Source of the DNA: Aliirhizobium smilacinae
Lineage (GTDB): Bacteria; Pseudomonadota; Alphaproteobacteria; Rhizobiales; Rhizobiaceae
Length of the DNA: 64,000 nt
Assembly: GCF_006335145.1 (NCBI RefSeq)
Contig: NZ_VDMN01000002.1
Location: forward strand, 310,001-374,000
Reading direction: 5' to 3'
How positions within the stretch are numbered: the first letter of the stretch is position 1; each line of letters starts with the position of its first letter. A model generated the notes under the pieces. The model made no database searches, was not told the DNA's origin, and saw nothing but the letters and a program-made list of their open reading frames with translations. The position numbers were made by a program, and so were the translations under genes. Of the stretch, positions 1-64,000 are shown piece by piece.

Positions 1-1
1 G

Positions 2-112
2 AACTGGTGGCTGGACGAAGATTTTCGCCCCGATGATGACGCACCTCCGCCCACGTGCCGTCGCGAGATCAAAGACCTGTCACGCCTGCGCGAGGTTTCA
101 AGATGCAACTGA
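2..112 (+). CDS. C-terminal end of an unidentified protein (partial)
   Basis: An open frame enters from the left edge in frame 2 and ends at a TGA at 110-112, giving about 36 residues rich in D, P and R (it begins NWWLDEDF and ends REVSRCN). The stop shares its last base with an ATG at 112, the TGATG arrangement of translationally coupled genes, which supports this as a real gene end in one operon with the next gene. Too little remains to name a family. It could still be chance reading. Confidence 0.4.
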   Translation, partial: NWWLDEDFRPDDDAPPPTCRREIKDLSRLREVSRCN

Positions 113-1593
113 TGAATGCTGAGTGGCTCGTGATGGGTCGTTCCTTCCACGTCAAACGGCGCGCAACCGTTTTTATTGCGATGATCGCTCTCACGGATTT
201 TCTGATCTTCAAGCAGGCTCCCGGCTTTAATCTTTTCCTCCTTTCAATCTCGCTCGCCGCTGCCGTTCTGCTTACAGCACGCAAACGACCAAGCCCGACC
301 GTCGCTGCTCTCTATCTCGGCCTGTCTGCCCTTGCAGTAGCGCCACTGCTGGAAGCGCCGTCGGTGAGCGGCTTCATTCTCTCCATGATGGCCATCATCC
401 TTATCGCCCTTAGAAGCGCTCGACTTCTGCCGAAAACACCGAGTGCAATTCCGTTGACGCTCCTACGTTTCATGCCGGTGATATTGATAAGGCTGCCGGA
501 AACCTGCCGCTTTTATCTACGCTCACATTCAGGCCGAACGATCTTCGGAACAGTGCTGAAATCGCTGACTGGCTGGATGCTTCCGCTGGCGATGGGAGTG
601 GTCTTCTTGCTGCTGTTCAGCGCGGCCAATCCGTTGATCGAAATGGGCCTGCACAACATCGATCTCCGGTTCATGCTGAACTTTCTCGATATCGGCAGGT
701 TCGCATTCTGGCTGGTAGCCGCAACATTCATCTGGGCGGTGATGCGTCCGCGCCTGCTGCGCAAATGCAGGCGCTCCTCGATAAATGTTAAGACAGATAA
801 CCCGGCAAGCCGTTTCCTCGATCATACGGCGCTGGTTCGCTGCCTGTTGATATTTAACCTGCTTTTCGCGCTGCAGACCCTGCTCGACCTGATGTATCTC
901 TGGTGTGGCGCGGAACTTCCTTCAGGAATGAGCCACGCTGAATATGTTCATCGTGGCGCCTATCCTTTGGTGGCAACGGCATTGCTTGCCGCAGCGTTCG
1001 TACTGATTGCGATGCGCCGGGGCGGACCGGGAGATACAAGCCGGCTGATCCGAACCCTCGTCATCGCATGGATCCTGCAGAACGTCATGCTCTGCCTCTC
1101 CTCCATCCTCCGCCTCGATCTTTATGTCGAAACCTACTCGCTGACGGGACTGCGATTTGCCGCCGGCATCTGGATGGGTCTGGTCGCCACTGGCCTGGTC
1201 TTCATCCTGCTGCAGATTGCATCGCGCCGATCCAACGAATGGCTGATCTCGATGAACCTCGTTACCCTGGCAACGGTTCTCTATCTTGGAGCATTCTTCG
1301 ATTCTTCAGGCTTCATCGCGCGTTTCAATGTCGAAAACAGTATGGAAGTCGGCCAACAGGGGCCGCCACTCGATATCCAATACCTCGCCTCGCTTGGCCC
1401 CTCAGCCATTCCAGCCATCGATCTTTATCTGTCGGCCACTTCCGATGACAACGACAAACGGCGCTTTGCGAGTTTCGCACGGCAACGCCTGGCCGCCAGG
1501 TTCGAGGCGCGCTCGCAGGATTGGCGCAGCTGGAGCTATCGGGCGCATAGAATGGAGAACTATCTGCGGTCCGCCGCTTTGATTGAAAGATGA
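112..1593 (+). CDS. Polytopic membrane protein, DUF4153/DUF4173 type
   Basis: About 493 residues with some ten to twelve hydrophobic segments spread over the length and a soluble C-terminal tail of about 90 residues. The segment LLLFSAANPLIE in the middle is typical of the DUF4153/DUF4173 membrane family, whose function is not established. Starts are possible at 55, 103, 112 and 133; 112 is chosen because its ATG overlaps the stop of the upstream frame. A response regulator and a kinase follow in the same direction 42 bases downstream. By neighbourhood (inference) it may sense or transduce an envelope signal for that pair, whose own kinase has almost no periplasmic part. Confidence 0.7.
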   Translation: MNAEWLVMGRSFHVKRRATVFIAMIALTDFLIFKQAPGFNLFLLSISLAAAVLLTARKRPSPTVAALYLGLSALAVAPLLEAPSVSGFILSMMAIILIALRSARLLPKTPSAIPLTLLRFMPVILIRLPETCRFYLRSHSGRTIFGTVLKSLTGWMLPLAMGVVFLLLFSAANPLIEMGLHNIDLRFMLNFLDIGRFAFWLVAATFIWAVMRPRLLRKCRRSSINVKTDNPASRFLDHTALVRCLLIFNLLFALQTLLDLMYLWCGAELPSGMSHAEYVHRGAYPLVATALLAAAFVLIAMRRGGPGDTSRLIRTLVIAWILQNVMLCLSSILRLDLYVETYSLTGLRFAAGIWMGLVATGLVFILLQIASRRSNEWLISMNLVTLATVLYLGAFFDSSGFIARFNVENSMEVGQQGPPLDIQYLASLGPSAIPAIDLYLSATSDDNDKRRFASFARQRLAARFEARSQDWRSWSYRAHRMENYLRSAALIER

Positions 1594-1635
1594 ACGGCGA
1601 TATCACCGATACCGTTGAATTTTTCTGGAGACGTC

Positions 1636-2340
1636 ATGCCGTTCCGCATCCTGGTCGTCGATGACGAGTCGAACATCCGCGACGTGATCTGCTTTGCGCT
1701 CGAACGGGCCGGCATGGCAACCACAACGGCGGCTAACGGCACGCAAGCCATGATGGCGTTTCGTTCCGGCAAGGCCGATCTGATTGTGCTTGATATCGGC
1801 ATGCCGGATATGGATGGTCTCGATGTATGTCGTCAAATCCGCAAAACGTCGTCGATCCCGATCCTCTTTCTCTCCGCACGCGATGAAGAAATAGACCGGG
1901 TCCTGGGGTTGGAAATCGGCGGCGACGATTATGTCACCAAACCCTTCAGCCCGCGTGAACTCGTTGCACGGGTCAAAACCATTCTAAAACGCAGTGGCGC
2001 TGCAGGCGCAAACGAAAGAAGCGAACAGGACCTGACAGCGGGCAGCCTACGTCTGGACCGGGCCGGCCGCTCCGTAACCTTCGGGAGCACATCCATGACG
2101 CCGACCGCGCTCGAATTCGCAATTCTCGAGGCTCTGATGATACGCCCGGACATGGTGTTAAGCCGTGAACAATTGATGGTAGCGGCTTATGGACCTGGAA
2201 CATATGTCGCCGACCGGACGATCGACAGCCATATCCGGAACATCCGGGCAAAATTAGCCGCCATCGGTGCCGACGGAGTCATCACCACAGTTCACGGCGT
2301 CGGCTTCAGGCTACATGCCAAAGATGAGCGGAGTAGCTGA
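1636..2340 (+). CDS. OmpR/PhoB-family response regulator, CreB-like
   Basis: About 234 residues: a receiver domain (about 1-120) with the acidic pair in VVDDES, phospho-acceptor Asp in LIVLDIGMP and the conserved Lys in YVTKPFSPREL, then a winged-helix DNA-binding domain (about 135-230, ending in the VHGVGFRL hairpin). The run FLSARDEEIDRVLGLEIG resembles E. coli CreB closely. The ATG at 1636 is preferred over a TTG at 1615 because CTGGAG lies five bases upstream of it. It is followed one base later by its probable cognate kinase. Family role: transcription factor activated by phosphorylation; the target genes are unknown. Confidence 0.9.
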   Translation: MPFRILVVDDESNIRDVICFALERAGMATTTAANGTQAMMAFRSGKADLIVLDIGMPDMDGLDVCRQIRKTSSIPILFLSARDEEIDRVLGLEIGGDDYVTKPFSPRELVARVKTILKRSGAAGANERSEQDLTAGSLRLDRAGRSVTFGSTSMTPTALEFAILEALMIRPDMVLSREQLMVAAYGPGTYVADRTIDSHIRNIRAKLAAIGADGVITTVHGVGFRLHAKDERSS

Positions 2341-2341
2341 C

Positions 2342-3349
2342 ATGTCCGCACCGCAAGTGAAACCAAAATGGCGCCCGCCGATGGCGCTTATCGTCTATTC
2401 CGTCCTTCTGTCGATCATGGCGCTTCCGATCGTCTGCATCATCTGGTTTCGAGCTACCGACAGTGCGTCTTTGACGACGTCGGCCGAGGTCGCAGCGCTT
2501 CTTGCCGTGCTCCTCGTGACCCTGGCAGTGGCCTACGTCCTCAATCGAAACATCGCCGGTCCCGTCAATGCACTGATTGTGCGATCACATGAGATTGCGC
2601 ATGGCGGACGGGCTGCGATCCAGCCACTCGGCAGTTACGGCACCCTTGAAATCGCCACCTTGTCGCAGAGCTTTCTGGATCTCGCCGGCAAGCTTGTCGA
2701 TCGCAGCGAATATGTGCGCTCTTTCGCAGCGCATGTATCGCACGAACTCAAATCACCTTTGACCTCGATCCGCGGCGCGGCCGAACTGATGCGCGACGAT
2801 GACGGCGAGCAGCCCATGACCGACGCCGAGCGCCGACGTTTTCTCGACAACATCATCGCCGATTCAAAGCGGCTGGATTTGTTGCTGGCCAGGCTGAGGG
2901 AGCTTGCCTACGCCGAAACTCCGCTCCCCGCGGACAGGATCTGTGCCAACGATGTCTGCAGAATGCTTCGGGAGCGCTTTCCCGGGTTTGCTATCACCGT
3001 CTCAGGGCAATCGACGGTTTGCTTTGCACTTCCGATAGAAGCCGCAAATGTGGTATTCGGTAACCTCGCAGAAAACGCCTTCCAGAATGGCGCAACGCGC
3101 CTCGATCTTACCGTGGAGACCGACGGACCCTCCGCGAAAATCTTTGTGATCGACGATGGCGACGGGATTTCGGAAGCAAACCGCGAACGCATATTTCAGC
3201 CGTTTTTCTCGACCCGGCGCGAGAAGGGCGGAACAGGCATGGGACTCGAAATTGCACGCACGATGCTCGCATCGCATGGGGGTAATATCACGCTGGGAAC
3301 CTCTTCCCATCAAGGCGCTGAGTTCCTGATCACAGCCCCGATGCCGTGA
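2342..3349 (+). CDS. Sensor histidine kinase, CreC-like, reduced sensor region
   Basis: About 335 residues: two transmembrane helices (about 15-35 and 45-63) separated by only about ten residues, a HAMP-like linker, a HisKA dimerisation domain with the phospho-His in HVSHELKSPLTS, and an ATPase domain with N box (NLAENAFQNG), G1 box (DDGDGIS) and G2 (GGTGMGLEIA). The ATG lies one base after the regulator's stop, so the two are co-translated. E. coli CreC carries a sizeable periplasmic sensor domain; here it is practically absent, so the signal is probably sensed in the membrane or supplied by a partner. Pairing with the upstream regulator is inferred from adjacency. Confidence 0.88.
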   Translation: MSAPQVKPKWRPPMALIVYSVLLSIMALPIVCIIWFRATDSASLTTSAEVAALLAVLLVTLAVAYVLNRNIAGPVNALIVRSHEIAHGGRAAIQPLGSYGTLEIATLSQSFLDLAGKLVDRSEYVRSFAAHVSHELKSPLTSIRGAAELMRDDDGEQPMTDAERRRFLDNIIADSKRLDLLLARLRELAYAETPLPADRICANDVCRMLRERFPGFAITVSGQSTVCFALPIEAANVVFGNLAENAFQNGATRLDLTVETDGPSAKIFVIDDGDGISEANRERIFQPFFSTRREKGGTGMGLEIARTMLASHGGNITLGTSSHQGAEFLITAPMP

Positions 3350-3555
3350 CCACCGGATCAGCTGCGGATGCGGCACCAGAAACAAGGCACATTTTCAAGA
3401 TCGGTATCGATCACGAGGCCGCCTCCACCGATACGGCAAAGAGATATAGCCGCGTCCAACGTTAGAAAAACGGCAATAATTTAGACTTTAATTATATATG
3501 AAACATAGCAGCAATCCGCATCGGATAAACCATGCTCTCGCAAGAGGTGCGGCTG

Positions 3556-5388
3556 ATGACACTGGAACTGCAAAACGCCATTCTCGAAATGATTGCTCGG
3601 GGAGAACCCCTTCAAACTACGATTGATCAGCTATGTCGCGCTGTCGAAATTATCGCGCCAGAATCAATTTGCTCGGTTCTGACCGTTGAGGATGGCCGAC
3701 TGCAAACACTTGCGGGGCCTTCGTTACCCGATCATTTCTCGATGGCAATCAACGGCCTGGAGATAGGGCCAACGGTCGGCTCCTGCGGCACCGCCGCTTT
3801 TCTCGGTGAGCCCGTTGTCGTCACCGATATCGCGAATGATCATCGCTGGGAGCTGTTTTGTCACTTGGCTCTGCCGCATGGCCTTAAGGCATGTTGGTCG
3901 ACCCCAATCCTGAGCGGCGACAACGTCGTCGGGACCTTCGCCTTCTATTTTCGCACCAAACGCGGCCCGACAGTGCGCGAACAGCAGATTGTCGACGCCT
4001 GCGTTCATTTGTGTGCGATTGCCATCGAACGTAATCTTCGCGTGATCGAGCGCGAGCGCCTGGGCTTCACCGACTGGCTGACCGGCCTGCCGAACAGGTT
4101 GTGTTTTCACCAGCGACTGTCAGAGCTTGCAGCATCCCGGGAACCGTGGGGCATTCTTCTCTTCGATCTCGACAACCTTAAACTTGTGAACGACACATTC
4201 GGCCACACTGCCGGGGACGATCTGATAAGGACAGTTGCGCGCAGGGCGTCTTCCGTTGTCGGCGCGCACAAGACCTTTAGATTGGGTGGTGACGAATTCG
4301 CAATCATTGTCGGCGCGAGCGGTAAGCATATCGACCTTGAGGCATGTGCGAACAAGATCCTGAAGGCATTGAAACAGACTGCCGAATGCGCTGGCCACGT
4401 TGTATTTCCGGCCGCCACCGCCGGCGGATCGAGGAACGACCAGGCATCCTCTCCGGATCTCGTTCTCAAGAATGCCGATATAGCTCTATACCATGCAAAG
4501 GAGGAACGCAGAGGCCACTATGTGGAATATTCGACCGGCCTCGGAACCGCCATTACCCGGCGCTTTCGTGCGATAAGAGAGGCCGAGATGGCTTTGCGGC
4601 AAGGCCGCATCCACGCCTTTTATCAACCAATCCTTCGCCTCGATACAAGGGAGATCGTCGGTTTTGAAGCACTGTGCCGCATGCAGATTCCGAACGGTGA
4701 CTTCGTTGCCGCCGCAACGTTTCACGAGGCGACAAAAGATGCCAAAGTTGCCTCCGACCTCACGGAACAAATGCTTGTTCATGTGGCAGCAGATATCAGA
4801 AACTGGCTTGATCGAGGACTGCCGCTTCAGCATGTCGGCGTCAATATTTCTGCGGCCGATCTGCATGTAGGCAACCTCGGTGATCGACTGTGCCGCACGT
4901 TCGCCGATGCTGGCGTCTCGCTTGAGCACATCATTCTTGAAGTCACGGAATCCGTTTATCTGGGACAGAGAGGCAGCGAGATTGCAGATCAGATCAGAAT
5001 GCTGAGGGCACGCGGCCTGCGCGTCGCGCTGGACGATTTTGGTACCGGTTTCGCATCGCTCACTCATCTTCTGACCATGCCCGTCGATGTCATCAAGATC
5101 GACAAATCATTTGTCGACCGCTTGGGCCCGCTCGAACCAGCCAGTTTCATTGTGGAAGGCATTATCCAGATCGCCCGGAAAATGGGAATCCGCGTCGTTG
5201 CCGAGGGAATTGAAGAGGTGAATCAGGCCGAGCGGCTCCTGAATCTCGGATGCAATTTAGGACAGGGATATCTCTTTTCCAAAGCGGTCAACCGTGACGA
5301 TGCTGCAGTCCTGCTTGAACGTTTTGGGCAGATCGAATCAGCCTCCATAGAGCTCGGGCACGGCCTGTCCTACGCACATCGCCTTTAA
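3556..5388 (+). CDS. GAF-GGDEF-EAL cyclic-di-GMP protein
   Basis: About 610 residues in three domains: GAF (about 10-165), GGDEF diguanylate cyclase (about 180-340, active-site LGGDEF intact) and EAL phosphodiesterase (about 355-600). The EAL half keeps GFEALCR, the NISAADL segment, ILEVTES, LDDFGTGFASL, IKIDKSFV and VVAEGIEE, so both activities may be functional. Cytoplasmic; no membrane segment. It makes and/or breaks cyclic-di-GMP under control of a ligand bound by GAF. Start chosen at 3556 because AAGAGG lies eight bases upstream; an in-frame ATG at 3532 has no visible ribosome site. It stands alone, about 200 bases after the kinase. Confidence 0.9.
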   Translation: MTLELQNAILEMIARGEPLQTTIDQLCRAVEIIAPESICSVLTVEDGRLQTLAGPSLPDHFSMAINGLEIGPTVGSCGTAAFLGEPVVVTDIANDHRWELFCHLALPHGLKACWSTPILSGDNVVGTFAFYFRTKRGPTVREQQIVDACVHLCAIAIERNLRVIERERLGFTDWLTGLPNRLCFHQRLSELAASREPWGILLFDLDNLKLVNDTFGHTAGDDLIRTVARRASSVVGAHKTFRLGGDEFAIIVGASGKHIDLEACANKILKALKQTAECAGHVVFPAATAGGSRNDQASSPDLVLKNADIALYHAKEERRGHYVEYSTGLGTAITRRFRAIREAEMALRQGRIHAFYQPILRLDTREIVGFEALCRMQIPNGDFVAAATFHEATKDAKVASDLTEQMLVHVAADIRNWLDRGLPLQHVGVNISAADLHVGNLGDRLCRTFADAGVSLEHIILEVTESVYLGQRGSEIADQIRMLRARGLRVALDDFGTGFASLTHLLTMPVDVIKIDKSFVDRLGPLEPASFIVEGIIQIARKMGIRVVAEGIEEVNQAERLLNLGCNLGQGYLFSKAVNRDDAAVLLERFGQIESASIELGHGLSYAHRL

Positions 5389-5425
5389 ACGTTGCCATGA
5401 TCTTGACGGGATCTGAACCGGCCGG

Positions 5426-5605
5426 ATGGAAGTTCACTGGCGGGTCACGGGCTCCACAAGCAATCAAAGATGCCTTCGCGGTGCGTGGATGACAGATGCC
5501 ATCAATTTCAAGCACGACAAGGATGCCTACGCGGAATGGGCCAGCATCTGGGGCGATACTTTTGTCAGCTCAGATTTTCTAGTCGTCAGGGCCGCGAGGA
5601 AATAA
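5426..5605 (+). CDS. Small ORF, possible 3' remnant, unidentified
   Basis: A 59-codon frame with GC-rich third positions over its second half reads ...HDKDAYAEWASIW...SSDFLVVRAARK and overlaps the end of the siderophore-binding protein gene on the other strand by 20 bases. An in-frame TGA lies just upstream at 5414-5416 and no good ribosome site is visible. It may be a tiny protein or the decayed end of a longer gene; no family was recognised. Confidence 0.25.
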   Translation: MEVHWRVTGSTSNQRCLRGAWMTDAINFKHDKDAYAEWASIWGDTFVSSDFLVVRAARK

Positions 5606-6542
5606 TCCCGCTAAGCATGGCGACGGCCATCATCCGTGCGGCGTAGGTGGTGGATTTGGCTTCGTCCCGCGGCAGGAAATAATAGCGACCGTTGCGACAC
5701 GCGCGAAGGAACCGGCAGTAGTCCGGCATCATTGCCTCCATGCGTTTTTCCGCATCCCTGGCAGTCTCGTTCCGATCGTTGCGGAACGTGTCGAAAATGA
5801 CGTCCGCATCGAACTCCGGTAACGCTTCCGGACTGAACACGGCGCCGGAATTTTCCGCAATCGTCTCGGTCAATTTCGGAGACGGAAACCCCGCCTCGCG
5901 CAGCACAAGTCCCATGCTGCCATAGCTATGCTCAACGCTGATCTTTCCGTCAGATGTGGCGGCGATGACCGAGACCATCGGCGGATTGTCTCCCGCCAGC
6001 CTGCGCAGATGCTCTACCTGTGCCGCATAGCGTCGGCGAAGGATCTTGAGCGCATCCTGCCGTCCCGTCAGTTCGGCCAGAATGTCGTAAACACCATCCG
6101 GTCCGCGCCGGATATCGTCGATGACAATGGCTGGTGCGATGGCCTGTAACTGTTCTGCCGGTGTCGGCCGTCCCTTCAGCGTCACGATGAGATCCGGCTT
6201 GAGCGACGCTACACGCTCAACGTCGATCGGCTGCAGGCCCAGAAAGGCCATTCCGGTATTGTCGAAATCAAGTCCCGTCAGTGTCAGGCTGGATCGCAGG
6301 AAATGGCGGCCATCCCGACTGAGGCGACCGAGGCTGGCAATCGGAATCACGCCCAGTTCAAGCAGCGGAACGGTGAGATCCGCATCGTCCAGCGATATGA
6401 TCCGTAATGGTCTGTCGGGAACGTCGACGATCCGCCCCGCATCGTCGGTGATGGATCGTCCCGACACGGACGACACAGACAGAAAGAAGCTGGCCATCAT
6501 CAACGCGGCACAGACCACGGCTTGACCACGCGACGAGATCAT
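5586..6542 (-). CDS. Periplasmic iron-siderophore binding protein, FecB/FhuD type
   Basis: About 318 residues with a signal peptide (MISSRGQ..., hydrophobic core about 8-24, likely cleavage after VSG). The mature part follows the TroA-like two-lobe fold of FecB/FhuD/BtuF: an early segment RIISLDDADLTVPLLELG, then SLKPDLIVTL and APAIVID. It would deliver a ferric siderophore to the two FecCD-type permeases encoded just upstream; its ATG overlaps the permease stop (ATGA). A longer open frame continues upstream in the same frame but only as an antisense-free extension through the permease gene, so the ATG at 6542 with a clean signal peptide is used. Substrate not determinable from sequence. Confidence 0.9.
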   Translation of the reverse strand: MISSRGQAVVCAALMMASFFLSVSSVSGRSITDDAGRIVDVPDRPLRIISLDDADLTVPLLELGVIPIASLGRLSRDGRHFLRSSLTLTGLDFDNTGMAFLGLQPIDVERVASLKPDLIVTLKGRPTPAEQLQAIAPAIVIDDIRRGPDGVYDILAELTGRQDALKILRRRYAAQVEHLRRLAGDNPPMVSVIAATSDGKISVEHSYGSMGLVLREAGFPSPKLTETIAENSGAVFSPEALPEFDADVIFDTFRNDRNETARDAEKRMEAMMPDYCRFLRACRNGRYYFLPRDEAKSTTYAARMMAVAMLSGIISSRP

Positions 6543-7588
6543 AATGCGTCCCTTCTCTGCCACATCAGGCCGACGAAAAACGGCAGGCCCAGAATGGCCA
6601 TCAGTATCCCTGCAGGGATTTGGATCGGAGCAAAAACAGTACGGCCAATCGTATCTGCGGCAAGGACGAGAAGGCTGCCGAAAACGGCACTGCCGAACAG
6701 AAGTGGCATTTGCGACGACCCAAAGCAGAGGCGTGCAAGATGCGGGGCTATGAGGCCGACAAAACCCAACCCTCCCACGACCGATGCGCAGGCGGATGTA
6801 AGGAGGACGGAGGAAAAAAGCCGGGCTGCATTCAATTGCCGCAACCGGATGCCAAGCCCGACCGCTGCCATGTCGCCAAGCATGGCAGTATCGGCGGATC
6901 GTGTCGTCGCGAACAGGATGGCAAAACCTGCAAGGGTCCATGGCAAGGCAAGCTTCAGATCGAGCCAGGAGGCGGCATGCAGGCTGCCACCAAGCCAGAT
7001 CATCGCCGTCTGCACTTCGCTGATCGCAGCCATAGTCATGAAAAGCGCGATGACAGATGAAAGCAGCCACGAGACGCCGATACCGATCAGCACGAAACGC
7101 AGCCCCGAAACAGAGCGCGCGATACCGATGACAGTGATCGCGACGGCGCCGCCTCCGACAAGGCCGAGCAGCGGCCGCCAGAAGGCCGGTGCCTGTGGAA
7201 AGAGCAACAGCATTGCAACGACGGTGATCACGGTCCCTTCCTTGACGCCGATCAGGCCGGGATCCGCCAGACCGTTGCGCGTCGCCGATTGCATCGCGGC
7301 ACCGGCCGCTCCGAGGGCTGCGCCACAAAGCAAAGCAAGCAGAATGCGAGCAAGGCGCAATTGGCCGATTATGAAGGCAAGCAGCTCATCCTCTCCGGTG
7401 CCGATGAGCCAGGCAAAAGCTGCCGTCACCGAGGTCGTCACGCTTCCGATCATCGAAGCTGCGATCGCTCCGGCGAAAACAATGGCCGCCATGGCAAGCA
7501 GGACGGCCACTACATAAGGTCGAAAGATCAGGAACGAGGTCCCATTTCCTGCCTTTCGATATCCAGAGTGGAGGTGAGGCTGGTTCAT
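6539..7588 (-). CDS. Iron-siderophore ABC permease, FecCD family (second subunit)
   Basis: 349 residues with about nine or ten transmembrane helices. It carries the FecCD-family segments GAALGAAGAAMQSATRNGLADPGLIG near the N-terminal third (here shown only in part by position) and GFVGLIAPHLARL near the C-terminus, which contacts the ATPase. Its start overlaps the stop of the other permease by four bases and its own stop overlaps the binding-protein start. It forms the inner-membrane channel with the adjacent permease. Length and motifs are normal for the family. Confidence 0.92.
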   Translation of the reverse strand: MNQPHLHSGYRKAGNGTSFLIFRPYVVAVLLAMAAIVFAGAIAASMIGSVTTSVTAAFAWLIGTGEDELLAFIIGQLRLARILLALLCGAALGAAGAAMQSATRNGLADPGLIGVKEGTVITVVAMLLLFPQAPAFWRPLLGLVGGGAVAITVIGIARSVSGLRFVLIGIGVSWLLSSVIALFMTMAAISEVQTAMIWLGGSLHAASWLDLKLALPWTLAGFAILFATTRSADTAMLGDMAAVGLGIRLRQLNAARLFSSVLLTSACASVVGGLGFVGLIAPHLARLCFGSSQMPLLFGSAVFGSLLVLAADTIGRTVFAPIQIPAGILMAILGLPFFVGLMWQRRDAL

Positions 7589-8613
7589 CGGAAATGCCGT
7601 GCGACCAGAATGATGAAGAAAAGCGCGCCGACGGCACCGGTAATGACGCCTGTGGCGATCTCGGCGGGTGCAATCAACCGTCGCGCCAGCATGTCGGCGA
7701 CCAGGAGAAGCACCGGGCCACCAAGCAGGCAGGCCAGGAATTGAAGCCGGATGTTCTCCCCCATGATACGCCTTACAAGATGCGGCACGATCAGGCCGAT
7801 GAAACCGATCGGGCCGGCCAGCGTCACGGCAGTCCCGCTCAGGATTGCGGCGATCGAAAGTGCGGCAAGGCGGGTTCTTTTGACATTGATGCCCAACCCG
7901 CGCGCCACCTCGTCGCCGAGCGCCAGCGCAGAAAGCCGGGGGGCCAGCAAAAAAGCGGCCACCGTACCGGCCACGCTCACGGGAGCGGTGATAGCGAGAT
8001 TGTCGCTCGACCGCCCCGCCAGATCACCGGCAAGCCAGAGCCTCAGATCCTGCAGCGCCTGATCGTCGATCAGGAGAAGCGCCGAGGTCACCGATGCTGC
8101 GAAGGCAGACACGATGACGCCGCTCAGCGTGACCTTCAGGGGAGTCGCACCGGAGCGGCCGATACCGGACAGGGCAAGCACGATGGCGAAGGATGCGAAG
8201 GCGCCGAGGGCGGCAATCGCCGGCCGGGTCAGCCCGGCAACGTCGAGACCGGCGGCCGATGTGGCGACCACCGCCAGCGCCGCGCCCGCATTCAGGCCAA
8301 GAAGTTGCGGTTCGGCCAACGGATTGCGGATCACCGCCTGCATCAGCGCACCGGTCAGCGCCAGCGCTCCACCGACGAGAATCGCAGCAATGAGGCGCGG
8401 CAGGCGAAATAGGAACAGCGCTTGATGATCGAAATCTGTCGGGTCATAGGCGGTGAAAGCGGTCAGGATCGTATTGCTGGAAATCGGCCGCGCGCCGATG
8501 ACGAGCGACAGAAGTGCAGCGCAGGCAACGGCGCATAAGAGGCCAGCCAGGACAAGGAGCCTGCCGGTAGAAAAAGTCCGATAGCGTGCTCCAGCAAATG
8601 CACTCTCAGCCAT
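7585..8613 (-). CDS. Iron-siderophore ABC permease, FecCD family (first subunit)
   Basis: About 342 residues, polytopic. Family signatures: ALTGALMQAVIRNPLAEPQL in the N-terminal half and IGFIGLIVPHLVRRI before the last helices. The start at 8613 is chosen because its ATG overlaps the end of the ATPase gene by eight bases; an open frame extends upstream to 8688 but would run through the ATPase coding sequence. Partner of the second permease in a FecCD heterodimer for ferric-siderophore import. Confidence 0.92.
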   Translation of the reverse strand: MAESAFAGARYRTFSTGRLLVLAGLLCAVACAALLSLVIGARPISSNTILTAFTAYDPTDFDHQALFLFRLPRLIAAILVGGALALTGALMQAVIRNPLAEPQLLGLNAGAALAVVATSAAGLDVAGLTRPAIAALGAFASFAIVLALSGIGRSGATPLKVTLSGVIVSAFAASVTSALLLIDDQALQDLRLWLAGDLAGRSSDNLAITAPVSVAGTVAAFLLAPRLSALALGDEVARGLGINVKRTRLAALSIAAILSGTAVTLAGPIGFIGLIVPHLVRRIMGENIRLQFLACLLGGPVLLLVADMLARRLIAPAEIATGVITGAVGALFFIILVARHFR

Positions 8614-9439
8614 GCCGCCCGCCTTCGCCAACATCCGGCAGTTTCGGCACGAAGACCTGTCTCCCGCTTGACGGGTCAACCAATACATCGACGGCTACAT
8701 CGAACACGGCTTCTATCATCGTTGCCGTGCACACGTCCCGTGTCGCGCCTGCGCCATGCACGACACCCTCGCGGAAGAAGATCATATGGTCGGCATGGGA
8801 GGCTGCGAGATTGAGGTCGTGCAGCGCAACGACGATGGTTCGGCCATGCTGGGCACTGAGGATCTTCAGCAGCGCCAGAATCTCAAGCTGATAACGCAGA
8901 TCGAGTGCCGATGTCGGCTCATCCAGCAGCAGGACAGGTGTTTCCTGTGCCAAAGCCATGGCAATCCAGCAACGCTGGCGCTGCCCGCCGGAAAGCCCGC
9001 TCACTGGACGATCGGCAAAGTCGCGTACGCCGGTCATGCCCATGGCGGTATCGATCGCCGCAAGATCGGCTGCACTCCACAGGCCGAGCAGGCCACTATG
9101 CGGATATCGGCCGCGCGAGACGAGTTCGAAGACGGTGATCCCTTCCGGCAAGGGCGGCGATTGCGGCAGGATCGCCAGCCTGCGGGCAACCGCCTTGGTC
9201 GGTTGGCTCAGGATCGGTCGGCCGTCCAGTTCCACAGAACCGGAGGACGGAGAGAGAAACCTGGCAAGTGCCGCAAGCAATGTGGATTTTCCCGATCCGT
9301 TCGGCCCGACAAGCGCCGTCAGCTTGCCGGGCGAAATCGCAGCACTGACCCGTTTGAGTATCTCCGTCTTTCCATAGGAGAACGTCACGTCTCGTGCGCT
9401 GAGCGTAACCGGCAAGACAGGCGTCTGATGACCGTGCAA
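8606..9439 (-). CDS. Iron-siderophore ABC transporter ATPase, FecE/FhuC type
   Basis: 277 residues with every ATPase element: Walker A GPNGSGKST (about 43-51), Q-loop in ILPQSPPLPEGITV, signature LSGGQRQR, Walker B VLLLDEPTSALD and the switch His in VALHDLNLA. It energises import through the FecCD permeases encoded downstream, and starts 12 bases after the receptor gene. An N-terminal extension of about ten residues and a C-terminal tail of about 25 beyond the usual FecE length are unremarkable. Confidence 0.93.
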   Translation of the reverse strand: MHGHQTPVLPVTLSARDVTFSYGKTEILKRVSAAISPGKLTALVGPNGSGKSTLLAALARFLSPSSGSVELDGRPILSQPTKAVARRLAILPQSPPLPEGITVFELVSRGRYPHSGLLGLWSAADLAAIDTAMGMTGVRDFADRPVSGLSGGQRQRCWIAMALAQETPVLLLDEPTSALDLRYQLEILALLKILSAQHGRTIVVALHDLNLAASHADHMIFFREGVVHGAGATRDVCTATMIEAVFDVAVDVLVDPSSGRQVFVPKLPDVGEGGRHG

Positions 9440-9451
9440 TATGATCTTCCC

Positions 9452-11854
9452 CTAGAAGGTCGAGGAAAGCTTGAATGTCACGGCGCGGGGTTCGCCATAA
9501 TAGTTCTGGCGCCTGGCGTTCCAGATCGACTGGTAATAACTTTTGTCGAAAATGTTGCTGACGGTCAGGCTCGCGCGAAGATGTTCGTTGAACTTGTAAG
9601 CGAGTTGCAGATCGGCGACGGCATAGCCTCCCTGACTGAAACGGGTATCGCCATCCATGTAATAGACGCCGCTGAAGGCCCGGATACCGCCGCCGATGCT
9701 CAGCCCCTCAAGCTTTCCCGTATCGAACGTATACTTGTTCCACAGGCGCAATGAATGCCTCGGAGACCGGGGCTCGAATACCGCATCACCTTTGTCGGCA
9801 TCATTCAGATAGTTGCTGGCGAGGTAGGTGTAACCAGCCGTCACCTCCCAGGATGGCAGCAACTCGCCGCTGATCTCCGCCTCGATGCCGCGGCTGCGGG
9901 CCTTGCCTGTCGCGATCGAAGAGCCCGGATAGTAAATATCCTCGACTGCCCGGTTCTGGTCCTCGATCTGGAAGAGTGCGAGGCTGGCATTGGCCGCACC
10001 GTCGAACAGCTCGGTCTTGACGCCGATCTCGTATTGCTTGCCTTCGCGCGGATCGATGACCTGGTTATCGAAGGTGACGGCATCCTGGGGTACGAAGATC
10101 GAGGCGTAGGACGCGTAGACCGATGTCGTGTCGGAGATATCGATGATGCCAGCCAGATAGGGCGTGAATTCGCTGTCGATGGAGGCGCTTGAGGTTTCCT
10201 CTCCGGTCGCCCGATTGGATGAGCGACTTTCCCACCAGCTCAGGCGCCCGCCGGCGATGATCGTGCCCCATTCCACCGGCTTGATCTGCGCCTGCCCGTA
10301 AAGTCCGTATTGGCTGCTCTTCACACCCTCGAACTTGGTGAACGGCATGTCCGGTTCGGGAAAGCTGTAATCCGGATCATAGATGTCGAAGGGAACCTTG
10401 GCAGCGCGCCCCTGGTCCATTTCCTCGCTGGACCGGTAATAGTCCGTGCCGACGAGCACTTTCTGCTCCAGACCACCGACATCGAATGGCAGGGCGACCG
10501 ATGTATCGAAATTGAAGTTGTTTTCCCGATCGATGCGATGCTCCGGTACAAGTTGCGTCATTCCGGTCGCCGGATCGACGGCGCCATCGACCCAGGCCAG
10601 CCTGCCGTCGCGAATGCGGTCGAGATAGCTGGTATTGACGTTCAGGATCGCTCCACCATCGAACTCGTGCTGAAGCTTGGCAAAGACGTCGGTCGACTTG
10701 GTCTTGCTATGGTTCCAGTCCGCTCCCGCGAAAGTCGAACGCGGAACGTCCAGAAGCCTGCCGTCGGCATAGGCCGGCAAACCACGCGAATTGCGGCCCT
10801 CGCTTTCCTGCCAGGTGCCGCCTACCGTCAACGTCGTCTGGTCCGTGATGTCGAAATCCAGCGTTCCGTAGATCAGCTTCCGATCATGATTGACGAGATC
10901 GACGAATGAAACTCCCTTGTCCCAGGCGCCGACGATACGCCCGCGTACCCCTCCATCCACGCTAAGCGAGCCACTGACATCGACATCCATACGGCGCCGG
11001 TCCCAGGAACCAACCGTAGCGTCGATCTTGATCTGCCGTTCATCGGTAGCCCGCTTGCGAACCAGGTTGACAGTACCGCCAGGCTCGCGCGCACCCTGCA
11101 GAATGCCGGCCGGCCCCTTGAGAACCTCGACGCGATCATAAATCGCCGTATCGAAAGTCATGACGTCGGCATTGCTGGAAATCGAACTGCCATCGACTTG
11201 AAGACTTGACGCTTCAAAGCCCCTGAACTGAATCTGTGTACGCTCGTTGAGTTCGTCGTTCTTGAGCGTCGTGGCACCATTCGTCGCGGCAACGACGTCT
11301 TGCACGCTGGTGAGATTCTGATCATCGATCTGCTGCCGGGTGACGACGGAGACCGAGTTGGGGATTTCACGGAGGTTTCGTTCCATCTTTCCGATGGTCA
11401 CGGTTTCTGCTCGATAGGAACCGCTTCCTTCCGTCATCGCGGATCCGCTCTGCAGCACGATAGGCTGAAGCGCCGTCGCATCGCCTGTGGTACCTTCTCC
11501 GTCGACAGCCGCGGCCGGATCGAAGATCTGTATGGTTCGTTCGTTGCTGAAGCGGTAGGACAGGCCAGTCCCGGAAAGCGCTGCGGAAAGTGCCTGTTCG
11601 GCGGTCATCGAGCCGCGAACCGGGTGGGCCTGCACCGTGATGCTGCGTGTTTCCCGGAAGACGACCGAAAAGCCGGTTATGCGCCCGATGTCGTTGACGG
11701 TCTGCGGCACCGGCTTGGCCGGGATATCGAACCCGAACTGGCGCGAGACGCTCTGCTCCACCACCTGAGCGATGGCCATTGAACCGCTGCTCATGCCCGT
11801 CAAAAACGCCGCCACCAGAACGCCCCGCGTTCCACGCACTCCATATCTCGCCAT
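9452..11854 (-). CDS. TonB-dependent ferric-siderophore receptor with STN signalling domain
   Basis: About 800 residues: signal peptide (MARYGVRGTRGVLVAAF..., cleavage near SMAIAQ), an STN/secretin-TonB domain (about 35-110), a plug domain starting with ETVTIGKMERNLREIPNSVSVV, and a 22-strand beta-barrel ending in the obligatory aromatic (KLSSTF). The STN domain marks a transducing receptor that signals occupied state to FecR, matching the fecR-fecI genes just upstream. Start at 11854 gives a normal signal peptide and has AGGGG nine bases upstream; a longer start at 11947 is possible. Located in the outer membrane. The siderophore is unknown. Confidence 0.92.
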   Translation of the reverse strand: MARYGVRGTRGVLVAAFLTGMSSGSMAIAQVVEQSVSRQFGFDIPAKPVPQTVNDIGRITGFSVVFRETRSITVQAHPVRGSMTAEQALSAALSGTGLSYRFSNERTIQIFDPAAAVDGEGTTGDATALQPIVLQSGSAMTEGSGSYRAETVTIGKMERNLREIPNSVSVVTRQQIDDQNLTSVQDVVAATNGATTLKNDELNERTQIQFRGFEASSLQVDGSSISSNADVMTFDTAIYDRVEVLKGPAGILQGAREPGGTVNLVRKRATDERQIKIDATVGSWDRRRMDVDVSGSLSVDGGVRGRIVGAWDKGVSFVDLVNHDRKLIYGTLDFDITDQTTLTVGGTWQESEGRNSRGLPAYADGRLLDVPRSTFAGADWNHSKTKSTDVFAKLQHEFDGGAILNVNTSYLDRIRDGRLAWVDGAVDPATGMTQLVPEHRIDRENNFNFDTSVALPFDVGGLEQKVLVGTDYYRSSEEMDQGRAAKVPFDIYDPDYSFPEPDMPFTKFEGVKSSQYGLYGQAQIKPVEWGTIIAGGRLSWWESRSSNRATGEETSSASIDSEFTPYLAGIIDISDTTSVYASYASIFVPQDAVTFDNQVIDPREGKQYEIGVKTELFDGAANASLALFQIEDQNRAVEDIYYPGSSIATGKARSRGIEAEISGELLPSWEVTAGYTYLASNYLNDADKGDAVFEPRSPRHSLRLWNKYTFDTGKLEGLSIGGGIRAFSGVYYMDGDTRFSQGGYAVADLQLAYKFNEHLRASLTVSNIFDKSYYQSIWNARRQNYYGEPRAVTFKLSSTF

Positions 11855-12013
11855 GCCGATCGACCCCTGCACATTCTTCCCCATTTGCACGAACGACCTG
11901 TCGGTGGTCATTCCTGCTACTGAAGCGTTCACGTACAAGAAGGCCAATCACTGAACCCTGACACGTGGATTTTTTTCGAAAATCGATTAACTATATGATT
12001 TTACGATGCAAAA

Positions 12014-13012
12014 TTATGGGCCTAGCACCGTGAGACGACTACCCAGGCTATGCATTCCAAACCCGACGCTGGCCTGAAGCGACGAGAGCGCCTCGTCAGT
12101 GTCTTCAAGCGAAAAACTTCCGGTAACCAGCTCGTCAGCAAGCGACGATGTTGCGATCACGATGCGCCCCTTGCGATACCGCCCGATCTCCTGAACGACG
12201 TCGGCAAGTCGTTTGCGATAGAACGTATATCGTCCGCCGCGCCATGCCAGCGCATCGTCCAGTTCGACCGGCTGGACCGTCGAAATGCCCTTGGGGCCGA
12301 AATGAACCTGTTGGCCGGGCTCCAGAACCTTCGGCTCCAATTGCCCATTGGCCGTGACGGAAACCCTGCCATGAGCGAGCGTCACTGAGGCGCCATCGGA
12401 CAGAAGCCGAACGTCGAAGCCTGTTCCCAGCACGCGGACCTCACCGTTCGCAGCGTCCACGACGAAGGGCACTTTGGAAGGTTCCACTTCAAAAAACGCA
12501 CCGCCGCGGATCAATCTTACGCGACGCTCGCCCGCTACAGACGTGTCCGCCAGCGCACTGTCTGCATCGAGAAGGACCGAGGATCCGTCCGCGAGCATGA
12601 CACTGCGCCTTTCCCCGCGTTCTGTTATGTAATCCGCACCAAAGTCCTCGATCAGGCCCGGTCGTTCCAGCCATACGGCACCCGATAGGAGCACAGCCAT
12701 CACGATCGCCAGCGCCCCGAGCCGCTTGGTCGTCTTGCGATCGCGCTTGGCCCGGTCCATTGCCTCAAGGTAGCCCGACAACTCGTCTGCCTCCTGCTCG
12801 GCCAACCGCTGTCCCGGACTTTCCATTGCATGCCAGAGCGCCTCGACGGAGCGGTAAGCCTCGAAATGCGCGGGGTCCGCCTGCAACCATCTTTCGAACT
12901 CGGCCTGTCGCGCCGCAGTCGGTTCTGCCAGCAACGCGATGAACCATTCCCTAGCAGTTTCGCGAGGGTCCTTGTGCGTTCTCCCGCGGGACTGACCTTC
13001 AATCGGGTTCAT
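12014..13012 (-). CDS. fecR: FecR-family anti-sigma regulator
   Basis: 332 residues: N-terminal cytoplasmic DUF4880 region (REWFIALLAEP, FERWLQADPAHFEAY), one transmembrane helix (about 99-115), then the periplasmic FecR domain (ERRSVMLADGSSVLLDADS; LIRGGAFFEVEP; VLGTGFDVR; LAHGRVSV) and a C-terminal secretin-like segment. It relays the state of the outer-membrane receptor to the ECF sigma factor. It lies 34 bases after the sigma gene and ahead of the receptor, the classic fecI-fecR-fecA order. Confidence 0.93.
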   Translation of the reverse strand: MNPIEGQSRGRTHKDPRETAREWFIALLAEPTAARQAEFERWLQADPAHFEAYRSVEALWHAMESPGQRLAEQEADELSGYLEAMDRAKRDRKTTKRLGALAIVMAVLLSGAVWLERPGLIEDFGADYITERGERRSVMLADGSSVLLDADSALADTSVAGERRVRLIRGGAFFEVEPSKVPFVVDAANGEVRVLGTGFDVRLLSDGASVTLAHGRVSVTANGQLEPKVLEPGQQVHFGPKGISTVQPVELDDALAWRGGRYTFYRKRLADVVQEIGRYRKGRIVIATSSLADELVTGSFSLEDTDEALSSLQASVGFGMHSLGSRLTVLGP

Positions 13013-13046
13013 GGCTTACCAGAAGTCCACCGTTGGGTTCCACCGG

Positions 13047-13538
13047 TCAGGCGACGCGCTCGCAGGCGGCGACGGCCCGTGCCATGTGCTTGGCCACCGC
13101 CCGTTGCGAGATGCCGAGGACCCCGGCGATCTCGGAAAAACTCCTACCGTGGATCCGATTCAAAAGGAAGATGTGCCGCGTTTGCTTGGGCAACGCAGCC
13201 AAGGCGTCATCAATGCTGCGAATGGACTGCCGGGCCGCTAATACCTCATCCGGAGAAGATGGCGTCGATGTATATTGCTCCGGCAGAATTCGGCTGAAAA
13301 ACTCATGGCGCCGCCGTTCGGCACGGACATGATCGATCGCCGCGTTGCGCGCGCACCGGGTAAGATAGGCGGCTTCGAGCCCGCTGCGCTCGGTTGCCCT
13401 TTCCCAGAGTCGAAGAAAGATATCGTGAACCAGATCGCACGCCGTCGATCGGCATCCTACACGCCGCCAGATCTGCCGTTCGAGCCTGGCATGTTCGGCT
13501 GCGTATAATGCAGCAACTTGATCTGTCGTTATACTCAT
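13047..13538 (-). CDS. fecI: ECF sigma factor, FecI-type
   Basis: About 163 residues with sigma region 2 (AAEHARLERQIWRR...ACDLVHDIFLRLWERA, ending in RCARNAAIDHVRAERRR) and region 4 helix-turn-helix (LPKQTRHIFLLNRIHGRSFSEIAGVLGISQRAVAKHMARA). The frame is open a further 61 codons upstream, but MSITTDQVAALYAAEH at 13538 matches the normal FecI start. It should direct RNA polymerase to the receptor-transport genes when FecR signals. No clear iron-responsive operator was recognised upstream. Confidence 0.92.
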   Translation of the reverse strand: MSITTDQVAALYAAEHARLERQIWRRVGCRSTACDLVHDIFLRLWERATERSGLEAAYLTRCARNAAIDHVRAERRRHEFFSRILPEQYTSTPSSPDEVLAARQSIRSIDDALAALPKQTRHIFLLNRIHGRSFSEIAGVLGISQRAVAKHMARAVAACERVA

Positions 13539-14051
13539 TATGAAAATCGACACTCTGAAAAAGGGATTAAGGATTGCTACGAAAGTCGCGGAAGTGACGC
13601 AACCTCTACAATTTAGACAAACTCCGCCGAGAGTTTTCCCGCTCTCTAAATCCTTCCTTATATCCTCATGTTTTTTCAGTAAAAATCGGGATATGCTGGT
13701 TTCAGACTCCGCTCTCGGCACGCATATTCAGTGCTGTACCGATGCACGCTTTTCGGCGAGCGTTGCCAAGATGCGACAGAGAACGACTGGCTCGATGAGA
13801 AATGCCCCGAACTCGTGAACGCTCACGATTGCGCCTGACGGTGCCAGGTACCCCATACAAATGTTCGCCACCGACACACTTGCCACCTGCAGGATCTCCG
13901 TCTTTCGGTTGATGCGCACCCATCACATTTGAGGTGTGCGGCGAACCAGGCCATCCTAATTGCTGACGTCCGCCTGCGGGATTTATCGGGCAGGATGATG
14001 AGGCCGCAACGGTGCCGGCAAATCTACAATTGTCATAAGATGAGGATTGAG
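13539..14051. other. Intergenic stretch between fecI and the type I secretion genes
   Basis: About 513 bases separate two divergent operons, so it must hold promoters for both. The part next to fecI (13550-13690) is richer in A/T. No Fur, RirA or Irr box could be called with confidence by eye. A small minus-strand frame (13728-13919) inside it is described separately. Confidence 0.5.
13728..13919 (-). CDS. Small hypothetical protein, weak
   Basis: A 63-codon frame with GTG start and good third-position GC bias, reading VRINRKTEILQVAS...GYLAPSGAIVSVHEFG...LATLAEKRASVQH. An in-frame TGA lies immediately upstream, so this is either a complete micro-protein or the end of a decayed gene. It lies about 190 bases upstream of fecI on the same strand. 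No family recognised; no strong ribosome site. Confidence 0.3.
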   Translation of the reverse strand: MRINRKTEILQVASVSVANICMGYLAPSGAIVSVHEFGAFLIEPVVLCRILATLAEKRASVQH

Positions 14052-14354
14052 ATGACGGACGAGTTGTATTGCGACGGCATCAGCGAGATCACCGTAACGG
14101 GTCCAATCGTCCGTTTGGACATGACGTCCCTTTCTCCCAGCAAACGCGACAGCAACGGAAACCCGGAACCGGTTCTCCGCCAGCGGGTCATCATGCCGAT
14201 AGAAGCTTTCGCCAATTCCGTCGATCTCATGCAGAAGGCCTTGACCGGGCTGGTCGAGGCCGGTGCCTTGCGGCGGAATTCTCCCGTGACGCCTGCGGGC
14301 GATGGCGCTCTTCTTGAGCCGCCGTCGGCAAATACATCGCCGAACTTTAATTGA
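14052..14354 (+). CDS. Small conserved-looking protein ahead of the type I exporter
   Basis: About 100 residues, no signal peptide or membrane segment. The core ISEITVTGPIVRLDM...RVIMPIEAFANSVDLMQKALTGL looks like an all-beta start followed by a helix, with a disordered tail rich in P, S and N. The layout (beta strands, then RV-M and a helical end) recalls small DUF3467-like proteins, but that is only a resemblance. ATG at 14052 has GAGG about seven bases upstream. It ends 32 bases before the exporter start and is probably co-transcribed; it may be an accessory or chaperone of that secretion system (inference). Confidence 0.6.
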   Translation: MTDELYCDGISEITVTGPIVRLDMTSLSPSKRDSNGNPEPVLRQRVIMPIEAFANSVDLMQKALTGLVEAGALRRNSPVTPAGDGALLEPPSANTSPNFN

Positions 14355-14385
14355 CGGCAAATCGCAAAAGGCCCCGACTGAAGCC

Positions 14386-16530
14386 ATGAGCGAGCTCATA
14401 CACACCAACCTTCACTGTCTTTGCTTGGTCGGCCGCCATCATGGGGTCGACCTTTCACCTGAACGACTGCAGCATGACTACGACGTGGGAGACGCACCGA
14501 TATCGACACGCCAGCTGCTTCTGATGGCGAAGGATGCGGGCCTGCGTGCACGCAGTTTGAATCTGAATTGGCATTCACTCTTCAAACTCGGCGAAGCCTA
14601 CCCGGTGCTTGCCGAGCTGGAAAACGGCAACTGGATCGTGATCGCAGGCGCATATGCGATAGACGGCGTCGAGACCATACGGGTTCTCGATCCGCTTGCC
14701 CAACGGCCGGAATCCCTCATCTTGACCGAGGACCAGTTCTCGATCCGCTGGCGCGGCAGCGTCGTCCTGATCAAGCGCGGATACAGGATCATGGACGACG
14801 ACCAGCCGTTCGGGCTTCGCTGGTTCGTCCCGGATATCATTCGCCAGCGCAGTCTTTTTCGCGATGTCGGCTTGGCGGCCATTATCCTCTATGGGCTGGG
14901 CCTTGCAACCCCACTGTTCTTTCAGCTCGTGATCGACAAGGTTCTGGTTCACCAGAGCTATGCGACACTGGCGGTGCTGACGGTGGGAATTGCGATCGCG
15001 CTGGTTTTCGACGCGATCTTCACCTTTCTGCGCCGCTATATCCTTCTTTACGCGACGAACAGGATAGATATCCGGGTCGCGACCAGAACCTTCGGCCATT
15101 TGCTGTTTTTGCCGATTGCCCTCTTCGAGCAGGCGTCGGCGGGCGTGTTGGTAAAACATATGCAGCAGACTGGCCGAATTCGCGAATTCCTGACCGGTCG
15201 CCTGTTCCTGACGCTACTGGACGGACTGTCGCTGCTGGTCTTCGTGCCCATCCTTTTCCTCTACAGCGTCAAGCTGACACTTGTTGTTCTGGGCTTCACG
15301 GCTCTTGTCGCGCTTGTCGTGGCCTTGCTGGTCGGGCCGTTTCAACGACGGCTCCAGGCGCTTTATCAAGCGGAAGGAGAACGCCAGGCCCTTCTGGTAG
15401 AAACCGTGCACGGAATGCGGACAGTGAAATCGCTGGCCCTCGAGCCGCGTCAAAGGAAGGTGTGGGACGACCAGTCGGCGCGGTCCATCTCCGTCCGCTT
15501 CCATGTCGACAAGATCTCCACGGCTGCCCAGGCGCTGACGGGGCTCCTGGAAAAGCTGATGAGTGTCGCCATCATCGGGCTCGGGGCGCTGGCCGTGTTC
15601 GACAACGCAATGACGATCGGCGCCCTTGTGGCGTTCAACATGCTGGCGGGTCGGGTTTCGGGGCCCCTGCTGCAGATCGTTACCATGGTGCATGAATACC
15701 AAGAGGTCGCTTTATCTGTGCGCATGCTCGGAGAGATCATGAACCAGCGACCGGAACAGTTCGGCCGCGGCAGAGGCATCAGCCCCGCTCTCACCGGCCG
15801 CATTGAATTTGACAAAATCTCGTTCCGCTACGGGCCGGATGGCGCGCCGGCGCTCGACGATGTCACCTTTACTATTCCGGCCGGCTCCCTGTTCGGCATC
15901 GTGGGTAGAAGCGGTTCAGGCAAGACGACCGTAACCCGGCTCATCCAGGGTCTCTACCAGAACCAGCAGGGCATCATTCGCGTTGACGGTTATGACAGTC
16001 GCGAGATTGATCTCGTGCATTTGCGGACGAATATAGGCGTCGTGCTGCAGGACAATTTCCTCTTCCGCGGAACCGTGCGGGACAATATCGCGGCCACCAA
16101 GCCGGGCGCAACAATCGAAGAGATCATCGCGGCGGCCCAACTGGCCGGTGCGGAAGAGTTCATCGAACGTTTGCCGCGGGGCTTCGACACGATGCTGGAG
16201 GAAAATGCCAGCAACCTTTCCGGCGGCCAGAGGCAGCGTCTTGCCATCGCCCGCGCCCTGATCACCGATCCCAAACTGCTTATCCTCGACGAGGCAACCA
16301 GCGCTCTCGATCCCGACAGCGAAGCGATCATCAGGCAAAACCTGAGCAAGATCGCCGCAGGTCGTACGGTTATCATCGTTTCACACCGTCTTTCGACGTT
16401 GGTCGATGCCGACGCGATCCTCGTGCTGGAACGAGGCAAGATTGCCGATATCGGCCCGCATGATCAGCTCGTATCCCGCTGCATGACCTATCGTCACCTG
16501 TGGGCACAGCAGATGAGGCAAGTGGCATGA
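14386..16530 (+). CDS. Type I secretion ABC exporter, HlyB-like, with degenerate C39 domain
   Basis: About 714 residues: N-terminal C39-like domain (about 1-125), six-helix transmembrane domain (about 150-420) and ATPase domain (about 475-710) with Walker A GRSGSGKTT, signature NLSGGQRQRLAIARAL, Walker B LLILDEATSALD and switch His in IIVSHRLS. In the C39-like domain the catalytic Cys position falls in HTNLHCLCLVGRHHG and appears replaced by Leu, and no matching His is evident, so it is probably a non-proteolytic binding domain as in HlyB, for substrates with C-terminal signals. Coupled by ATGA overlap to its adaptor. Confidence 0.92.
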   Translation: MSELIHTNLHCLCLVGRHHGVDLSPERLQHDYDVGDAPISTRQLLLMAKDAGLRARSLNLNWHSLFKLGEAYPVLAELENGNWIVIAGAYAIDGVETIRVLDPLAQRPESLILTEDQFSIRWRGSVVLIKRGYRIMDDDQPFGLRWFVPDIIRQRSLFRDVGLAAIILYGLGLATPLFFQLVIDKVLVHQSYATLAVLTVGIAIALVFDAIFTFLRRYILLYATNRIDIRVATRTFGHLLFLPIALFEQASAGVLVKHMQQTGRIREFLTGRLFLTLLDGLSLLVFVPILFLYSVKLTLVVLGFTALVALVVALLVGPFQRRLQALYQAEGERQALLVETVHGMRTVKSLALEPRQRKVWDDQSARSISVRFHVDKISTAAQALTGLLEKLMSVAIIGLGALAVFDNAMTIGALVAFNMLAGRVSGPLLQIVTMVHEYQEVALSVRMLGEIMNQRPEQFGRGRGISPALTGRIEFDKISFRYGPDGAPALDDVTFTIPAGSLFGIVGRSGSGKTTVTRLIQGLYQNQQGIIRVDGYDSREIDLVHLRTNIGVVLQDNFLFRGTVRDNIAATKPGATIEEIIAAAQLAGAEEFIERLPRGFDTMLEENASNLSGGQRQRLAIARALITDPKLLILDEATSALDPDSEAIIRQNLSKIAAGRTVIIVSHRLSTLVDADAILVLERGKIADIGPHDQLVSRCMTYRHLWAQQMRQVA

Positions 16531-17930
16531 CGCCGGCGCCTCAGGGCGAAAACTTGCCCGTTCCCATTTCGAAGCGCGGATCTGCCCTCGTATCGAAGCA
16601 GCAGCTTTCGGCAGTGATCATCGACTTCCAGTCGGATGCCGTCGAGCTCGAAGAACGACCGCCGCCGCGGGTAGCGAAGGTGACGCTCTATGCGCTTTCG
16701 ACACTTATTGGTGCCATAATCCTCTGGACTTCCGTATCGGAAGTCGATGAGGTCGTTGTCGCAACGGGCAAGCTTGTCACGAGCCAGCCCACCATGGTTG
16801 TCCAGCCATTGGAAACCTCCATCATCCGCACTCTCGACGTCACCGTCGGCGAGATCGTTCATGCCGGCCAAAATCTTGCGACGCTTGACCCGACTTTTAG
16901 CGAGGCCGACGTGGTCCAGCAGCGATCGAGGCTCAACGCATTCGATGCGCAGGTGAAACGGCTCGAAGCAGAAATGGCGGGGCGAGATTATCCGGCACTG
17001 GCCGGCACTTCGTCCGACGAGCAGCTCCAAGCCGCACTCTTTCGACAGAGGGATGCCTATCATCGTGCGCAGGTGCAGAATTACGACTCGCAAATTGCGG
17101 GTCAGTCGGCAACGATTTCCGCCGGCAATGACCAGGCCAGGATACTTCAGGGCCGATTGGACACGCTGGGCCAGATCGAGACCACCCGTGAGGGTCTTTA
17201 CCGCAGAGACGCCGGCTCGCTGCTTCTGCTTCTCGTCGCGAGAGACGCGCGTCTCGATGTCGATGCCGATCTAGCGGCCATTCGCGGCAAGAGCGCTGAA
17301 GCGGAGCACGCGCTGAAAAAGCTGACGGCAGAAAAACAGGCGTTTCTGGAGGACTTTCGCAGGGCGACAATGGAACAGCTCGTCGAACTGCGCGATCAGC
17401 GCGATACGGCGACCGAGGAACTCAAAAAGATGGAATTGCGGCGCATGATGGTGACCCTCAAGGCGCCGGCTGATGCGGTGGTACTCGATCTTGCCCAGCG
17501 CTCGGTCGGCTCAGTCGTACGCGACGCCGAACCGATCGTGACCTTGGTGCCCCTCGATGTTCCGCTGGAAGCCGAGGTATCGGTCAGTTCCCTCGACATC
17601 GCCCGCATCGCCGACGGCATGGATGTCCGCATCAAGCTGGATGCCTATCCGTTCCAGAAATTCGGCACCGCTTCCGGCAGCGTCAAGGTTATCAGCAGAG
17701 ATACGTTCGAACCGACCCAGCAGGAGGTAACGGCAGGGCGGTCTCCCCTGCCATTCTTCAGGGCCCGGGTCGCTCTCAACGACACCCGCCTTCGCGCACC
17801 GGAGGAAGCCGTCAGGTTGCTACCTGGCATGACCGTCTCTGCCGAAATCAAAGTAGGACGTCGCACCATTATTTCGTATATTCTGTATCCGCTGATCAAA
17901 GGCCTCGATAGTGCCCTGCGCGAGCCGTAA
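16527..17930 (+). CDS. HlyD-family type I secretion membrane-fusion protein
   Basis: About 467 residues: cytoplasmic N-terminus, one transmembrane helix (about 53-72), lipoyl-like half motifs (TVGEIVHAGQNLATLDPT), long coiled coil (about 125-330, with RDQRDTATEELKKME) and a C-terminal beta-barrel region (VPLEAEVSVSSLDIARI; LLPGMTVSAEIKVGRRTIISYILYPL by position at the end). It bridges the ABC exporter to an outer-membrane TolC-type channel; no tolC gene is in the window. Its ATG overlaps the exporter stop. Confidence 0.93.
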   Translation: MTPAPQGENLPVPISKRGSALVSKQQLSAVIIDFQSDAVELEERPPPRVAKVTLYALSTLIGAIILWTSVSEVDEVVVATGKLVTSQPTMVVQPLETSIIRTLDVTVGEIVHAGQNLATLDPTFSEADVVQQRSRLNAFDAQVKRLEAEMAGRDYPALAGTSSDEQLQAALFRQRDAYHRAQVQNYDSQIAGQSATISAGNDQARILQGRLDTLGQIETTREGLYRRDAGSLLLLLVARDARLDVDADLAAIRGKSAEAEHALKKLTAEKQAFLEDFRRATMEQLVELRDQRDTATEELKKMELRRMMVTLKAPADAVVLDLAQRSVGSVVRDAEPIVTLVPLDVPLEAEVSVSSLDIARIADGMDVRIKLDAYPFQKFGTASGSVKVISRDTFEPTQQEVTAGRSPLPFFRARVALNDTRLRAPEEAVRLLPGMTVSAEIKVGRRTIISYILYPLIKGLDSALREP

Positions 17931-18082
17931 CGCCTCGCTGCCTCGGCTTAAAAAATGCGAAAGAGATGGGCAGCAGCATACCTGATGCGACCTACCGATG
18001 CGTCGCTTGCCTTTGCTGTTATCCCGAATGCAGATAGAAAATAACGATTGTAGTTCGCCGGGCAAACAGGAAACAGACATTT

Positions 18083-19267
18083 CTACCAAGCAGGAAACGG
18101 GTCCTTGAGATTGCCCCAGCCGCGCGGATTAGAGCTGGCCAGACATCCGTCCAATCCGGCTCGTATGCCGGTCTCATCCATATCCACACCGATAAACACG
18201 AGTTCCTGACGGCGATCGCCCCATGCATTGTCCCACCAGCTTTCTACATGCTGACGAAACTGCTGATGGCTTGGCCAGTCCTGCCGGGGAACGGCCGCCC
18301 ACCAGAGCCCCATGGGCTCGCAGCGGCGCTGCACCCCGGCGACTGACATTAACCCGACGTGACGCGGACGCGTCGCAAGCCAGAAATGGCCTTTGGCGCG
18401 AATGACGCCGGGCCACGTCTCGTCCAGAAACGCCCTGAATTTTTCCGGATCGAACGGACGCCTGGTGCGATAGACGAAGCTCGAAATCCCGTATTCATCG
18501 GTCTCGGGTACATGGTCGCCCGGGCTGTACAGCTCCTTGTGCCATAACGGATGGGCCGCAGCCTTCTCTTCATCGAAGAGACCGGTATTGAGAATGGTCG
18601 CCAGAGCGACCTCGCCGAAGTCGACCTCCACCTGGCGTGCATCAGGATTGAGCGCAGCAACTGTCTTCCTGACCTCTGCCCGGATCTCTTCGGTCACGTC
18701 AGAGATCTTGTTGATCACGACGATATCGGCAAACTCGATCTGATCGACCAGCAGATCGATCAGTGTCCGCTGGTCCTCGCTGTCGCGCTCCAGGCCACGG
18801 TCACGGAGCAGGTCGGCGCTGCTGTAATCGGCAAAAAGGCTGGCAGCATCGACAACGGTCACCATCGTGTCGAGTTTGGCGAAGTCGGAAAGTGAACTGC
18901 CGTTCTCGTCCCGGAAGGAAAACGTCGCCGCGATCGGGCGCGGTTCCGCAATGCCGGTTCCTTCGATCAGAAGATAGTCGTATCGCCTCTCTTCGGCCAG
19001 GTGCCGCACCTCCGCCAGAAGATCTTCACGCAAGGTGCAACATATGCAGCCATTGCTGAGCTCAACCAGCGTCTCCGTCGTATGCGAGAGGTTGCAGTTG
19101 CCGTTGCGAATGAGGCTGGCGTCTATGCTCACCTCGCTCATATCGTTGACGATGACGGCGACCCGCAGCCCCTCGCGATTGGTGAGCACATGACTGAGGA
19201 GCGTCGTCTTGCCTGCTCCGAGAAACCCAGCGAGCACGGTCACCGGCAGCCGGTCGTCCCTGCTCAT
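18083..19267 (-). CDS. COG0523/CobW-family GTP-dependent metal chaperone
   Basis: About 394 residues: GTPase domain with Walker [10 protein letters not shown], the metal-binding CxCC motif in [20 protein letters not shown] (switch/Walker B region), NKISD base-recognition motif, then a CobW C-terminal domain (about 270-380). Such proteins insert or traffic zinc, cobalt or iron. The start at 19267 places the P-loop about 15 residues in, normal for the family; an ATG at 19318, eight bases after the upstream gene's stop, is an alternative. It follows the large dimethylformamidase-like protein on the same strand. Which metal and client it serves is unknown. Confidence 0.88.
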
Positions 19268-19326
19268 CGGAGGTGTTTGCGCGGTATCGGCTTCGTGCTG
19301 CACCCTGCTCTGCCCCATTTGATGCG

Positions 19327-22300
19327 TTACGCGGCGAGCTGCGGCCGGAAGACGACATCGGCCCAATAATTTGATGAGTCATAGGTACTATTCGGGAAAA
19401 CGCCCAGGGCGGCGGATCCGCCATAGGCATAGACGCCATTGCCACCGGCAGCGGCACTCGAAAGCGCCGTCAATGGGCCGCCGGTGATGGAACTGCCGAA
19501 AAAGCCATCGGTCGCCACGTAGGTGCCGGTCGTGTGGTAGGATGCGACATAGGTAGTGTTGGCTGCGATCGTATAAGGCGTCGCGAGGTTTACGGTCTGC
19601 CAGCCGGTTGCCGCGGTGTTGGTAAAGGTGGCGGTCGCCAGCCTCGTGCCTGTCGCGGACCACAGGTCCACGACGTTCTGCCCCGTATCACCAGGGCTGC
19701 GATAAAACTTGATGCCGGTAATCTGTCCGACGGCACTCGACTGGAATTTGACGCCGAGCCCGAGTTGCTGACCATCATTGAGGCCGGTGTCGGCCGGTAT
19801 TGCCGAGGCGGAGAACAGGCTGTAGGTGGTGGGCTGCTGCGTCGTCGATGTGACGATGTTGAAGTTTTCGCTGGCGGCAAGGCCGCCAATGTCGGTTCCG
19901 GCGACCCTGATGCTATAGGTGCTGGCTACCGTCGGCGTGCCACTGAACGTGCGGGTTGCGCCATTGAAACTCAGCCAGCCCGGCAGCGCCGACCCATCAG
20001 CCGCTGTTGCGGTGTAGGTGAGCGTGTCGCCACTGTCGACATCAGTGAAGGTATTGGCCGGTAGGACGAAGGAATAGGCCGAGCCGATCGTGGCATTCTG
20101 GTTGGCGGTCTGGGCTGCAAGCACCGGTGCGTCGTTGGCACCGCGAATGGTGACGGTGAGGTTGGCCACGGCAGTGGCACCGGCAGTGTCGCGCATCGTG
20201 TAACTGAAGACGTCGCTCAAAGTGGTGGTCGACAGCCGCAGCGCCTGCACGGAGGCATTGTTCTCGTTGATCGTGTAGGTATAGGTGCCGGCCGCATTGA
20301 GCACGAGGCTGCCATAGGTTCCGGTCAGGGCGGTTCCGAGTGTACCGGTGGTGGTGCCGAAACGTACCGCCGTGACGGTCTTGGTATCGCCGGCATCAGG
20401 ATCGGTATCATTGGTGAGCACGTTGCCGGTGGCATTCGCGCCGCCCGAACCATTGGCGACACCGCCCTTTTCGGTCGCCTCGCCCGCGTCGGCAACTGCA
20501 GTCGGCGCTGTATTACCGGGCGTCGCCGTCGACGGATTGAACATCACGTCGACCCAGTAGTTCGTCGCTTGATAGGTCTGCGTTGGAGCCACGTTGCCGC
20601 TGCCGTAAACGTAGACGCCGTTGTTGGTACCCGGCGCCGTCAACGAGCCGCTCGTTATATTCGACGTGAAGTAGTTGGTGGTCGCCGAATAGTTTCCGGC
20701 ATTGGTGTGATAGGAGGCGGTGTAGATCTGACCCGACGTCAGCGTCACGGGACTGGAGAAATTGGCCGTCTGCCAGCCACTCGCGCTTTCGTTGTTAAAG
20801 GTAAGGGTCGCCATTCGCGTCCCGGCGCTGTTCCATAGTGATCCGGTATGTGTACCGGTGTCCTGGCTGCCCTTGTAGAACCGAATGCCACTGATCGTGC
20901 CGGCCACCGAGGTCTGGAAACGGACCCCGAGTTCGACCGGCGACGTATCGGCGGTGTTGACGACGGCTGGTGTAGCCGAGGCAGAAAACAGCGAGGTGTA
21001 GCTCTGTCCGCTGACCGTAACGGTGCGCCCCGCCGCCGGCGTTTCAAGATTGATGCTGTCGTCCACCGCACGAGACCGGATGGTAAAGGTTCCGGCCGTC
21101 AGCGGCGTCCAGGAATATGTCCAGTTCTCGTCGCCTGTTGCTGGATGCCAGCTGGCGCCATTGTCGGTGGATACTTCAACACCGGCGATTACACCGCCAC
21201 CGGTATCGGTGGCAGTGCCAGTCAGGGTGACGGCAGCTCCGATTACCAGATTGGTGGGTGCGTTGATGACCGAAGTGGGGGCCGTCTGGTCGCTGGACGC
21301 AGTGCCCGCGATCAGCCCCGATTGCAGCGTGCCAGGTTGAATGCCCATATCGGCCATGAGGTTGACCATTGCCTGCTGCACGCGCGGATCCGTGGGCGTC
21401 ACTTCCTTGTCGTGATTGTCGCTCAATCCCCAGGACCAGTAGACCGTACCTGCGCCGAATACCAGCGCCCCGCTCGGCGCCCGATAGAGCGTCAGGTTAT
21501 GGGTCGCGACGCCACTGCCGGTCGTGTTGCCGTAGTCGAGCAGATAGGTGCCAACCGGAAGCGTCGTTGACGACAATTTAACAAGCCCGGCGGGGTCAAA
21601 ACCGTTATCGACCGCCTCGTCCCATTCATAGCCGAGATAGTTTTTGGTCAGCGTTGCCGTCTGGCCCGGCTGGAGATTGGCGACACTCGTATTGCGCCAG
21701 ACGCGCAGGTTGGCATCGTCATAGGGGATGGTGATCGACCCAAGATTGGTACCGACATCGTCCACCTTGAACAATTGCCCTGTAAGCGAGTTCTCCGGAC
21801 TTCCGCCACCAATGGCGGGCGGGCTCTGGCGCGGATCGCGAAACGTTCCGGTCCACTCGTTCGAGGGATCTATGCTGCTGCCGGGTGCCCAGGTCTCCTT
21901 GTAGGAGATCAGCGTACGATAGGGTGTCGCGTCACTGCTGTAGCTGTTACCCCAGCGGGTACGCCAATAGACCTCGTTGCCGCTCCAGAATTGCAGGTTC
22001 ACGCCGGCATCGCGGGCCGCCTCGACATTGGCCCGCTGCTGCCCGGACCAATATTCGTCGTGCCCGACATCGAGATACATCTTGTGATTGAGAAGCAGGT
22101 TTCCATAACGATCGGCATCGACGCCCGCCATGTAGGACACGTCGTAGCCGTTCTGTTCCAGCCAATAGATGCCGGCATACTCTGCCCCGAACAGATAATC
22201 CTGGGGACCGGCGAATGTGCCGACCCCGCCGCGGGTCGCGATCGGCCTGTTGTAGCTGACTGCATAGGCTCGTCCGGCACCCTGCCCCGTGGCAGGACCG

Positions 22301-23841
22301 TTTCCACCGTAGAAGTTTGCTCCACCCCAGCCATTATAGGCCTGCCAGGTCTGGTCGGCGGTCTGGAAGACGATGTCACTGCGGCTGGAATCATCGCGCA
22401 CGATGAACGGAATGTGGTTCTCTCCGAACGTGCCATCCTGGCGCACGAGCTTGGCGACATAGACGCCGGAAACGGCATCGTTGGGCACGGCCCAAGAAGC
22501 AGAAACTGACCAGTTTCCGGCGTCCACCGTGCCGGTCGCAGCATTGCGGAGCGCTGTCGGCTGCGTCTGCAACCCCGTACGCTGGAGCGTATCGACCTTG
22601 CGAGCGCCCATTCCACCGTAATAACCAAGCCGGTAGATATCGATCCGATAGTTCGTCGAATTCGTGTTTATCTTGAAATTGATTGTGTTGCCGTTGTCGA
22701 CGCTGATATCGGTTGCAAATCCCTCGATGTTGGTGCTGCCAGAACCGTCGATACCCCACTCGCTTTCTGGATTGCCCTGCAGTTGGTTCTCCAGCACGAT
22801 CGGGTTGATGGCGGTGACCGCCGCAGGGGTGCCCGGTCTTCCTGCGGTGACTGTCGTGACTGACCCGCCGAGATAACCAATGCCTTTGGTGTTGGTTCGA
22901 CCTGTTCCCGTCTCCCCGCCGCCCGGCAACGATCCGGTCCAGACCTTCGATTGGGTCCCACTGGCAGTCCCTCGCCAGTCTAAGGCCGATGACAGGTCGC
23001 GATTGAGCAGGGGATCGCTGATGGAGGCCCCCATGATCGACCTGGATGTCGCCACATGGTCCGAAGCCTGGGTCAGCCGGGTACCGGGCAGTTGACCGTC
23101 CTCCCGCAGTATTCCTCCCTTCTGCGCCCAGTCGAGCATCCGTGTAGGCGACGTGAGATAGCCGCATCCGCAGACACCGAACGGCATGCCAACGGCTAAT
23201 GAATTAACTCCGCCAAGATGCGCGGCCGCCTGCGCCGACGGCGTTGAATCGAGAATGACGACATTGCCTGAAGAGGTCGTCTTGCTGGCCGCAACGTTCA
23301 AATCCAGCGGTGCCCCTTGGCCTGGCGTTACCGATACCAGGTTCTGTGGCAGATAAGCAGCCAGAGGGTCTTCGGTGATTGGAGCGGTTGCCGTATAGGT
23401 GCGATGGAGAACCGATTGCCCCCGGAACGTCGTGCCTGTTGCATTCCGCTGGGACGTGAAATGTTGCGGCACGGCAGCAGACAAGGATGCATCAGCACCA
23501 CCGCTTATCAGCCTCACTCCATCACTCGGCACAACCGTCTCCGCCGCCGACGTCGCGTAGCCAGTGCCGTCGATATTGATCTCGGCATCAGGGTCGTGGA
23601 CAAGTGCCGCCCGCTGTTCAGCGGCATCCTCGCTCAGCGTAGAATTGTGGTCGGAATTTTCGACAACTGCGGCATTCTTATTGCCACCTGCGGTCCATAC
23701 AGATGTCGCAAGCTGACCCTTGTCATCGCGCCTGTCTGCAGGCTTGCGTGGCCTCTCATTTCCACCAATATTCAAATATTTGGGAATTAAAGAATCCACC
23801 CAAAGTGAGCTCGAAGCCCACCGGCGAGCGCTGCGATACAT
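19327..23841 (-). CDS. Giant modular protein: N,N-dimethylformamidase-like domain, cadherin/Ig repeats, two DUF4082 domains
   Basis: About 1504 residues. Residues about 350-860 resemble the beta-subunit C-terminal domain of N,N-dimethylformamidase ([48 protein letters not shown]). Then come an Ig-like module (about 870-960), DUF4082 (about 965-1110), a VCBS/cadherin-like repeat (about 1125-1230), a putative-Ig repeat (about 1240-1330) and a second DUF4082 reaching the C-terminus. There is no N-terminal signal peptide. Many such modular proteins leave by type I secretion, and an exporter lies 5 kb away; no glycine-rich RTX nonapeptides were seen. ATG at 23841 has GAGAGGGG six bases upstream and is preferred to 23862. 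Confidence 0.85.
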
Positions 23842-24206
23842 GGCATGCCCCTCTCGCGACATTCTAAAATGAAATCCATGAAATTCGTTCCAAGCGACAC
23901 TTCGGAACTATAGCCGAAAAAGAACGGCCTATATCCTACCCATTCGGACTATAGACGACATACTTTCAGGTGATCTCGGCAGGACGGGCATGCTGCCGTC
24001 AGACCGGAAAAATTCTGATTATCAGGAAATCCGCGGCATTCGATGGCACACCCATTCGAGCAAAACAACTCATGATATAATCGATAATATACTTCACATC
24101 CGCCATATGACGTAATTCATCGCATGAATTACATTATGTTATTATTCGACACATCGACGATAATTAGCGTCCACGCAGATCAGAGAACGATAAGGGGGAT
24201 TGGTCT
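23842..24206. promoter_or_regulatory. AT-rich divergent promoter region
   Basis: About 365 bases between two divergently transcribed genes, markedly richer in A/T than its surroundings, especially 24060-24180. It contains a perfect inverted repeat (24112-24132, listed separately) and a smaller palindrome CTGATTATCAG at 24015-24025. Such a stretch is likely to carry both promoters and a regulator or H-NS/MucR-like binding area; this is inference from composition and symmetry. Confidence 0.5.
24112..24132. repeat. Perfect 9-bp inverted repeat, candidate operator
   Basis: Arms GTAATTCAT and ATGAATTAC are exact reverse complements separated by CGC, centred 85 bases before the start of the SUMF1-like gene. 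The dyad is the right size for a dimeric regulator. It is followed by no T tract and lies between divergent genes, so an operator is more likely than a terminator. Confidence 0.5.
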
Positions 24207-25064
24207 TTGAACCCGACGCCGCGTGGATCCCACATCGGTACTCTTCATTGCTCTGAGAGAAGAATAGATTTGCTCGCAATTGGGCGGATTACACTCGGAT
24301 TTTTGGTCCTTGAATGCAGCACCTCAGCAGCTGAAACAGTTGAGCACTTTCCGACTATGATCACGGTGCCGGCCGGCAAGTTCGAGATGGGCGGTGATCA
24401 CGATGACTGGGCTGCCCCCGATGAGCGGGGTAACCGTATTATTCAACTGAGTTCGTTCGCCGCCTCAACGACCGAAATCACGGCATTGCAATATGACACA
24501 TGTGTTCGCGCCGAGGCCTGTCGGGCACCGTTTGTGAAGGCGCCAGACGATGACCATCCTGTAACCGGTGTGTCATGGCGGGATGCGCAGTCCTATGCCG
24601 CCTGGTTGAGCGCGCAGACCGGGCTTCGATACCGCTTACTTTCCGAAGCAGAGTGGGAGCGTATTGCCCGTGCAGGAATGCAGTCCCGTTTTTGGTGGGG
24701 CAACGTTTCCGATCATGCATTCGGCAATTTTGGCGACGAGGACTGCTGCCACACGGCAGTCGAAGGTCCGGACACATTCGAAGCCACGGCACCTGTGCGC
24801 AGGTTTGAACCTACGCCGGAAGGCTTCCACGATCTCTACGGCAATGTGTGGGAATGGATACAGGACTGCTACGGTGAATATGACCATGCTCCACGGGATG
24901 GCTCTGCGCAGGATCCGGCGAATTGCACAGTACGCGTAGTGCGGGGTGGGTCCTACCTGCTTCCTTCGGGGTTTGCCCGAGCGAGCGCGCGTTACAGACT
25001 CACGCCCGGTGCACGCAGACCCGATGTCGGCTTTCGCATAGCCATGGATCCAGGCAAGCCATGA
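24207..25064 (+). CDS. Exported SUMF1-fold (formylglycine-enzyme-like) protein lacking the FGE cysteines
   Basis: About 285 residues. An N-terminal hydrophobic stretch (about 22-40, IGRITLGFLVLECSTSAAE) looks like a signal peptide. The rest is one SUMF1/FGE-sulfatase domain: MITVPAGKFEMGG, TTEITALQYDTC, PVTGVSWRDAQSYAAWLS, RLLSEAEWERIARAG, GNVWEWIQDCY, VVRGGSYLLPSGFARASARYR, VGFRIA. In true formylglycine-generating enzymes the segment after RGGS carries two catalytic Cys; here none is present, so another role, such as binding or non-haem chemistry, is likely. TTG start with AAGGGGG eight bases upstream. Overlaps the next gene by ATGA. Confidence 0.85.
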   Translation: MNPTPRGSHIGTLHCSERRIDLLAIGRITLGFLVLECSTSAAETVEHFPTMITVPAGKFEMGGDHDDWAAPDERGNRIIQLSSFAASTTEITALQYDTCVRAEACRAPFVKAPDDDHPVTGVSWRDAQSYAAWLSAQTGLRYRLLSEAEWERIARAGMQSRFWWGNVSDHAFGNFGDEDCCHTAVEGPDTFEATAPVRRFEPTPEGFHDLYGNVWEWIQDCYGEYDHAPRDGSAQDPANCTVRVVRGGSYLLPSGFARASARYRLTPGARRPDVGFRIAMDPGKP

Positions 25065-26320
25065 AAACGTCCTTGTTAAATCGCGACATTTACGCCTGTT
25101 CAGCTTTGCTCTTCGGTTATTCGGCAGTCGTTGCCTTGATGTCTTTGGACCTCAATCCGAGACAATGGGGCGTGCTCGACGCCGAACTGTATCACTTACC
25201 TCAAATCAATTGGTTCATGGAGTGGGGTATACAGTTGAACTACCCCGCGTGGTCGGCGACCGGTCCCGGTTTTCACTGGCTGATGGCTGCCTTTGCTCAG
25301 CTAACCGGAGCCGAGGCGCTCGACCGGAGTAGCTGGCAGTGCCTTTACGGGCCTGCCTTCCTCACGGCGACCGCGCTTCTTTTCTTTTACGCAGCATTGC
25401 GATCCAGCGGCGCATCTCCGTTGCGCACACTGGCATTCGGCTTCCCGCTGATCTCATCGACATATTTCTGGACACCCGCTCTGTACCCGGTAACCGAGTG
25501 CCTCTCGATGCTTGGTCTATTTGCGATGGCCTATGCGCTTGCCGCCTCTCCGCGTCAGCCGCTCACGTTCGGTATCGCGGCTGCAGCGTCCACAATCGCG
25601 CGACAAAGCTTCCTGAGTACAGCCGGTGCCTTTGCACTCATGACCGTGAGCGAACAATGGCCCAGGATTTTCACCTGGCGGGTGGTTGGCCCGGCAATTC
25701 TGACCTTGGGGCCATCCTTGGTAGTTGCAACAGCACTAATACTGCAATGGGGCGGACTGACGCCTCCGGAATGGAAAGAGATGCATGCGGGGTTTTCGCC
25801 CGGACCCGTCCTGCATGGATTGGCACTTCTCGGCATCTTCGGCTGGCTATTCCTTCGCAGAGAAGACTTCGCCGACGACGTGAGTACGCTGGCACGGAAT
25901 ATCGCCGTAATAGTCGCATTTTCTCTCGCGCTGTGGTTCGCTCTCCCGGAAGATGGCGGCACGAGACCTCATTCGGTTGTTTGGAAAGTCGCGGCATCGC
26001 TGCCAGCGTTTTACGGTCGCCCCCTGTTGACCCTTCCATTGCTGACAATGGGCGTAATCATAGTGTTCGCCTATTGGCGGCGCGGGTGGAGAGATGGATA
26101 TCGGCTCAGTCCGGAATTATCATTATTCGCTTGTTATTTTGCAGCTCAAGCAGCACAAAAGTTCAGTTTTCAGCGCTACGCGGAGATTCCCGTTCTGCTT
26201 CTCCTCTGCCTCGGAATGGCGCGGCTGAAGAATAAGCACCCCCGTCACGATGCTTTTATGATCATGGCTTTCGCGGGCTATTTCGCTCTGACCATCTGGC
26301 GTATGACAGGATCTGGATAG
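25061..26320 (+). CDS. GT-C type membrane glycosyltransferase, GT39/ALG10-like
   Basis: About 419 residues with ten or more hydrophobic helices. After the first helix, the loop GVLDAELYHLPQINWFMEWG has the acidic pair expected in the first extracytoplasmic loop of GT-C enzymes, and WSATGPGFHWLMA follows, reminiscent of the ALG10/PMT pattern. GT-C enzymes use polyprenyl-phosphate sugars as donors on the periplasmic side. The ATG overlaps the stop of the SUMF1-like gene, so the two are made together. Acceptor and donor unknown; the polyprenyl-phosphate-arabinose genes 4 kb downstream make arabinose a candidate (inference). Confidence 0.65.
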   Translation: MKTSLLNRDIYACSALLFGYSAVVALMSLDLNPRQWGVLDAELYHLPQINWFMEWGIQLNYPAWSATGPGFHWLMAAFAQLTGAEALDRSSWQCLYGPAFLTATALLFFYAALRSSGASPLRTLAFGFPLISSTYFWTPALYPVTECLSMLGLFAMAYALAASPRQPLTFGIAAAASTIARQSFLSTAGAFALMTVSEQWPRIFTWRVVGPAILTLGPSLVVATALILQWGGLTPPEWKEMHAGFSPGPVLHGLALLGIFGWLFLRREDFADDVSTLARNIAVIVAFSLALWFALPEDGGTRPHSVVWKVAASLPAFYGRPLLTLPLLTMGVIIVFAYWRRGWRDGYRLSPELSLFACYFAAQAAQKFSFQRYAEIPVLLLLCLGMARLKNKHPRHDAFMIMAFAGYFALTIWRMTGSG

Positions 26321-26347
26321 AGCGTTTTCAGCCCTCTGCGACGGTCG

Positions 26348-26385
26348 GAGAACACCGACCAGAGACATCCCATGTCAGTGTTCTC
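26348..26385. terminator. Nested hairpin between convergent genes, candidate bidirectional terminator
   Basis: Outer arms GAGAACAC (26348-26355) and GTGTTCTC (26378-26385) are exact complements; inside them GACAT-CCC-ATGTC forms a second stem. An alternative stem GGTCGG/CCGACC (26343-26360) overlaps the left arm. It sits just past the glycosyltransferase stop and overlaps the last codons of the beta-helix gene. No long T run follows on either strand, so the terminator role is tentative. Confidence 0.4.
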
Positions 26386-28501
26386 TCCCGCGGTTCGGTT
26401 TGAGGATTACACTGTCTTTATCTATCCCAGCCTTCTGAAGACCGCTCAGGCTCGTGTAATTTTCCCAAGGCATTATCCCCGGATTGAGCTGGAAGCTCCG
26501 ACCGTTCAGGGCGCCGCTGTAGCGGTTGCGGGCGAATTGCACAAATCCAAGCCCATGATCAGGAGCATTGACGAATGCGACGGGACCGCGGTCGCTGTCG
26601 ACCGATACGTCATTCTCCTCGATACGATTGGGACGGGCCCATTGAGGGCGCCACCCTTTGCCTGTCCCTTCGTCGATACGAAAGGCGGCTCCCGATCCGC
26701 GCGTTATGAAATTTCCGGTCACCACATTGCTCCACCCGCCATTGATACCAATCGCAGATACATTGTCCGAAAGAGTGTTTCCTTCGATGCGAACGCCGCT
26801 GGCCTTGCCGTCGGTGTAGATCGCCCAACTGATGGGTGACGGCCATTCGATGGTACTTTCATATCCGCGAGGCCAGAACGTACCATCGGGCCTGTTCATG
26901 AGATGACCGGTGCCTGTGACAAGATTATAGCGAATTCTGCAGTTCAGAACGTCTCCCTGCTCGCCCATCATCTTGATTGCACCGCCATCCGCCGTCTTCT
27001 GGTTGGCGTTGCGCAGGACATTATATTCGATGACCACGTCATGCACGGCGTCCTGCGGCCCCCACGAGGATCCACCGCCGATCCCAAACTGCGCAGCATT
27101 TTCTATAAGGTTGTGGGCGATGCGAAGATTACTTGCTGCCTGAAATGTTATCCCTGCCGTCTCGTAATATGTTTTTCCGATATCATGGATATGGTTCGAC
27201 AGAATTCTGGCGCCGCTCGATTTGCCGAAACTGCCATAGGTCGTACCCAGGTAAATTCCGTTGCCGGCAACATCCCCGATCTCGTTGCCGGCAATCAGCA
27301 CATTATCGCTCTCGGATACGTGAATACCGACCCCGACATTGTCAATGGAGTTGCCGAGCAGCATGACCCGATCCGAGTGTTCGAGCCGTATGGCGCCATA
27401 CCCTCTGGTTTCCGTCATGAACTTGCCGCTGCCGAGGGGAGATCCATGTCGAAACTGGAGGCCTGCAACAATCAATCCGTCGGCACCCTCCAGCTTGAAG
27501 AATGTCGGCAGTATACCAGCAACAACTGTGGCGTCGGGAAATCTCCGGTCGGCGGGCATGTATTCGATCTGCCCTGCAGCGGAATCATACCACCACTCGC
27601 CCGGAGCATCGAGAAAGACGGACGCTCCGGTTAGAAAATAGCGGCTGCCTTCTGCGGTAAAAAAATATGGGGTACCCTTCGTATGCACTGTCATAGTTTT
27701 GCCGTCGATCGCAACCACCGGGAGAGTATCACTGCCCCACTGACTGCCAGGATGGAAACCACCGACGATATTGGCGACAAGGGTTGCGGCGTCTTTCAAG
27801 CTAGGAAAATCGCCGGCGTGAAAGCAAAAGCTGGTATCCCCCTTCCCGGCATCGATGCTCGGCCCACACTTTGCTGCAAACAGCCATCCCTTGGTTGGAT
27901 CTCCGTCAAGCGGGGCATTCGGAAAGCGCGCCTGGGTCTGCAACCCTCCATTGACGAACAGGTCTCCTACTTCTTCGCCTGGGGGCAGCATCAGTGGCGC
28001 AGTCCAGCGGCCATCGGCTTGCGCCACCCAGCCGAGAACGCGTGGGCCACCGTGTAGCACCGGTGTTGCGTTACATCTTGCCGTGATGAGAAGATCGGCA
28101 TCGCGAGAGTCGAATATTATTGGCCGAGCCAGATAATAATCTCCGTCGCCCATCGCGATGGTGCTGTCGCCACCCTTATCACGCGCGGCATCCCGAGCTT
28201 TTTCAAGGCTGGCAAAAGGTCCGTCGGTTCGCTGAGAATTTGGTTCCGGACTGGACCCGCTCCAGGCATCGTCGCCATCTGGCGAAACGTAAAATATGGT
28301 ACGGGTTGTTGACGTACTGATTGAAATATCGCCCGGGGCTGACCTCGCCGTAACAGAGGTTTTCACGCAGGTTGTGTCCCTGATCCGATCCCGCACGCGG
28401 TCGGGAGCAGTTTCGCCGAGATCTGTTGGTGCCGATCTGCCTGCCTGCGAAAAAAACGCGGCAAGAGAAATACTCAAGATCAGTACAGAGCCCAGCCTCA
28501 T
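26375..28501 (-). CDS. Secreted right-handed beta-helix protein (polysaccharide lyase/epimerase-like)
   Basis: 708 residues: signal peptide (MRLGSVLILSISLAAFFSQAGRSA by position 1-24), a linker, then the family start FYVSPDGDDAWSGSSPEP...GPFASLEKARDAA, and from about residue 340 repeating coils with SNH/GNxI/YNxI turns (LLGNSIDNVG, IAGNEIGDV, ILSNHIHDI, IAHNLIENA, IEYNVLRNA, IRYNLVTG, IEGNTLSDN), the hallmark of a parallel beta-helix. Such proteins cut or epimerise polysaccharides in the periplasm or outside; the exact family is not assignable. The ATG overlaps the stop of the ligase-like gene upstream. Confidence 0.85.
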   Translation of the reverse strand: MRLGSVLILSISLAAFFSQAGRSAPTDLGETAPDRVRDRIRDTTCVKTSVTARSAPGDISISTSTTRTIFYVSPDGDDAWSGSSPEPNSQRTDGPFASLEKARDAARDKGGDSTIAMGDGDYYLARPIIFDSRDADLLITARCNATPVLHGGPRVLGWVAQADGRWTAPLMLPPGEEVGDLFVNGGLQTQARFPNAPLDGDPTKGWLFAAKCGPSIDAGKGDTSFCFHAGDFPSLKDAATLVANIVGGFHPGSQWGSDTLPVVAIDGKTMTVHTKGTPYFFTAEGSRYFLTGASVFLDAPGEWWYDSAAGQIEYMPADRRFPDATVVAGILPTFFKLEGADGLIVAGLQFRHGSPLGSGKFMTETRGYGAIRLEHSDRVMLLGNSIDNVGVGIHVSESDNVLIAGNEIGDVAGNGIYLGTTYGSFGKSSGARILSNHIHDIGKTYYETAGITFQAASNLRIAHNLIENAAQFGIGGGSSWGPQDAVHDVVIEYNVLRNANQKTADGGAIKMMGEQGDVLNCRIRYNLVTGTGHLMNRPDGTFWPRGYESTIEWPSPISWAIYTDGKASGVRIEGNTLSDNVSAIGINGGWSNVVTGNFITRGSGAAFRIDEGTGKGWRPQWARPNRIEENDVSVDSDRGPVAFVNAPDHGLGFVQFARNRYSGALNGRSFQLNPGIMPWENYTSLSGLQKAGIDKDSVILKPNRGREH

Positions 28502-29817
28502 GAGACCTGTAACTCCACTGTGAAGCCTCGCGTCCGAGCATAGATGTGAGGGTACGGATTTAACGAAACAGCAGGCGCGTGTAGCGAGAACATGATGACG
28601 CCCGTCGCGAACAGAATGAAGATGGCGTCATTCTGGATCAGAAACAGGCTTTCGGTCAGGTTCATCACCAGCATCATGACCGTGTAGACATTCAGCCAAA
28701 GCCATCCAAAAGACGGATCGCGGCATTGAAGGACGGCGCCTTGGTACACCGCCCGCACAAGCAGAATGACAAAGAGCATCATTCCACACAATCCGAAGCT
28801 CAACATCGTGTCGCGGAAACCGTTATGGGCGTGGGGAGCCTGCCACAGGATTTTTGACCAGATAGCCCATGCGGAGGGATTGGCTTCGGTCCAGAAGGCT
28901 TGATAGCCGTAACCGAACAGCAGGTGATCGGCTATCTGACGATCGACCAGCTCCCACAGCGGCACGCGACCCGTCAAGGTCGCATCCTTCCCGAGCGCCT
29001 CCAGGAACGGCACCAGAAACTCGTGAAGCAAGATAAGAATACCGACAGAAAACTGGAGAGATACCAGGATGATAACCACGCGGCCGATGCCGCGGGTTCG
29101 CTGCAATATGGTGTAAAATCCGATCAGGCAGTACACCGATCCGGTCGCGATCATCGCCGTCATCGATCCGGAGCCTGCCAGGCAAATCCCGCCTGCAACC
29201 AGCAAGACGAAGGCGGTTCGCCGCAAACCTAAGGTCCCGTCCAGGAGAACGATCGTCGCCACAAGCAGCATCATGCAGGCGAACCAGCCGAGACTGTTCT
29301 TGTTGATAAAGACCCCGCGCATCGCACCATCCCCCGGCATGCGGGCAAGCTCCGGCGATACTGCAAGCATCGCCACGCTGAGGACGATACACACGCCCAA
29401 GGTCGCGAATACGATCAGAAGCAACTGTCGCGGCGTAAAGCGTATCGCCAATGCATAGGCCAGGAGCACGGTAAACAAAAGGCCGACCGCGCGTCTCAGT
29501 GTCGTCGATGGTCCTACAGACCAAAGCACAGACAAGAATGGCAATGCAAGGATGACAGGCAACAGCAGGTTCCGCCGGACCGCGATGAGAAATTGCCGGC
29601 TGTTTCGTATCACGATCAGGCCGGCAAAAGCGTATACGGGCAGGCAAATCAGACGCAACTTGGCCTTGGCCGGATCGCCCAATGCTCCGTCGGCATCTGT
29701 CAACAAGAGCGGGAAAAAGGCACCCATCTGAAGGAAAAGGGATATACCAGCACCCCAGCATTCCATGGCTCGCCAATCGACGGCTAGCCCGCTCGCTGTT
29801 CTTTGAAAAACTTTCAT
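28498..29817 (-). CDS. O-antigen ligase/polymerase-like (Wzy_C, ExoQ-type) membrane protein
   Basis: About 439 residues, around eleven transmembrane helices, with the large periplasmic loop of the Wzy/WaaL family: KDATLTGRVPLWE, LLFGYGYQAFW and QAPHAHNGFRDTMLSFG, the last being the conserved HNxxL-type region. It would polymerise or ligate a polyprenyl-linked saccharide at the outer face of the inner membrane. It is coupled to the beta-helix protein (ATGA overlap), a frequent pairing of polymerase with lyase in exopolysaccharide loci. ATG at 29817 used; a TTG lies one codon upstream. Confidence 0.85.
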   Translation of the reverse strand: MKVFQRTASGLAVDWRAMECWGAGISLFLQMGAFFPLLLTDADGALGDPAKAKLRLICLPVYAFAGLIVIRNSRQFLIAVRRNLLLPVILALPFLSVLWSVGPSTTLRRAVGLLFTVLLAYALAIRFTPRQLLLIVFATLGVCIVLSVAMLAVSPELARMPGDGAMRGVFINKNSLGWFACMMLLVATIVLLDGTLGLRRTAFVLLVAGGICLAGSGSMTAMIATGSVYCLIGFYTILQRTRGIGRVVIILVSLQFSVGILILLHEFLVPFLEALGKDATLTGRVPLWELVDRQIADHLLFGYGYQAFWTEANPSAWAIWSKILWQAPHAHNGFRDTMLSFGLCGMMLFVILLVRAVYQGAVLQCRDPSFGWLWLNVYTVMMLVMNLTESLFLIQNDAIFILFATGVIMFSLHAPAVSLNPYPHIYARTRGFTVELQVS

Positions 29818-29820
29818 CAA

Positions 29821-30171
29821 CGGCGGCCCAAGAGCTTAGCGAGCAGGGATGGTCCCGGGAAAATGCTGAACATTGCATTGTACCCGACGGCAGCATGTTA
29901 TTTTCATTTACCCACATCCGAAGCGCAAGTCGTACAAACGGGGCTTGCCTACCTCGAACGCACTATCCTCCTGGTATAAATGTCGCCGCGCTCATGCTTT
30001 CGGCTCCCCGCGCTTCACCGAACGCAGTAAGTCCCCCCACCATGGGCGATCTACCTTGGAACGATCGGGTAACTTAAGCTGGATAACAGCAATTTAATCT
30101 TCAGGCGTCATTCGGCTTCTCGCCGAAGGACTCACTATGATGAAACGACGCTGTAGCGAAGAGGTGCAGCA
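29821..30171. promoter_or_regulatory. Divergent promoter region for the ligase and arabinose-donor operons
   Basis: About 350 bases between divergent genes, with no coding frame that looks real. Near the right end a hairpin (30111-30127: TTCGGC-TTCTC-GCCGAA) would lie in the leader of the HAD-UbiA gene, and GAAGAGGTG just before its ATG is a strong ribosome site. Promoter hexamers could not be called with confidence. Confidence 0.45.
30111..30127 (+). other. Leader hairpin before the HAD-UbiA gene
   Basis: Exact 6-bp stem TTCGGC/GCCGAA with a 5-base loop, 45 bases ahead of the start codon. There is no T run after it. It may be a small regulatory stem or chance. Confidence 0.3.
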
Positions 30172-31596
30172 ATGGGTGACTTGCCTATACTTGCTGTGGA
30201 TCTCGATAAGACGCTCATAAAAGGCGATCTCCTTTACGAATCCTTTTGGGAGTGCGCGTCAAAAGATCTTTGGGCGCTCTTGCAGGTAGTTGGCTCGCTC
30301 ACGGCTGGAAAAGCGCGATTTAAGGCAAATCTGGCGCGAAATACTGCGATCGATCCGGCTTTGCTCGCCTATAACAACAGTGTTCTGGAGTACATAAAGG
30401 AATGGCGCGAGCGAGGTGGCAGGGCAGTTCTCGTCACCGCCACGGATCAGTCAATCGCCAATGCTACAGCGCATCATCTTGGGCTTTTCGATGAGGTTTA
30501 TGGCTCGGACGGCACGCGCAATTTGAAAGGACGCGTGAAGGCGGGTTTCCTCGTCGAACGTTATGGTGCGGGCAATTACGACTATATCGGCGATGCGCAT
30601 GCAGACATTCCAGTGTGGAATTCGGCTCGACGAGCCATCACCGTTGGGCTCTCACCGAAGGATAGAGGACAAGTCCATTCGCTTAGCGGCGAGGTCATGC
30701 ATCTTTCTGACCCGGAATATAGCAGACTATCCTATCTCAACGCCATTCGACCGCATCAGTGGTCGAAGAACATACTTGTCTTTCTGCCTCTTATCGCGGC
30801 CCACGAGGCGTCGATATACGTCTGGGTTGAAGCACTTTTCGCTTTCTTCTGCTTCAGTCTTGTCGCGTCGAGCGTTTACGTGCTGAACGATTTGCTGGAT
30901 CTCTCCACTGATCGAATTCATCCCAGGAAGCGCAATCGGCCCTTTGCCTCCGGCGCGGTTTCATTGCAACACGGGACATTGATGGTACCTGCCTTGCTGT
31001 TGGCAGGATTGCTGTTCGGGCTTGGGGCCCAGCAACCGCAATTCCTATTAATCATGGCTTTGTATTACGCCACCACGATGATCTATTCCGTCTGCCTGAA
31101 GCGTAAGCTCATCGTCGATATCTGCGCGCTGGCCGGTCTCTATACGCTGCGGATCTTCGCTGGCGGAGCCGCGACTGGATTGCCGATCTCGGAATGGCTG
31201 CTGGCATTCTCGATCTTCTTCTTCTTCTCGCTCGCCGCCGTCAAACGGCAGGGGGAACTGGTCGACGTCGTCAAATCCGGGCGGGGCAAAGCCAATGGCC
31301 GGGGCTACGAAGGTGAAGATCAACTCGTTGTGTCGATGATGGCTCTCAGCTCCGGCTACATCGCAGTCTTGGTTCTTGCGCTTTACCTCGATTCCCCTGC
31401 GGTCCAGGAGCTTTACAACCATCCGGCTCGCCTCTGGGGCATCTGCCTTATCCTACTCTATTGGGTCAGCCGAATGGTCATGATGGCCCATCGCGGCATA
31501 ATGGACGACGACCCGATTGTTTTTGCGATGAAAGATCGGGTCAGCCGCTATTGCGGCGTTCTCATCCTGATCGTCATCATTGCAGGGATTATGTGA
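30172..31596 (+). CDS. HAD phosphatase-UbiA prenyltransferase fusion, decaprenyl-phosphate phosphoribosyltransferase-like
   Basis: 474 residues. Residues about 1-185 form an HAD-type phosphatase (VDLDKTLIKGD, VTATDQS, YIGDAHADIP). Residues about 195-474 form a UbiA-type membrane transferase with eight or nine helices, NDLLDLSTDRIHP (Mg-diphosphate motif) and LRIFAGGAATGLPISEW, strikingly like mycobacterial Rv3806c. Inferred reactions: transfer of phosphoribose from PRPP to polyprenyl phosphate by UbiA, then removal of the 5-phosphate by HAD, giving the substrate of the DprE1/DprE2-like enzymes downstream. Strong ribosome site. First gene of the group. Confidence 0.88.
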   Translation: MGDLPILAVDLDKTLIKGDLLYESFWECASKDLWALLQVVGSLTAGKARFKANLARNTAIDPALLAYNNSVLEYIKEWRERGGRAVLVTATDQSIANATAHHLGLFDEVYGSDGTRNLKGRVKAGFLVERYGAGNYDYIGDAHADIPVWNSARRAITVGLSPKDRGQVHSLSGEVMHLSDPEYSRLSYLNAIRPHQWSKNILVFLPLIAAHEASIYVWVEALFAFFCFSLVASSVYVLNDLLDLSTDRIHPRKRNRPFASGAVSLQHGTLMVPALLLAGLLFGLGAQQPQFLLIMALYYATTMIYSVCLKRKLIVDICALAGLYTLRIFAGGAATGLPISEWLLAFSIFFFFSLAAVKRQGELVDVVKSGRGKANGRGYEGEDQLVVSMMALSSGYIAVLVLALYLDSPAVQELYNHPARLWGICLILLYWVSRMVMMAHRGIMDDDPIVFAMKDRVSRYCGVLILIVIIAGIM

Positions 31597-31732
31597 GCCC
31601 ATGCCTGAAGCGTCAGCGCACTTTCTAGATGTTCCCAAAGCAACCAGCTCAGATCACGTCTGCCCACCCGGAAAAACGGAGCTTCCTTCAGTCTTGGCGA
31701 AGATCCGTTGTCTTGTTGGATGGACTTGAACC

Positions 31733-32143
31733 ATGCTGCAGCTGATAGTTCGCTACGCTCTTTTCGCCGTCGTTGCGACACTGGTCAATCTGTTGACACA
31801 ACGCACGTTACTCGCCGTGTGGAGCGACGGATGGGGTTTCTCGCTGGCGATGTTGACAGGCACGGCAACCGGCCTCCTCACCAAATACGCCTTGGATAAG
31901 AGGTGGATTTTTCTCGATAATGCGGCCGGACGTGGAGTAGAAAGCCGCAAGTTTGGCCTTTATACGCTCACCGGCGTCGTCACGACGCTTATCTTCTGGG
32001 GAACAGAGACTGCGTTCTGGCTCACATGGAACACAAATCAGGCACGGGAACTTGGCGCTGTTATTGGCCTGACGATCGGATATTGGGTCAAATACAATCT
32101 TGATCGCAGGTTTGTCTTCCCCTCTCGCAAAGTGGAGGTTTGA
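31733..32143 (+). CDS. GtrA-family small membrane protein
   Basis: 136 residues with four transmembrane helices and the GtrA pattern (RYALFAVVATLVNLLTQR; TKYALDKRWIF; IGYWVKYNLDRRFVF). GtrA proteins are thought to help move polyprenyl-linked sugars across the membrane; a GtrA protein (Rv3789) also sits beside dprE1-dprE2 in Mycobacterium. Three bases separate it from the DprE1-like gene. A gap of about 135 bases lies before it. Confidence 0.88.
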   Translation: MLQLIVRYALFAVVATLVNLLTQRTLLAVWSDGWGFSLAMLTGTATGLLTKYALDKRWIFLDNAAGRGVESRKFGLYTLTGVVTTLIFWGTETAFWLTWNTNQARELGAVIGLTIGYWVKYNLDRRFVFPSRKVEV

Positions 32144-32146
32144 CCA

Positions 32147-33469
32147 ATGGAGATCTCCGGCTGGGGGCGCTTCCCGAAGGCCGACTGCCGTATCAGCTTT
32201 CCTCATGACGAAACATCATTACGTGAACTTATTCTTTCCGGGCCATGTATCGCTCGCGGTAACGGGCGCGCCTATGGTGACAGCGCCCTCAATCAAACGC
32301 TCACAATCGATCTGACCGGTTTCAACCGAATGATTGCGTTCGACCCCACGTCCGGTGTGCTAACGGTCGAGGCTGGTGTCATTCTCGGCGATATTATCGA
32401 GGCAGTCCTGCCCCGCGGCTGGTTCCCGTCCGTGACACCAGGCACAAAATTCGTGACGATCGGGGGTATGATAGCGACCGACGTTCACGGAAAAAACCAT
32501 CACAAGCACGGATCTTTCGGAAGTTTTGTTGAGTGGATAGACCTCATGATCGCCGACGGCAGCGTGCTACGCTGTTCGCGAACAGAAAATCCGGATCTTT
32601 TTGCCTTCACCATCGGTGGCATGGGTCTGACTGGGATCATCCTGCGCGCAGCCATCCGGCTAACCCCAGTGGAAAGCGGCTGGATAAGGCAGATGACGGT
32701 CCCCGCCCGCTGTCTTGAACATGCGATCGAAATATTTGAACGATCCGTAGATTGGACCTATTCGGTCGCCTGGATCGATTGCCTCGCACCAAAAAAAATG
32801 CTCGGGCGATCTTCCGTCATACTGGGTGAACACGCCAGGTATGACGAGCTTGGCGACCGGCAAAGGGCTGTCCCATATCCTGGCACCGTCACGCGCAAGC
32901 GGCGTGTATCGTTCGACGCGCCCCAATTCGCACTGAATCGCTTTTCGGTCCGCGCTTTCAACGCAGTCTATTACGCAAGGGGGCGCCACAATGCCGGCGA
33001 CAGCTTTGTCGAATGGGACAGATACTTCTATCCACTCGATGCAATTCTCGGATGGAACCGGATCTATGGAAGGCGTGGCTTTGCGCAATTCCAATGTGTG
33101 CTTCCACTTTCTACAACCACCAAAGGGATCACAGAATTACTGGAAGCGACCGCTTATGCCGGCCAGGGATCGTTTCTTGCTGTGCTGAAACGGATGGGCG
33201 CGCAGGAAAGCCGGTTTTCATTCCCGATGGAAGGGTACACGCTGGCCCTCGACTTTCCCGCCAATACGGCCAGCCTTGCGCTGATGCAGAAGCTCGACGC
33301 GATCACCGTTGCCCATGGCGGCCGCTTCTACCTTGCCAAGGATGCGCGCATGAGCAGCACAACGCTTGAGGCGGCCGATCCCCGCCTCTCCGCCTTCCGC
33401 GAGATGCGTCGCGCTTCCGGTGCCGCAGCCAGCTTCTTTTCGCTTCAATCCAAAAGACTTTCACTTTGA
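32147..33469 (+). CDS. dprE1: DprE1-like FAD-dependent polyprenyl-phosphoribose 2'-oxidase
   Basis: 440 residues. FAD-binding PCMH part: GNGRAYGDSALN, VTPGTKFVTIGGMIATDVHGKNHHKHGSFG, FTIGGMGLTGII, all nearly identical in pattern to mycobacterial DprE1 ([21 protein letters not shown]). C-terminal part has YTLALDFPAN and FYLAKDARMS. The enzyme oxidises polyprenyl-phospho-ribose to the 2-keto form, the first half of epimerisation to D-arabinose. The Cys targeted by covalent DprE1 inhibitors could not be placed by eye. Confidence 0.9.
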   Translation: MEISGWGRFPKADCRISFPHDETSLRELILSGPCIARGNGRAYGDSALNQTLTIDLTGFNRMIAFDPTSGVLTVEAGVILGDIIEAVLPRGWFPSVTPGTKFVTIGGMIATDVHGKNHHKHGSFGSFVEWIDLMIADGSVLRCSRTENPDLFAFTIGGMGLTGIILRAAIRLTPVESGWIRQMTVPARCLEHAIEIFERSVDWTYSVAWIDCLAPKKMLGRSSVILGEHARYDELGDRQRAVPYPGTVTRKRRVSFDAPQFALNRFSVRAFNAVYYARGRHNAGDSFVEWDRYFYPLDAILGWNRIYGRRGFAQFQCVLPLSTTTKGITELLEATAYAGQGSFLAVLKRMGAQESRFSFPMEGYTLALDFPANTASLALMQKLDAITVAHGGRFYLAKDARMSSTTLEAADPRLSAFREMRRASGAAASFFSLQSKRLSL

Positions 33470-33506
33470 ACCTCTCCGCGGTTCATCAACGAAAGGGTCA
33501 TAAACA

Positions 33507-34253
33507 ATGCTTGGGAAAAGAAAGTCCCTGCTGGTCGTCGGTGGTACGTCCGATATTGCGAAAGCGACAGCGATCACTTTCGCCAGAAAGGGCTGGAATG
33601 TGACGATCAGCGGACGAGATCTCACTATTGCCCAGGCGGAAGCCGCCAATCTTGAGATACGCACGCCCGGAAGCACCATCACGGCCGTCGCGCTCGACGT
33701 TCTAGACACCGCCAGCTTCGGGCCGCTTCTTGGCAGCTTGTCCGCGCTACCAGATGCCGTTCTGTTGGCGGTGGGATTGCTGGGAGACCAGGTACAGGCT
33801 CAGCGTAATACAGATCATGCCGAACTCATTATGCGCTCGAACTTCGAAGGGCCGTGTCTCCTGTTAGGATTGATTGCATCGCGATTTGAGGAGCGGGGTT
33901 CAGGCACAATTATCGGGATTTCGTCCGTGGCCGGCGATCGCGGCCGTGCCTCCAACTATGTCTATGGTGCTGCCAAAGCCGGTTTGACGGCATTTCTCTC
34001 CGGGCTACGTAACCGACTGGCCGCGAACGGCGTTCATGTGCTGACTGTCAAACCAGGCTTCGTGCGGACGCGGATGACGGCGGGCATGAAACTTCCAATG
34101 GCGTTGACTGCCGAGCCGCAAGAGCTTGGCAAAGCCATCTATGACGCAGTGGAAAAGCGCAAGAATGTCATCTATGTACGTCCTGCATGGCGCCTCGTCA
34201 TGACGATCATCCAGTCAATCCCTGAAAACTTGTTCAAGAAACTGAGTCTCTAG
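33507..34253 (+). CDS. dprE2: DprE2-like SDR, polyprenyl-phospho-2-ketoribose reductase
   Basis: 248 residues, classical short-chain dehydrogenase: cofactor loop VVGGTSDIAKA, catalytic SVAG...YVYGAAKAG (Tyr-x3-Lys), PGFVRTRM. It completes conversion of the ketone to polyprenyl-phospho-arabinose with the DprE1-like partner 37 bases upstream. The hydrophobic C-terminus (about 225-248) suggests membrane association, as in DprE2. End of the group; the next gene is convergent. Confidence 0.9.
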   Translation: MLGKRKSLLVVGGTSDIAKATAITFARKGWNVTISGRDLTIAQAEAANLEIRTPGSTITAVALDVLDTASFGPLLGSLSALPDAVLLAVGLLGDQVQAQRNTDHAELIMRSNFEGPCLLLGLIASRFEERGSGTIIGISSVAGDRGRASNYVYGAAKAGLTAFLSGLRNRLAANGVHVLTVKPGFVRTRMTAGMKLPMALTAEPQELGKAIYDAVEKRKNVIYVRPAWRLVMTIIQSIPENLFKKLSL

Positions 34254-34444
34254 GATCTGGGATTGTGATGGTTTCCGACCAGTAGCGTCCTCATCCACCT
34301 CGGCCACGCCAGAGAAGGAATGTAAACTGCAGACGGCTAATCCGCTTTGAGATCGGCCGACCTCAAATCCAAATCTCAATTTGAAATTAAGCATGTAGCA
34401 AACGGTCACAGAACCCTTCGTGGTCACGCGGTAAACCGAACCGG

Positions 34445-37400
34445 TTACTCCTCGGCAGCGACGACGATGCGAAGGAGAACGGGCAAAGAGGTCGACCCCG
34501 TGCGACGCATGATCGACGCGCGGTGATTTTCCACTGTTCGCTGACTGATCTTCATTTCCGCAGCGATGATCTTATTGGGTTGGCCACGTAAAATGCGATC
34601 CAAGATCTGGCGCTGCCGTGTTGTCAGAACGCTGAGAGTCTTTCTGGCAGCGTCACGTCGTTCGGAACGTTCGTTGATACTGCGGGACGAAAGCAAGGCT
34701 TTTCGAACGCTCAGCTGGATCTCTTGTGAAGAAAACGGCTTTTCGACGAAATCAACCGCGCCGCGTTTCATGGCCTCGACCGCCATGTGCACGTCGCTGT
34801 GCCCGGTCACGATAATCATCGGAAACCGATGGTGCTTTTCCCTAAGTGTGCTCAAAAGCTCAAGGCCACTCATACCCGGCAGATGGGCATCAATCAGCAG
34901 GCAGCTTGCCCGGTCAGGATCATATCCTGCCAGATACTCTTCCGCCGAGATGTAGGCTATGACGGACCAAACGCCGTCACCAAAAAAGACCTGGATGCTG
35001 TCTCTTACTCCTGAGTCGTCGTCAATAATCTCGACCAGCGTGCAAACGCCGCTTTCAACCGAAACAGGGTCGCCTAGGGTCTTCAAATCTCGGACGTAAG
35101 TCTGCAAGCCGTCTACCGCACTCACGATATCATTGAGCTTCGCCGGCTTGTTCAAATGTTTGACTTTGTGCTGCGCGCATTTGCGCAATGTATTGCTGGA
35201 GATGTCGCCCGTCAGGATCAGCGCAGGGGCTGCGTGGCCCAAAAGACCACGAATATTTGTGATCGCCGTGATCCCGTCCATTCCCGGATGCAGATTGAGG
35301 TCGGCGAGAATTATGTCCGGGACGAACTCTGCGTTTTGCACGAGACTGATGGCCTGGGAGCCATTTGCCGCTGCCGCCACGACATAACCAGCCTGTTCCA
35401 ATCCCATCTCCAGAAGATCGCGCATCCCGTCCTCATCCTCGATCACGAGTATGGAAGCGCTCGGGGCACTCGGAGTTTCACGCGTCGTCTGAGGTAGCGA
35501 CACACGTGGACTTCCCACAAGCGACGTATTGATCTCGACCGAAAAAACCGACCCTCTTCCAGATGTCGAGCGAACGGATACGTCAAGACCAGTCAAATCG
35601 CTTAGCCTCTTAACAATTGAAAGGCCAAGTCCCAGCCCGTATTCTCTGCCTTCATGGCTCACGTCGACCCGATGGTATTCGTCGAAAACGTTGTCGATCT
35701 GATTTTCGGGGATGCCAATTCCAGTGTCCCACACCTGCAATTTGAGCTTCTCGCCCCTGCGCCGGCAACCGACCAGGACCCGGCCTTTCAGCGTGTACTT
35801 CAACGCATTGGACAAGAGGTTGCGGATGATCTGTTCCAGAAGACGGGGATCGGTATAAACCAAAAGCTGGCAAGGGACGACCCGCAGCTCCAATCCCTTT
35901 GCTCTGGCCTGGTAAGAAAATTCCCGCTCCAGCCGCGCGAGAATGTCATTTAAAGGAAAAATTTCGAGGTGGGGATGCACAATGCCGGCTTCAATCTGGT
36001 TGATATCCAGTACGGTGTTCAGGATGCCCGACATCGAGGCTAGCGTTTCCTCCATGCGCTTGACGAAAATGCGCGACTGAGGGTCTTCTGCGCTTTTTTC
36101 CAAAAGCCCATGGAGAAGTTTCAATGTCTGCAGAGGCTGTCGCAAGTCATGGCTTGCGGCTGTCAGAAATTTTGACTTGGCTTCCGTCGCAAGCTCCGCT
36201 GCTCTCTTTGCAGACTCTCGGCTCTCGGCGATTTGTTTCTGGACACTCATGTCAATGAAGGTGATCACCACACCCTCAATACCGCCTTGCTTCATGCGGT
36301 AAGGCTTGATCCGGCGAATATACCAGCGGCCGTCGCGTGCCGCAGTTTCCTTGTCGACCGAACCGCCGGTTTCGAGAACTGTGATTGCGTCTGTCCACAA
36401 ACTAATGTCGTCAGCCAACGGGCTCAGGTCAGAAAACGGCCGACCAACATCTGAGGGCAAGATGTTGAAGAGCGATCGCATTGCGGGTGTGAAAAACCGG
36501 ATTTTAAGCGCTACGTCGAGAAAGAGCATCGGAACGTCGGTGCTGAAAAGAACATTCTCGAGGTCGTTGAAGATGGACTGCTGGCGCTCCAATGTTTCGT
36601 GCAGCTGGCTATTCAGAGACGTCAACTCCTCATTCAGCGACTGCAACTCTTCCTTGGAGGTTATGAGCTCCTCGTTTGTCGACTGATACTCTTCATTAAG
36701 CGACAGTGCTTCAGCAGTGATAATCTTATGCTCTCGCCCGGCAATTTCTAGGCCACGGATGGCATCATGCAGTTCGGTACGGGTCTCCTCCAACTCGAGC
36801 TCGACCATGCGTGCGGTATCGGTGCTGCCACTTGCCTGAGGAGACGCCGATCCACGCCGGGGCAGTTCCTCGATAAAGCATATCAGGAACAGCTCCTTAT
36901 TGTGGTCGGAAAGAGGATCGACATCGATGCTGAACTGCAACTCGACGCCGTCAACTTCTATTTTTGCGCCGCGGACCACAAACCTTTTATCGTCCCGGGC
37001 AGCACGATGGACTGCCGAGCGGATCTTATTGTGCAGGGACTTTGGCGTGATGGCATAAAGGCTGTGGGATGCGGGACCGGGGGCAAACTGAAGAAATTTC
37101 TCGGTCGGACCGATTGAGTAAAGATATTCACATTGGCGATTGATCAGAATAGCCGCGGGGATATGTCGGTCGAGCAAAGCCTGTGAAACGATATCGCCCA
37201 GCCTGTCCTGCTTTTCAGCCTTGCCCACCTTGCCAAGCAATGCCGTAACCAGGGAATTATTGATAGAGGTCATCTTGAAATGAAGATCGTCGGCAATGTG
37301 GCCTCCGAGCCGACGATAAACACGCTCGGTTTTGGAAATAAGCTTAAAGCGATCTTCCATTCCACCAACGGTTTCGGACTTCCCGATAAGCAACACACCA

Positions 37401-38719
37401 TTTTCGCGCAGCGTAAAATTAAACAAGGCGAGTACCTCGTCCTGGGCATCTGGCTCCAAATAAATCAACAGATTACGGCAGGAAACGAGGTCCATGCTGG
37501 AAAAAGGCGGGTCGCTCAAGACGTTGTGGACGGCAAAAATAACGCTCGCACGAAGTTCGGCCACAACGCTGTAACCGGAATCAGTGCGGATAAAATAGTC
37601 CTTGAGAAGCTGAGGCGGAACAGTCTGGACCGCAGAGACCGGATAGGCCCCTTGCCTCGCAATGGCGATGGCGTCGGGATCGGCATCCGAACCGAATACC
37701 TGGAATTTGACCGACAGTCCTAGAGATTTGATATGGTGGAGAAAAAGCATAGCGATCGAGTAGGCTTCCTCGCCGGTGCTGCAGCCTGCAACCCATATTC
37801 TCACCGTATCGTCACTGAGCCTGCCTCGCATGAGGTCGGGGATGATGCGTGAACGAAGAAAATCGAAAACTGTGATGTCACGGAAGAACTCCGTGACATT
37901 GATCAGAAGGTCGTTTGCGAGGTACCGTCGTTCTTCTTCGCTATTGTTGAGCACATTGAGATATTGCTCTGGCTGGTCTGCAGAAATGCCGAGAATGGTG
38001 AGGCGTTTTTCGATACGGCGCTGCAGGGTGCCGTGTTTGTAAGACGAAAAGTCGTTCGGGGTGGAGCGTCTCAACAACTCAATGATCCGCGGCAGGAGTT
38101 CTGCTTTTTTTCGGTCAAGCATACCTGAAGGACTATTGGCGGCTGACGGCAAGTAACCGATGATTGCTTCGGCAATGCCTACGATCGGAAGGACGACAGC
38201 GCCCGCGGCAGCGGCGATTGCGCTCCGCGGCATCCCTTCGAATTCAGCTTCTTCTGGGTCTTGCACTAAGACCAGTCCACCAGCAGCCTTGATGATGCCT
38301 GCCGTGATCGAGCCGTCAGATCCGGTCCCCGACAGAATGACCGAGATTGCCCTGAAGCCGTATTCTTTTGCCACAGACCGCATTAGGAAATCGAATGGAA
38401 GCGGCACTCCACGCCGCTCCGGGTCCCGACTCAGACGAATTTTCTGTGCCTCGACGGACATGTAGACGCCGGGAGGTATGACATACACGTGTTCGGGCTT
38501 CAGATCGGCACCATTGACTGCCTGAACGACCTTCAAGGTGGTGACGTCAGCCACCAATTCGGCAATCATGCTCTCCTGTGCAGGGTGAAGATGCTGCACA
38601 AGCAGGAAAGCACATCCGGTGCGGGCAGGCAGTTCCCGCAGAAGTGCTCTTGTCGCGCTGAGGCCGCCCGATGAGGCACCAATTCCCACAACCTTGAAGT
38701 CGGTGTTTGCCTCTGGCAT
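34445..38719 (-). CDS. CheB-CheR-PAS-histidine kinase-REC-REC-LuxR fusion
   Basis: About 1424 residues. In order: CheB methylesterase (about 10-190; GIGASSGG, VQHLHP, GTGSDGS), CheR methyltransferase (about 215-480; NVTEFFRD, GCSTGEEAYSIAM, SCRNLLIYL), a coiled coil (about 640-740; NEEYQSTNEELITSKEEL), PAS (about 745-850), HisKA (HDLRQPLQTLK, about 870-940), ATPase (NLLSNALKYT, DTGIGIPENQ, GLGLGLSIV), receiver 1 (Asp in ILADLNL, Lys in LNKPAKL), receiver 2 (Asp in LLIDAHLPG, Lys in VEKPFSS) and a FixJ/LuxR DNA-binding domain (about 1360-1424). All key residues seem present. No chemoreceptor or flagellar gene is nearby. ATG at 38719 is preferred to a GTG three codons earlier. Confidence 0.92.
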   Translation of the reverse strand: MPEANTDFKVVGIGASSGGLSATRALLRELPARTGCAFLLVQHLHPAQESMIAELVADVTTLKVVQAVNGADLKPEHVYVIPPGVYMSVEAQKIRLSRDPERRGVPLPFDFLMRSVAKEYGFRAISVILSGTGSDGSITAGIIKAAGGLVLVQDPEEAEFEGMPRSAIAAAAGAVVLPIVGIAEAIIGYLPSAANSPSGMLDRKKAELLPRIIELLRRSTPNDFSSYKHGTLQRRIEKRLTILGISADQPEQYLNVLNNSEEERRYLANDLLINVTEFFRDITVFDFLRSRIIPDLMRGRLSDDTVRIWVAGCSTGEEAYSIAMLFLHHIKSLGLSVKFQVFGSDADPDAIAIARQGAYPVSAVQTVPPQLLKDYFIRTDSGYSVVAELRASVIFAVHNVLSDPPFSSMDLVSCRNLLIYLEPDAQDEVLALFNFTLRENGVLLIGKSETVGGMEDRFKLISKTERVYRRLGGHIADDLHFKMTSINNSLVTALLGKVGKAEKQDRLGDIVSQALLDRHIPAAILINRQCEYLYSIGPTEKFLQFAPGPASHSLYAITPKSLHNKIRSAVHRAARDDKRFVVRGAKIEVDGVELQFSIDVDPLSDHNKELFLICFIEELPRRGSASPQASGSTDTARMVELELEETRTELHDAIRGLEIAGREHKIITAEALSLNEEYQSTNEELITSKEELQSLNEELTSLNSQLHETLERQQSIFNDLENVLFSTDVPMLFLDVALKIRFFTPAMRSLFNILPSDVGRPFSDLSPLADDISLWTDAITVLETGGSVDKETAARDGRWYIRRIKPYRMKQGGIEGVVITFIDMSVQKQIAESRESAKRAAELATEAKSKFLTAASHDLRQPLQTLKLLHGLLEKSAEDPQSRIFVKRMEETLASMSGILNTVLDINQIEAGIVHPHLEIFPLNDILARLEREFSYQARAKGLELRVVPCQLLVYTDPRLLEQIIRNLLSNALKYTLKGRVLVGCRRRGEKLKLQVWDTGIGIPENQIDNVFDEYHRVDVSHEGREYGLGLGLSIVKRLSDLTGLDVSVRSTSGRGSVFSVEINTSLVGSPRVSLPQTTRETPSAPSASILVIEDEDGMRDLLEMGLEQAGYVVAAAANGSQAISLVQNAEFVPDIILADLNLHPGMDGITAITNIRGLLGHAAPALILTGDISSNTLRKCAQHKVKHLNKPAKLNDIVSAVDGLQTYVRDLKTLGDPVSVESGVCTLVEIIDDDSGVRDSIQVFFGDGVWSVIAYISAEEYLAGYDPDRASCLLIDAHLPGMSGLELLSTLREKHHRFPMIIVTGHSDVHMAVEAMKRGAVDFVEKPFSSQEIQLSVRKALLSSRSINERSERRDAARKTLSVLTTRQRQILDRILRGQPNKIIAAEMKISQRTVENHRASIMRRTGSTSLPVLLRIVVAAEE

Positions 38720-39021
38720 TGTTTTCACGTGAGCGTTTTACCGGTTTCCCCGAGCCAGCATCTTCCACATTGAGGCGCGTGCCGACCATATCCATAGACC
38801 GACAGAACGACCCCTTGCGACCGAGGACCGACGCGGCAGGCACCTTGAAACGTCGTGCAAATCATATTGCTGTAGGTTGTCGTCTCGGGCCGGCTATCCG
38901 GCTCTTCTCGCGCATGTTACCGCCCCGCGATCCTGCGGTTTATATGCGCTTAAGGTGTATCGTATCGAGACAATATAAGTCATAGGGATAATTGTCGACG
39001 TAGATTTCTAAAATATACTAA

Positions 39022-39038
39022 TTTTTGCACTGCAAAAA
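39022..39038. repeat. 17-bp near-perfect palindrome, candidate operator
   Basis: TTTTTGCA and TGCAAAAA flank a single C, an exact dyad of eight bases per arm, about 320 bases ahead of the first LuxR-type gene. It could be a binding site for a dimeric regulator. No terminator features: no transcript is expected to end here. Confidence 0.45.
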
Positions 39039-39109
39039 CACGCACCTAGCAATCTGTACAAATTATACATCAGTACATCCATAGGTATTTTCCGAAGCTT
39101 TCACAATTG

Positions 39110-39127
39110 TACTACTCCATCGTAGTA
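39110..39127. repeat. 6-bp inverted repeat TACTAC/GTAGTA
   Basis: Arms TACTAC and GTAGTA separated by six bases, 72 bases right of the larger palindrome. Short enough to be chance; listed because both lie in the same AT-rich regulatory stretch. Confidence 0.3.
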
Positions 39128-39345
39128 TCACATTGTCGCAGGCGCTTAAGAAATTATGACGTGGCGCGGTGGCGGGACCAGGTTTCGGCGGGAGGGGTAC
39201 TCGCCCGAAATGCAGGATATCATTCGAATGTCCTTACTTCATGCGCACAAGCACTCTCAATTTGGGGGATCAGAACAGGCGAACTGAAACGGATCGGTTA
39301 AGCTGACGAGCATCTCGGGGCTGCGATCCAATGGGGGAGAAAAAA

Positions 39346-40089
39346 ATGTCCGTCGCCATCACAACATATAGTCAGACCCCGGCTCCGACCGAATTCGGCT
39401 CGCTGGTCAATTCTCAAGCGCAAATAGCGCCGCGACCTGAGAAGGATCCGCGGAAATTGGCCATTATCGATGATCGCGCCCTGGATCGCGAATGCCTGGC
39501 ACGAAGTCTTGTTGCCCATGGCCTCGATATGTCAGTCGACGTATTTTCATCCATCGACAGCTGGAGGAAGGCCTTCAGCCCGCGTCACGCAGGTATACTC
39601 ATCAACATTGGGCACGGCGACTTCCACAACGACACATTCCTTCATGATCTACAGAATTTGATCAAGGATTTTCCGGCCGTATATGTGGTCATTCTCGCTG
39701 ACAACCGCGACCTTCGCCAGGTTTTGCGGGCCTTTGAAGTGGGTGTTCAAGGCTATATCTCTTCCGCGATAGGGTTGACGGTCTGCGTCAGCGCCATTTC
39801 GCTGGCTTTGGCCGGAGGCGCATTCATTTCCGCTGAGACCCTTGATGACCTTCCGCAACTTATGGCCATAGCAGAGAAACGTGAACGTCACCGCGCAGCC
39901 ATGTTCACCCAGCGCGAGGCGGATGTAATTGACGCACTGAGCCACGGCAAACCGAACAAGATCATTGCCTACGAGCTCACGCTTCGCGAAAGCACAGTAA
40001 AAGTCCATATCCGCAATATCATGAAGAAACTGAACGCGAAAAACCGCACTGAAGTTATCTTCAAGATATCTGACATGTATCAACATTGA
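39346..40089 (+). CDS. LuxR-family regulator with pseudo-receiver domain (first of a pair)
   Basis: About 247 residues: N-terminal receiver-like domain (about 35-150) and LuxR helix-turn-helix (about 180-245; FTQREADVIDALSHGKPNKIIAYEL, ESTVKVHIRNIMKKL). The receiver keeps the acidic pair (AIIDDRALDREC) but the phospho-acceptor position reads Asn in ILINIGHGD and the conserved Lys is Ser in GYISSA, so ordinary phosphorylation is unlikely. ATG at 39346 has GGGGGAG six bases upstream. It may be a ligand- or protein-controlled regulator of the exopolysaccharide genes downstream (inference). Confidence 0.85.
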   Translation: MSVAITTYSQTPAPTEFGSLVNSQAQIAPRPEKDPRKLAIIDDRALDRECLARSLVAHGLDMSVDVFSSIDSWRKAFSPRHAGILINIGHGDFHNDTFLHDLQNLIKDFPAVYVVILADNRDLRQVLRAFEVGVQGYISSAIGLTVCVSAISLALAGGAFISAETLDDLPQLMAIAEKRERHRAAMFTQREADVIDALSHGKPNKIIAYELTLRESTVKVHIRNIMKKLNAKNRTEVIFKISDMYQH

Positions 40090-40257
40090 AGCCGGCAATG
40101 GCCCTCCCCCACTGATAGTATCCCGTTCCATCACCGAATGGTTTGTCTTCAAGATGAAGGATGCCGCAAGCCGGGTTGATGGGAAGCGTCCATGACCACT
40201 TCCGGATCAGAAAGAAAACTCGATTGATTGTCGGTGCAGCGTTAGAGGAGTAATCCG

Positions 40258-40959
40258 ATGATGATGAAAGACGATAATGCTTCTCATCAGGCAGAATTCG
40301 GCCCAGGCTTTCATGCAGACGGGGGTTACGTCGCCCTGATTGACCGGCGGACGCTGGAGCGGGAATGCTTGGCCCACAGTCTGGGATCTCATCACATAAG
40401 CCGACGTATTCTGACCTTCGCCCACTTGCGCGATTGGGAGGCCTCGAAGGATAGCATCGGTTTGCCAGCCGTGGTCCTGTTTTATGCCGTCCACGTGCGG
40501 GACGAAGCGACGAGCGAGATTGCCCAGGTGGTAACTGCCGTCTCGCCAGCCGCTGTCGTGGTCATGTCAGATGATGAGAACGTTGGTGCAGTCCTCGACT
40601 TTATTGCCCTGGGCGCGAGAGGCTACCTACCAAACTCTGTCAGCATCGACATCTGCATTCAGGCCATCAGCCTTGCAATCGCCGGCGGCCGGTTCATCCC
40701 TGCAAGCAGCCTGTTGAACATCGGCAATGTGCTTGGCCTGACATCCCACAAGCCTTTGTCTGCGGTGAAGTTCACGCGCCGTCAGTTCGCCATTGCCGAG
40801 GCACTGCGATGTGGCAAGGGCAACAAGGATATAGCCTCGGAACTCAACCTGTGCGAAAGCACAATTAAGGTCCATGTTCGCAACATCATGCGGAAGCTCG
40901 GGGCGACTAATCGTACCGAAGTGGCCTACAAGCTCGGTGACATTGTGTGCGAACGATAG
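40258..40959 (+). CDS. LuxR-family regulator with pseudo-receiver domain (second of a pair)
   Basis: 233 residues, paralogous to the preceding gene: shared layout around RTLERECLAHSL, GARGYLPNSVSIDICIQAISLAIAGG and the helix-turn-helix FTRRQFAIAEALRCGKGNKDIASELNLCESTIKVHVRNIMRKL (by position about 165-225). The phospho site is lost (VVLFYAVH) and the Lys is replaced by Pro. A good site GAGGAG precedes the ATG. It lies 250 bases upstream of the exopolysaccharide export gene, the same direction, so control of that operon is plausible. Confidence 0.85.
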   Translation: MMMKDDNASHQAEFGPGFHADGGYVALIDRRTLERECLAHSLGSHHISRRILTFAHLRDWEASKDSIGLPAVVLFYAVHVRDEATSEIAQVVTAVSPAAVVVMSDDENVGAVLDFIALGARGYLPNSVSIDICIQAISLAIAGGRFIPASSLLNIGNVLGLTSHKPLSAVKFTRRQFAIAEALRCGKGNKDIASELNLCESTIKVHVRNIMRKLGATNRTEVAYKLGDIVCER

Positions 40960-41209
40960 CTGCATGCCGTTCAAGGGGTTCGGCCTCCAAACCAGACGTC
41001 TGACAGGCTTATGATCTTCCCCACAGATAATGCTTTGCCCTACCGCCGACGGCCGCTCACTGATTGTGTGCGGTCGACTGAAACGGGCAGCCGGATTAGA
41101 CATTAGATATTCCTTCATCATTAAGGATGAGGCCGACCGGGACACCTCCGGCTTCCACAAAGACCGTGCAAACAGCATACTGGCGCTGTGGCTTTCAGGC
41201 GGGACTGAT

Positions 41210-42517
41210 ATGAGGCATCTCTTTTGCAACCCGCGTGTGTTCCGCGCGGTTATGGCTTCTACATTAAGCGTTGTACTCGCCGGCATCGCGCCGCCGGCGC
41301 TGGCCGATAACATCCCGCTGGCACCACAGTCCAAGGTGCGAATGACGATCGTACAATGGTCTCCATCCAAAAGTCAGTATGAGCGATGGGATGCGATCAG
41401 TGGTGAATATACGGTCTCTGATACCAGCGCTCTTGTTTTACCCTTTCTTGGTCCCGTCCCGATTGGGCTGATGGATGTCACCGAGTTGGCAGACGAAATC
41501 GCCCAGCGCCTGCAGCAGAAAATCAGCTTGGTTCAGCGACCGACGGTCACTCTCGAGGTTATCGAATACCCGCCGGTATATGTCGCGGGGGCGGTATCCC
41601 GGCCTGGAGAGTACAAGTTCTACCCTGGTCTTACCGTGTTGCAATCTCTGACGATGAGTGGCGGGCCGCTACGCATTACAAGCCAGCAGCATTTGCAGAC
41701 AATCAATCTTAAAGGCGAACTGCAAGAGATCGAACAGTCTCTCCTGCGACGCTCTGCGAAGTTGGCGCGGCTGCGAGCAGAGATGGAAGGATCCACCGAC
41801 ATCACCTTCGAACAGCCTTTGGACATGGACCCGCATTACGCTGCAGCAATTTTTGACCAGGAGCGGGTGATCAGTCAGACCCGTTCAAATGCACTGGCCA
41901 GACAATTAAAAGCGTTTGCGGAATTGGGCGACCTTCTGAACACCGAGGTCGATACCCTAAGCCAAAAGCTGGAAGGTGCGGAAAACAACATCAAATCGGT
42001 GGAAGATCAGCTGAACAGCGTCAAGACCCTGGTTGAGCAGGGTCTCGCAATTGCGTCGCGTCAGCTGGAGCTGGAGCGATTGCTCACGGCCTATCGTTCA
42101 GATCGTCTCGATATTCTCACTTCAATGATGCGAGCCCGTCAGGGGATCAGCGAGGCACGGAGAAACCTGGAAGGTCTCCATGACACGCGACGAAGCGAAA
42201 TCGCGTCTGAACTGCAGGCAGAACAAGCAAATTTCGATCAGCTGAAAATGAAAAGGGAAACAACACAGAAGCTGCTCATCGAAAACCTCCTGGATGACGA
42301 CCGTTCACAAAGACCAGGCGAAGACCTGCCGCTCGTCTTTACCGTGAGCAGACGGAAAGACGGACAGATCACTCAGTTTGTGGCTTCAGAGACAACGGCA
42401 TTGGCTCCGGGTGATGTCGTCAAGGTTGTCCAACCTCTGCTTTCCGGCGGATCGTCCAGGGCCACGCCCGTCCCACCTCCCGAAACGGCAACGCAGCCCG
42501 ATCAGGCAAGCCAGTGA
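41210..42517 (+). CDS. Polysaccharide export protein, ExoF-like
   Basis: About 435 residues: signal peptide (MASTLSVVLAGIAPPALA near residues 15-32), poly-export domain (GEYTVSDTSALVLPFLGPVPIG), SLBB domain (PPVYVAGAVSRPGEYKFYPGLTVLQSL), a long helical region (about 160-370) and a C-terminal segment with a second short beta-grasp-like stretch. This layout matches ExoF of Sinorhizobium and related periplasmic export proteins, which lack the lipobox of Wza. Acts in the periplasm in exopolysaccharide export. The upstream frame is open to 41030, but 41210 gives the signal peptide. Confidence 0.85.
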   Translation: MRHLFCNPRVFRAVMASTLSVVLAGIAPPALADNIPLAPQSKVRMTIVQWSPSKSQYERWDAISGEYTVSDTSALVLPFLGPVPIGLMDVTELADEIAQRLQQKISLVQRPTVTLEVIEYPPVYVAGAVSRPGEYKFYPGLTVLQSLTMSGGPLRITSQQHLQTINLKGELQEIEQSLLRRSAKLARLRAEMEGSTDITFEQPLDMDPHYAAAIFDQERVISQTRSNALARQLKAFAELGDLLNTEVDTLSQKLEGAENNIKSVEDQLNSVKTLVEQGLAIASRQLELERLLTAYRSDRLDILTSMMRARQGISEARRNLEGLHDTRRSEIASELQAEQANFDQLKMKRETTQKLLIENLLDDDRSQRPGEDLPLVFTVSRRKDGQITQFVASETTALAPGDVVKVVQPLLSGGSSRATPVPPPETATQPDQASQ

Positions 42518-42685
42518 CGCAAGCTATTCATCCCTGCATCTATGTCCGGAAACGAGGCAGGCAGCAGGGACGAGTGAAACATCTATCTTGAGCAAATTCC
42601 TCCCTCGCATTTTGGATCGGTAAAAATGGTGTCGGCAACCCAGGTTTGAGACCCGCGCCTAAGCTCTATCCAGCAGGAAACCTCG

Positions 42686-44194
42686 ATGACTTTTCACCTG
42701 ACACCATCGCGCAGTCAGACATATACGCAGATCCTTAAGTCCACGATCTGGATGGGTGGTTCCTCCCTCATCAACGTGGCACTTAGCATTACACGCAACA
42801 AGGCTTTGGCTATTGTTCTCGGCCCGGAAGGAGTGGGGCTGATGGGCCTGTACGGGTCCATGATCGATATCGCGCAGGCCATTGCCGGTCTTGGTGTCGG
42901 CGGAAGCGGAGTGCGTCAGATTGCCGAGGCTGCGGGTACCGGTGATGACACACGGATTTCGCGCTCGGCAGCCGCACTTAGACACCTGTCAGTGTTACTC
43001 GGTTTGCTCGGTCTGCTGCTTCTTGCCGGGCTGGCATTTCCGATCTCGAATTTGACATTTGGCAACCATCAGCATGTCGGCGCCATAGTCTTGCTTGCAC
43101 TTGCTGCATTTTTCAGACTCGTGTCGTCAGGGGAAACCGCACTGATCCAGGGCTTGCGCGGCATCTCAAGTCTTGCACGCATCAACGTCCTTTCGGGCTT
43201 GTTTGCTACCATTGTCACCATTCCTTTGGTTTACTGCTTCGGGGAGCAGGCAATTGCACCGGCGCTCGTAGGGACCGCTGCACTTTCCGCTCTTTCGGTA
43301 TGGTGGTTCAGCAGACAGATCAGATTACCGGTGGCGATGCTGTCAGCCCGCCAGTTCGGCGCGGAATCGGCCGCCCTGCTTCGTCTCGGTTTCGCGTTCA
43401 TGATAAGCACTCTGCTCACGTTCGGCGCAGCTTATGCCATCCGCATCATTGTCCTGACAGAAGGCGGCGTACAGGCCGCGGGATTGTATCAGGCCGCCTG
43501 GGCCATCGGCGGCCTTTACACCGGCTTCATTCTGCAGGCGATGGGGACCGACTTTTATCCACGCCTGACGGCGTCGATCGGTAATGAGGAAGACTGTAAC
43601 CGGCTGGTCAATGAACAAGCCGAAGTGAGCATGCTGTTGGCCGGCCCAGGATTGCTTGCCACGCTGACACTTGCGCCATTCGTCATGAATTTCTTCTATT
43701 CCAAAGAGTTCGAGGGAGCGGTGGAGCTTCTGCGGTGGCTTTGTCTCGGCATGATGCTCCGAATTGTCGTCTGGCCGGCCGGCTTCATCATCGTAGCGAA
43801 AGGCGCGCAGAAGATCTTCCTCTGCACAGAAGTGGCTGCAACCGTGGTGCATCTGGGTCTGGCCTGGCTTCTTGTGCCTAAGCTTGGTGTGTCGGGAGCC
43901 GGCGTCGCCTTTTTCGGTCTTTATCTTTGGCACAGTGTGCTGATTTACGCGGTCGTGCGGCGCCTCACCGGTTTCCGCTGGTCTGCCGCCAACCGCCGGC
44001 ATGGGGTGATCATGCTATCCCTCTCGGCACTGGTATTTCTGGCCTTTGGAAACCTGCCGCCCTGGCAAGCCATGTTGACAGGCTCGGTCGCGGTGATTCT
44101 GACGACGATCTATTCGCTGCGCATGCTGGTTCGACTGCTTCCACCGGAAGCTCTGCCGGCCGTTGTCAGGGGGTGGATCACCAGATGGGCGTAA
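42686..44194 (+). CDS. Wzx-type polysaccharide flippase
   Basis: 502 residues, about twelve to fourteen transmembrane helices, MATE/MOP-superfamily style, with TIWMGGSSLINVALSITRNKALAIVLGPEGVGLMGLY at the start (positions about 20-55). WzxE-like. It moves lipid-linked repeat units to the periplasmic face, where a Wzy polymerase acts. AGGAA lies seven bases before the ATG. Last plus-strand gene of this block; the aminotransferase gene is convergent. Confidence 0.88.
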   Translation: MTFHLTPSRSQTYTQILKSTIWMGGSSLINVALSITRNKALAIVLGPEGVGLMGLYGSMIDIAQAIAGLGVGGSGVRQIAEAAGTGDDTRISRSAAALRHLSVLLGLLGLLLLAGLAFPISNLTFGNHQHVGAIVLLALAAFFRLVSSGETALIQGLRGISSLARINVLSGLFATIVTIPLVYCFGEQAIAPALVGTAALSALSVWWFSRQIRLPVAMLSARQFGAESAALLRLGFAFMISTLLTFGAAYAIRIIVLTEGGVQAAGLYQAAWAIGGLYTGFILQAMGTDFYPRLTASIGNEEDCNRLVNEQAEVSMLLAGPGLLATLTLAPFVMNFFYSKEFEGAVELLRWLCLGMMLRIVVWPAGFIIVAKGAQKIFLCTEVAATVVHLGLAWLLVPKLGVSGAGVAFFGLYLWHSVLIYAVVRRLTGFRWSAANRRHGVIMLSLSALVFLAFGNLPPWQAMLTGSVAVILTTIYSLRMLVRLLPPEALPAVVRGWITRWA

Positions 44195-44260
44195 GAAACG
44201 CATCATCCATTGGGCCAACCAACGGGCGGCCAGACTGGCTGATGCAGGACAGACGCCAGA

Positions 44261-45457
44261 TTATGAAATCACAAGAGGGTAGTCTTCCGACATCACCGCG
44301 GCAAAATGCTGACGCAAAGCCTCGACCACGCGCAAAAGCTCGACATCTGTCATTCGGCTGAAGAGCGGTAGGATGATAGTTCTCTCCTGCGCTGATACGC
44401 TTCGGCTTAGGCGTGTTGCCGCGCGATGGCTGTCTTGACTGCCATAGGCTTTTTCCAAATGAATATTCATGATCCCGCGTCGGGTGGAAATCCCTTGATC
44501 GAGCAGCATTTGCATGACGGCTCGCTGATCCATCCCAGGAGGCAATCCCACACAGAAACTTTGCCAGTTGCTGCGAGCCCAACGCGGCTCGGTGGGGAGC
44601 GACAGGCCGATCGATGACAGCTGCTCGCGATATGCCTCGGCAAGCTGCCGCCGCTCCTGGACCAATCCCGGCAAGCGCCGCAACTGCTCCCTGCCGATGG
44701 CGGCCTGCAGATCGGTCATGCGATAGTTGTAGCCCAGCTCATCGTAGTCTTCGAATATAACCTGTTTAGACCCATGACGCGTGGCATCGGTGACGCTCAT
44801 GCCGTGCTGGCGCCATAACCGGAACTTGCGATCGAATTCCGGACTGGAGGTTGTTAACATGCCGCCGTCACCAGTGGTGACCACCTTGCGCGGATGGAAG
44901 GAGAAGCAGGCAATGTCTCCATGCGGCTTCCCGATCTTTTCCCATTGCCCGTCCCAGAGGATTTCACTGCCTATCGCGCACGCTGCGTCCTCGACAACCG
45001 GTATGGAATGGCGCTTTCCGATTTCCACGATCGCGCGCAGATCACAAGGCATGCCCAACTGATGCACGCACAGAATTGCCCTCGTACGTGGCGTGATCGC
45101 CGCTTCGATGAGATTTGGGTCGATATTGTAACCGTCCGCCTCGATATCGATGAACACCGGCAGCGCGTCGCAGTAACGGATCGCATTCGCGGTCGCGATG
45201 AAAGAATGACTGACGGTGATGACCTCGTCGCCCGCGGTGACGCCAACCGCTTTCAAGGCAAGGTGCAGCGCGGTGGTGCAGTTTGAAACGGCACATGCGT
45301 GAGCAGCGCCGACAAAGGCTGCGAATTCGCTCTCGAACGCTGCCACCTCTGGCCCCTGCGTCACCCAGCCCGATTGGATCACTCGCCGCAAAGCCTCAGC
45401 CTCTTGCTCTCCTAAAGCGGGCCTGGCAACGGGAATGGAAGACATCGACGCTTTCAT
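44261..45457 (-). CDS. DegT/DnrJ/EryC1 PLP aminotransferase for a nucleotide sugar
   Basis: About 398 residues with the fold-type I aminotransferase signature of sugar enzymes: SNCTTALHLALKAVG, DEVITVSHSFIATANAIRYC, EDAACAIGSE, and the PLP Lys in SFHPRKVVTTGDGGML, the ArnB/PglE-like pattern. It probably makes a 4-amino sugar nucleotide (family inference). The ATG overlaps the epimerase stop (ATGA). Last gene of a six-gene minus-strand operon. Confidence 0.88.
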   Translation of the reverse strand: MKASMSSIPVARPALGEQEAEALRRVIQSGWVTQGPEVAAFESEFAAFVGAAHACAVSNCTTALHLALKAVGVTAGDEVITVSHSFIATANAIRYCDALPVFIDIEADGYNIDPNLIEAAITPRTRAILCVHQLGMPCDLRAIVEIGKRHSIPVVEDAACAIGSEILWDGQWEKIGKPHGDIACFSFHPRKVVTTGDGGMLTTSSPEFDRKFRLWRQHGMSVTDATRHGSKQVIFEDYDELGYNYRMTDLQAAIGREQLRRLPGLVQERRQLAEAYREQLSSIGLSLPTEPRWARSNWQSFCVGLPPGMDQRAVMQMLLDQGISTRRGIMNIHLEKAYGSQDSHRAATRLSRSVSAQERTIILPLFSRMTDVELLRVVEALRQHFAAVMSEDYPLVIS

Positions 45458-46428
45458 GCAGCCCGACCTCCTGCCAAAGCCATGCTGAGCCGCCACCAGG
45501 CGACGAGCTCACGTAAGCCGTCCTCCATCTGAATGTCCGCCTTGAAACCAAGCCGCCGTTGCGCCTTGGTCGTGTCGGCAAGGCGGCGCGTAACGCCGTT
45601 AACCGCCCGCGCAGGCTGATGCTGCGGTTCGAGTGAAACGCCCATAACTTTGCTGAGAAGCTTTGCGAGTTCCAGAAGGCTGGTTTCCTCACCGCTTGCG
45701 ACATTGAACACTTCGTCGCTGACGTCGGAGTTCGCAGCCAGCACATTTGCCCGGGCAATATCGCGAACATGCACGAAGTCCATGGTCTGGCTGCCGTCCC
45801 CATAAATAACTGGCGGCAATCCGGCCGCCAATCGCTCCATCCAGCGGATCAGAACTTCGGTATAGACGCCATGCACGTCCATGCGCGGCCCATAGACATT
45901 GAAATATCGGAGCGCGACATACCGAAGCCCGTACATGTCGGCAAAGCTGCGCAGCAGACCTTCGTTGAATGTTTTCGCTGCGCCATAGAGCGTACGGTTG
46001 TTATAGGGGTGATGCGCTTCAGTGGTCGGGAAGCTGTCGGCAAGCCCGAGCACGGACGCCGAGGAGGCGGCAACGAGTTTCGAAACGCCCGCATTCACGG
46101 CTGCTTCGAGAACATTGAAGGTGCCTTCCGCGAGAACCTCGAAGGCGAGCCGCGGCTCCTCGGCGCATTGCGTGATCCGGATGGCTGCCTGATGAAACAC
46201 GATGTCGATGTCCTGAAAAACGGTTTCGAGCAGGGCCCGGTCCCGGATGTCTCCCTCTACGACATCGATAGGAAACATGCTCATCGCCGTGGCAAGGTTG
46301 TCACGGCGCCCACGCACGAAGTTATCAAGGACGACGATCTTGCGCGGTTTTTCTCGGGCGACAAGATCGGCAATATGCGAACCGATCAACCCGGCACCGC
46401 CGGTAATGAGTATGCGCTTATCCCTCAT
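45454..46428 (-). CDS. NAD-dependent nucleotide-sugar epimerase/dehydratase (extended SDR)
   Basis: 324 residues: Rossmann start ITGGAGLIGSHIAD, active-site AASSASVLG...YGAAKTFNE (Tyr-x3-Lys), YFNVYGPRM, VHVRDIARAN. GalE/WbpP-like, acting on UDP- or dTDP-sugars; the precise reaction is open. Overlaps its neighbour by 11 bases and the next gene by four, so it is co-translated within the sugar operon. Confidence 0.87.
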   Translation of the reverse strand: MRDKRILITGGAGLIGSHIADLVAREKPRKIVVLDNFVRGRRDNLATAMSMFPIDVVEGDIRDRALLETVFQDIDIVFHQAAIRITQCAEEPRLAFEVLAEGTFNVLEAAVNAGVSKLVAASSASVLGLADSFPTTEAHHPYNNRTLYGAAKTFNEGLLRSFADMYGLRYVALRYFNVYGPRMDVHGVYTEVLIRWMERLAAGLPPVIYGDGSQTMDFVHVRDIARANVLAANSDVSDEVFNVASGEETSLLELAKLLSKVMGVSLEPQHQPARAVNGVTRRLADTTKAQRRLGFKADIQMEDGLRELVAWWRLSMALAGGRAA

Positions 46429-47143
46429 GACACGCCTCGCCAGATGTCTTCACGCTGGGATCGGTATCCATGCGCCATCGCATGAACTTTGCCGGGACGC
46501 CAGCCACAACTGCATAGGGTTCGACATCGGAAACAACCACCGCACCAGCACCAACGATGGCGCCCTTGCCGACGCGCACGCCCGGAAGGATCGTCGCATT
46601 TGTTCCGATATCAGCCCAGGCACCGATGTGGGTCGGCTTGATCTCGAGATCGGTGCGGATGATTGGCACGTTCAACGGGACAGCGGTGTGGGAAGAGCCA
46701 AGCAGCTTGGCACCGGGTTCCCAACCGACATATTCCTCGACGATCAGGTCACGCGCATCGAAATAAGCCATCGGACCAATCCAGACATGATCGCCGATGA
46801 TGCAACGGCCGTCGAAACGCCCCTGAATGTAGGCCTGGGAACCGATGAAGACCCCATTGCCGATTTCGAAGGTTTCCGGGTGCTTGAACCCCGCACCGCT
46901 TGCGACCCGCAGAGACGAGCCGCAGCGACGGGCAAGACCTTGCCAGATGGCGATGCGCATCGTGTTGTCGATAAAGCCCTCGCCGTTTGCAAAGCGGCCA
47001 TAGATCTCGATCAGGCCAGTGTGCCCGTAAGTCAGCTTCAGTTGTTCGGTCAACGCCACTTGATAAGCGGGATCTTCAGGCTTTTCGACGCGACCATGAA
47101 CGGCCTGCACGCGTCGCACCTTGCCCATGATATCACTCGACAT
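46418..47143 (-). CDS. Left-handed beta-helix acyltransferase (hexapeptide)
   Basis: About 241 residues. An N-terminal extension (about 1-75, helical) precedes hexapeptide coils: FEIGNGVFIGSQAYIQG, CIIGDHVWIGPMAYF, HIGAWADIGTNATILPGVRVGKGAIVGAGAVVVSD, ending YAVVAGVPAK. Likely an O- or N-acetyltransferase that decorates the amino sugar made by its neighbours. ATG at 47143 has GGAG seven bases upstream and overlaps the upstream gene by 11 bases. Confidence 0.85.
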   Translation of the reverse strand: MSSDIMGKVRRVQAVHGRVEKPEDPAYQVALTEQLKLTYGHTGLIEIYGRFANGEGFIDNTMRIAIWQGLARRCGSSLRVASGAGFKHPETFEIGNGVFIGSQAYIQGRFDGRCIIGDHVWIGPMAYFDARDLIVEEYVGWEPGAKLLGSSHTAVPLNVPIIRTDLEIKPTHIGAWADIGTNATILPGVRVGKGAIVGAGAVVVSDVEPYAVVAGVPAKFMRWRMDTDPSVKTSGEACHEG

Positions 47144-48236
47144 AGGCACTCTCCATTGCCTCGACCACTGCTTCGAGTTGCGGCGCACTCATCTCTGGAT
47201 AGATCGGCAGCGAAAGAACCTCGCGTGCTGCGGTTTCCGAGACAGGAAAGTCACCCTCTCTGTAGGCCAGGTCGGCATGCGCCTGTTGCAGGTGGACGGG
47301 GATGGGATAGTGCAGCCCGGACTGAACACCCTGTTCGGCGAGCGCCTGACGTAATCTGTCGCGGCCGCGGGATCTTATGGCATAGACGTGATAGACATGA
47401 CGCCGTCCGATTGTCTCGACAGGTGTCGTCAGATCCGCCATCGCCTCAAGCAGGCCGGTGTAGCGGCTGGCATGGGCGCGACGCCTCTCTGTCCAGTCCT
47501 CGATATGCCGCAGCTTGACCCGCAAGATGGCACCTTGAATGGCGTCCATGCGGTAGTTGAAACCTTTCAACGCGTGATGATAGCGCTGTGCCTGCCCCCA
47601 ATCCCGCAGCATTCGCATCGCGTGGGCCTGATCGTCATCGTTGGTGACAGCCATGCCAGCTTCACCGCAAGCGCCGAGGTTTTTACCGGGATAGAAGCTG
47701 AAGCAGCCGGACAGTCCGATGCTGCCGGCGCGGCGTCCCTTGTATTCGGCCCCGTGCGCCTGGCATGCATCTTCGATAATGGCGATGCCATATCGCTCGG
47801 CAATCGCGCTCAGCGCATCCATATCCGCCATCTGGCCATAGAGATGGACGGGAATGATGGCCTTGGTGCGGGACGTGATCTTTGCTTCGACCTGCGCTGG
47901 ATCGATGGTGAGCGTCTGTGGCTCCACATCGACGAACACCGGCCGCGCGCCGGTGTAGCAGATCGCCGACGCGGTCGCGACGAAAGTGAATGGCACGGTG
48001 ATGACCTCATCGCCGGAGCCAATACCGGCAGCGAGCAGGGAAAGATGGAGCGCGCTCGTGCCGGTATTGACGGCAACTGCATGTCTGACCCCGCAATAGT
48101 CTGCAAACTCCCTTTCAAAACTCGCGACTTCATCGCCCAACGTATATTGCCCGGAAGCAAGCACACCGAGGACTGCGGCATCTATTTCGCTCTTGATCGA
48201 CGCGTATTGCGCCTTGAGGTCCAGCAACGGGATCAT
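47133..48236 (-). CDS. DegT-family aminotransferase, WlbC/WbpE-like
   Basis: 367 residues, starting IPLLDLKAQYASIKSEID, with NTGTSALHLSLLAAG, DEVITVPFTFVATASAI, EDACQAHGAEYKG and PLP Lys in SFYPGKNLGACGEAGM, the pattern of WlbC/WbpE, which adds the 3-amino group to UDP-3-keto-GlcNAcA using glutamate. Its position between a Gfo/Idh oxidoreductase (WlbA-like) and hexapeptide acetyltransferases supports this assignment. ATGA overlap with the oxidoreductase stop. Confidence 0.88.
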   Translation of the reverse strand: MIPLLDLKAQYASIKSEIDAAVLGVLASGQYTLGDEVASFEREFADYCGVRHAVAVNTGTSALHLSLLAAGIGSGDEVITVPFTFVATASAICYTGARPVFVDVEPQTLTIDPAQVEAKITSRTKAIIPVHLYGQMADMDALSAIAERYGIAIIEDACQAHGAEYKGRRAGSIGLSGCFSFYPGKNLGACGEAGMAVTNDDDQAHAMRMLRDWGQAQRYHHALKGFNYRMDAIQGAILRVKLRHIEDWTERRRAHASRYTGLLEAMADLTTPVETIGRRHVYHVYAIRSRGRDRLRQALAEQGVQSGLHYPIPVHLQQAHADLAYREGDFPVSETAAREVLSLPIYPEMSAPQLEAVVEAMESAYVE

Positions 48237-49273
48237 GCTATTCGCCTCATCTCTTCCAGTTCAATCACACGACCGCGCTGGGCGAGCGAACGGGTCGCCG
48301 CCTCGAGAACGCGAACCACACGCAACCCGGCAAGGCCGTCTGCAATCGGACGTTCATTCTGTTCGATACAGTCGATGAACTCGTTCAGTTCGTGTTTCAA
48401 CGCCTCGGTCATATCGAGCCTGGGAGCGTACATGTCGCCGCTGCGATAACCGACGAGCATCTGGTGAACCTTTTCGCCGTACCCGGCATGGGTATTACCG
48501 TTCATGGTGATACCCTTGTCGTAGATCTTTATTTTCTCGCTGGGCTCCAGGTCGTCGTAGACAATCATTTTGCTGCTGCCGCCAACCAGGGTCCGGCGGA
48601 CTTTGACGGGAGCCAGCCAGTTGACGTGAATGTGGGCGATCATTTTGCTCTCGAAGAAGAGCGTCAGATAGGCAATGTTCTCGGGCTCGCCCGTCACATG
48701 GCTCATCCCGATCGCGGAGACGGCAACCGGTTTTTCCGGCAGGACATAGTCCAGGATGGAGAGATCATGGACCGCGAGGTCCCAGATTACGCTGACATCG
48801 TGCTGGAACAGGCCGAGATTGACCCGGACGGAATCATAATAATACATGTCTCCAAGACCGCTATCGACAAGCTCCCGCATCTTGCGGACTGCCCCGGTGT
48901 GGACGAATGTATGATCGACAGCCAGAACGAGGCGACGCCGCAGGGCCTCTTCGACCATGCGCGAAGCCTCCTCGGCCGTCGCTGCCATCGGCTTTTCGAC
49001 GAAGACATGCTTGCCGGCCATTAAAGCCTGCATTGCCAGTCTGAAATGGCTGGAGACCGGGGTGGCGATTGCGATCGCATCCACCTTCGGGTCGCGCAGA
49101 ACCTCTTCGAAATCCGTGGTGGTCTTGACGGACGGGTATCGACCGCGAACACCGTCCAATCGGCTTCCATCGCGATCACAGACGCTGACGACGTCGGCAC
49201 GGGTAGTTTCGGAAATATTGCGCACAAGGTTCGGACCCCAGTAGCCGTATCCGACGACAGCAAAACCGATCAT
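48233..49273 (-). CDS. Gfo/Idh/MocA oxidoreductase, WlbA/WbpB-like
   Basis: 346 residues: NAD-binding GYGYWGPNLVRN, PVSSHFRLAMQALMAGKHVFVEKPMA (the EKP motif) and a C-terminal domain with DLAVHDLSILDYV. In the Wlb/Wbp pathway this family oxidises the 3-hydroxyl of UDP-GlcNAc-uronate before transamination. Directly coupled (ATGA) to the aminotransferase and to the acetyltransferase upstream. The UDP-GlcNAc 6-dehydrogenase that would begin the pathway is not in the window. Confidence 0.88.
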   Translation of the reverse strand: MIGFAVVGYGYWGPNLVRNISETTRADVVSVCDRDGSRLDGVRGRYPSVKTTTDFEEVLRDPKVDAIAIATPVSSHFRLAMQALMAGKHVFVEKPMAATAEEASRMVEEALRRRLVLAVDHTFVHTGAVRKMRELVDSGLGDMYYYDSVRVNLGLFQHDVSVIWDLAVHDLSILDYVLPEKPVAVSAIGMSHVTGEPENIAYLTLFFESKMIAHIHVNWLAPVKVRRTLVGGSSKMIVYDDLEPSEKIKIYDKGITMNGNTHAGYGEKVHQMLVGYRSGDMYAPRLDMTEALKHELNEFIDCIEQNERPIADGLAGLRVVRVLEAATRSLAQRGRVIELEEMRRIA

Positions 49274-49776
49274 CGTGTTTTCCCCACTGACTGCAATGCA
49301 GGTTGAACGTCGCCGACCCGACCGATTATCCTTGCCGGAACGCCAGCAACGATAGCGCGATCGGGAACATTCCTGGTTACAACGGCGCCGGCGCCGATTT
49401 GCGCCTCTTCACCAATTGTGATGCCGGCAAGGATAGTGGCGTTACTGCCGATCGAGGCGTGGCGCTTGACCAATGTGGGAACAACGACCCAGTCGGCCTG
49501 GGTTTGAAGACTGCCATCCGGATTGACCGCGCGCGGATAGATATCATTGGTAAACATCACGCCGTGTCCGACAAAGACACCGTCCTCGATGGTCACACCT
49601 TCGCAGAGAAAAGAATGGCTGGAGATTTTGCAATTGCGCCCGACCAGGACATTTTTCTGAACTTCAACAAAGGTGCCGATGGCTGTACCCGCGCCGATCG
49701 TACAGCCGTAAAGGTTCACCAGATCGGGATGATGGATGATTACACCCTGTTTAAGAATGACGCTGCTTGAAATCAT
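49270..49776 (-). CDS. Hexapeptide N-acetyltransferase, WlbB/WbpD-like
   Basis: About 168 residues, left-handed beta-helix: ISSSVILKQGVIIHHPDLVNLYG, AIGTFVEVQKNVLVG, CKISSHSFLCEGVTIEDGVFVGHGVMFTND, RHASIGSNATILAGITIGEEAQIGAGAVV (by position). It would acetylate the 3-amino group to give UDP-2,3-diacetamido-uronate. Start chosen at 49776, with AAGGGGG about eight bases upstream, over an open frame reaching 49917. First gene of the six-gene operon. Confidence 0.87.
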   Translation of the reverse strand: MISSSVILKQGVIIHHPDLVNLYGCTIGAGTAIGTFVEVQKNVLVGRNCKISSHSFLCEGVTIEDGVFVGHGVMFTNDIYPRAVNPDGSLQTQADWVVVPTLVKRHASIGSNATILAGITIGEEAQIGAGAVVTRNVPDRAIVAGVPARIIGRVGDVQPALQSVGKTR

Positions 49777-50182
49777 TCTGCATGCCCCCTTCGCCACCCC
49801 GCTCAAAAGCCCGTTTTTGCCGGCGTGACAGCCAAGCGATGCATCAATAGCTTCGCTTGCGGGGCCAGCATCTGTCGTCCCAGAAGATTGGTTTTGGTGG
49901 TCCGAGTAAAGAAACACAAACGGCGAGGCAGATTCACCTTAAGGCGTATCTGTCCGCAATTTTGGCACGAGGATCAGCGGGGAAAAACGTGGTTATCAGA
50001 GCGACGTGAGTGATGGATCAGCCGCGGCCTGTGCGCTCGTCAACTGGCCGAGACATGCGCATACCAACTCAGTTTCCAGCGGCCGGACTGGCGCCCTCAA
50101 GCGGGTAAAATGGGTTCGACTTCGAAGCTTTTTAGGAAGCTTGAATGCGCATCCGGTCAGGTGCTGCGCCGCCGGTCGCCCG
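49777..50182. promoter_or_regulatory. Gap with promoter of the WlbABC-type operon
   Basis: About 406 bases on the minus-strand path between the GT2 gene and the acetyltransferase gene. No convincing gene. It separates two transcription units, so a promoter reading left is expected here. The only symmetry noticed is two copies of the 6-bp palindrome AAGCTT near 50130, six bases apart, of doubtful meaning. Confidence 0.4.
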
Positions 50183-51298
50183 TCATTCAACGGATCGCCG
50201 ATATGTGGAGTTCAAAACATTCCACCATCGCGGCCCGACAGCCTGCTTCAATGCCAGCTTGATCCAAGGCAACGAGTTGCGCCCTTCCGGATAGACCTCC
50301 GAGGCAAAACGCTGAATGACAGCAGCCGCAGCAATGTCGAATTTGTTGAACGCGGCGCTTGCCTGTCCGATTGCCTCTCGTCCGAGCTCTTTGGCAAGAA
50401 AACGCCGCAACGTCTCGTCGTCTCGGATGCCGGACGTGGCATGCTGAAACAACAGCTCGATCGCCTTTTTCCGCTGCCGAAGATCCGGAAGAATGTCATC
50501 CACGCAGTATTTCAGGGACATGTTTGTTTCATGTCTGCGATACACGGCATGGTCTCTGTTGATGAACCCCACGTTCGCATGAGAGGCAAGCCTGAACCAC
50601 ATTTCCATGTCGCCTGCGTGAGGCAGCTCCCTGCGATAGCCGCCAACATATTTCTGGAGTTCTGTTCTGGTCACAGCTGTCGGGGTGGGAACAATGTTGG
50701 TCGCTCCGCTCAGTCGGATGAATTCCGCTCCTGAATACACCCTGAAGTCTTTGACGCTGCTGGTACCGGCTGGATCGAAGCGCTGGGTCGTTCCATCCGG
50801 CTTGGCAATGATGGCGTTACCGAAAGTGAACCCGACATTTGGCTGGTCGAGCATCAATTGCGCCGATCTGCCGAGTGCACCGGGCAGAAGGTAATCATCT
50901 GCAGACAGGAGAAGAAACAGATCGCCCTCAGCCCAATCTATGCCTTCATTATAGGTGGCGATGTGACCCAGATTGACCTTGTGTCGTCGATAGATGACCC
51001 TTTTATCTCGATAGCTCAGATCCGTACCGACGGCGTGCGTGTCATCAGGGGATGCATCATCCAAAATGAGCACACGAACATCCACGCCCACCTGCGAAAG
51101 GACGCTTTCAACGCATTCTCGCAGAAGATGGGCGTAGTTGTAGCAAGGGACCACGACATCAACCCGTGCAAAGCGCGTTTGGGCAGAGCCGACAGCTGCT
51201 TCTGCGACGTGCGCTTGGGGCGCCGCCGCGGCCTGCCAGCGCCATCGCTGAAGACTATCGCCAGGCATTTTTTCCCAGCACGCTTTGTTCTCATCCAT
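50183..51298 (-). CDS. Family 2 glycosyltransferase
   Basis: 371 residues: a GT-A domain from about residue 45 (VDVVVPCYNYAHLLRECVESVLSQ, ILDDASPDDT, LLLSADDYLLPG) and a helical C-terminus. It transfers a sugar from a nucleotide donor to the growing lipid-linked repeat unit on the cytoplasmic side. The 45-residue N-terminal leader rich in Ala is unusual but not functional evidence. Overlaps the GT8 gene by eight bases. Confidence 0.9.
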   Translation of the reverse strand: MDENKACWEKMPGDSLQRWRWQAAAAPQAHVAEAAVGSAQTRFARVDVVVPCYNYAHLLRECVESVLSQVGVDVRVLILDDASPDDTHAVGTDLSYRDKRVIYRRHKVNLGHIATYNEGIDWAEGDLFLLLSADDYLLPGALGRSAQLMLDQPNVGFTFGNAIIAKPDGTTQRFDPAGTSSVKDFRVYSGAEFIRLSGATNIVPTPTAVTRTELQKYVGGYRRELPHAGDMEMWFRLASHANVGFINRDHAVYRRHETNMSLKYCVDDILPDLRQRKKAIELLFQHATSGIRDDETLRRFLAKELGREAIGQASAAFNKFDIAAAAVIQRFASEVYPEGRNSLPWIKLALKQAVGPRWWNVLNSTYRRSVE

Positions 51299-52343
51299 GG
51301 TCGAATCCCCGATTGACCTTTAGAGCCCTGAAGGAACGCCTTTGTCCAATCGACCTCACCCGAGATTTCATGCTCGTCAGCAACGCTGAGCGTGCAACCA
51401 GCCTGGAGCAAACCCGCTTCAACGCACTGGAGAGCCGCTCGCGATGTGTAAGAGCAAAGCGGGTCCGAGATCGAAAGGCATCGTAAAACCCGACGTTCGG
51501 GCTGAGGCTCCCCGACCTCCATGGCTTCACGTTGGTTACGAAGTGAACGATCTTGAGGTTCTGCTCGCGCAAAGTGCGTGCGATCACCTGAGACGGGTCA
51601 AACTGGAAATTCCAGGTTTGTTGCAGCTCTTTCCATCGTCCGTCACAGACGAAATTCAAGGCATCCTGATCGGCATATTCCGTCGTCGGAAAATGATCGA
51701 GATATTCCAGGGCACGCTCCGATATCCGCTCGCTGCGCCATTTTTCAAAGTCCAGAAAGATCATGCCGGCATTGAAGTATCGCTCGACCGAAAGACTGGT
51801 TTCGGGGGCCGGACTGCTCTTTGCTGCAGCCCTGTCTAGACAATAGTCGGGAACAGCGGCGATTACGGCACCATCCAGGTTCAAATCCCACAATGGTTCC
51901 AGTGTATCGAGCACAAGAACATCCGCATCCAGATAGAGCGCTCTGTCACATGTAGCGGGCAGGAAGCGCGGCAGCAAAAGCCTTGCGAATGTCATTTTAG
52001 AAACGCCCGGGCGGGTGGCGAACTGGCTGGCGAAGGACAGCGTTTCAATCGAATGCCACTTTATCGCTGCGGAATTTTCCGGCATAGAACCGGCAATACG
52101 CTGTTTTGTGGCCTCATCCATCCCCTCGCTGAGGACATGGATATCCAGGGGCCACGCCTGCATATTGCTTTCGGCCAAGGACCTGAGCGCGGTTGCCAGG
52201 GGCGCGGCAAATGCAGCGTCAGCTGCGAACACGATGGGACCAAACGCCTGTTTTGTGTTCAAAGGGGCCGCCGCAAGCTCATCCCCTGCCCCTGCCTCCA
52301 AGGCAGCCGACATTTGGCCTGATTGACTGGTGCCGGCGTCCAT
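51291..52343 (-). CDS. Family 8 glycosyltransferase (LgtC/GspA type)
   Basis: About 350 residues: FAADAAFAAPLATALRSL, the metal-binding DxD in ALYLDADVLVLDTL, NAGMIFLDFEKWR, YADQDALNFV, and IVHFVTNVKPW, the order seen in GT8 galactosyl/glucosyltransferases. An extra N-terminal stretch of about 35 residues precedes the domain. ATG at 52343 lies four bases after the stop of the upstream epimerase gene; a TTG at 52358 is an alternative. Confidence 0.9.
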   Translation of the reverse strand: MDAGTSQSGQMSAALEAGAGDELAAAPLNTKQAFGPIVFAADAAFAAPLATALRSLAESNMQAWPLDIHVLSEGMDEATKQRIAGSMPENSAAIKWHSIETLSFASQFATRPGVSKMTFARLLLPRFLPATCDRALYLDADVLVLDTLEPLWDLNLDGAVIAAVPDYCLDRAAAKSSPAPETSLSVERYFNAGMIFLDFEKWRSERISERALEYLDHFPTTEYADQDALNFVCDGRWKELQQTWNFQFDPSQVIARTLREQNLKIVHFVTNVKPWRSGSLSPNVGFYDAFRSRTRFALTHRERLSSALKRVCSRLVARSALLTSMKSRVRSIGQRRSFRALKVNRGFDHG

Positions 52344-52347
52344 TGGA

Positions 52348-53391
52348 CTACCGCGCAATGTCTTGGGCGATCAGCCCGGGGTCCTGAACCGGCAGATAAG
52401 GGACAGACTTTTCTCTCGGCTTTTCGCCCTGCATCGACTTTGTTCCCGCCGACAGTATCCACTCGAAATAGGCGATCGTCTTTTCAAGGCCTTCGCGCAG
52501 GGTTATCTTCGGCTCCCAACCGAGCTCCTGTTTTGCACGAGTGATATCCGGCTTTCGCTGCGTAGGATCGTCGATCGGGAGGGGTTTGAAGACAATGGCG
52601 GATTGCGACCCCGTCAACTCGATCACCATCTCGGCCAGTTCACGGACCTGGAATTCGCCCGGATTGCCGAGATTGATGGGACCCGTCAATGCTGCGGGCG
52701 CACCCATCAGCCTGACCAACCCGTCGATCAGATCGTCCACATAGCAAAACGACCGGGTTTGCGTGCCGTTTCCAAAGACGGTGATCGGCTCGTGGCGAAG
52801 CGCCTGGACGATGAAATTCGAGACGACGCGGCCGTCATTGGGGTGCATCCGCGGCCCATAGGTGTTGAAAATTCGTGCCACATGGATGCTTACGCCATAT
52901 TGGCGATGGTAATCGAAGAACAGCGTCTCGGCGCATCGTTTGCCTTCATCGTAACAGGCCCGTGGGCCAATCGGATTGACGCTGCCTCGATAGTCCTCGT
53001 GCTGGGGGTGGACAGCCGGATCACCGTAGACTTCACTTGTCGATGCCTGCAGGATTTTTGCCTTGGTGCGCTTGGCCAGACCGAGCATGTTGATCGCACC
53101 GTGGACATTGGTCTTCACGGTCTGGACTGGATCGAACTGGTAATGCACCGGTGATGCCGGGCAGGCAAGATTGTAGATCTCGTCCACTTCGACATAGAGT
53201 GGAACCGTGACGTCGTGGCGGATGGCTTCGAAGTGGGGATCGTCGAGAAGGTGTATGATATTGTTACGTGAACCCGTGTAATAGTTGTCTACGCACAAGA
53301 CATCGTTGCCCTCTTTCAGAAGCTTTTCACACAGGAACGACCCCAAAAAGCCGGTGCCACCGCTAACCATAACGCGTTTTTGTCCGTGCAT
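52348..53391 (-). CDS. UDP-glucuronate decarboxylase/UDP-xylose synthase-like SDR
   Basis: About 347 residues with [51 protein letters not shown] (Tyr-x3-Lys), [22 protein letters not shown] and [12 protein letters not shown], closely the UXS family that converts UDP-glucuronate to UDP-xylose. AAGGAG seven bases before the ATG. It suggests xylose in the polysaccharide, unless the family member makes another pentose. Confidence 0.9.
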
Positions 53392-53432
53392 AGACGTACT
53401 CCTTGTGAGTTGATGAGAGGCCTTGCAAAGGG

Positions 53433-54920
53433 TCAGTAAGCCCCGTTGCGCCTGCAGACTGCGGGAATTGTCCTGATGAGGATGTGCCAGTCGAACCAGA
53501 GAGAGCGATTGTCGATGTAGAATTCGTCGAGTTGCTGCTGCAGCTTGATATCCGCATCGCTTCGGGCGGAGACCTGCCACAGTCCGGTCAACCCAGGGGC
53601 TATCGAACGCCGCTTTTCGCGGAATTTCCCATCCATCGCCCTCAGGTGATACTCCGGGAACGGTCGCGGCCCGACGATGGCCATCTCTCCGGAGATAACA
53701 TTTGCCAGTTGGGGGAGTTCGTCAAAACTACTGGAGCGAAGGATATGCCCAATGAAGGGCAGGATGCGCGGATCCTTCTTCAACTTGAAGCTGGTTTCCC
53801 ACTCGACCCGAATGGCTGGATTGGTTCGCAACAATGTTTCGAGACGCTTTTCGGCATCTTGGTACATCGTTCTGAGCTTCAGGATTCGCAGCGGTTTGCC
53901 CGACAGTCCTTCCCTCGCCTGCCTGAAGAATACCGGGCCGGGATCAATGGCATATATCACGGCCGCAGCGACCAGAATAAACGGCGTGAGTATAAGCAAT
54001 GCGGGCATGGCGATCGCGAGATCCCGTACGCGACGAGCAAATTGGGGAGTGGCCAAGCCACTGCTTCTGGCCAATCGTATTCCGATCTCTCCTCCAGCGT
54101 CTGCGGGCTGCAGGCCACTAACCTTCAGGTCTGGCGTATCGCAGAGAAGAATGACTTCATCGAACTTTCGGCGAAGTGCCGGCAGATCCGCAATCGCTGC
54201 GTCGACGCCGCCCGCGACCAAGGCGATCGCGGGTCTGTCGGAAGAAAACGCCACTGCGTCGGCGAGTGATGCTTCCGGCTGAATTCCGTACTGCCAGCGA
54301 TCAGTAAAATGCATCATGAGCCTTGAGACCTGGCCGGCATCCCCCAGGATCACGGCCCGCTCACCCCAAATTTCAAGTCTGCGGCACAAGCGCCGCGCGG
54401 CCCTATGAAGAACCGGTTGAAAGAAAAGGCCGAGGAAAAGGAAGAGGATAACACTCGAAACCGCTCCCAATCCGTCGGGTAGCAGTACCGTTCCGACGGT
54501 GGAAAGGAGTGTTATCTTGGTGAAGACTGTGACGCGCCGACGTAGATGCTCCTGCTCATGGAGCCGATACCCGGGATAAAGCCCCGTGAGCATATTGAGA
54601 CCAATTACGGCCAGTGCTGCGAGAGCGAAAATACGCTCTGACGGCACACTATCCGAGGTGCCGGAAAGATATGGCAGGAGAAGACTATAGGACGCCATAT
54701 ACGCAACAATGTCAGCCAGGATCAGAAGTGACGATACGGCAAACCAAGCTAGTCTGCGCTTCAGCGCGGCTGGTATGTTCAACGCTTGCTGCTGGTTGAG
54801 TTTCGCAGGCCCAATTTGGCGTGTTGCAGACCGGACGGGATTGGCCGGAATTCCGCCCAGACCGCTGACGGCGGTCACGTTCGACAGTCCGGATAACCTT
54901 GCTAGGAATGGAAATGGCAT
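53433..54920 (-). CDS. Polyisoprenyl-phosphate sugar-1-phosphate transferase (WbaP/ExoY/PssY-like)
   Basis: About 495 residues: four transmembrane helices in the N-terminal half, a CoA-binding-like domain ([14 protein letters not shown]), a fifth helix (about 285-310) and the bacterial sugar-transferase core with [26 protein letters not shown] (by position), [23 protein letters not shown] and [13 protein letters not shown]. It starts repeat-unit synthesis by loading undecaprenyl phosphate with a hexose-1-phosphate. The large N-terminal half marks it as a WbaP-like long form. Confidence 0.9.
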
Positions 54921-54949
54921 GATGACCCTACTCCCCTTAGACACCGTTC

Positions 54950-55792
54950 CTAATCCGTTGCCCCCGAAATCTTGTCATCGATCGGAAACTCTCTAAGACC
55001 CAGTCTTTGTGCTGCACTCAGCGATATGAAGGTCGGAACAACACGCGCGTAACGACGCCACAACCGCCGCGGTTCGCACGCGAGCCGGAACGCCCATTCA
55101 AAGCCGCTCTGCTGAATCAGGCGCGGAGCCTGGCGTACGAGGCCGGCGTGAAAATCAAAAGCTGCTCCAACCCCGATAAGCATCGAAGCGTCCAGACGGT
55201 CACGCATGCGCGCCATCCAGGCCTCCTGCTTGGGACTGCCGAGACCGACCCAAACGACATCTGCGCCAGAGCGGTTGATCAGGTCAGCGACATCCGCATC
55301 CTCTTGCCGCGACAACTCGCGAAAAGGTGGCGAATAGGAGCCGGCGAGCTGTGCGCCCGGAAACCGCTTCAGAAGGCGCGCCTGAAGCTTTTCCAATGTG
55401 TGTGCCGTTGCACCATAAAGGAAGTGGCGCAGGCCCGCAGATCGCCCTTCGTCAAAGAGTGATAACATCAGATCGGGTCCATAGACCCTGCCGCATTGCG
55501 AGTGACCCGCATGTTTCAAAGCCCATACCAACGGCATGCCATCAGGGGTCACGAGAAAGGCCCGGTTATGGATGGACCGAAGAACAGGGTCATTCTGACA
55601 TCGGACAACACCGTGCGCATCACGAACGCACACATACTGTTTTTCGCCACGTTCAATAGATGTCTGGATAAGTCGGATAGCCGTTTTAAGATTGACTGCC
55701 GAGATGCGAACACCCAGGACGTTGACCCAGGTCAAGGACGTTTCCGACGCACCGGATGGCGTGTGGTTTGGATCAACTGACGAGGCTTTCAT
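54950..55792 (-). CDS. WecG/TagA/CpsF-family glycosyltransferase
   Basis: 280 residues with the family's core: VLGVRISAVNLKTAIRLIQ, TPDGMPLVWALKHAG, FLYGATAHTLEKLQ, YSPPFRELS, ADVVWVGLGSPKQEAWMARM and GVGAAFDFHAGL. It adds the second sugar (often ManNAc-type) onto the lipid-linked first sugar. First gene of a minus-strand operon that also includes the priming transferase 30 bases downstream. The region to 56058, divergent, holds an AT-rich stretch that should contain its promoter. Confidence 0.9.
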   Translation of the reverse strand: MKASSVDPNHTPSGASETSLTWVNVLGVRISAVNLKTAIRLIQTSIERGEKQYVCVRDAHGVVRCQNDPVLRSIHNRAFLVTPDGMPLVWALKHAGHSQCGRVYGPDLMLSLFDEGRSAGLRHFLYGATAHTLEKLQARLLKRFPGAQLAGSYSPPFRELSRQEDADVADLINRSGADVVWVGLGSPKQEAWMARMRDRLDASMLIGVGAAFDFHAGLVRQAPRLIQQSGFEWAFRLACEPRRLWRRYARVVPTFISLSAAQRLGLREFPIDDKISGATD

Positions 55793-56058
55793 GAGTTTTA
55801 CTTCCTCGATCTGAACGGGGATCAGAGTTATCTCGGAAGTTAGAATTCATCAATATTTTGGTATACAGCTATATTCCTTAGTACTGTGACACATACGTCA
55901 ATCAAGGATCGGAATTATATCCTTCTGGCCGTAGATGGCATCGCCCTATGTGCACAATTTTGCTGCCTCCGTACGCGAATTTACTCCAATTGGATAATTT
56001 GATTTTTATGGAGGGGGAGACGATATTCTTTGATGCCTCAAAAACGCCGGAGGGAGAA

Positions 56059-56961
56059 ATGGTTCACGAAACGAGTCATGCCGGAGCGCCTTTTGACAGC
56101 ACATTGAAAGCGCCTCGCACCGCCAGCCAGTTGCAGCACGACTTGATGTCGGATGGCTACGCAATCATTCGCGGCCTCCTTTCGCGCGAGCAGGTAGAAG
56201 CTCTGCGGCGGACAGTCACAAAACATCTGAAATCGAGCGGCGACTATAAGTACGGCGGAAAATTCCAGCTTTATGCCATGTACTCGGTGGAGGAAGTTGC
56301 CAAAACTCTGACCGCCGATGCGATCCTCGATCGCTTGAGGGAAATCACCCAGCCGCTGGACGTTATCCTGACGGGCGAATGCGACTTGATGATCAACACG
56401 ACGTCTTCATGGCATAACGACGTACCTCACCATCCGGCCAGTCGAGATGGGCGCATTTTCAACGATGAGAGTTTCAGGGTCTACAAGATCGCCTTTTACT
56501 TGCAAGATCAGGATGAAGACGCGCTGACAACCTTGAAGGTTCGTCCGAGATCTCATCTTAAAGGACGCAACCAAAGTCTGCCGGACAGGCCAATTGCGGT
56601 GAGAGCTGGCGATGCCATCGTCTTCGATGTGCGCATCGAACACGCCGGGCAATTGCCTACATTTACCGACCGTGCGGTGCGAAAATTCATTGAGCGGATC
56701 GGGCCGTGGTTTCATCTGGACGCTCAAAAGGCGTTTACCTCAACACGAGCAATCATCCGACGCGCTACCGGTATTCCGGACCGCGTTGCTGTTTTCATGA
56801 CGTTCGGCCCGGCTGAAGCGTGGACCTATTCCTACGCCGAGGAAGGGCGCAACCTGCATCCTGCGGTCCACGGGGCGCTCAGTGCGGAGGTGATGACACG
56901 GCTAGCGCTTAATAAGGTTGCGCTACCCGTTATTGGAGTGCCGTCGTCGCCACGCCCTTAA
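56059..56961 (+). CDS. PhyH-type 2-oxoglutarate/Fe(II) dioxygenase-like protein
   Basis: About 300 residues: LMSDGYAIIRGLLSREQVEALRRTV, an HxD-type metal motif (SWHNDVPHH), DAIVFDVRIEHAGQ with the second His, and an Arg (RAVRKFIERI) that could bind 2-oxoglutarate. The double-stranded beta-helix architecture is typical of phytanoyl-CoA hydroxylase relatives. In a polysaccharide locus its substrate may be a sugar, lipid carrier or acyl group (inference). GGAGG five bases before this ATG; earlier ATGs at 55948 and 56008 lack a ribosome site. Confidence 0.8.
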   Translation: MVHETSHAGAPFDSTLKAPRTASQLQHDLMSDGYAIIRGLLSREQVEALRRTVTKHLKSSGDYKYGGKFQLYAMYSVEEVAKTLTADAILDRLREITQPLDVILTGECDLMINTTSSWHNDVPHHPASRDGRIFNDESFRVYKIAFYLQDQDEDALTTLKVRPRSHLKGRNQSLPDRPIAVRAGDAIVFDVRIEHAGQLPTFTDRAVRKFIERIGPWFHLDAQKAFTSTRAIIRRATGIPDRVAVFMTFGPAEAWTYSYAEEGRNLHPAVHGALSAEVMTRLALNKVALPVIGVPSSPRP

Positions 56962-56993
56962 ACCACGGCCTTGACGCCATGCGTGTCCCAATT

Positions 56994-57269
56994 TCAGCCT
57001 ACGCATGCCAACTCACGGCGTAATCCGGGTTGGCGAAAGGGTGGGAGCCCAGCCCCGGTATCGTCTCCATCCGGACAAACATAGAATCTTGTTCGATCGA
57101 ATTTGGAGATCACATTGGGCAAGGTTGTGCGGCTTAGCTTCGCCGGAGACAAACGCAATGCCGGTAACAACGCCTCCATATACGTCTCATTCCTGATCCT
57201 CGCTTGCGATCGAGCGAGCCCATCCCCTCCCGAGTTTGACGAGACTGCATAGCCCAGCTGCATGAACAT
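56994..57269 (-). pseudogene. Decayed 5' end of a second beta-helix protein gene
   Basis: The frame ends with TRFYVCPDGDDTGAGLPPF, matching the family start FYVSPDGDD of the intact beta-helix protein at 26.4-28.5 kb, with a similar distance (about 63 residues) from a possible start. The frame then runs into nonsense and a stop; the rest of the gene is absent. It sits in a 680-base stretch without intact genes, which suggests a locus that lost a lyase/epimerase copy. Confidence 0.5.
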
Positions 57270-57643
57270 GGCAGCAATAACTGTGCAGAAAATTGGCCTG
57301 ATATAAACGCCGCGAGATATGCGCGCCTGAAGAACGGACTACGTCGAACGCCTTAGTGGTGAGCGAAAGTATCGGTGCCCTTACACCATTGGGAGATACT
57401 TGGTTCCCAAAGTGGAGCAATAATCAAATCGGCCTACCCATAAGAGCAGGTTATGTGTCGCTTCATTCGACGGTAATTTGTCAATGGACATTCAAGCTGA
57501 GGGATTACGGCAACTGATGGTGTTCGCAACGTCTGGCACTCAGCCTCAGCGGTGCGAACAGTCTTCAGCCGAATGGGAAAATACGCGCCTCCTCCACTTT
57601 TCTGACCGCAAGCACAGAGCCCATCGACCTTTTGAGAAGTGTC
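57270..57643. other. Stretch without a recognisable gene
   Basis: No coding frame here looks real. It precedes the glycosyltransferase gene and should hold its promoter. It may include further decayed sequence upstream of the beta-helix remnant. Confidence 0.45.
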
Positions 57644-58594
57644 ATGACGCGACCGACCATCAGTGTTCTTATCAATAACTACAATTACGGTCGCTTCATC
57701 GGACGCGCAATTGACAGCGTGCTGGCGCAAACAGTGCCGGACGTAGAAATTGTTGTGGTGGACGATGGTTCAAGCGACCAGTCGCGCACAGTGCTTGAAC
57801 CCTACGGCAAGCAGGCAACATTACTCTTTCAGGAAAACAAGGGACAAGCCGCGGCTATAAATGCTGCTGTCAGAGCAAGCGCAGGCGACATTCTTTGTTT
57901 CCTGGATGCGGATGACTGGTGGGCTCCGGAAAAGCTGGCAGCAATTTCAACGACATTTGATGCGGATGATCGCCTATCACTTGTGTATCACCGACTTCAG
58001 CCCGCGTTCAGCGACGGCACACCAACTCTGAAACCAATCCCTCGAACATTATGTTCTGGCGACATGTCGTCTTGGATCAGTAGGTCCGCAGGCTGCTGGC
58101 CTTTTCCAATGACATCTGCCATCGCAGTCCGGCGAAGTGCATGGAACGCGGCAGGCGACATCCCCGAGCAGTTCAGAATATCTGCAGATTTCTGGCTTAC
58201 GGGCATCTATCCGTTCTTGGGGCATATCGCTGCGTTACCAAGCTCGCTTGGGTGCTACAGAATCCATAACAACACGTGGTATAGACCGGTCGATGATGCA
58301 GCCATGTTGCGCAAACGCATGGCGCACTGGGTCGCGACCGTCAATGTGACAAACCAGTTCCTGTCGTCCCGCAACTTGCCTGCAAGACTGCGATTGACAG
58401 ATCACTTTCCCTATCAGGTGGCATCTGCGCGGATTGAAGGGGGCACCATGCGCACCCGGCTTCAGCTTGCCGTGAAAGGGATTACCTTCGCCGGAGAACC
58501 GAACCTGATGAGGCGCATGCGTGACGCACTGCGCGCGGCCTATACCCTACCGCGCCGCGGCGAGGACCTCGGATGGGCGGAGGATGTCAAATGA
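57644..58594 (+). CDS. Family 2 glycosyltransferase
   Basis: About 316 residues with a GT-A fold: ISVLINNYNYGRFIGRAIDSVLAQ (by position), VVVDDGSSDQS, and the metal-binding FLDADDWW, then a longer C-terminal part. Soluble, cytoplasmic side. First of four coupled genes (two GT4 and a Wzz/BY-kinase follow with ATGA or short overlaps). Confidence 0.9.
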   Translation: MTRPTISVLINNYNYGRFIGRAIDSVLAQTVPDVEIVVVDDGSSDQSRTVLEPYGKQATLLFQENKGQAAAINAAVRASAGDILCFLDADDWWAPEKLAAISTTFDADDRLSLVYHRLQPAFSDGTPTLKPIPRTLCSGDMSSWISRSAGCWPFPMTSAIAVRRSAWNAAGDIPEQFRISADFWLTGIYPFLGHIAALPSSLGCYRIHNNTWYRPVDDAAMLRKRMAHWVATVNVTNQFLSSRNLPARLRLTDHFPYQVASARIEGGTMRTRLQLAVKGITFAGEPNLMRRMRDALRAAYTLPRRGEDLGWAEDVK

Positions 58595-59694
58595 AGGTGG
58601 TGCTTCTGGCTTCCGAGTTGGAAGACTACACGATTTCCTTTGCCAGCGGCCTAGCGCAGCATTTGAAGGTCGTTTTGGCCGTTCCTCGCCGGCGTTACGA
58701 GCATCTTGCGTCCTGGTTCGACCCGGCAGTCGATCTGCGTCTCCTGGAGTGGCCACGACACCGTTCACTGCTCAATCCATGGTTCTTGCGAGGGCTTACC
58801 CGCCTGATCAGGCAGGAGCGACCGAACCTCGTCCATCTTTTGAGCAACAGTACGTTGTGGCTGAATTTTGCCGTGCCATTTTGGCGCCCGATCCCCTTGG
58901 TGACCACCATCCATGACGTGAATGTGCATCCTGGTGACAGTGATACACTTACGCTGCCTGCCTGGGCGCCCAAACTGATGGTGCATCAGTCACGGCATAT
59001 CGTCGTACATGGCGAAGGCCTGAAGCAACTGGTGCTCGACCAGTATTCAAAGTCCGCCAATCATGTCCATGTCCTGTCTCATCCAGCCATTCACCGCTAC
59101 GCCGAACTCGCGCGACGACAGAAAATGGCTCCATATCGAGCAGATGGAGTTTTGCGAATTCTGCTGTTCGGGAGAATTTTTGCGTACAAGGGTCTGGAGC
59201 ATCTGGCCCGCGCCGAGGCATTGCTCAAGGGCTGTTCACCTGACCTCCGTTTCACGATCGCGGGCCGCGGCGACGATCCGTGGGTCTACCGGCCACTTAT
59301 GGGTGATCCTAACCGCTATGACATCCGCAATCGATTTATCGAGGATGCTGAAGTCGCTCAGCTTTTTCTCGATACGGACATCGTGGTTCTTCCGTATACG
59401 GAAGCGTCCCAAAGCGGGGTGCTTAATCTGGCTGCAGCGTTTGGCAAACCAGTCATCGTGACCGATGTTGGCGAATTGCCAACTACCGTCTTGTCCAACG
59501 GATTGGGACTTGTAGTTCCGCCCGCGGATGGGGAGAGCCTGTCGCGAGCCATACTGACTTTGGCACAAGACAGAGAATTGCGATGCAGGCTTGGAGCAAA
59601 TGCCCTCGCCTGGTCCCTGGGAGCGAATTCGCCCAAGCAAGTGGGTGCACAGGCAGCATCCCTTTACCGCAAAGTGGTGGAACCATGCACGTGA
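58591..59694 (+). CDS. Family 4 glycosyltransferase
   Basis: About 367 residues, GT-B fold. The donor-side motif EASQSGVLNLAAAFGKPVIVTD (by position about 276-297) and RILLFGRIFAYKGLEHLARA are GT4 signatures. The ATG overlaps the preceding stop and has GGAGG upstream. Sugar and linkage not determinable. Confidence 0.9.
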   Translation: MKVVLLASELEDYTISFASGLAQHLKVVLAVPRRRYEHLASWFDPAVDLRLLEWPRHRSLLNPWFLRGLTRLIRQERPNLVHLLSNSTLWLNFAVPFWRPIPLVTTIHDVNVHPGDSDTLTLPAWAPKLMVHQSRHIVVHGEGLKQLVLDQYSKSANHVHVLSHPAIHRYAELARRQKMAPYRADGVLRILLFGRIFAYKGLEHLARAEALLKGCSPDLRFTIAGRGDDPWVYRPLMGDPNRYDIRNRFIEDAEVAQLFLDTDIVVLPYTEASQSGVLNLAAAFGKPVIVTDVGELPTTVLSNGLGLVVPPADGESLSRAILTLAQDRELRCRLGANALAWSLGANSPKQVGAQAASLYRKVVEPCT

Positions 59695-60842
59695 ACGCGC
59701 TTTCCCGAATATCCCGCATACCACAATCGCCCCCTTCATCCGTGCGCCATTATCTACCGGGAGGATGTGAAAGTGGCGGCGGCATTGGCAGGCTGGTCGG
59801 TTACATATCGAACGCAGCGAAGGATACTGACCGGGAACACCTGATAACCGACACGCGGGGGCAGAAATGGTCGCCTGCGACGTCGCCAGCACGCTTATTG
59901 GCCGCGGTCGTCATAATGGCGAAAGATCGCGTCGCGGATCCTGGCCGCATACATCACATTCATATTGCGGGTCGCGGCAGCACTTCACGAAAGCTGATCC
60001 TGACGGGAGTGGCTCGTCTTCTCGGTTGTCGTCATATACTTCATCTGCACGACTACGATTACGCGCGCGACTTTTCTAGACGCACTTCGACACAAAAAAC
60101 GCGAATACGCCGAATGTTCCAAGGCGCTGATCATGTCGTCGTTTTGGGCCAACGTGATCATCTGACGCTGACAGGTGATTTGGGTGTTGATCCGCAACGC
60201 ATCGCGGTTATTCGCAACTGTGTCCCGGATCCCGCCGACCGCATTGTCCGGGTCCGCGAGGATCGACGTAGCGAACCGCCGCTCATTATTTTCTTGGGAA
60301 GGCTAAGTGAACGCAAAGGCGTCCCGGAGCTTCTTCTTGCTTTGAGCCATCCTGTAATGAAGGAGCTTCATTGGAAAGCCGTTGTTGCAGGTGACGGGCC
60401 GGTGGAGGATTACCGTCGTCAGGCGGCAGCCCTGGCGCTTTCCGACCTGGTGGTGATGCCGGGTTGGCTTGGCGCCGACGAGGCACGGGCGTTGTGCTCG
60501 CAGGCAGATATTCTGGTTCTGCCGTCATATGCCGAAGGCATGGCCATGGCGGTCATCGAAGGCATTGCTCATGGGCTAGCGGTTGTGACCACGCGTGTCG
60601 GGGCGCATGAGGAGGTGATCTCTGACGGTGATACCGGTGTTTTCGTACCGGTTGGAGACAAGGACGCGCTGGCGGCCACATTGGCAAAATTGGTTTGCGA
60701 TCGCGAACAACGCAATCGTCTGTCGACCCAAGCCCGTCTTCATTACCTCAATCACTTCAGCATGAAAACCTACATGCGATCACTGGAAAAATTATACGAC
60801 GCCGTCTCCGCGCAACCTCAAACATCTGCCGGTGCCTCATGA
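59685..60842 (+). CDS. Family 4 glycosyltransferase
   Basis: About 385 residues, GT-B fold with IIFLGRLSERKGVPELLLA, VVAGDGPVEDY and the E-x7-E motif PSYAEGMAMAVIEGIAHG. N-terminal LPGGCESGGGIGRLVGYI fits the acceptor-side glycine loop. The start overlaps the previous stop by ten bases, and the stop overlaps the next start (ATGA). Confidence 0.9.
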   Translation: MHVNALSRISRIPQSPPSSVRHYLPGGCESGGGIGRLVGYISNAAKDTDREHLITDTRGQKWSPATSPARLLAAVVIMAKDRVADPGRIHHIHIAGRGSTSRKLILTGVARLLGCRHILHLHDYDYARDFSRRTSTQKTRIRRMFQGADHVVVLGQRDHLTLTGDLGVDPQRIAVIRNCVPDPADRIVRVREDRRSEPPLIIFLGRLSERKGVPELLLALSHPVMKELHWKAVVAGDGPVEDYRRQAAALALSDLVVMPGWLGADEARALCSQADILVLPSYAEGMAMAVIEGIAHGLAVVTTRVGAHEEVISDGDTGVFVPVGDKDALAATLAKLVCDREQRNRLSTQARLHYLNHFSMKTYMRSLEKLYDAVSAQPQTSAGAS

Positions 60843-63013
60843 CAATTACAACTCTCCCGATGGACCGCAACGGGTCGCTGTCGCCAATGCGATATGATCC
60901 GCGATTTCAGAGGCATGAGGCGGCAGACGACTTTGATCTGATGGCCGGCATTCGCCTCATCCGACGAAGGATCATGTTGATCGTCGCGCTCACGATACTG
61001 TTGATGGCCGCGGCCTTTCCCGTCATTCGGGGACTGCTTCCGATCTATCACGCCGAATCTCGACTGATGATCCATTCACCTCTATCGATATCGCTCTCCG
61101 CAGAAGCATCCGACCACACCGGTTCGCTTGACCTTACGGCGGAAACGGAACGGCTGCTGTCGAGGAGCACCGCGGAGCGGGTCATTCGCGATCTGCGGCT
61201 CGACGAGCGGCCGGAATTTAATCCGGCCCTGCGGAAAGCCTCGCTTATTGACCGCGTGCGTGAGATTTTGAGAAACCCGACAGGCAGCAAGACATCTCCC
61301 TTGCCGCAGCCAACCGGAATCGATGGCGTGGTCCTCGAATATTACGGGGCGTTGAGCGTACAGCGCGATGGCCAGGCGAACGTTATCAGGATTGGTTTCT
61401 CGTCCGGTGATCCGGCGCTGGCAGCGGCGATTCCGAATTACCTGATCAGCATCTATCTTGATGAGCGGAAAGATCGGCTTCTCATTCGTTTGGATGCTGC
61501 AGAGAAATGGGTTCAGCAGCGTCTCGGCGAACAGCAAGAACGCCTCACCACTGCGCGCGACAGGTTTGATCGATATCGAAATACAATGAGCGTGATATTA
61601 AGCGATGACGCTCAGGGCACAACGGCAAAGTTGATTGCGGATTTGAACGACCGACGCTTAAAACTCGATCAGGCTCGAGTTCAGACACGCCTGACAATCT
61701 CTCATCTGGAAGGTGCTGGTGCGACCGCGCTTGTCATCCCGGGTGCGTCCGTTCCGGAAAATCTCGGCGAAATGCAACGCGAGCTGACGGCCCAACAGAG
61801 AGATCTTGACCGTGTTCTTGAGGTATATGGCGAAGCGGCTCAGGCAGTGATCGACTTGCGGGCGCGGGTTGCCAGGTCTCGCATGGACCTTGATCTGGCA
61901 CTCGATCGATACCTCGAAACGCTGCGCGTCACGCTGAATGATCTCGATCAGGAAGGTGCCGGAATCCAGTCGTCACTAGCAACTGCTCAAGCACAGAGAT
62001 CCCGCAACTCAGAGGTGCAAACCAAAGCCGTCCTTTTAGAACGTGCGGTGGAAAAAGAACAATTGGCAATGGATAAGATCGAGGAGCAGCGCCGCGTCCT
62101 TGCCGATCAAGCCCGCTCACCAGGAGCGGAAATCGAACTGTTGTCGCCGGCAACGACCCCACTGGCACCACAGGGACGCGGCCGTCTGTTTTATTTTCTT
62201 GGCGCCCTCATCGCGTCAGTTGCTTTCGCTGTGACCATCGCGTTTGTCATCGAGATGCTCGATAAAACTGTCCGCAGCTTCGACCAGCTATCCGGCCTAA
62301 ACCACATCGTGCCAATCGGCCTTATTCCACGTTTACGGCGCAAAGAGCGATTGCAGCTACTGAGACGGATGCGGGGCGGCAAGTTCGATGACGCTATTCA
62401 AACGCTTATCGTTTCGCTCAAGCAATCCTGTGGAGGGAAGTTGCCCGGCAGCATCATTGTGACGTCATCTCAGAAGGGCGAAGGCAAGTCTACCATCGCC
62501 AGATCGCTCGCAATTGAAATCGCTACGAGCGGCGTTGGAGTAATTCTCATTGATGGCAACCTTCGAAGTGGAAATCTTGTTTCGTTGTTCAATTCCGAGC
62601 AGGTGCATGGATTAAATGAATTCATAAGGCGCAAGACGAGACTGACGGATATCGTGCATCATCATGGCCCAACCGGCATAGATTTCATTCCGGCGGGAAC
62701 GCCCGATCTCTATCGGCGTGCATATTTGGCAGATGTCTCTGAAATTATCGAGATGGCACGCATCAAAGGTCAAACGGTCATATTTGACAGTGCGGCTGCG
62801 CTGGAATCGGCCGACACGATGCATCTGGCGAGCTTGGTGGAGCGAACGATTCTGGTTGTAAAATGGGCAAAAACGACGTGCAGAACCGTTGAAATTGGCG
62901 TTCAGCATCTGCAGAGATCGCGCAGCACGGATATTCTCGTCGCTATAAACAATGTCGATCCCAAGCGGCATGCAATGTACAACTTTACCGACGCAAATCT
63001 GATTATTGCATAG
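60839..63013 (+). CDS. Wzz/BY-kinase-like polysaccharide co-polymerase, divergent kinase part
   Basis: About 724 residues: Wzz domain bounded by two transmembrane helices (about 45-65 and about 445-465), a long coiled coil (about 200-420) and a cytoplasmic P-loop domain with Walker A SSQKGEGKSTIAR and Walker A'-like ILIDGNLRSG. The expected Walker B (usually VIIDTPP) reads VIFDSAAA, and the C-terminal tail has a single Tyr instead of the usual Tyr cluster. It probably controls chain length and export; autophosphorylation by the usual route is doubtful. Confidence 0.88.
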   Translation: MTITTLPMDRNGSLSPMRYDPRFQRHEAADDFDLMAGIRLIRRRIMLIVALTILLMAAAFPVIRGLLPIYHAESRLMIHSPLSISLSAEASDHTGSLDLTAETERLLSRSTAERVIRDLRLDERPEFNPALRKASLIDRVREILRNPTGSKTSPLPQPTGIDGVVLEYYGALSVQRDGQANVIRIGFSSGDPALAAAIPNYLISIYLDERKDRLLIRLDAAEKWVQQRLGEQQERLTTARDRFDRYRNTMSVILSDDAQGTTAKLIADLNDRRLKLDQARVQTRLTISHLEGAGATALVIPGASVPENLGEMQRELTAQQRDLDRVLEVYGEAAQAVIDLRARVARSRMDLDLALDRYLETLRVTLNDLDQEGAGIQSSLATAQAQRSRNSEVQTKAVLLERAVEKEQLAMDKIEEQRRVLADQARSPGAEIELLSPATTPLAPQGRGRLFYFLGALIASVAFAVTIAFVIEMLDKTVRSFDQLSGLNHIVPIGLIPRLRRKERLQLLRRMRGGKFDDAIQTLIVSLKQSCGGKLPGSIIVTSSQKGEGKSTIARSLAIEIATSGVGVILIDGNLRSGNLVSLFNSEQVHGLNEFIRRKTRLTDIVHHHGPTGIDFIPAGTPDLYRRAYLADVSEIIEMARIKGQTVIFDSAAALESADTMHLASLVERTILVVKWAKTTCRTVEIGVQHLQRSRSTDILVAINNVDPKRHAMYNFTDANLIIA

Positions 63014-63221
63014 CAACTGACGAGCAGCACTCCAGGGCCGAACGACGCGAGGTTTGCGTTCCCGGGAGCTAACGCCGATATAGAGCCACCCCCGAGACAT
63101 CGGTCTTTCCATTCCAAACGTCGGGCGACAACTTCGAATCCGATGCCGGATCTCTGTTTCTGACGAAAAAGATTGCGTTGAAAAATGCAAAGGAAACGGC
63201 ATCCCTCATTGTTCGCAGCGG

Positions 63222-63488
63222 TTAATCGACTGTGGAATGCACCAGCACGACGCAGATCGAAAGAAACGACAGCCGCGGTAACAGCCTGTCACTTACTCTA
63301 GAAAGGCGCTGGACAACCACGACTAGGTAAAACATCACGAGAGCGGCCTCGATCAGACCGCCTTCCAGCGCCACTTCCAGAAAAACATTATGGGCATGGT
63401 TCACGTATGCCAGATAAATATCCCGCAGCTTTTCATAATATGGATATGCCAGCCCGAACGTGCCGTAGCCGGTGCCAAAATGCCAACC
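63222..63488 (-). pseudogene. Truncated O-antigen polymerase/ligase fragment
   Basis: About 88 residues in one frame: FGTGYGTFGLAYPYYEK then NHAHNVFLEVALEGGLIEA, the Wzy_C hallmark, then hydrophobic helices and a stop. A TGA stands in frame just before the segment (63489-63491) and no N-terminal two-thirds can be found upstream. It is the remains of a second ligase/polymerase gene. Confidence 0.65.
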
Positions 63489-63769
63489 TCACAACGGAAC
63501 GCCGCCTGGTATAGCCGCCCTGCCTGCCGCCGATGCTGTCAACACGCTTAGTCGAAGATCATCGCTCAATGTCTGTGCGATCATCCACTTCTCGGTTGGG
63601 ATGGTGAATCAGCTTCGGTTCGTCGCCGTGCTCCAGAGACTGAACCGCAGCCACATCAATCGCCATCATCGCGAAAGAGGTATTGATCTTTCCGTTGGAG
63701 GGACGGAAACCCATGAATCCCTCGCAAACAAAGCACCGGCCGCAAATGGCATGCTGGTCGGTCTTCCCC

Positions 63770-64000
63770 CTAGCCGTTTTGGTGGATTGTGGGCTTTTTT
63801 TCGCATGAGCAAGCCTGCTGATAAAATTTTACGCGTGAGGTTCGCCCGATCCCCGGATTGAAACTGTTGGTCGGATCGAGCGTAACATAGTGGTCCGACA
63901 GAGTTGGCTTGGCGTGATAGACATGACCGACATTATGCTCCGCCGGATACTCCGCCCCGCGCGCATCGAGACGTTCCAGCATCCGCCGCTTGAGCGCCCT
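63770..64000 (-). CDS. dld: Quinone-dependent D-lactate dehydrogenase, C-terminal end (partial)
   Basis: The frame enters from the right edge and reads RMLERLDARGAEYPAEHNVG..., then HAKPTLSDHY, DPTNSFNPGIGRTS, the conserved C-terminus of E. coli-type Dld. After GRTS it continues with RVKFYQQACSCEKK to a stop. It marks the right border of the surface-carbohydrate block. The rest of the gene lies outside the window. Confidence 0.85.
   Translation of the reverse strand, partial: RALKRRMLERLDARGAEYPAEHNVGHVYHAKPTLSDHYVTLDPTNSFNPGIGRTSRVKFYQQACSCEKKPTIHQNG

Follow-up and report, generated by a model that had tools for sequence, protein, structure and literature searches.

Several described systems resemble the protein examined here. 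CheB/CheR-PAS hybrid histidine kinases, annotated as 'chemotaxis protein CheB' or 'CheR family methyltransferase', share its CheB-CheR-PAS-helix-PAS front half and similar tandem Glu pairs, and our protein likewise fuses CheB and CheR, with predicted catalytic residues, to PAS and HisKA/HATPase domains. Those kinases end in the kinase or a receiver (REC), whereas our protein extends further, with a second REC and then a LuxR domain. CheB/CheR hybrid kinases are found widely among sequenced genomes, and CheB/CheR-PAS members occur in the same genome and genus too. The C-terminal end has a REC followed by a GerE/LuxR helix-turn-helix, as in NarL/FixJ response regulators, and matches FixJ (5xso, E 2.3e-35); at 207.4 bits against an NCBIfam FixJ cut-off of 255, it is FixJ-like and not FixJ. 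Unlike FixL-FixJ, kinase and regulator lie in one chain, together with CheB, CheR and an extra receiver. The kinase-REC1 part matches NF041832, of the NahK/ErcS-type hybrid kinases, at 333.8 bits (below the cut-off of 400), whereas the front and back ends differ from those kinases.

Methyl-accepting chemotaxis proteins share with our protein a helix with heptad-spaced Glx-Glx pairs between small residues, the methylation consensus quoted in an excerpt of PMC8396549, as well as an association with CheR and CheB. They possess the signalling domain PF00015 and CheA/CheW, whereas our protein has a HisKA-type kinase in the chain and no PF00015 among its Pfam matches; it may work like a methyl-accepting chemotaxis protein and is not one. 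Among the matches listed from the open-access literature, no paper treated this architecture or self-methylation, and none explained the methylation target of CheB/CheR hybrid kinases. The protein is not described in the excerpts of PMC2964678, PMC8396549, PMC2577667, PMC5907407, PMC3447774, PMC8921679, PMC9239204, PMC2829493, PMC8694187 and PMC7390727. The fusion itself is already widespread; the new part concerns the probable target of CheR and CheB.

The window is the whole stretch of 64,000 nucleotides that we analysed. It contains, on the minus strand, one intact frame of 1427 codons with the following features:

34445..38728, minus strand: whole gene, 1427 aa, GTG start at 38728 and an ATG at 38719 (ORF analysis)
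38162..38689, minus strand: CheB methylesterase, residues 14-189, with no receiver domain preceding it (Pfam; S19/H46/D138 present)
37325..38089, minus strand: CheR_N and CheR methyltransferase, residues 214-468 (Pfam; best solved relative 5ftw)
36854..37216, minus strand: first PAS-like domain, residues ~505-625, without a Pfam match (AlphaFold2 fold and PDB matches)
36545..36814, minus strand: single long helix linking the two PAS domains, residues 639-728 (AlphaFold2 model of residues 206-852)
36617..36703, minus strand: candidate methylation segment, four tandem [ST]xxEExx[ST] units, residues 676-704 (sequence comparison)
36248..36562, minus strand: second PAS domain, PAS_10, residues 723-827 (Pfam)
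35528..36181, minus strand: HisKA and HATPase_c kinase core, residues 850-1067, His860 (Pfam; residue alignment)
35108..35461, minus strand: receiver 1, residues ~1090-1207 (bounds by our own alignment), Asp1143 (Pfam; residue alignment)
34706..35032, minus strand: receiver 2, residues 1233-1341, Asp1280, FixJ-like (Pfam, NCBIfam, PDB match)
34466..34633, minus strand: LuxR/GerE DNA-binding domain, residues 1366-1421 (Pfam)

An earlier note on this DNA had described one frame ending at 34445, as we find, and had started it at 38719; the GTG lies three codons before that ATG, which is kept in the three closest relatives. Domain matches were taken from a Pfam scan above the gathering score, with CheR_N at 214-249, CheR at 277-468, HisKA at 850-915, HATPase_c at 960-1067 and two receiver stretches, the best at 1233-1341. 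The residues that we take to be catalytic are all present: S19/H46/D138 in CheB, FFRD-CS-GEE-D-CRN-Y in CheR, His860 in the kinase, and Asp1143/Asp1280 with Lys1194/Lys1330 in the receivers. The note's account of CheB, CheR, PAS, kinase, two receivers and LuxR in one chain with key residues thus stands for every domain named, while it lacked a second PAS-like fold (~505-625) and the helix at 639-728; the full order is CheB-CheR-PAS-helix-PAS-HisKA-HATPase-REC-REC-LuxR. A profile search of the first PAS domain against solved structures gave no convincing match, whereas its predicted fold (AlphaFold2, mean pLDDT 86.8) gave eight PDB matches at E<=0.001, all of them, among those listed, PAS or sensory-box proteins. 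The protein is apparently cytoplasmic.

The predicted helix spans 90 residues, the first few at low confidence, in a model whose overall arrangement is uncertain (pTM 0.46). It carries Glu-Glu pairs at 679/680, 686/687, 693/694 and 700/701, set one heptad apart and flanked by small residues, the arrangement seen in the methylation helices of chemoreceptors. Three or more tandem units occur in 16 of the 1783 frames of at least 100 aa from the window and 26 loci; all 16 are CheR-bearing members of this protein's family, one being the window's own. For comparison, the 26 chemoreceptor frames in this genome include 10 with two or three units. Outside the family, 7/7 CheR-bearing PAS_10 frames have 4-7 units (a small replicate), and the two PAS_10 frames with no CheR in view have 0 and 1.

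We compared the fate of the pairs with that of CheR in 65 sequences, including the window's, scored on a gapped alignment. Rows came from whole-genome searches with the full protein or its residues 640-1427 and from plasmid matches; 11 of 27 plasmid records were taken, ten of which are in the count, the eleventh (L209) having failed the domain filter. The 80 loci found by linker patterns were excluded from this test, and an earlier reading of linker conservation was biased because its loci had been found in that way. From 69 rows we removed L124, L146 and L150 (cut by contig edges) and L155 (CheR 5'-truncated), all of which have four pairs; CheR was scored as intact in L134, which has a frameshift, and in L127, where CheB-CheR occupy the frame immediately upstream. 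Of the 49 rows with intact CheR, 48 have all four core Glu/Gln pairs; of the 16 rows in which CheR is absent or degenerate, none does. A tree inferred with the linker columns removed offers nine independent contrasts on starred branches; all nine agree in nearly all of 200 random pairings, and eight agree in a few (median p 0.004, range 0.004-0.008). Counting L155 as CheR-less gives 1/17 rows and on average 8.7/9 contrasts.

The decay of the pairs is not general, because the same 16 rows keep most kinase, receiver and LuxR residues (His860 in 16/16, Asp1143 in 16/16, Asp1280 in 15/16); L126, L141 and L165 have changes in kinase or receiver residues too. In several cases of CheR loss, a large part of the linker is gone or replaced, and the pairs disappeared with it. 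Some rows depart from the pattern: without CheR, L118 and L144 still have three pairs, and L014 and L208 still have the CheB triad; L191 has CheR intact, its CheB degenerate and one site occupied by Asp.

These results favour a methylation substrate that is part of the protein. We think it probable, judging from sequence comparison, that its CheR and CheB methylate and demethylate its own signalling helix, which would make a single chain an adapting regulator. The same chain would sense, phosphorylate and regulate transcription, and would carry the adaptation enzymes as well. Signals received by the PAS domains would bend or twist the 90-residue helix between them and so set HisKA/HATPase activity; CheR would methylate the Glu pairs of its own chain or of the partner chain in a dimer, and CheB would demethylate and possibly deamidate them. 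The methylation state would then reset the kinase, as in a chemoreceptor.

One alternative, which we consider unlikely, is that the Glu pairs belong to a rigid coiled-coil spacer for a bulky CheB-CheR head, in which CheB and CheR are structural or ligand-sensing and the helix stays unmethylated. Where CheR is lost, the head is often lost as well and the linker changed or shorter (L015, L118, L207, L226, L227), so that constraint on the linker may relax as a whole. Against this, the CheR catalytic residues are kept in 47/47 rows with CheR intact in one frame. In L014, L208 and L119 the Leu core stays while the pairs gain Lys, Gly, Arg, Ala or His, and in the seven CheR-absent rows that still match the helix profile (chosen afterwards), the Leu core is kept at 24/28 sites and the pairs at 12/28. 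The CheB triad also decays after CheR loss, being damaged in four of six CheR-less rows that retain CheB; these fall in two lineages, three of the four in Shinella.

CheB and CheR might instead act in trans on ordinary chemoreceptors, coupling chemotaxis adaptation to transcription. The 26 PF00015 matches in the genome would offer substrates, yet we regard this as improbable. As the earlier note observed, there is no chemoreceptor nearby: the gene has no adjacent receptor, and the nearest on the contig is ~365 kb away. By our own count, a W-x-x-F tail closes 12 of the 26 receptor frames. The CheR of our protein aligns best with B. subtilis CheR; relative to the Salmonella enzyme, it lacks four consecutive residues in what we take to be the pentapeptide-binding part. 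Nor do receptors explain why the pairs inside the protein follow the loss of CheR.

If the target is instead the helix in the same chain, this would be chemotaxis-type adaptation without receptors, CheA or CheW, acting directly on transcription: a gene regulator with built-in memory. With moderate confidence, we extend self-methylation to a transcription factor whose methylation memory is intramolecular, a single polypeptide holding receptor, adaptation enzymes, methylation helix, kinase and DNA-binding output. Gene expression would then track signal change and not level, and the CheR-CheB-Glu-pair unit would form a portable module for adaptation, kept or lost whole across bacteria. Such a compact module could serve the study and engineering of adaptation, and the question can be tested on one purified protein.

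For output, the kinase would pass phosphate to the FixJ-like receiver 2 and so control the LuxR domain; receiver 1 probably serves for tuning or as a phosphate sink. Because the end is a FixJ-like REC-LuxR, it is plausible that the signal reaches DNA without a separate regulator, as had been proposed. The term 'complete relay' was too strong, because the Pfam scan matched no HPt domain between the receivers or elsewhere in the protein, and by that scan the layout is not that of a four-step phosphorelay. Upstream of the gene lie:

39022..39037, no strand: palindrome TTTTTGC-N3-GCAAAA in the divergent promoter region, candidate operator
39110..39127, no strand: palindrome TACTAC-N6-GTAGTA in the divergent promoter region, candidate operator
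39331..40089, plus strand: divergent LuxR-type regulator, a conserved neighbour, with a receiver-like N-terminal part without an obvious phospho-Asp (by eye)
40258..40959, plus strand: second LuxR-type regulator

With up to three mismatches, both palindromes are absent outside the four close relatives except for weak matches in L052 and L167. Among 12 loci compared, only the three closest relatives have a close counterpart of the second regulator. The probable targets in this branch of the Rhizobiaceae are the exopolysaccharide genes next to the gene, its own divergent promoter, or both.

An assembly or frameshift artefact fusing adjacent genes was rejected as extremely improbable: a stop or frameshift does split some relatives (L176/L127, L183/L134, L065, L073), but full-length relatives at 45-82% identity occur in seven other genomes of the genus and on plasmid records described as complete, and the whole chain lies in one frame at 41 of 80 named loci. 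Neither a frameshift joining two genes nor homologues that are always split, which the earlier note had named as grounds for doubt, applies, because relatives carry the same fusion. Genome searches gave chassis matches in 11/394 genomes of the family, 21/397 of the order and 17/385 of the class (own genome included). The architecture is widespread but patchy and mainly alphaproteobacterial, and we set rarity aside as a point of interest.

The fusion gene (34445-38728, minus strand), on contig 2 of the 6.0-Mb host genome, is one frame of 1427 aa. As full-length relatives also occur elsewhere, the single-chain fusion described in the earlier note is a real protein. Pfam matches above cut-off cover CheB, CheR_N/CheR, PAS_10, HisKA, HATPase_c, two receivers, and GerE, and all residues that we take to be catalytic are in place. 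Residues 505-625, which have no Pfam match, are predicted to be PAS-like by an AlphaFold2 model (mean pLDDT 86.8), whose eight PDB matches at E≤0.001, with modest TM-scores, are PAS or sensory-box proteins. A model of residues 206-852 (mean pLDDT 82.6; domain placement uncertain at pTM 0.46) renders residues 639-728 as a single unbroken helix. The domain order is CheB-CheR-PAS1-helix-PAS2-kinase-REC1-REC2-LuxR, with PAS1 and the helix as modeled. Among 57 genomes of the genus, including its own, seven others hold a full-length match (L007-L013, 45-82% identity), L014 lacks CheR, L015 lacks CheB and CheR, and one further match is split across two contigs. A pattern-based scan of named genomes found all domains in one frame in 41 of the best 80 loci among the matches listed, mainly in Alphaproteobacteria with a few Burkholderiales; among the remaining 39 are plain CheB/CheR kinases, loci cut at a contig edge, and split frames. 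At one such pattern-found locus, L112, a kinase-less CheB-CheR-PAS frame (4059-8041) is overlapped by a separate LuxR-domain frame, possibly a split version. With residues 640-1427 as the query, and its own genome counted, matches occur in 11/394 genomes of the family (E≤1e-140), 21/397 of the order, and 17/385 of the class (both E≤1e-120), as well as in 27 of 72,556 plasmid records (E≤1e-100), where the commonest label is "chemotaxis protein CheB" (13/27).

More telling than the fusion itself is the co-inheritance of CheR and a receptor-like Glu-pair helix in one chain. The helix carries Glu-Glu pairs every seven residues, four of which fit [ST]xxEExx[ST] (residues 676-704). We counted tandem [ASTG]xx[EQ][EQ]xx[ASTG] units in 1783 frames (≥100 aa) taken from the window plus 26 loci, the latter containing the fusion family by construction. 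Runs of at least three appear in 16, all of them CheR-bearing family members, judged by length. Among the genome's 26 PF00015 matches, whose frames were assigned with an approximate motif (a few by length alone), eight have two tandem units and two have three; one of the latter, L256, reads GASEEMSATSEELASQAEELQA. A search of 58 genomes gave seven CheR-bearing PAS_10 frames outside the fusion family, each with 4-7 units, and the genus holds another nine CheB/CheR proteins or fragments with 3-7. Three PAS_10 matches from that search have no CheR in the 1.5-kb flank: two score 0 and 1, and L267 has no domain match to score.

We compared CheR state with the four core pairs (residues 679/680, 686/687, 693/694, and 700/701) in 69 distinct frames that match PAS, kinase, REC2, and LuxR domains, the window's included, drawn from whole-genome searches and fetched plasmid hits. 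L036-L115, found via linker patterns, were excluded, and three contig-edge sequences and one truncated sequence were set aside before the count. All four pairs are Glx-Glx in 48 of the 49 sequences with intact CheR (one frameshifted, one a split frame), versus none of the 16 in which CheR is absent (14) or degenerate (L141 and L165; Fisher p 2.6e-14, which ignores relatedness). The one intact-CheR exception, L191, has Asp-Glu at one site, L118 and L144 keep three pairs, and L155, the truncated sequence set aside from the count, has half a CheR yet keeps all pairs. In a quick-method tree of the kinase-to-LuxR columns, several CheR-less sequences nest next to CheR-bearing ones (L014/L208 by L011; L015 by L010/L012; L118/L119 by L210; L207/L226/L227 by L171/L172; L162 by L215; L156 by L150/L196; L141 by L186), with L126, L142, L144, L159, and L165 placed less closely, and CheR state needs at least 12 changes. 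We drew nine independent contrasts on starred branches over 200 random pairings. Almost every pairing has all nine running in the expected direction, and in the few others eight do and one shows no difference (median p 0.004). Scoring L155 as CheR-less leaves a mean of 8.7 of nine as expected.

The CheR-less and degenerate sequences keep most kinase, receiver, and LuxR residues, with the clearest changes in L126, L141, and L165. The seven CheR-absent sequences that match the helix profile, a set picked afterwards (L014, L015, L118, L119, L144, L156, and L208), keep 24/28 leucine-core sites versus 12/28 pairs. CheR residues are intact in 47/47 one-frame CheR sequences, and the CheB Ser/His/Asp residues in 44 of the 45 readable ones (in L211 and L217 the CheB N-terminal part lies in another frame). 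The exception is L191 (4923-9425, minus strand), which lacks all three despite its intact CheR. Among the six CheR-less sequences with CheB, these residues are damaged in four from two lineages (L156, L207, L226, and L227) and kept in L014 and L208. The Shinella plasmid copies L207, L226, and L227 retain a decayed CheB and have lost CheR and the linker helix.

Because CheR is co-inherited with this helix in the same chain, intramolecular methylation of the Glu pairs by CheR is our leading hypothesis from sequence. No chemoreceptor lies near the fusion gene, as the earlier note had observed. CheR aligns best with 5ftw, which we take to be the Bacillus subtilis enzyme, and lacks one four-residue stretch of 1af7/1bc5, presumably Salmonella CheR, that we believe falls in the pentapeptide-binding part. 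Features of that subdomain tell pentapeptide-dependent from -independent enzymes, according to a passage in PMC7390727. Together, the missing receptor and the CheR features fit a same-chain substrate without proving one. The CheB domain lacks a preceding receiver of its own (Pfam), which would leave the chain's receivers as the source of any feedback. REC2-LuxR is FixJ-like, and since a Pfam scan of the protein found no HPt domain, direct phosphotransfer from His860 to Asp1280 is favored, with receiver 1 as a probable modulator. A "cheBR fusion" is already in print in a table footnote (PMC8396549); we found no account of the architecture or its substrate in the open-access papers searched, in part among the matches listed.

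Downstream of the fusion gene, UbiA/HAD, GtrA, FAD_binding_4, and SDR genes stand in series (30172-34253), a row that to us resembles a DprE1/DprE2-type decaprenyl-arabinose pathway. As these genes have no match beside the fusion gene in the close relatives L222, L223, and L036, the row may be an insertion here. On the other side, two tandem LuxR-type regulators (39331-40959) have receiver-like N-terminal parts that, by eye, lack the phospho-acceptor Asp. The first (39331-40089) is the conserved neighbor: among 12 Rhizobiaceae loci, the fusion gene, with or without CheR, is divergent from its homolog at 11, and L225 lacks this neighbor. The divergent promoter region holds two perfect palindromes (within 39022-39127), each occurring once in the window. 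Both recur in three close relatives, apart from a single mismatch that one palindrome shows in one of these relatives. In annotated Rhizobiaceae loci the fusion gene sits amid genes for polysaccharides. Agrobacterium pusense (with CheR) and Neorhizobium petrolearium (without) have rfbC, flippase, pyruvyl transferase, and glycosyltransferase genes there, and two CheR-less Shinella (L207 and L227) have nucleotide-sugar and glycosyltransferase genes. The window itself has polysaccharide export and flippase-like genes beyond the divergent LuxR genes. Of five annotated loci inspected in the wider clade, four adjoin stress or metabolism genes (e.g., universal stress proteins, Dps, PRC-barrel proteins, alcohol dehydrogenase, and oleate hydratase). 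The fifth, the full-length Acidiphilium cryptum copy on pACRY01 (L228), has numerous transposase genes around it, and its plasmid is typed as mobilizable.
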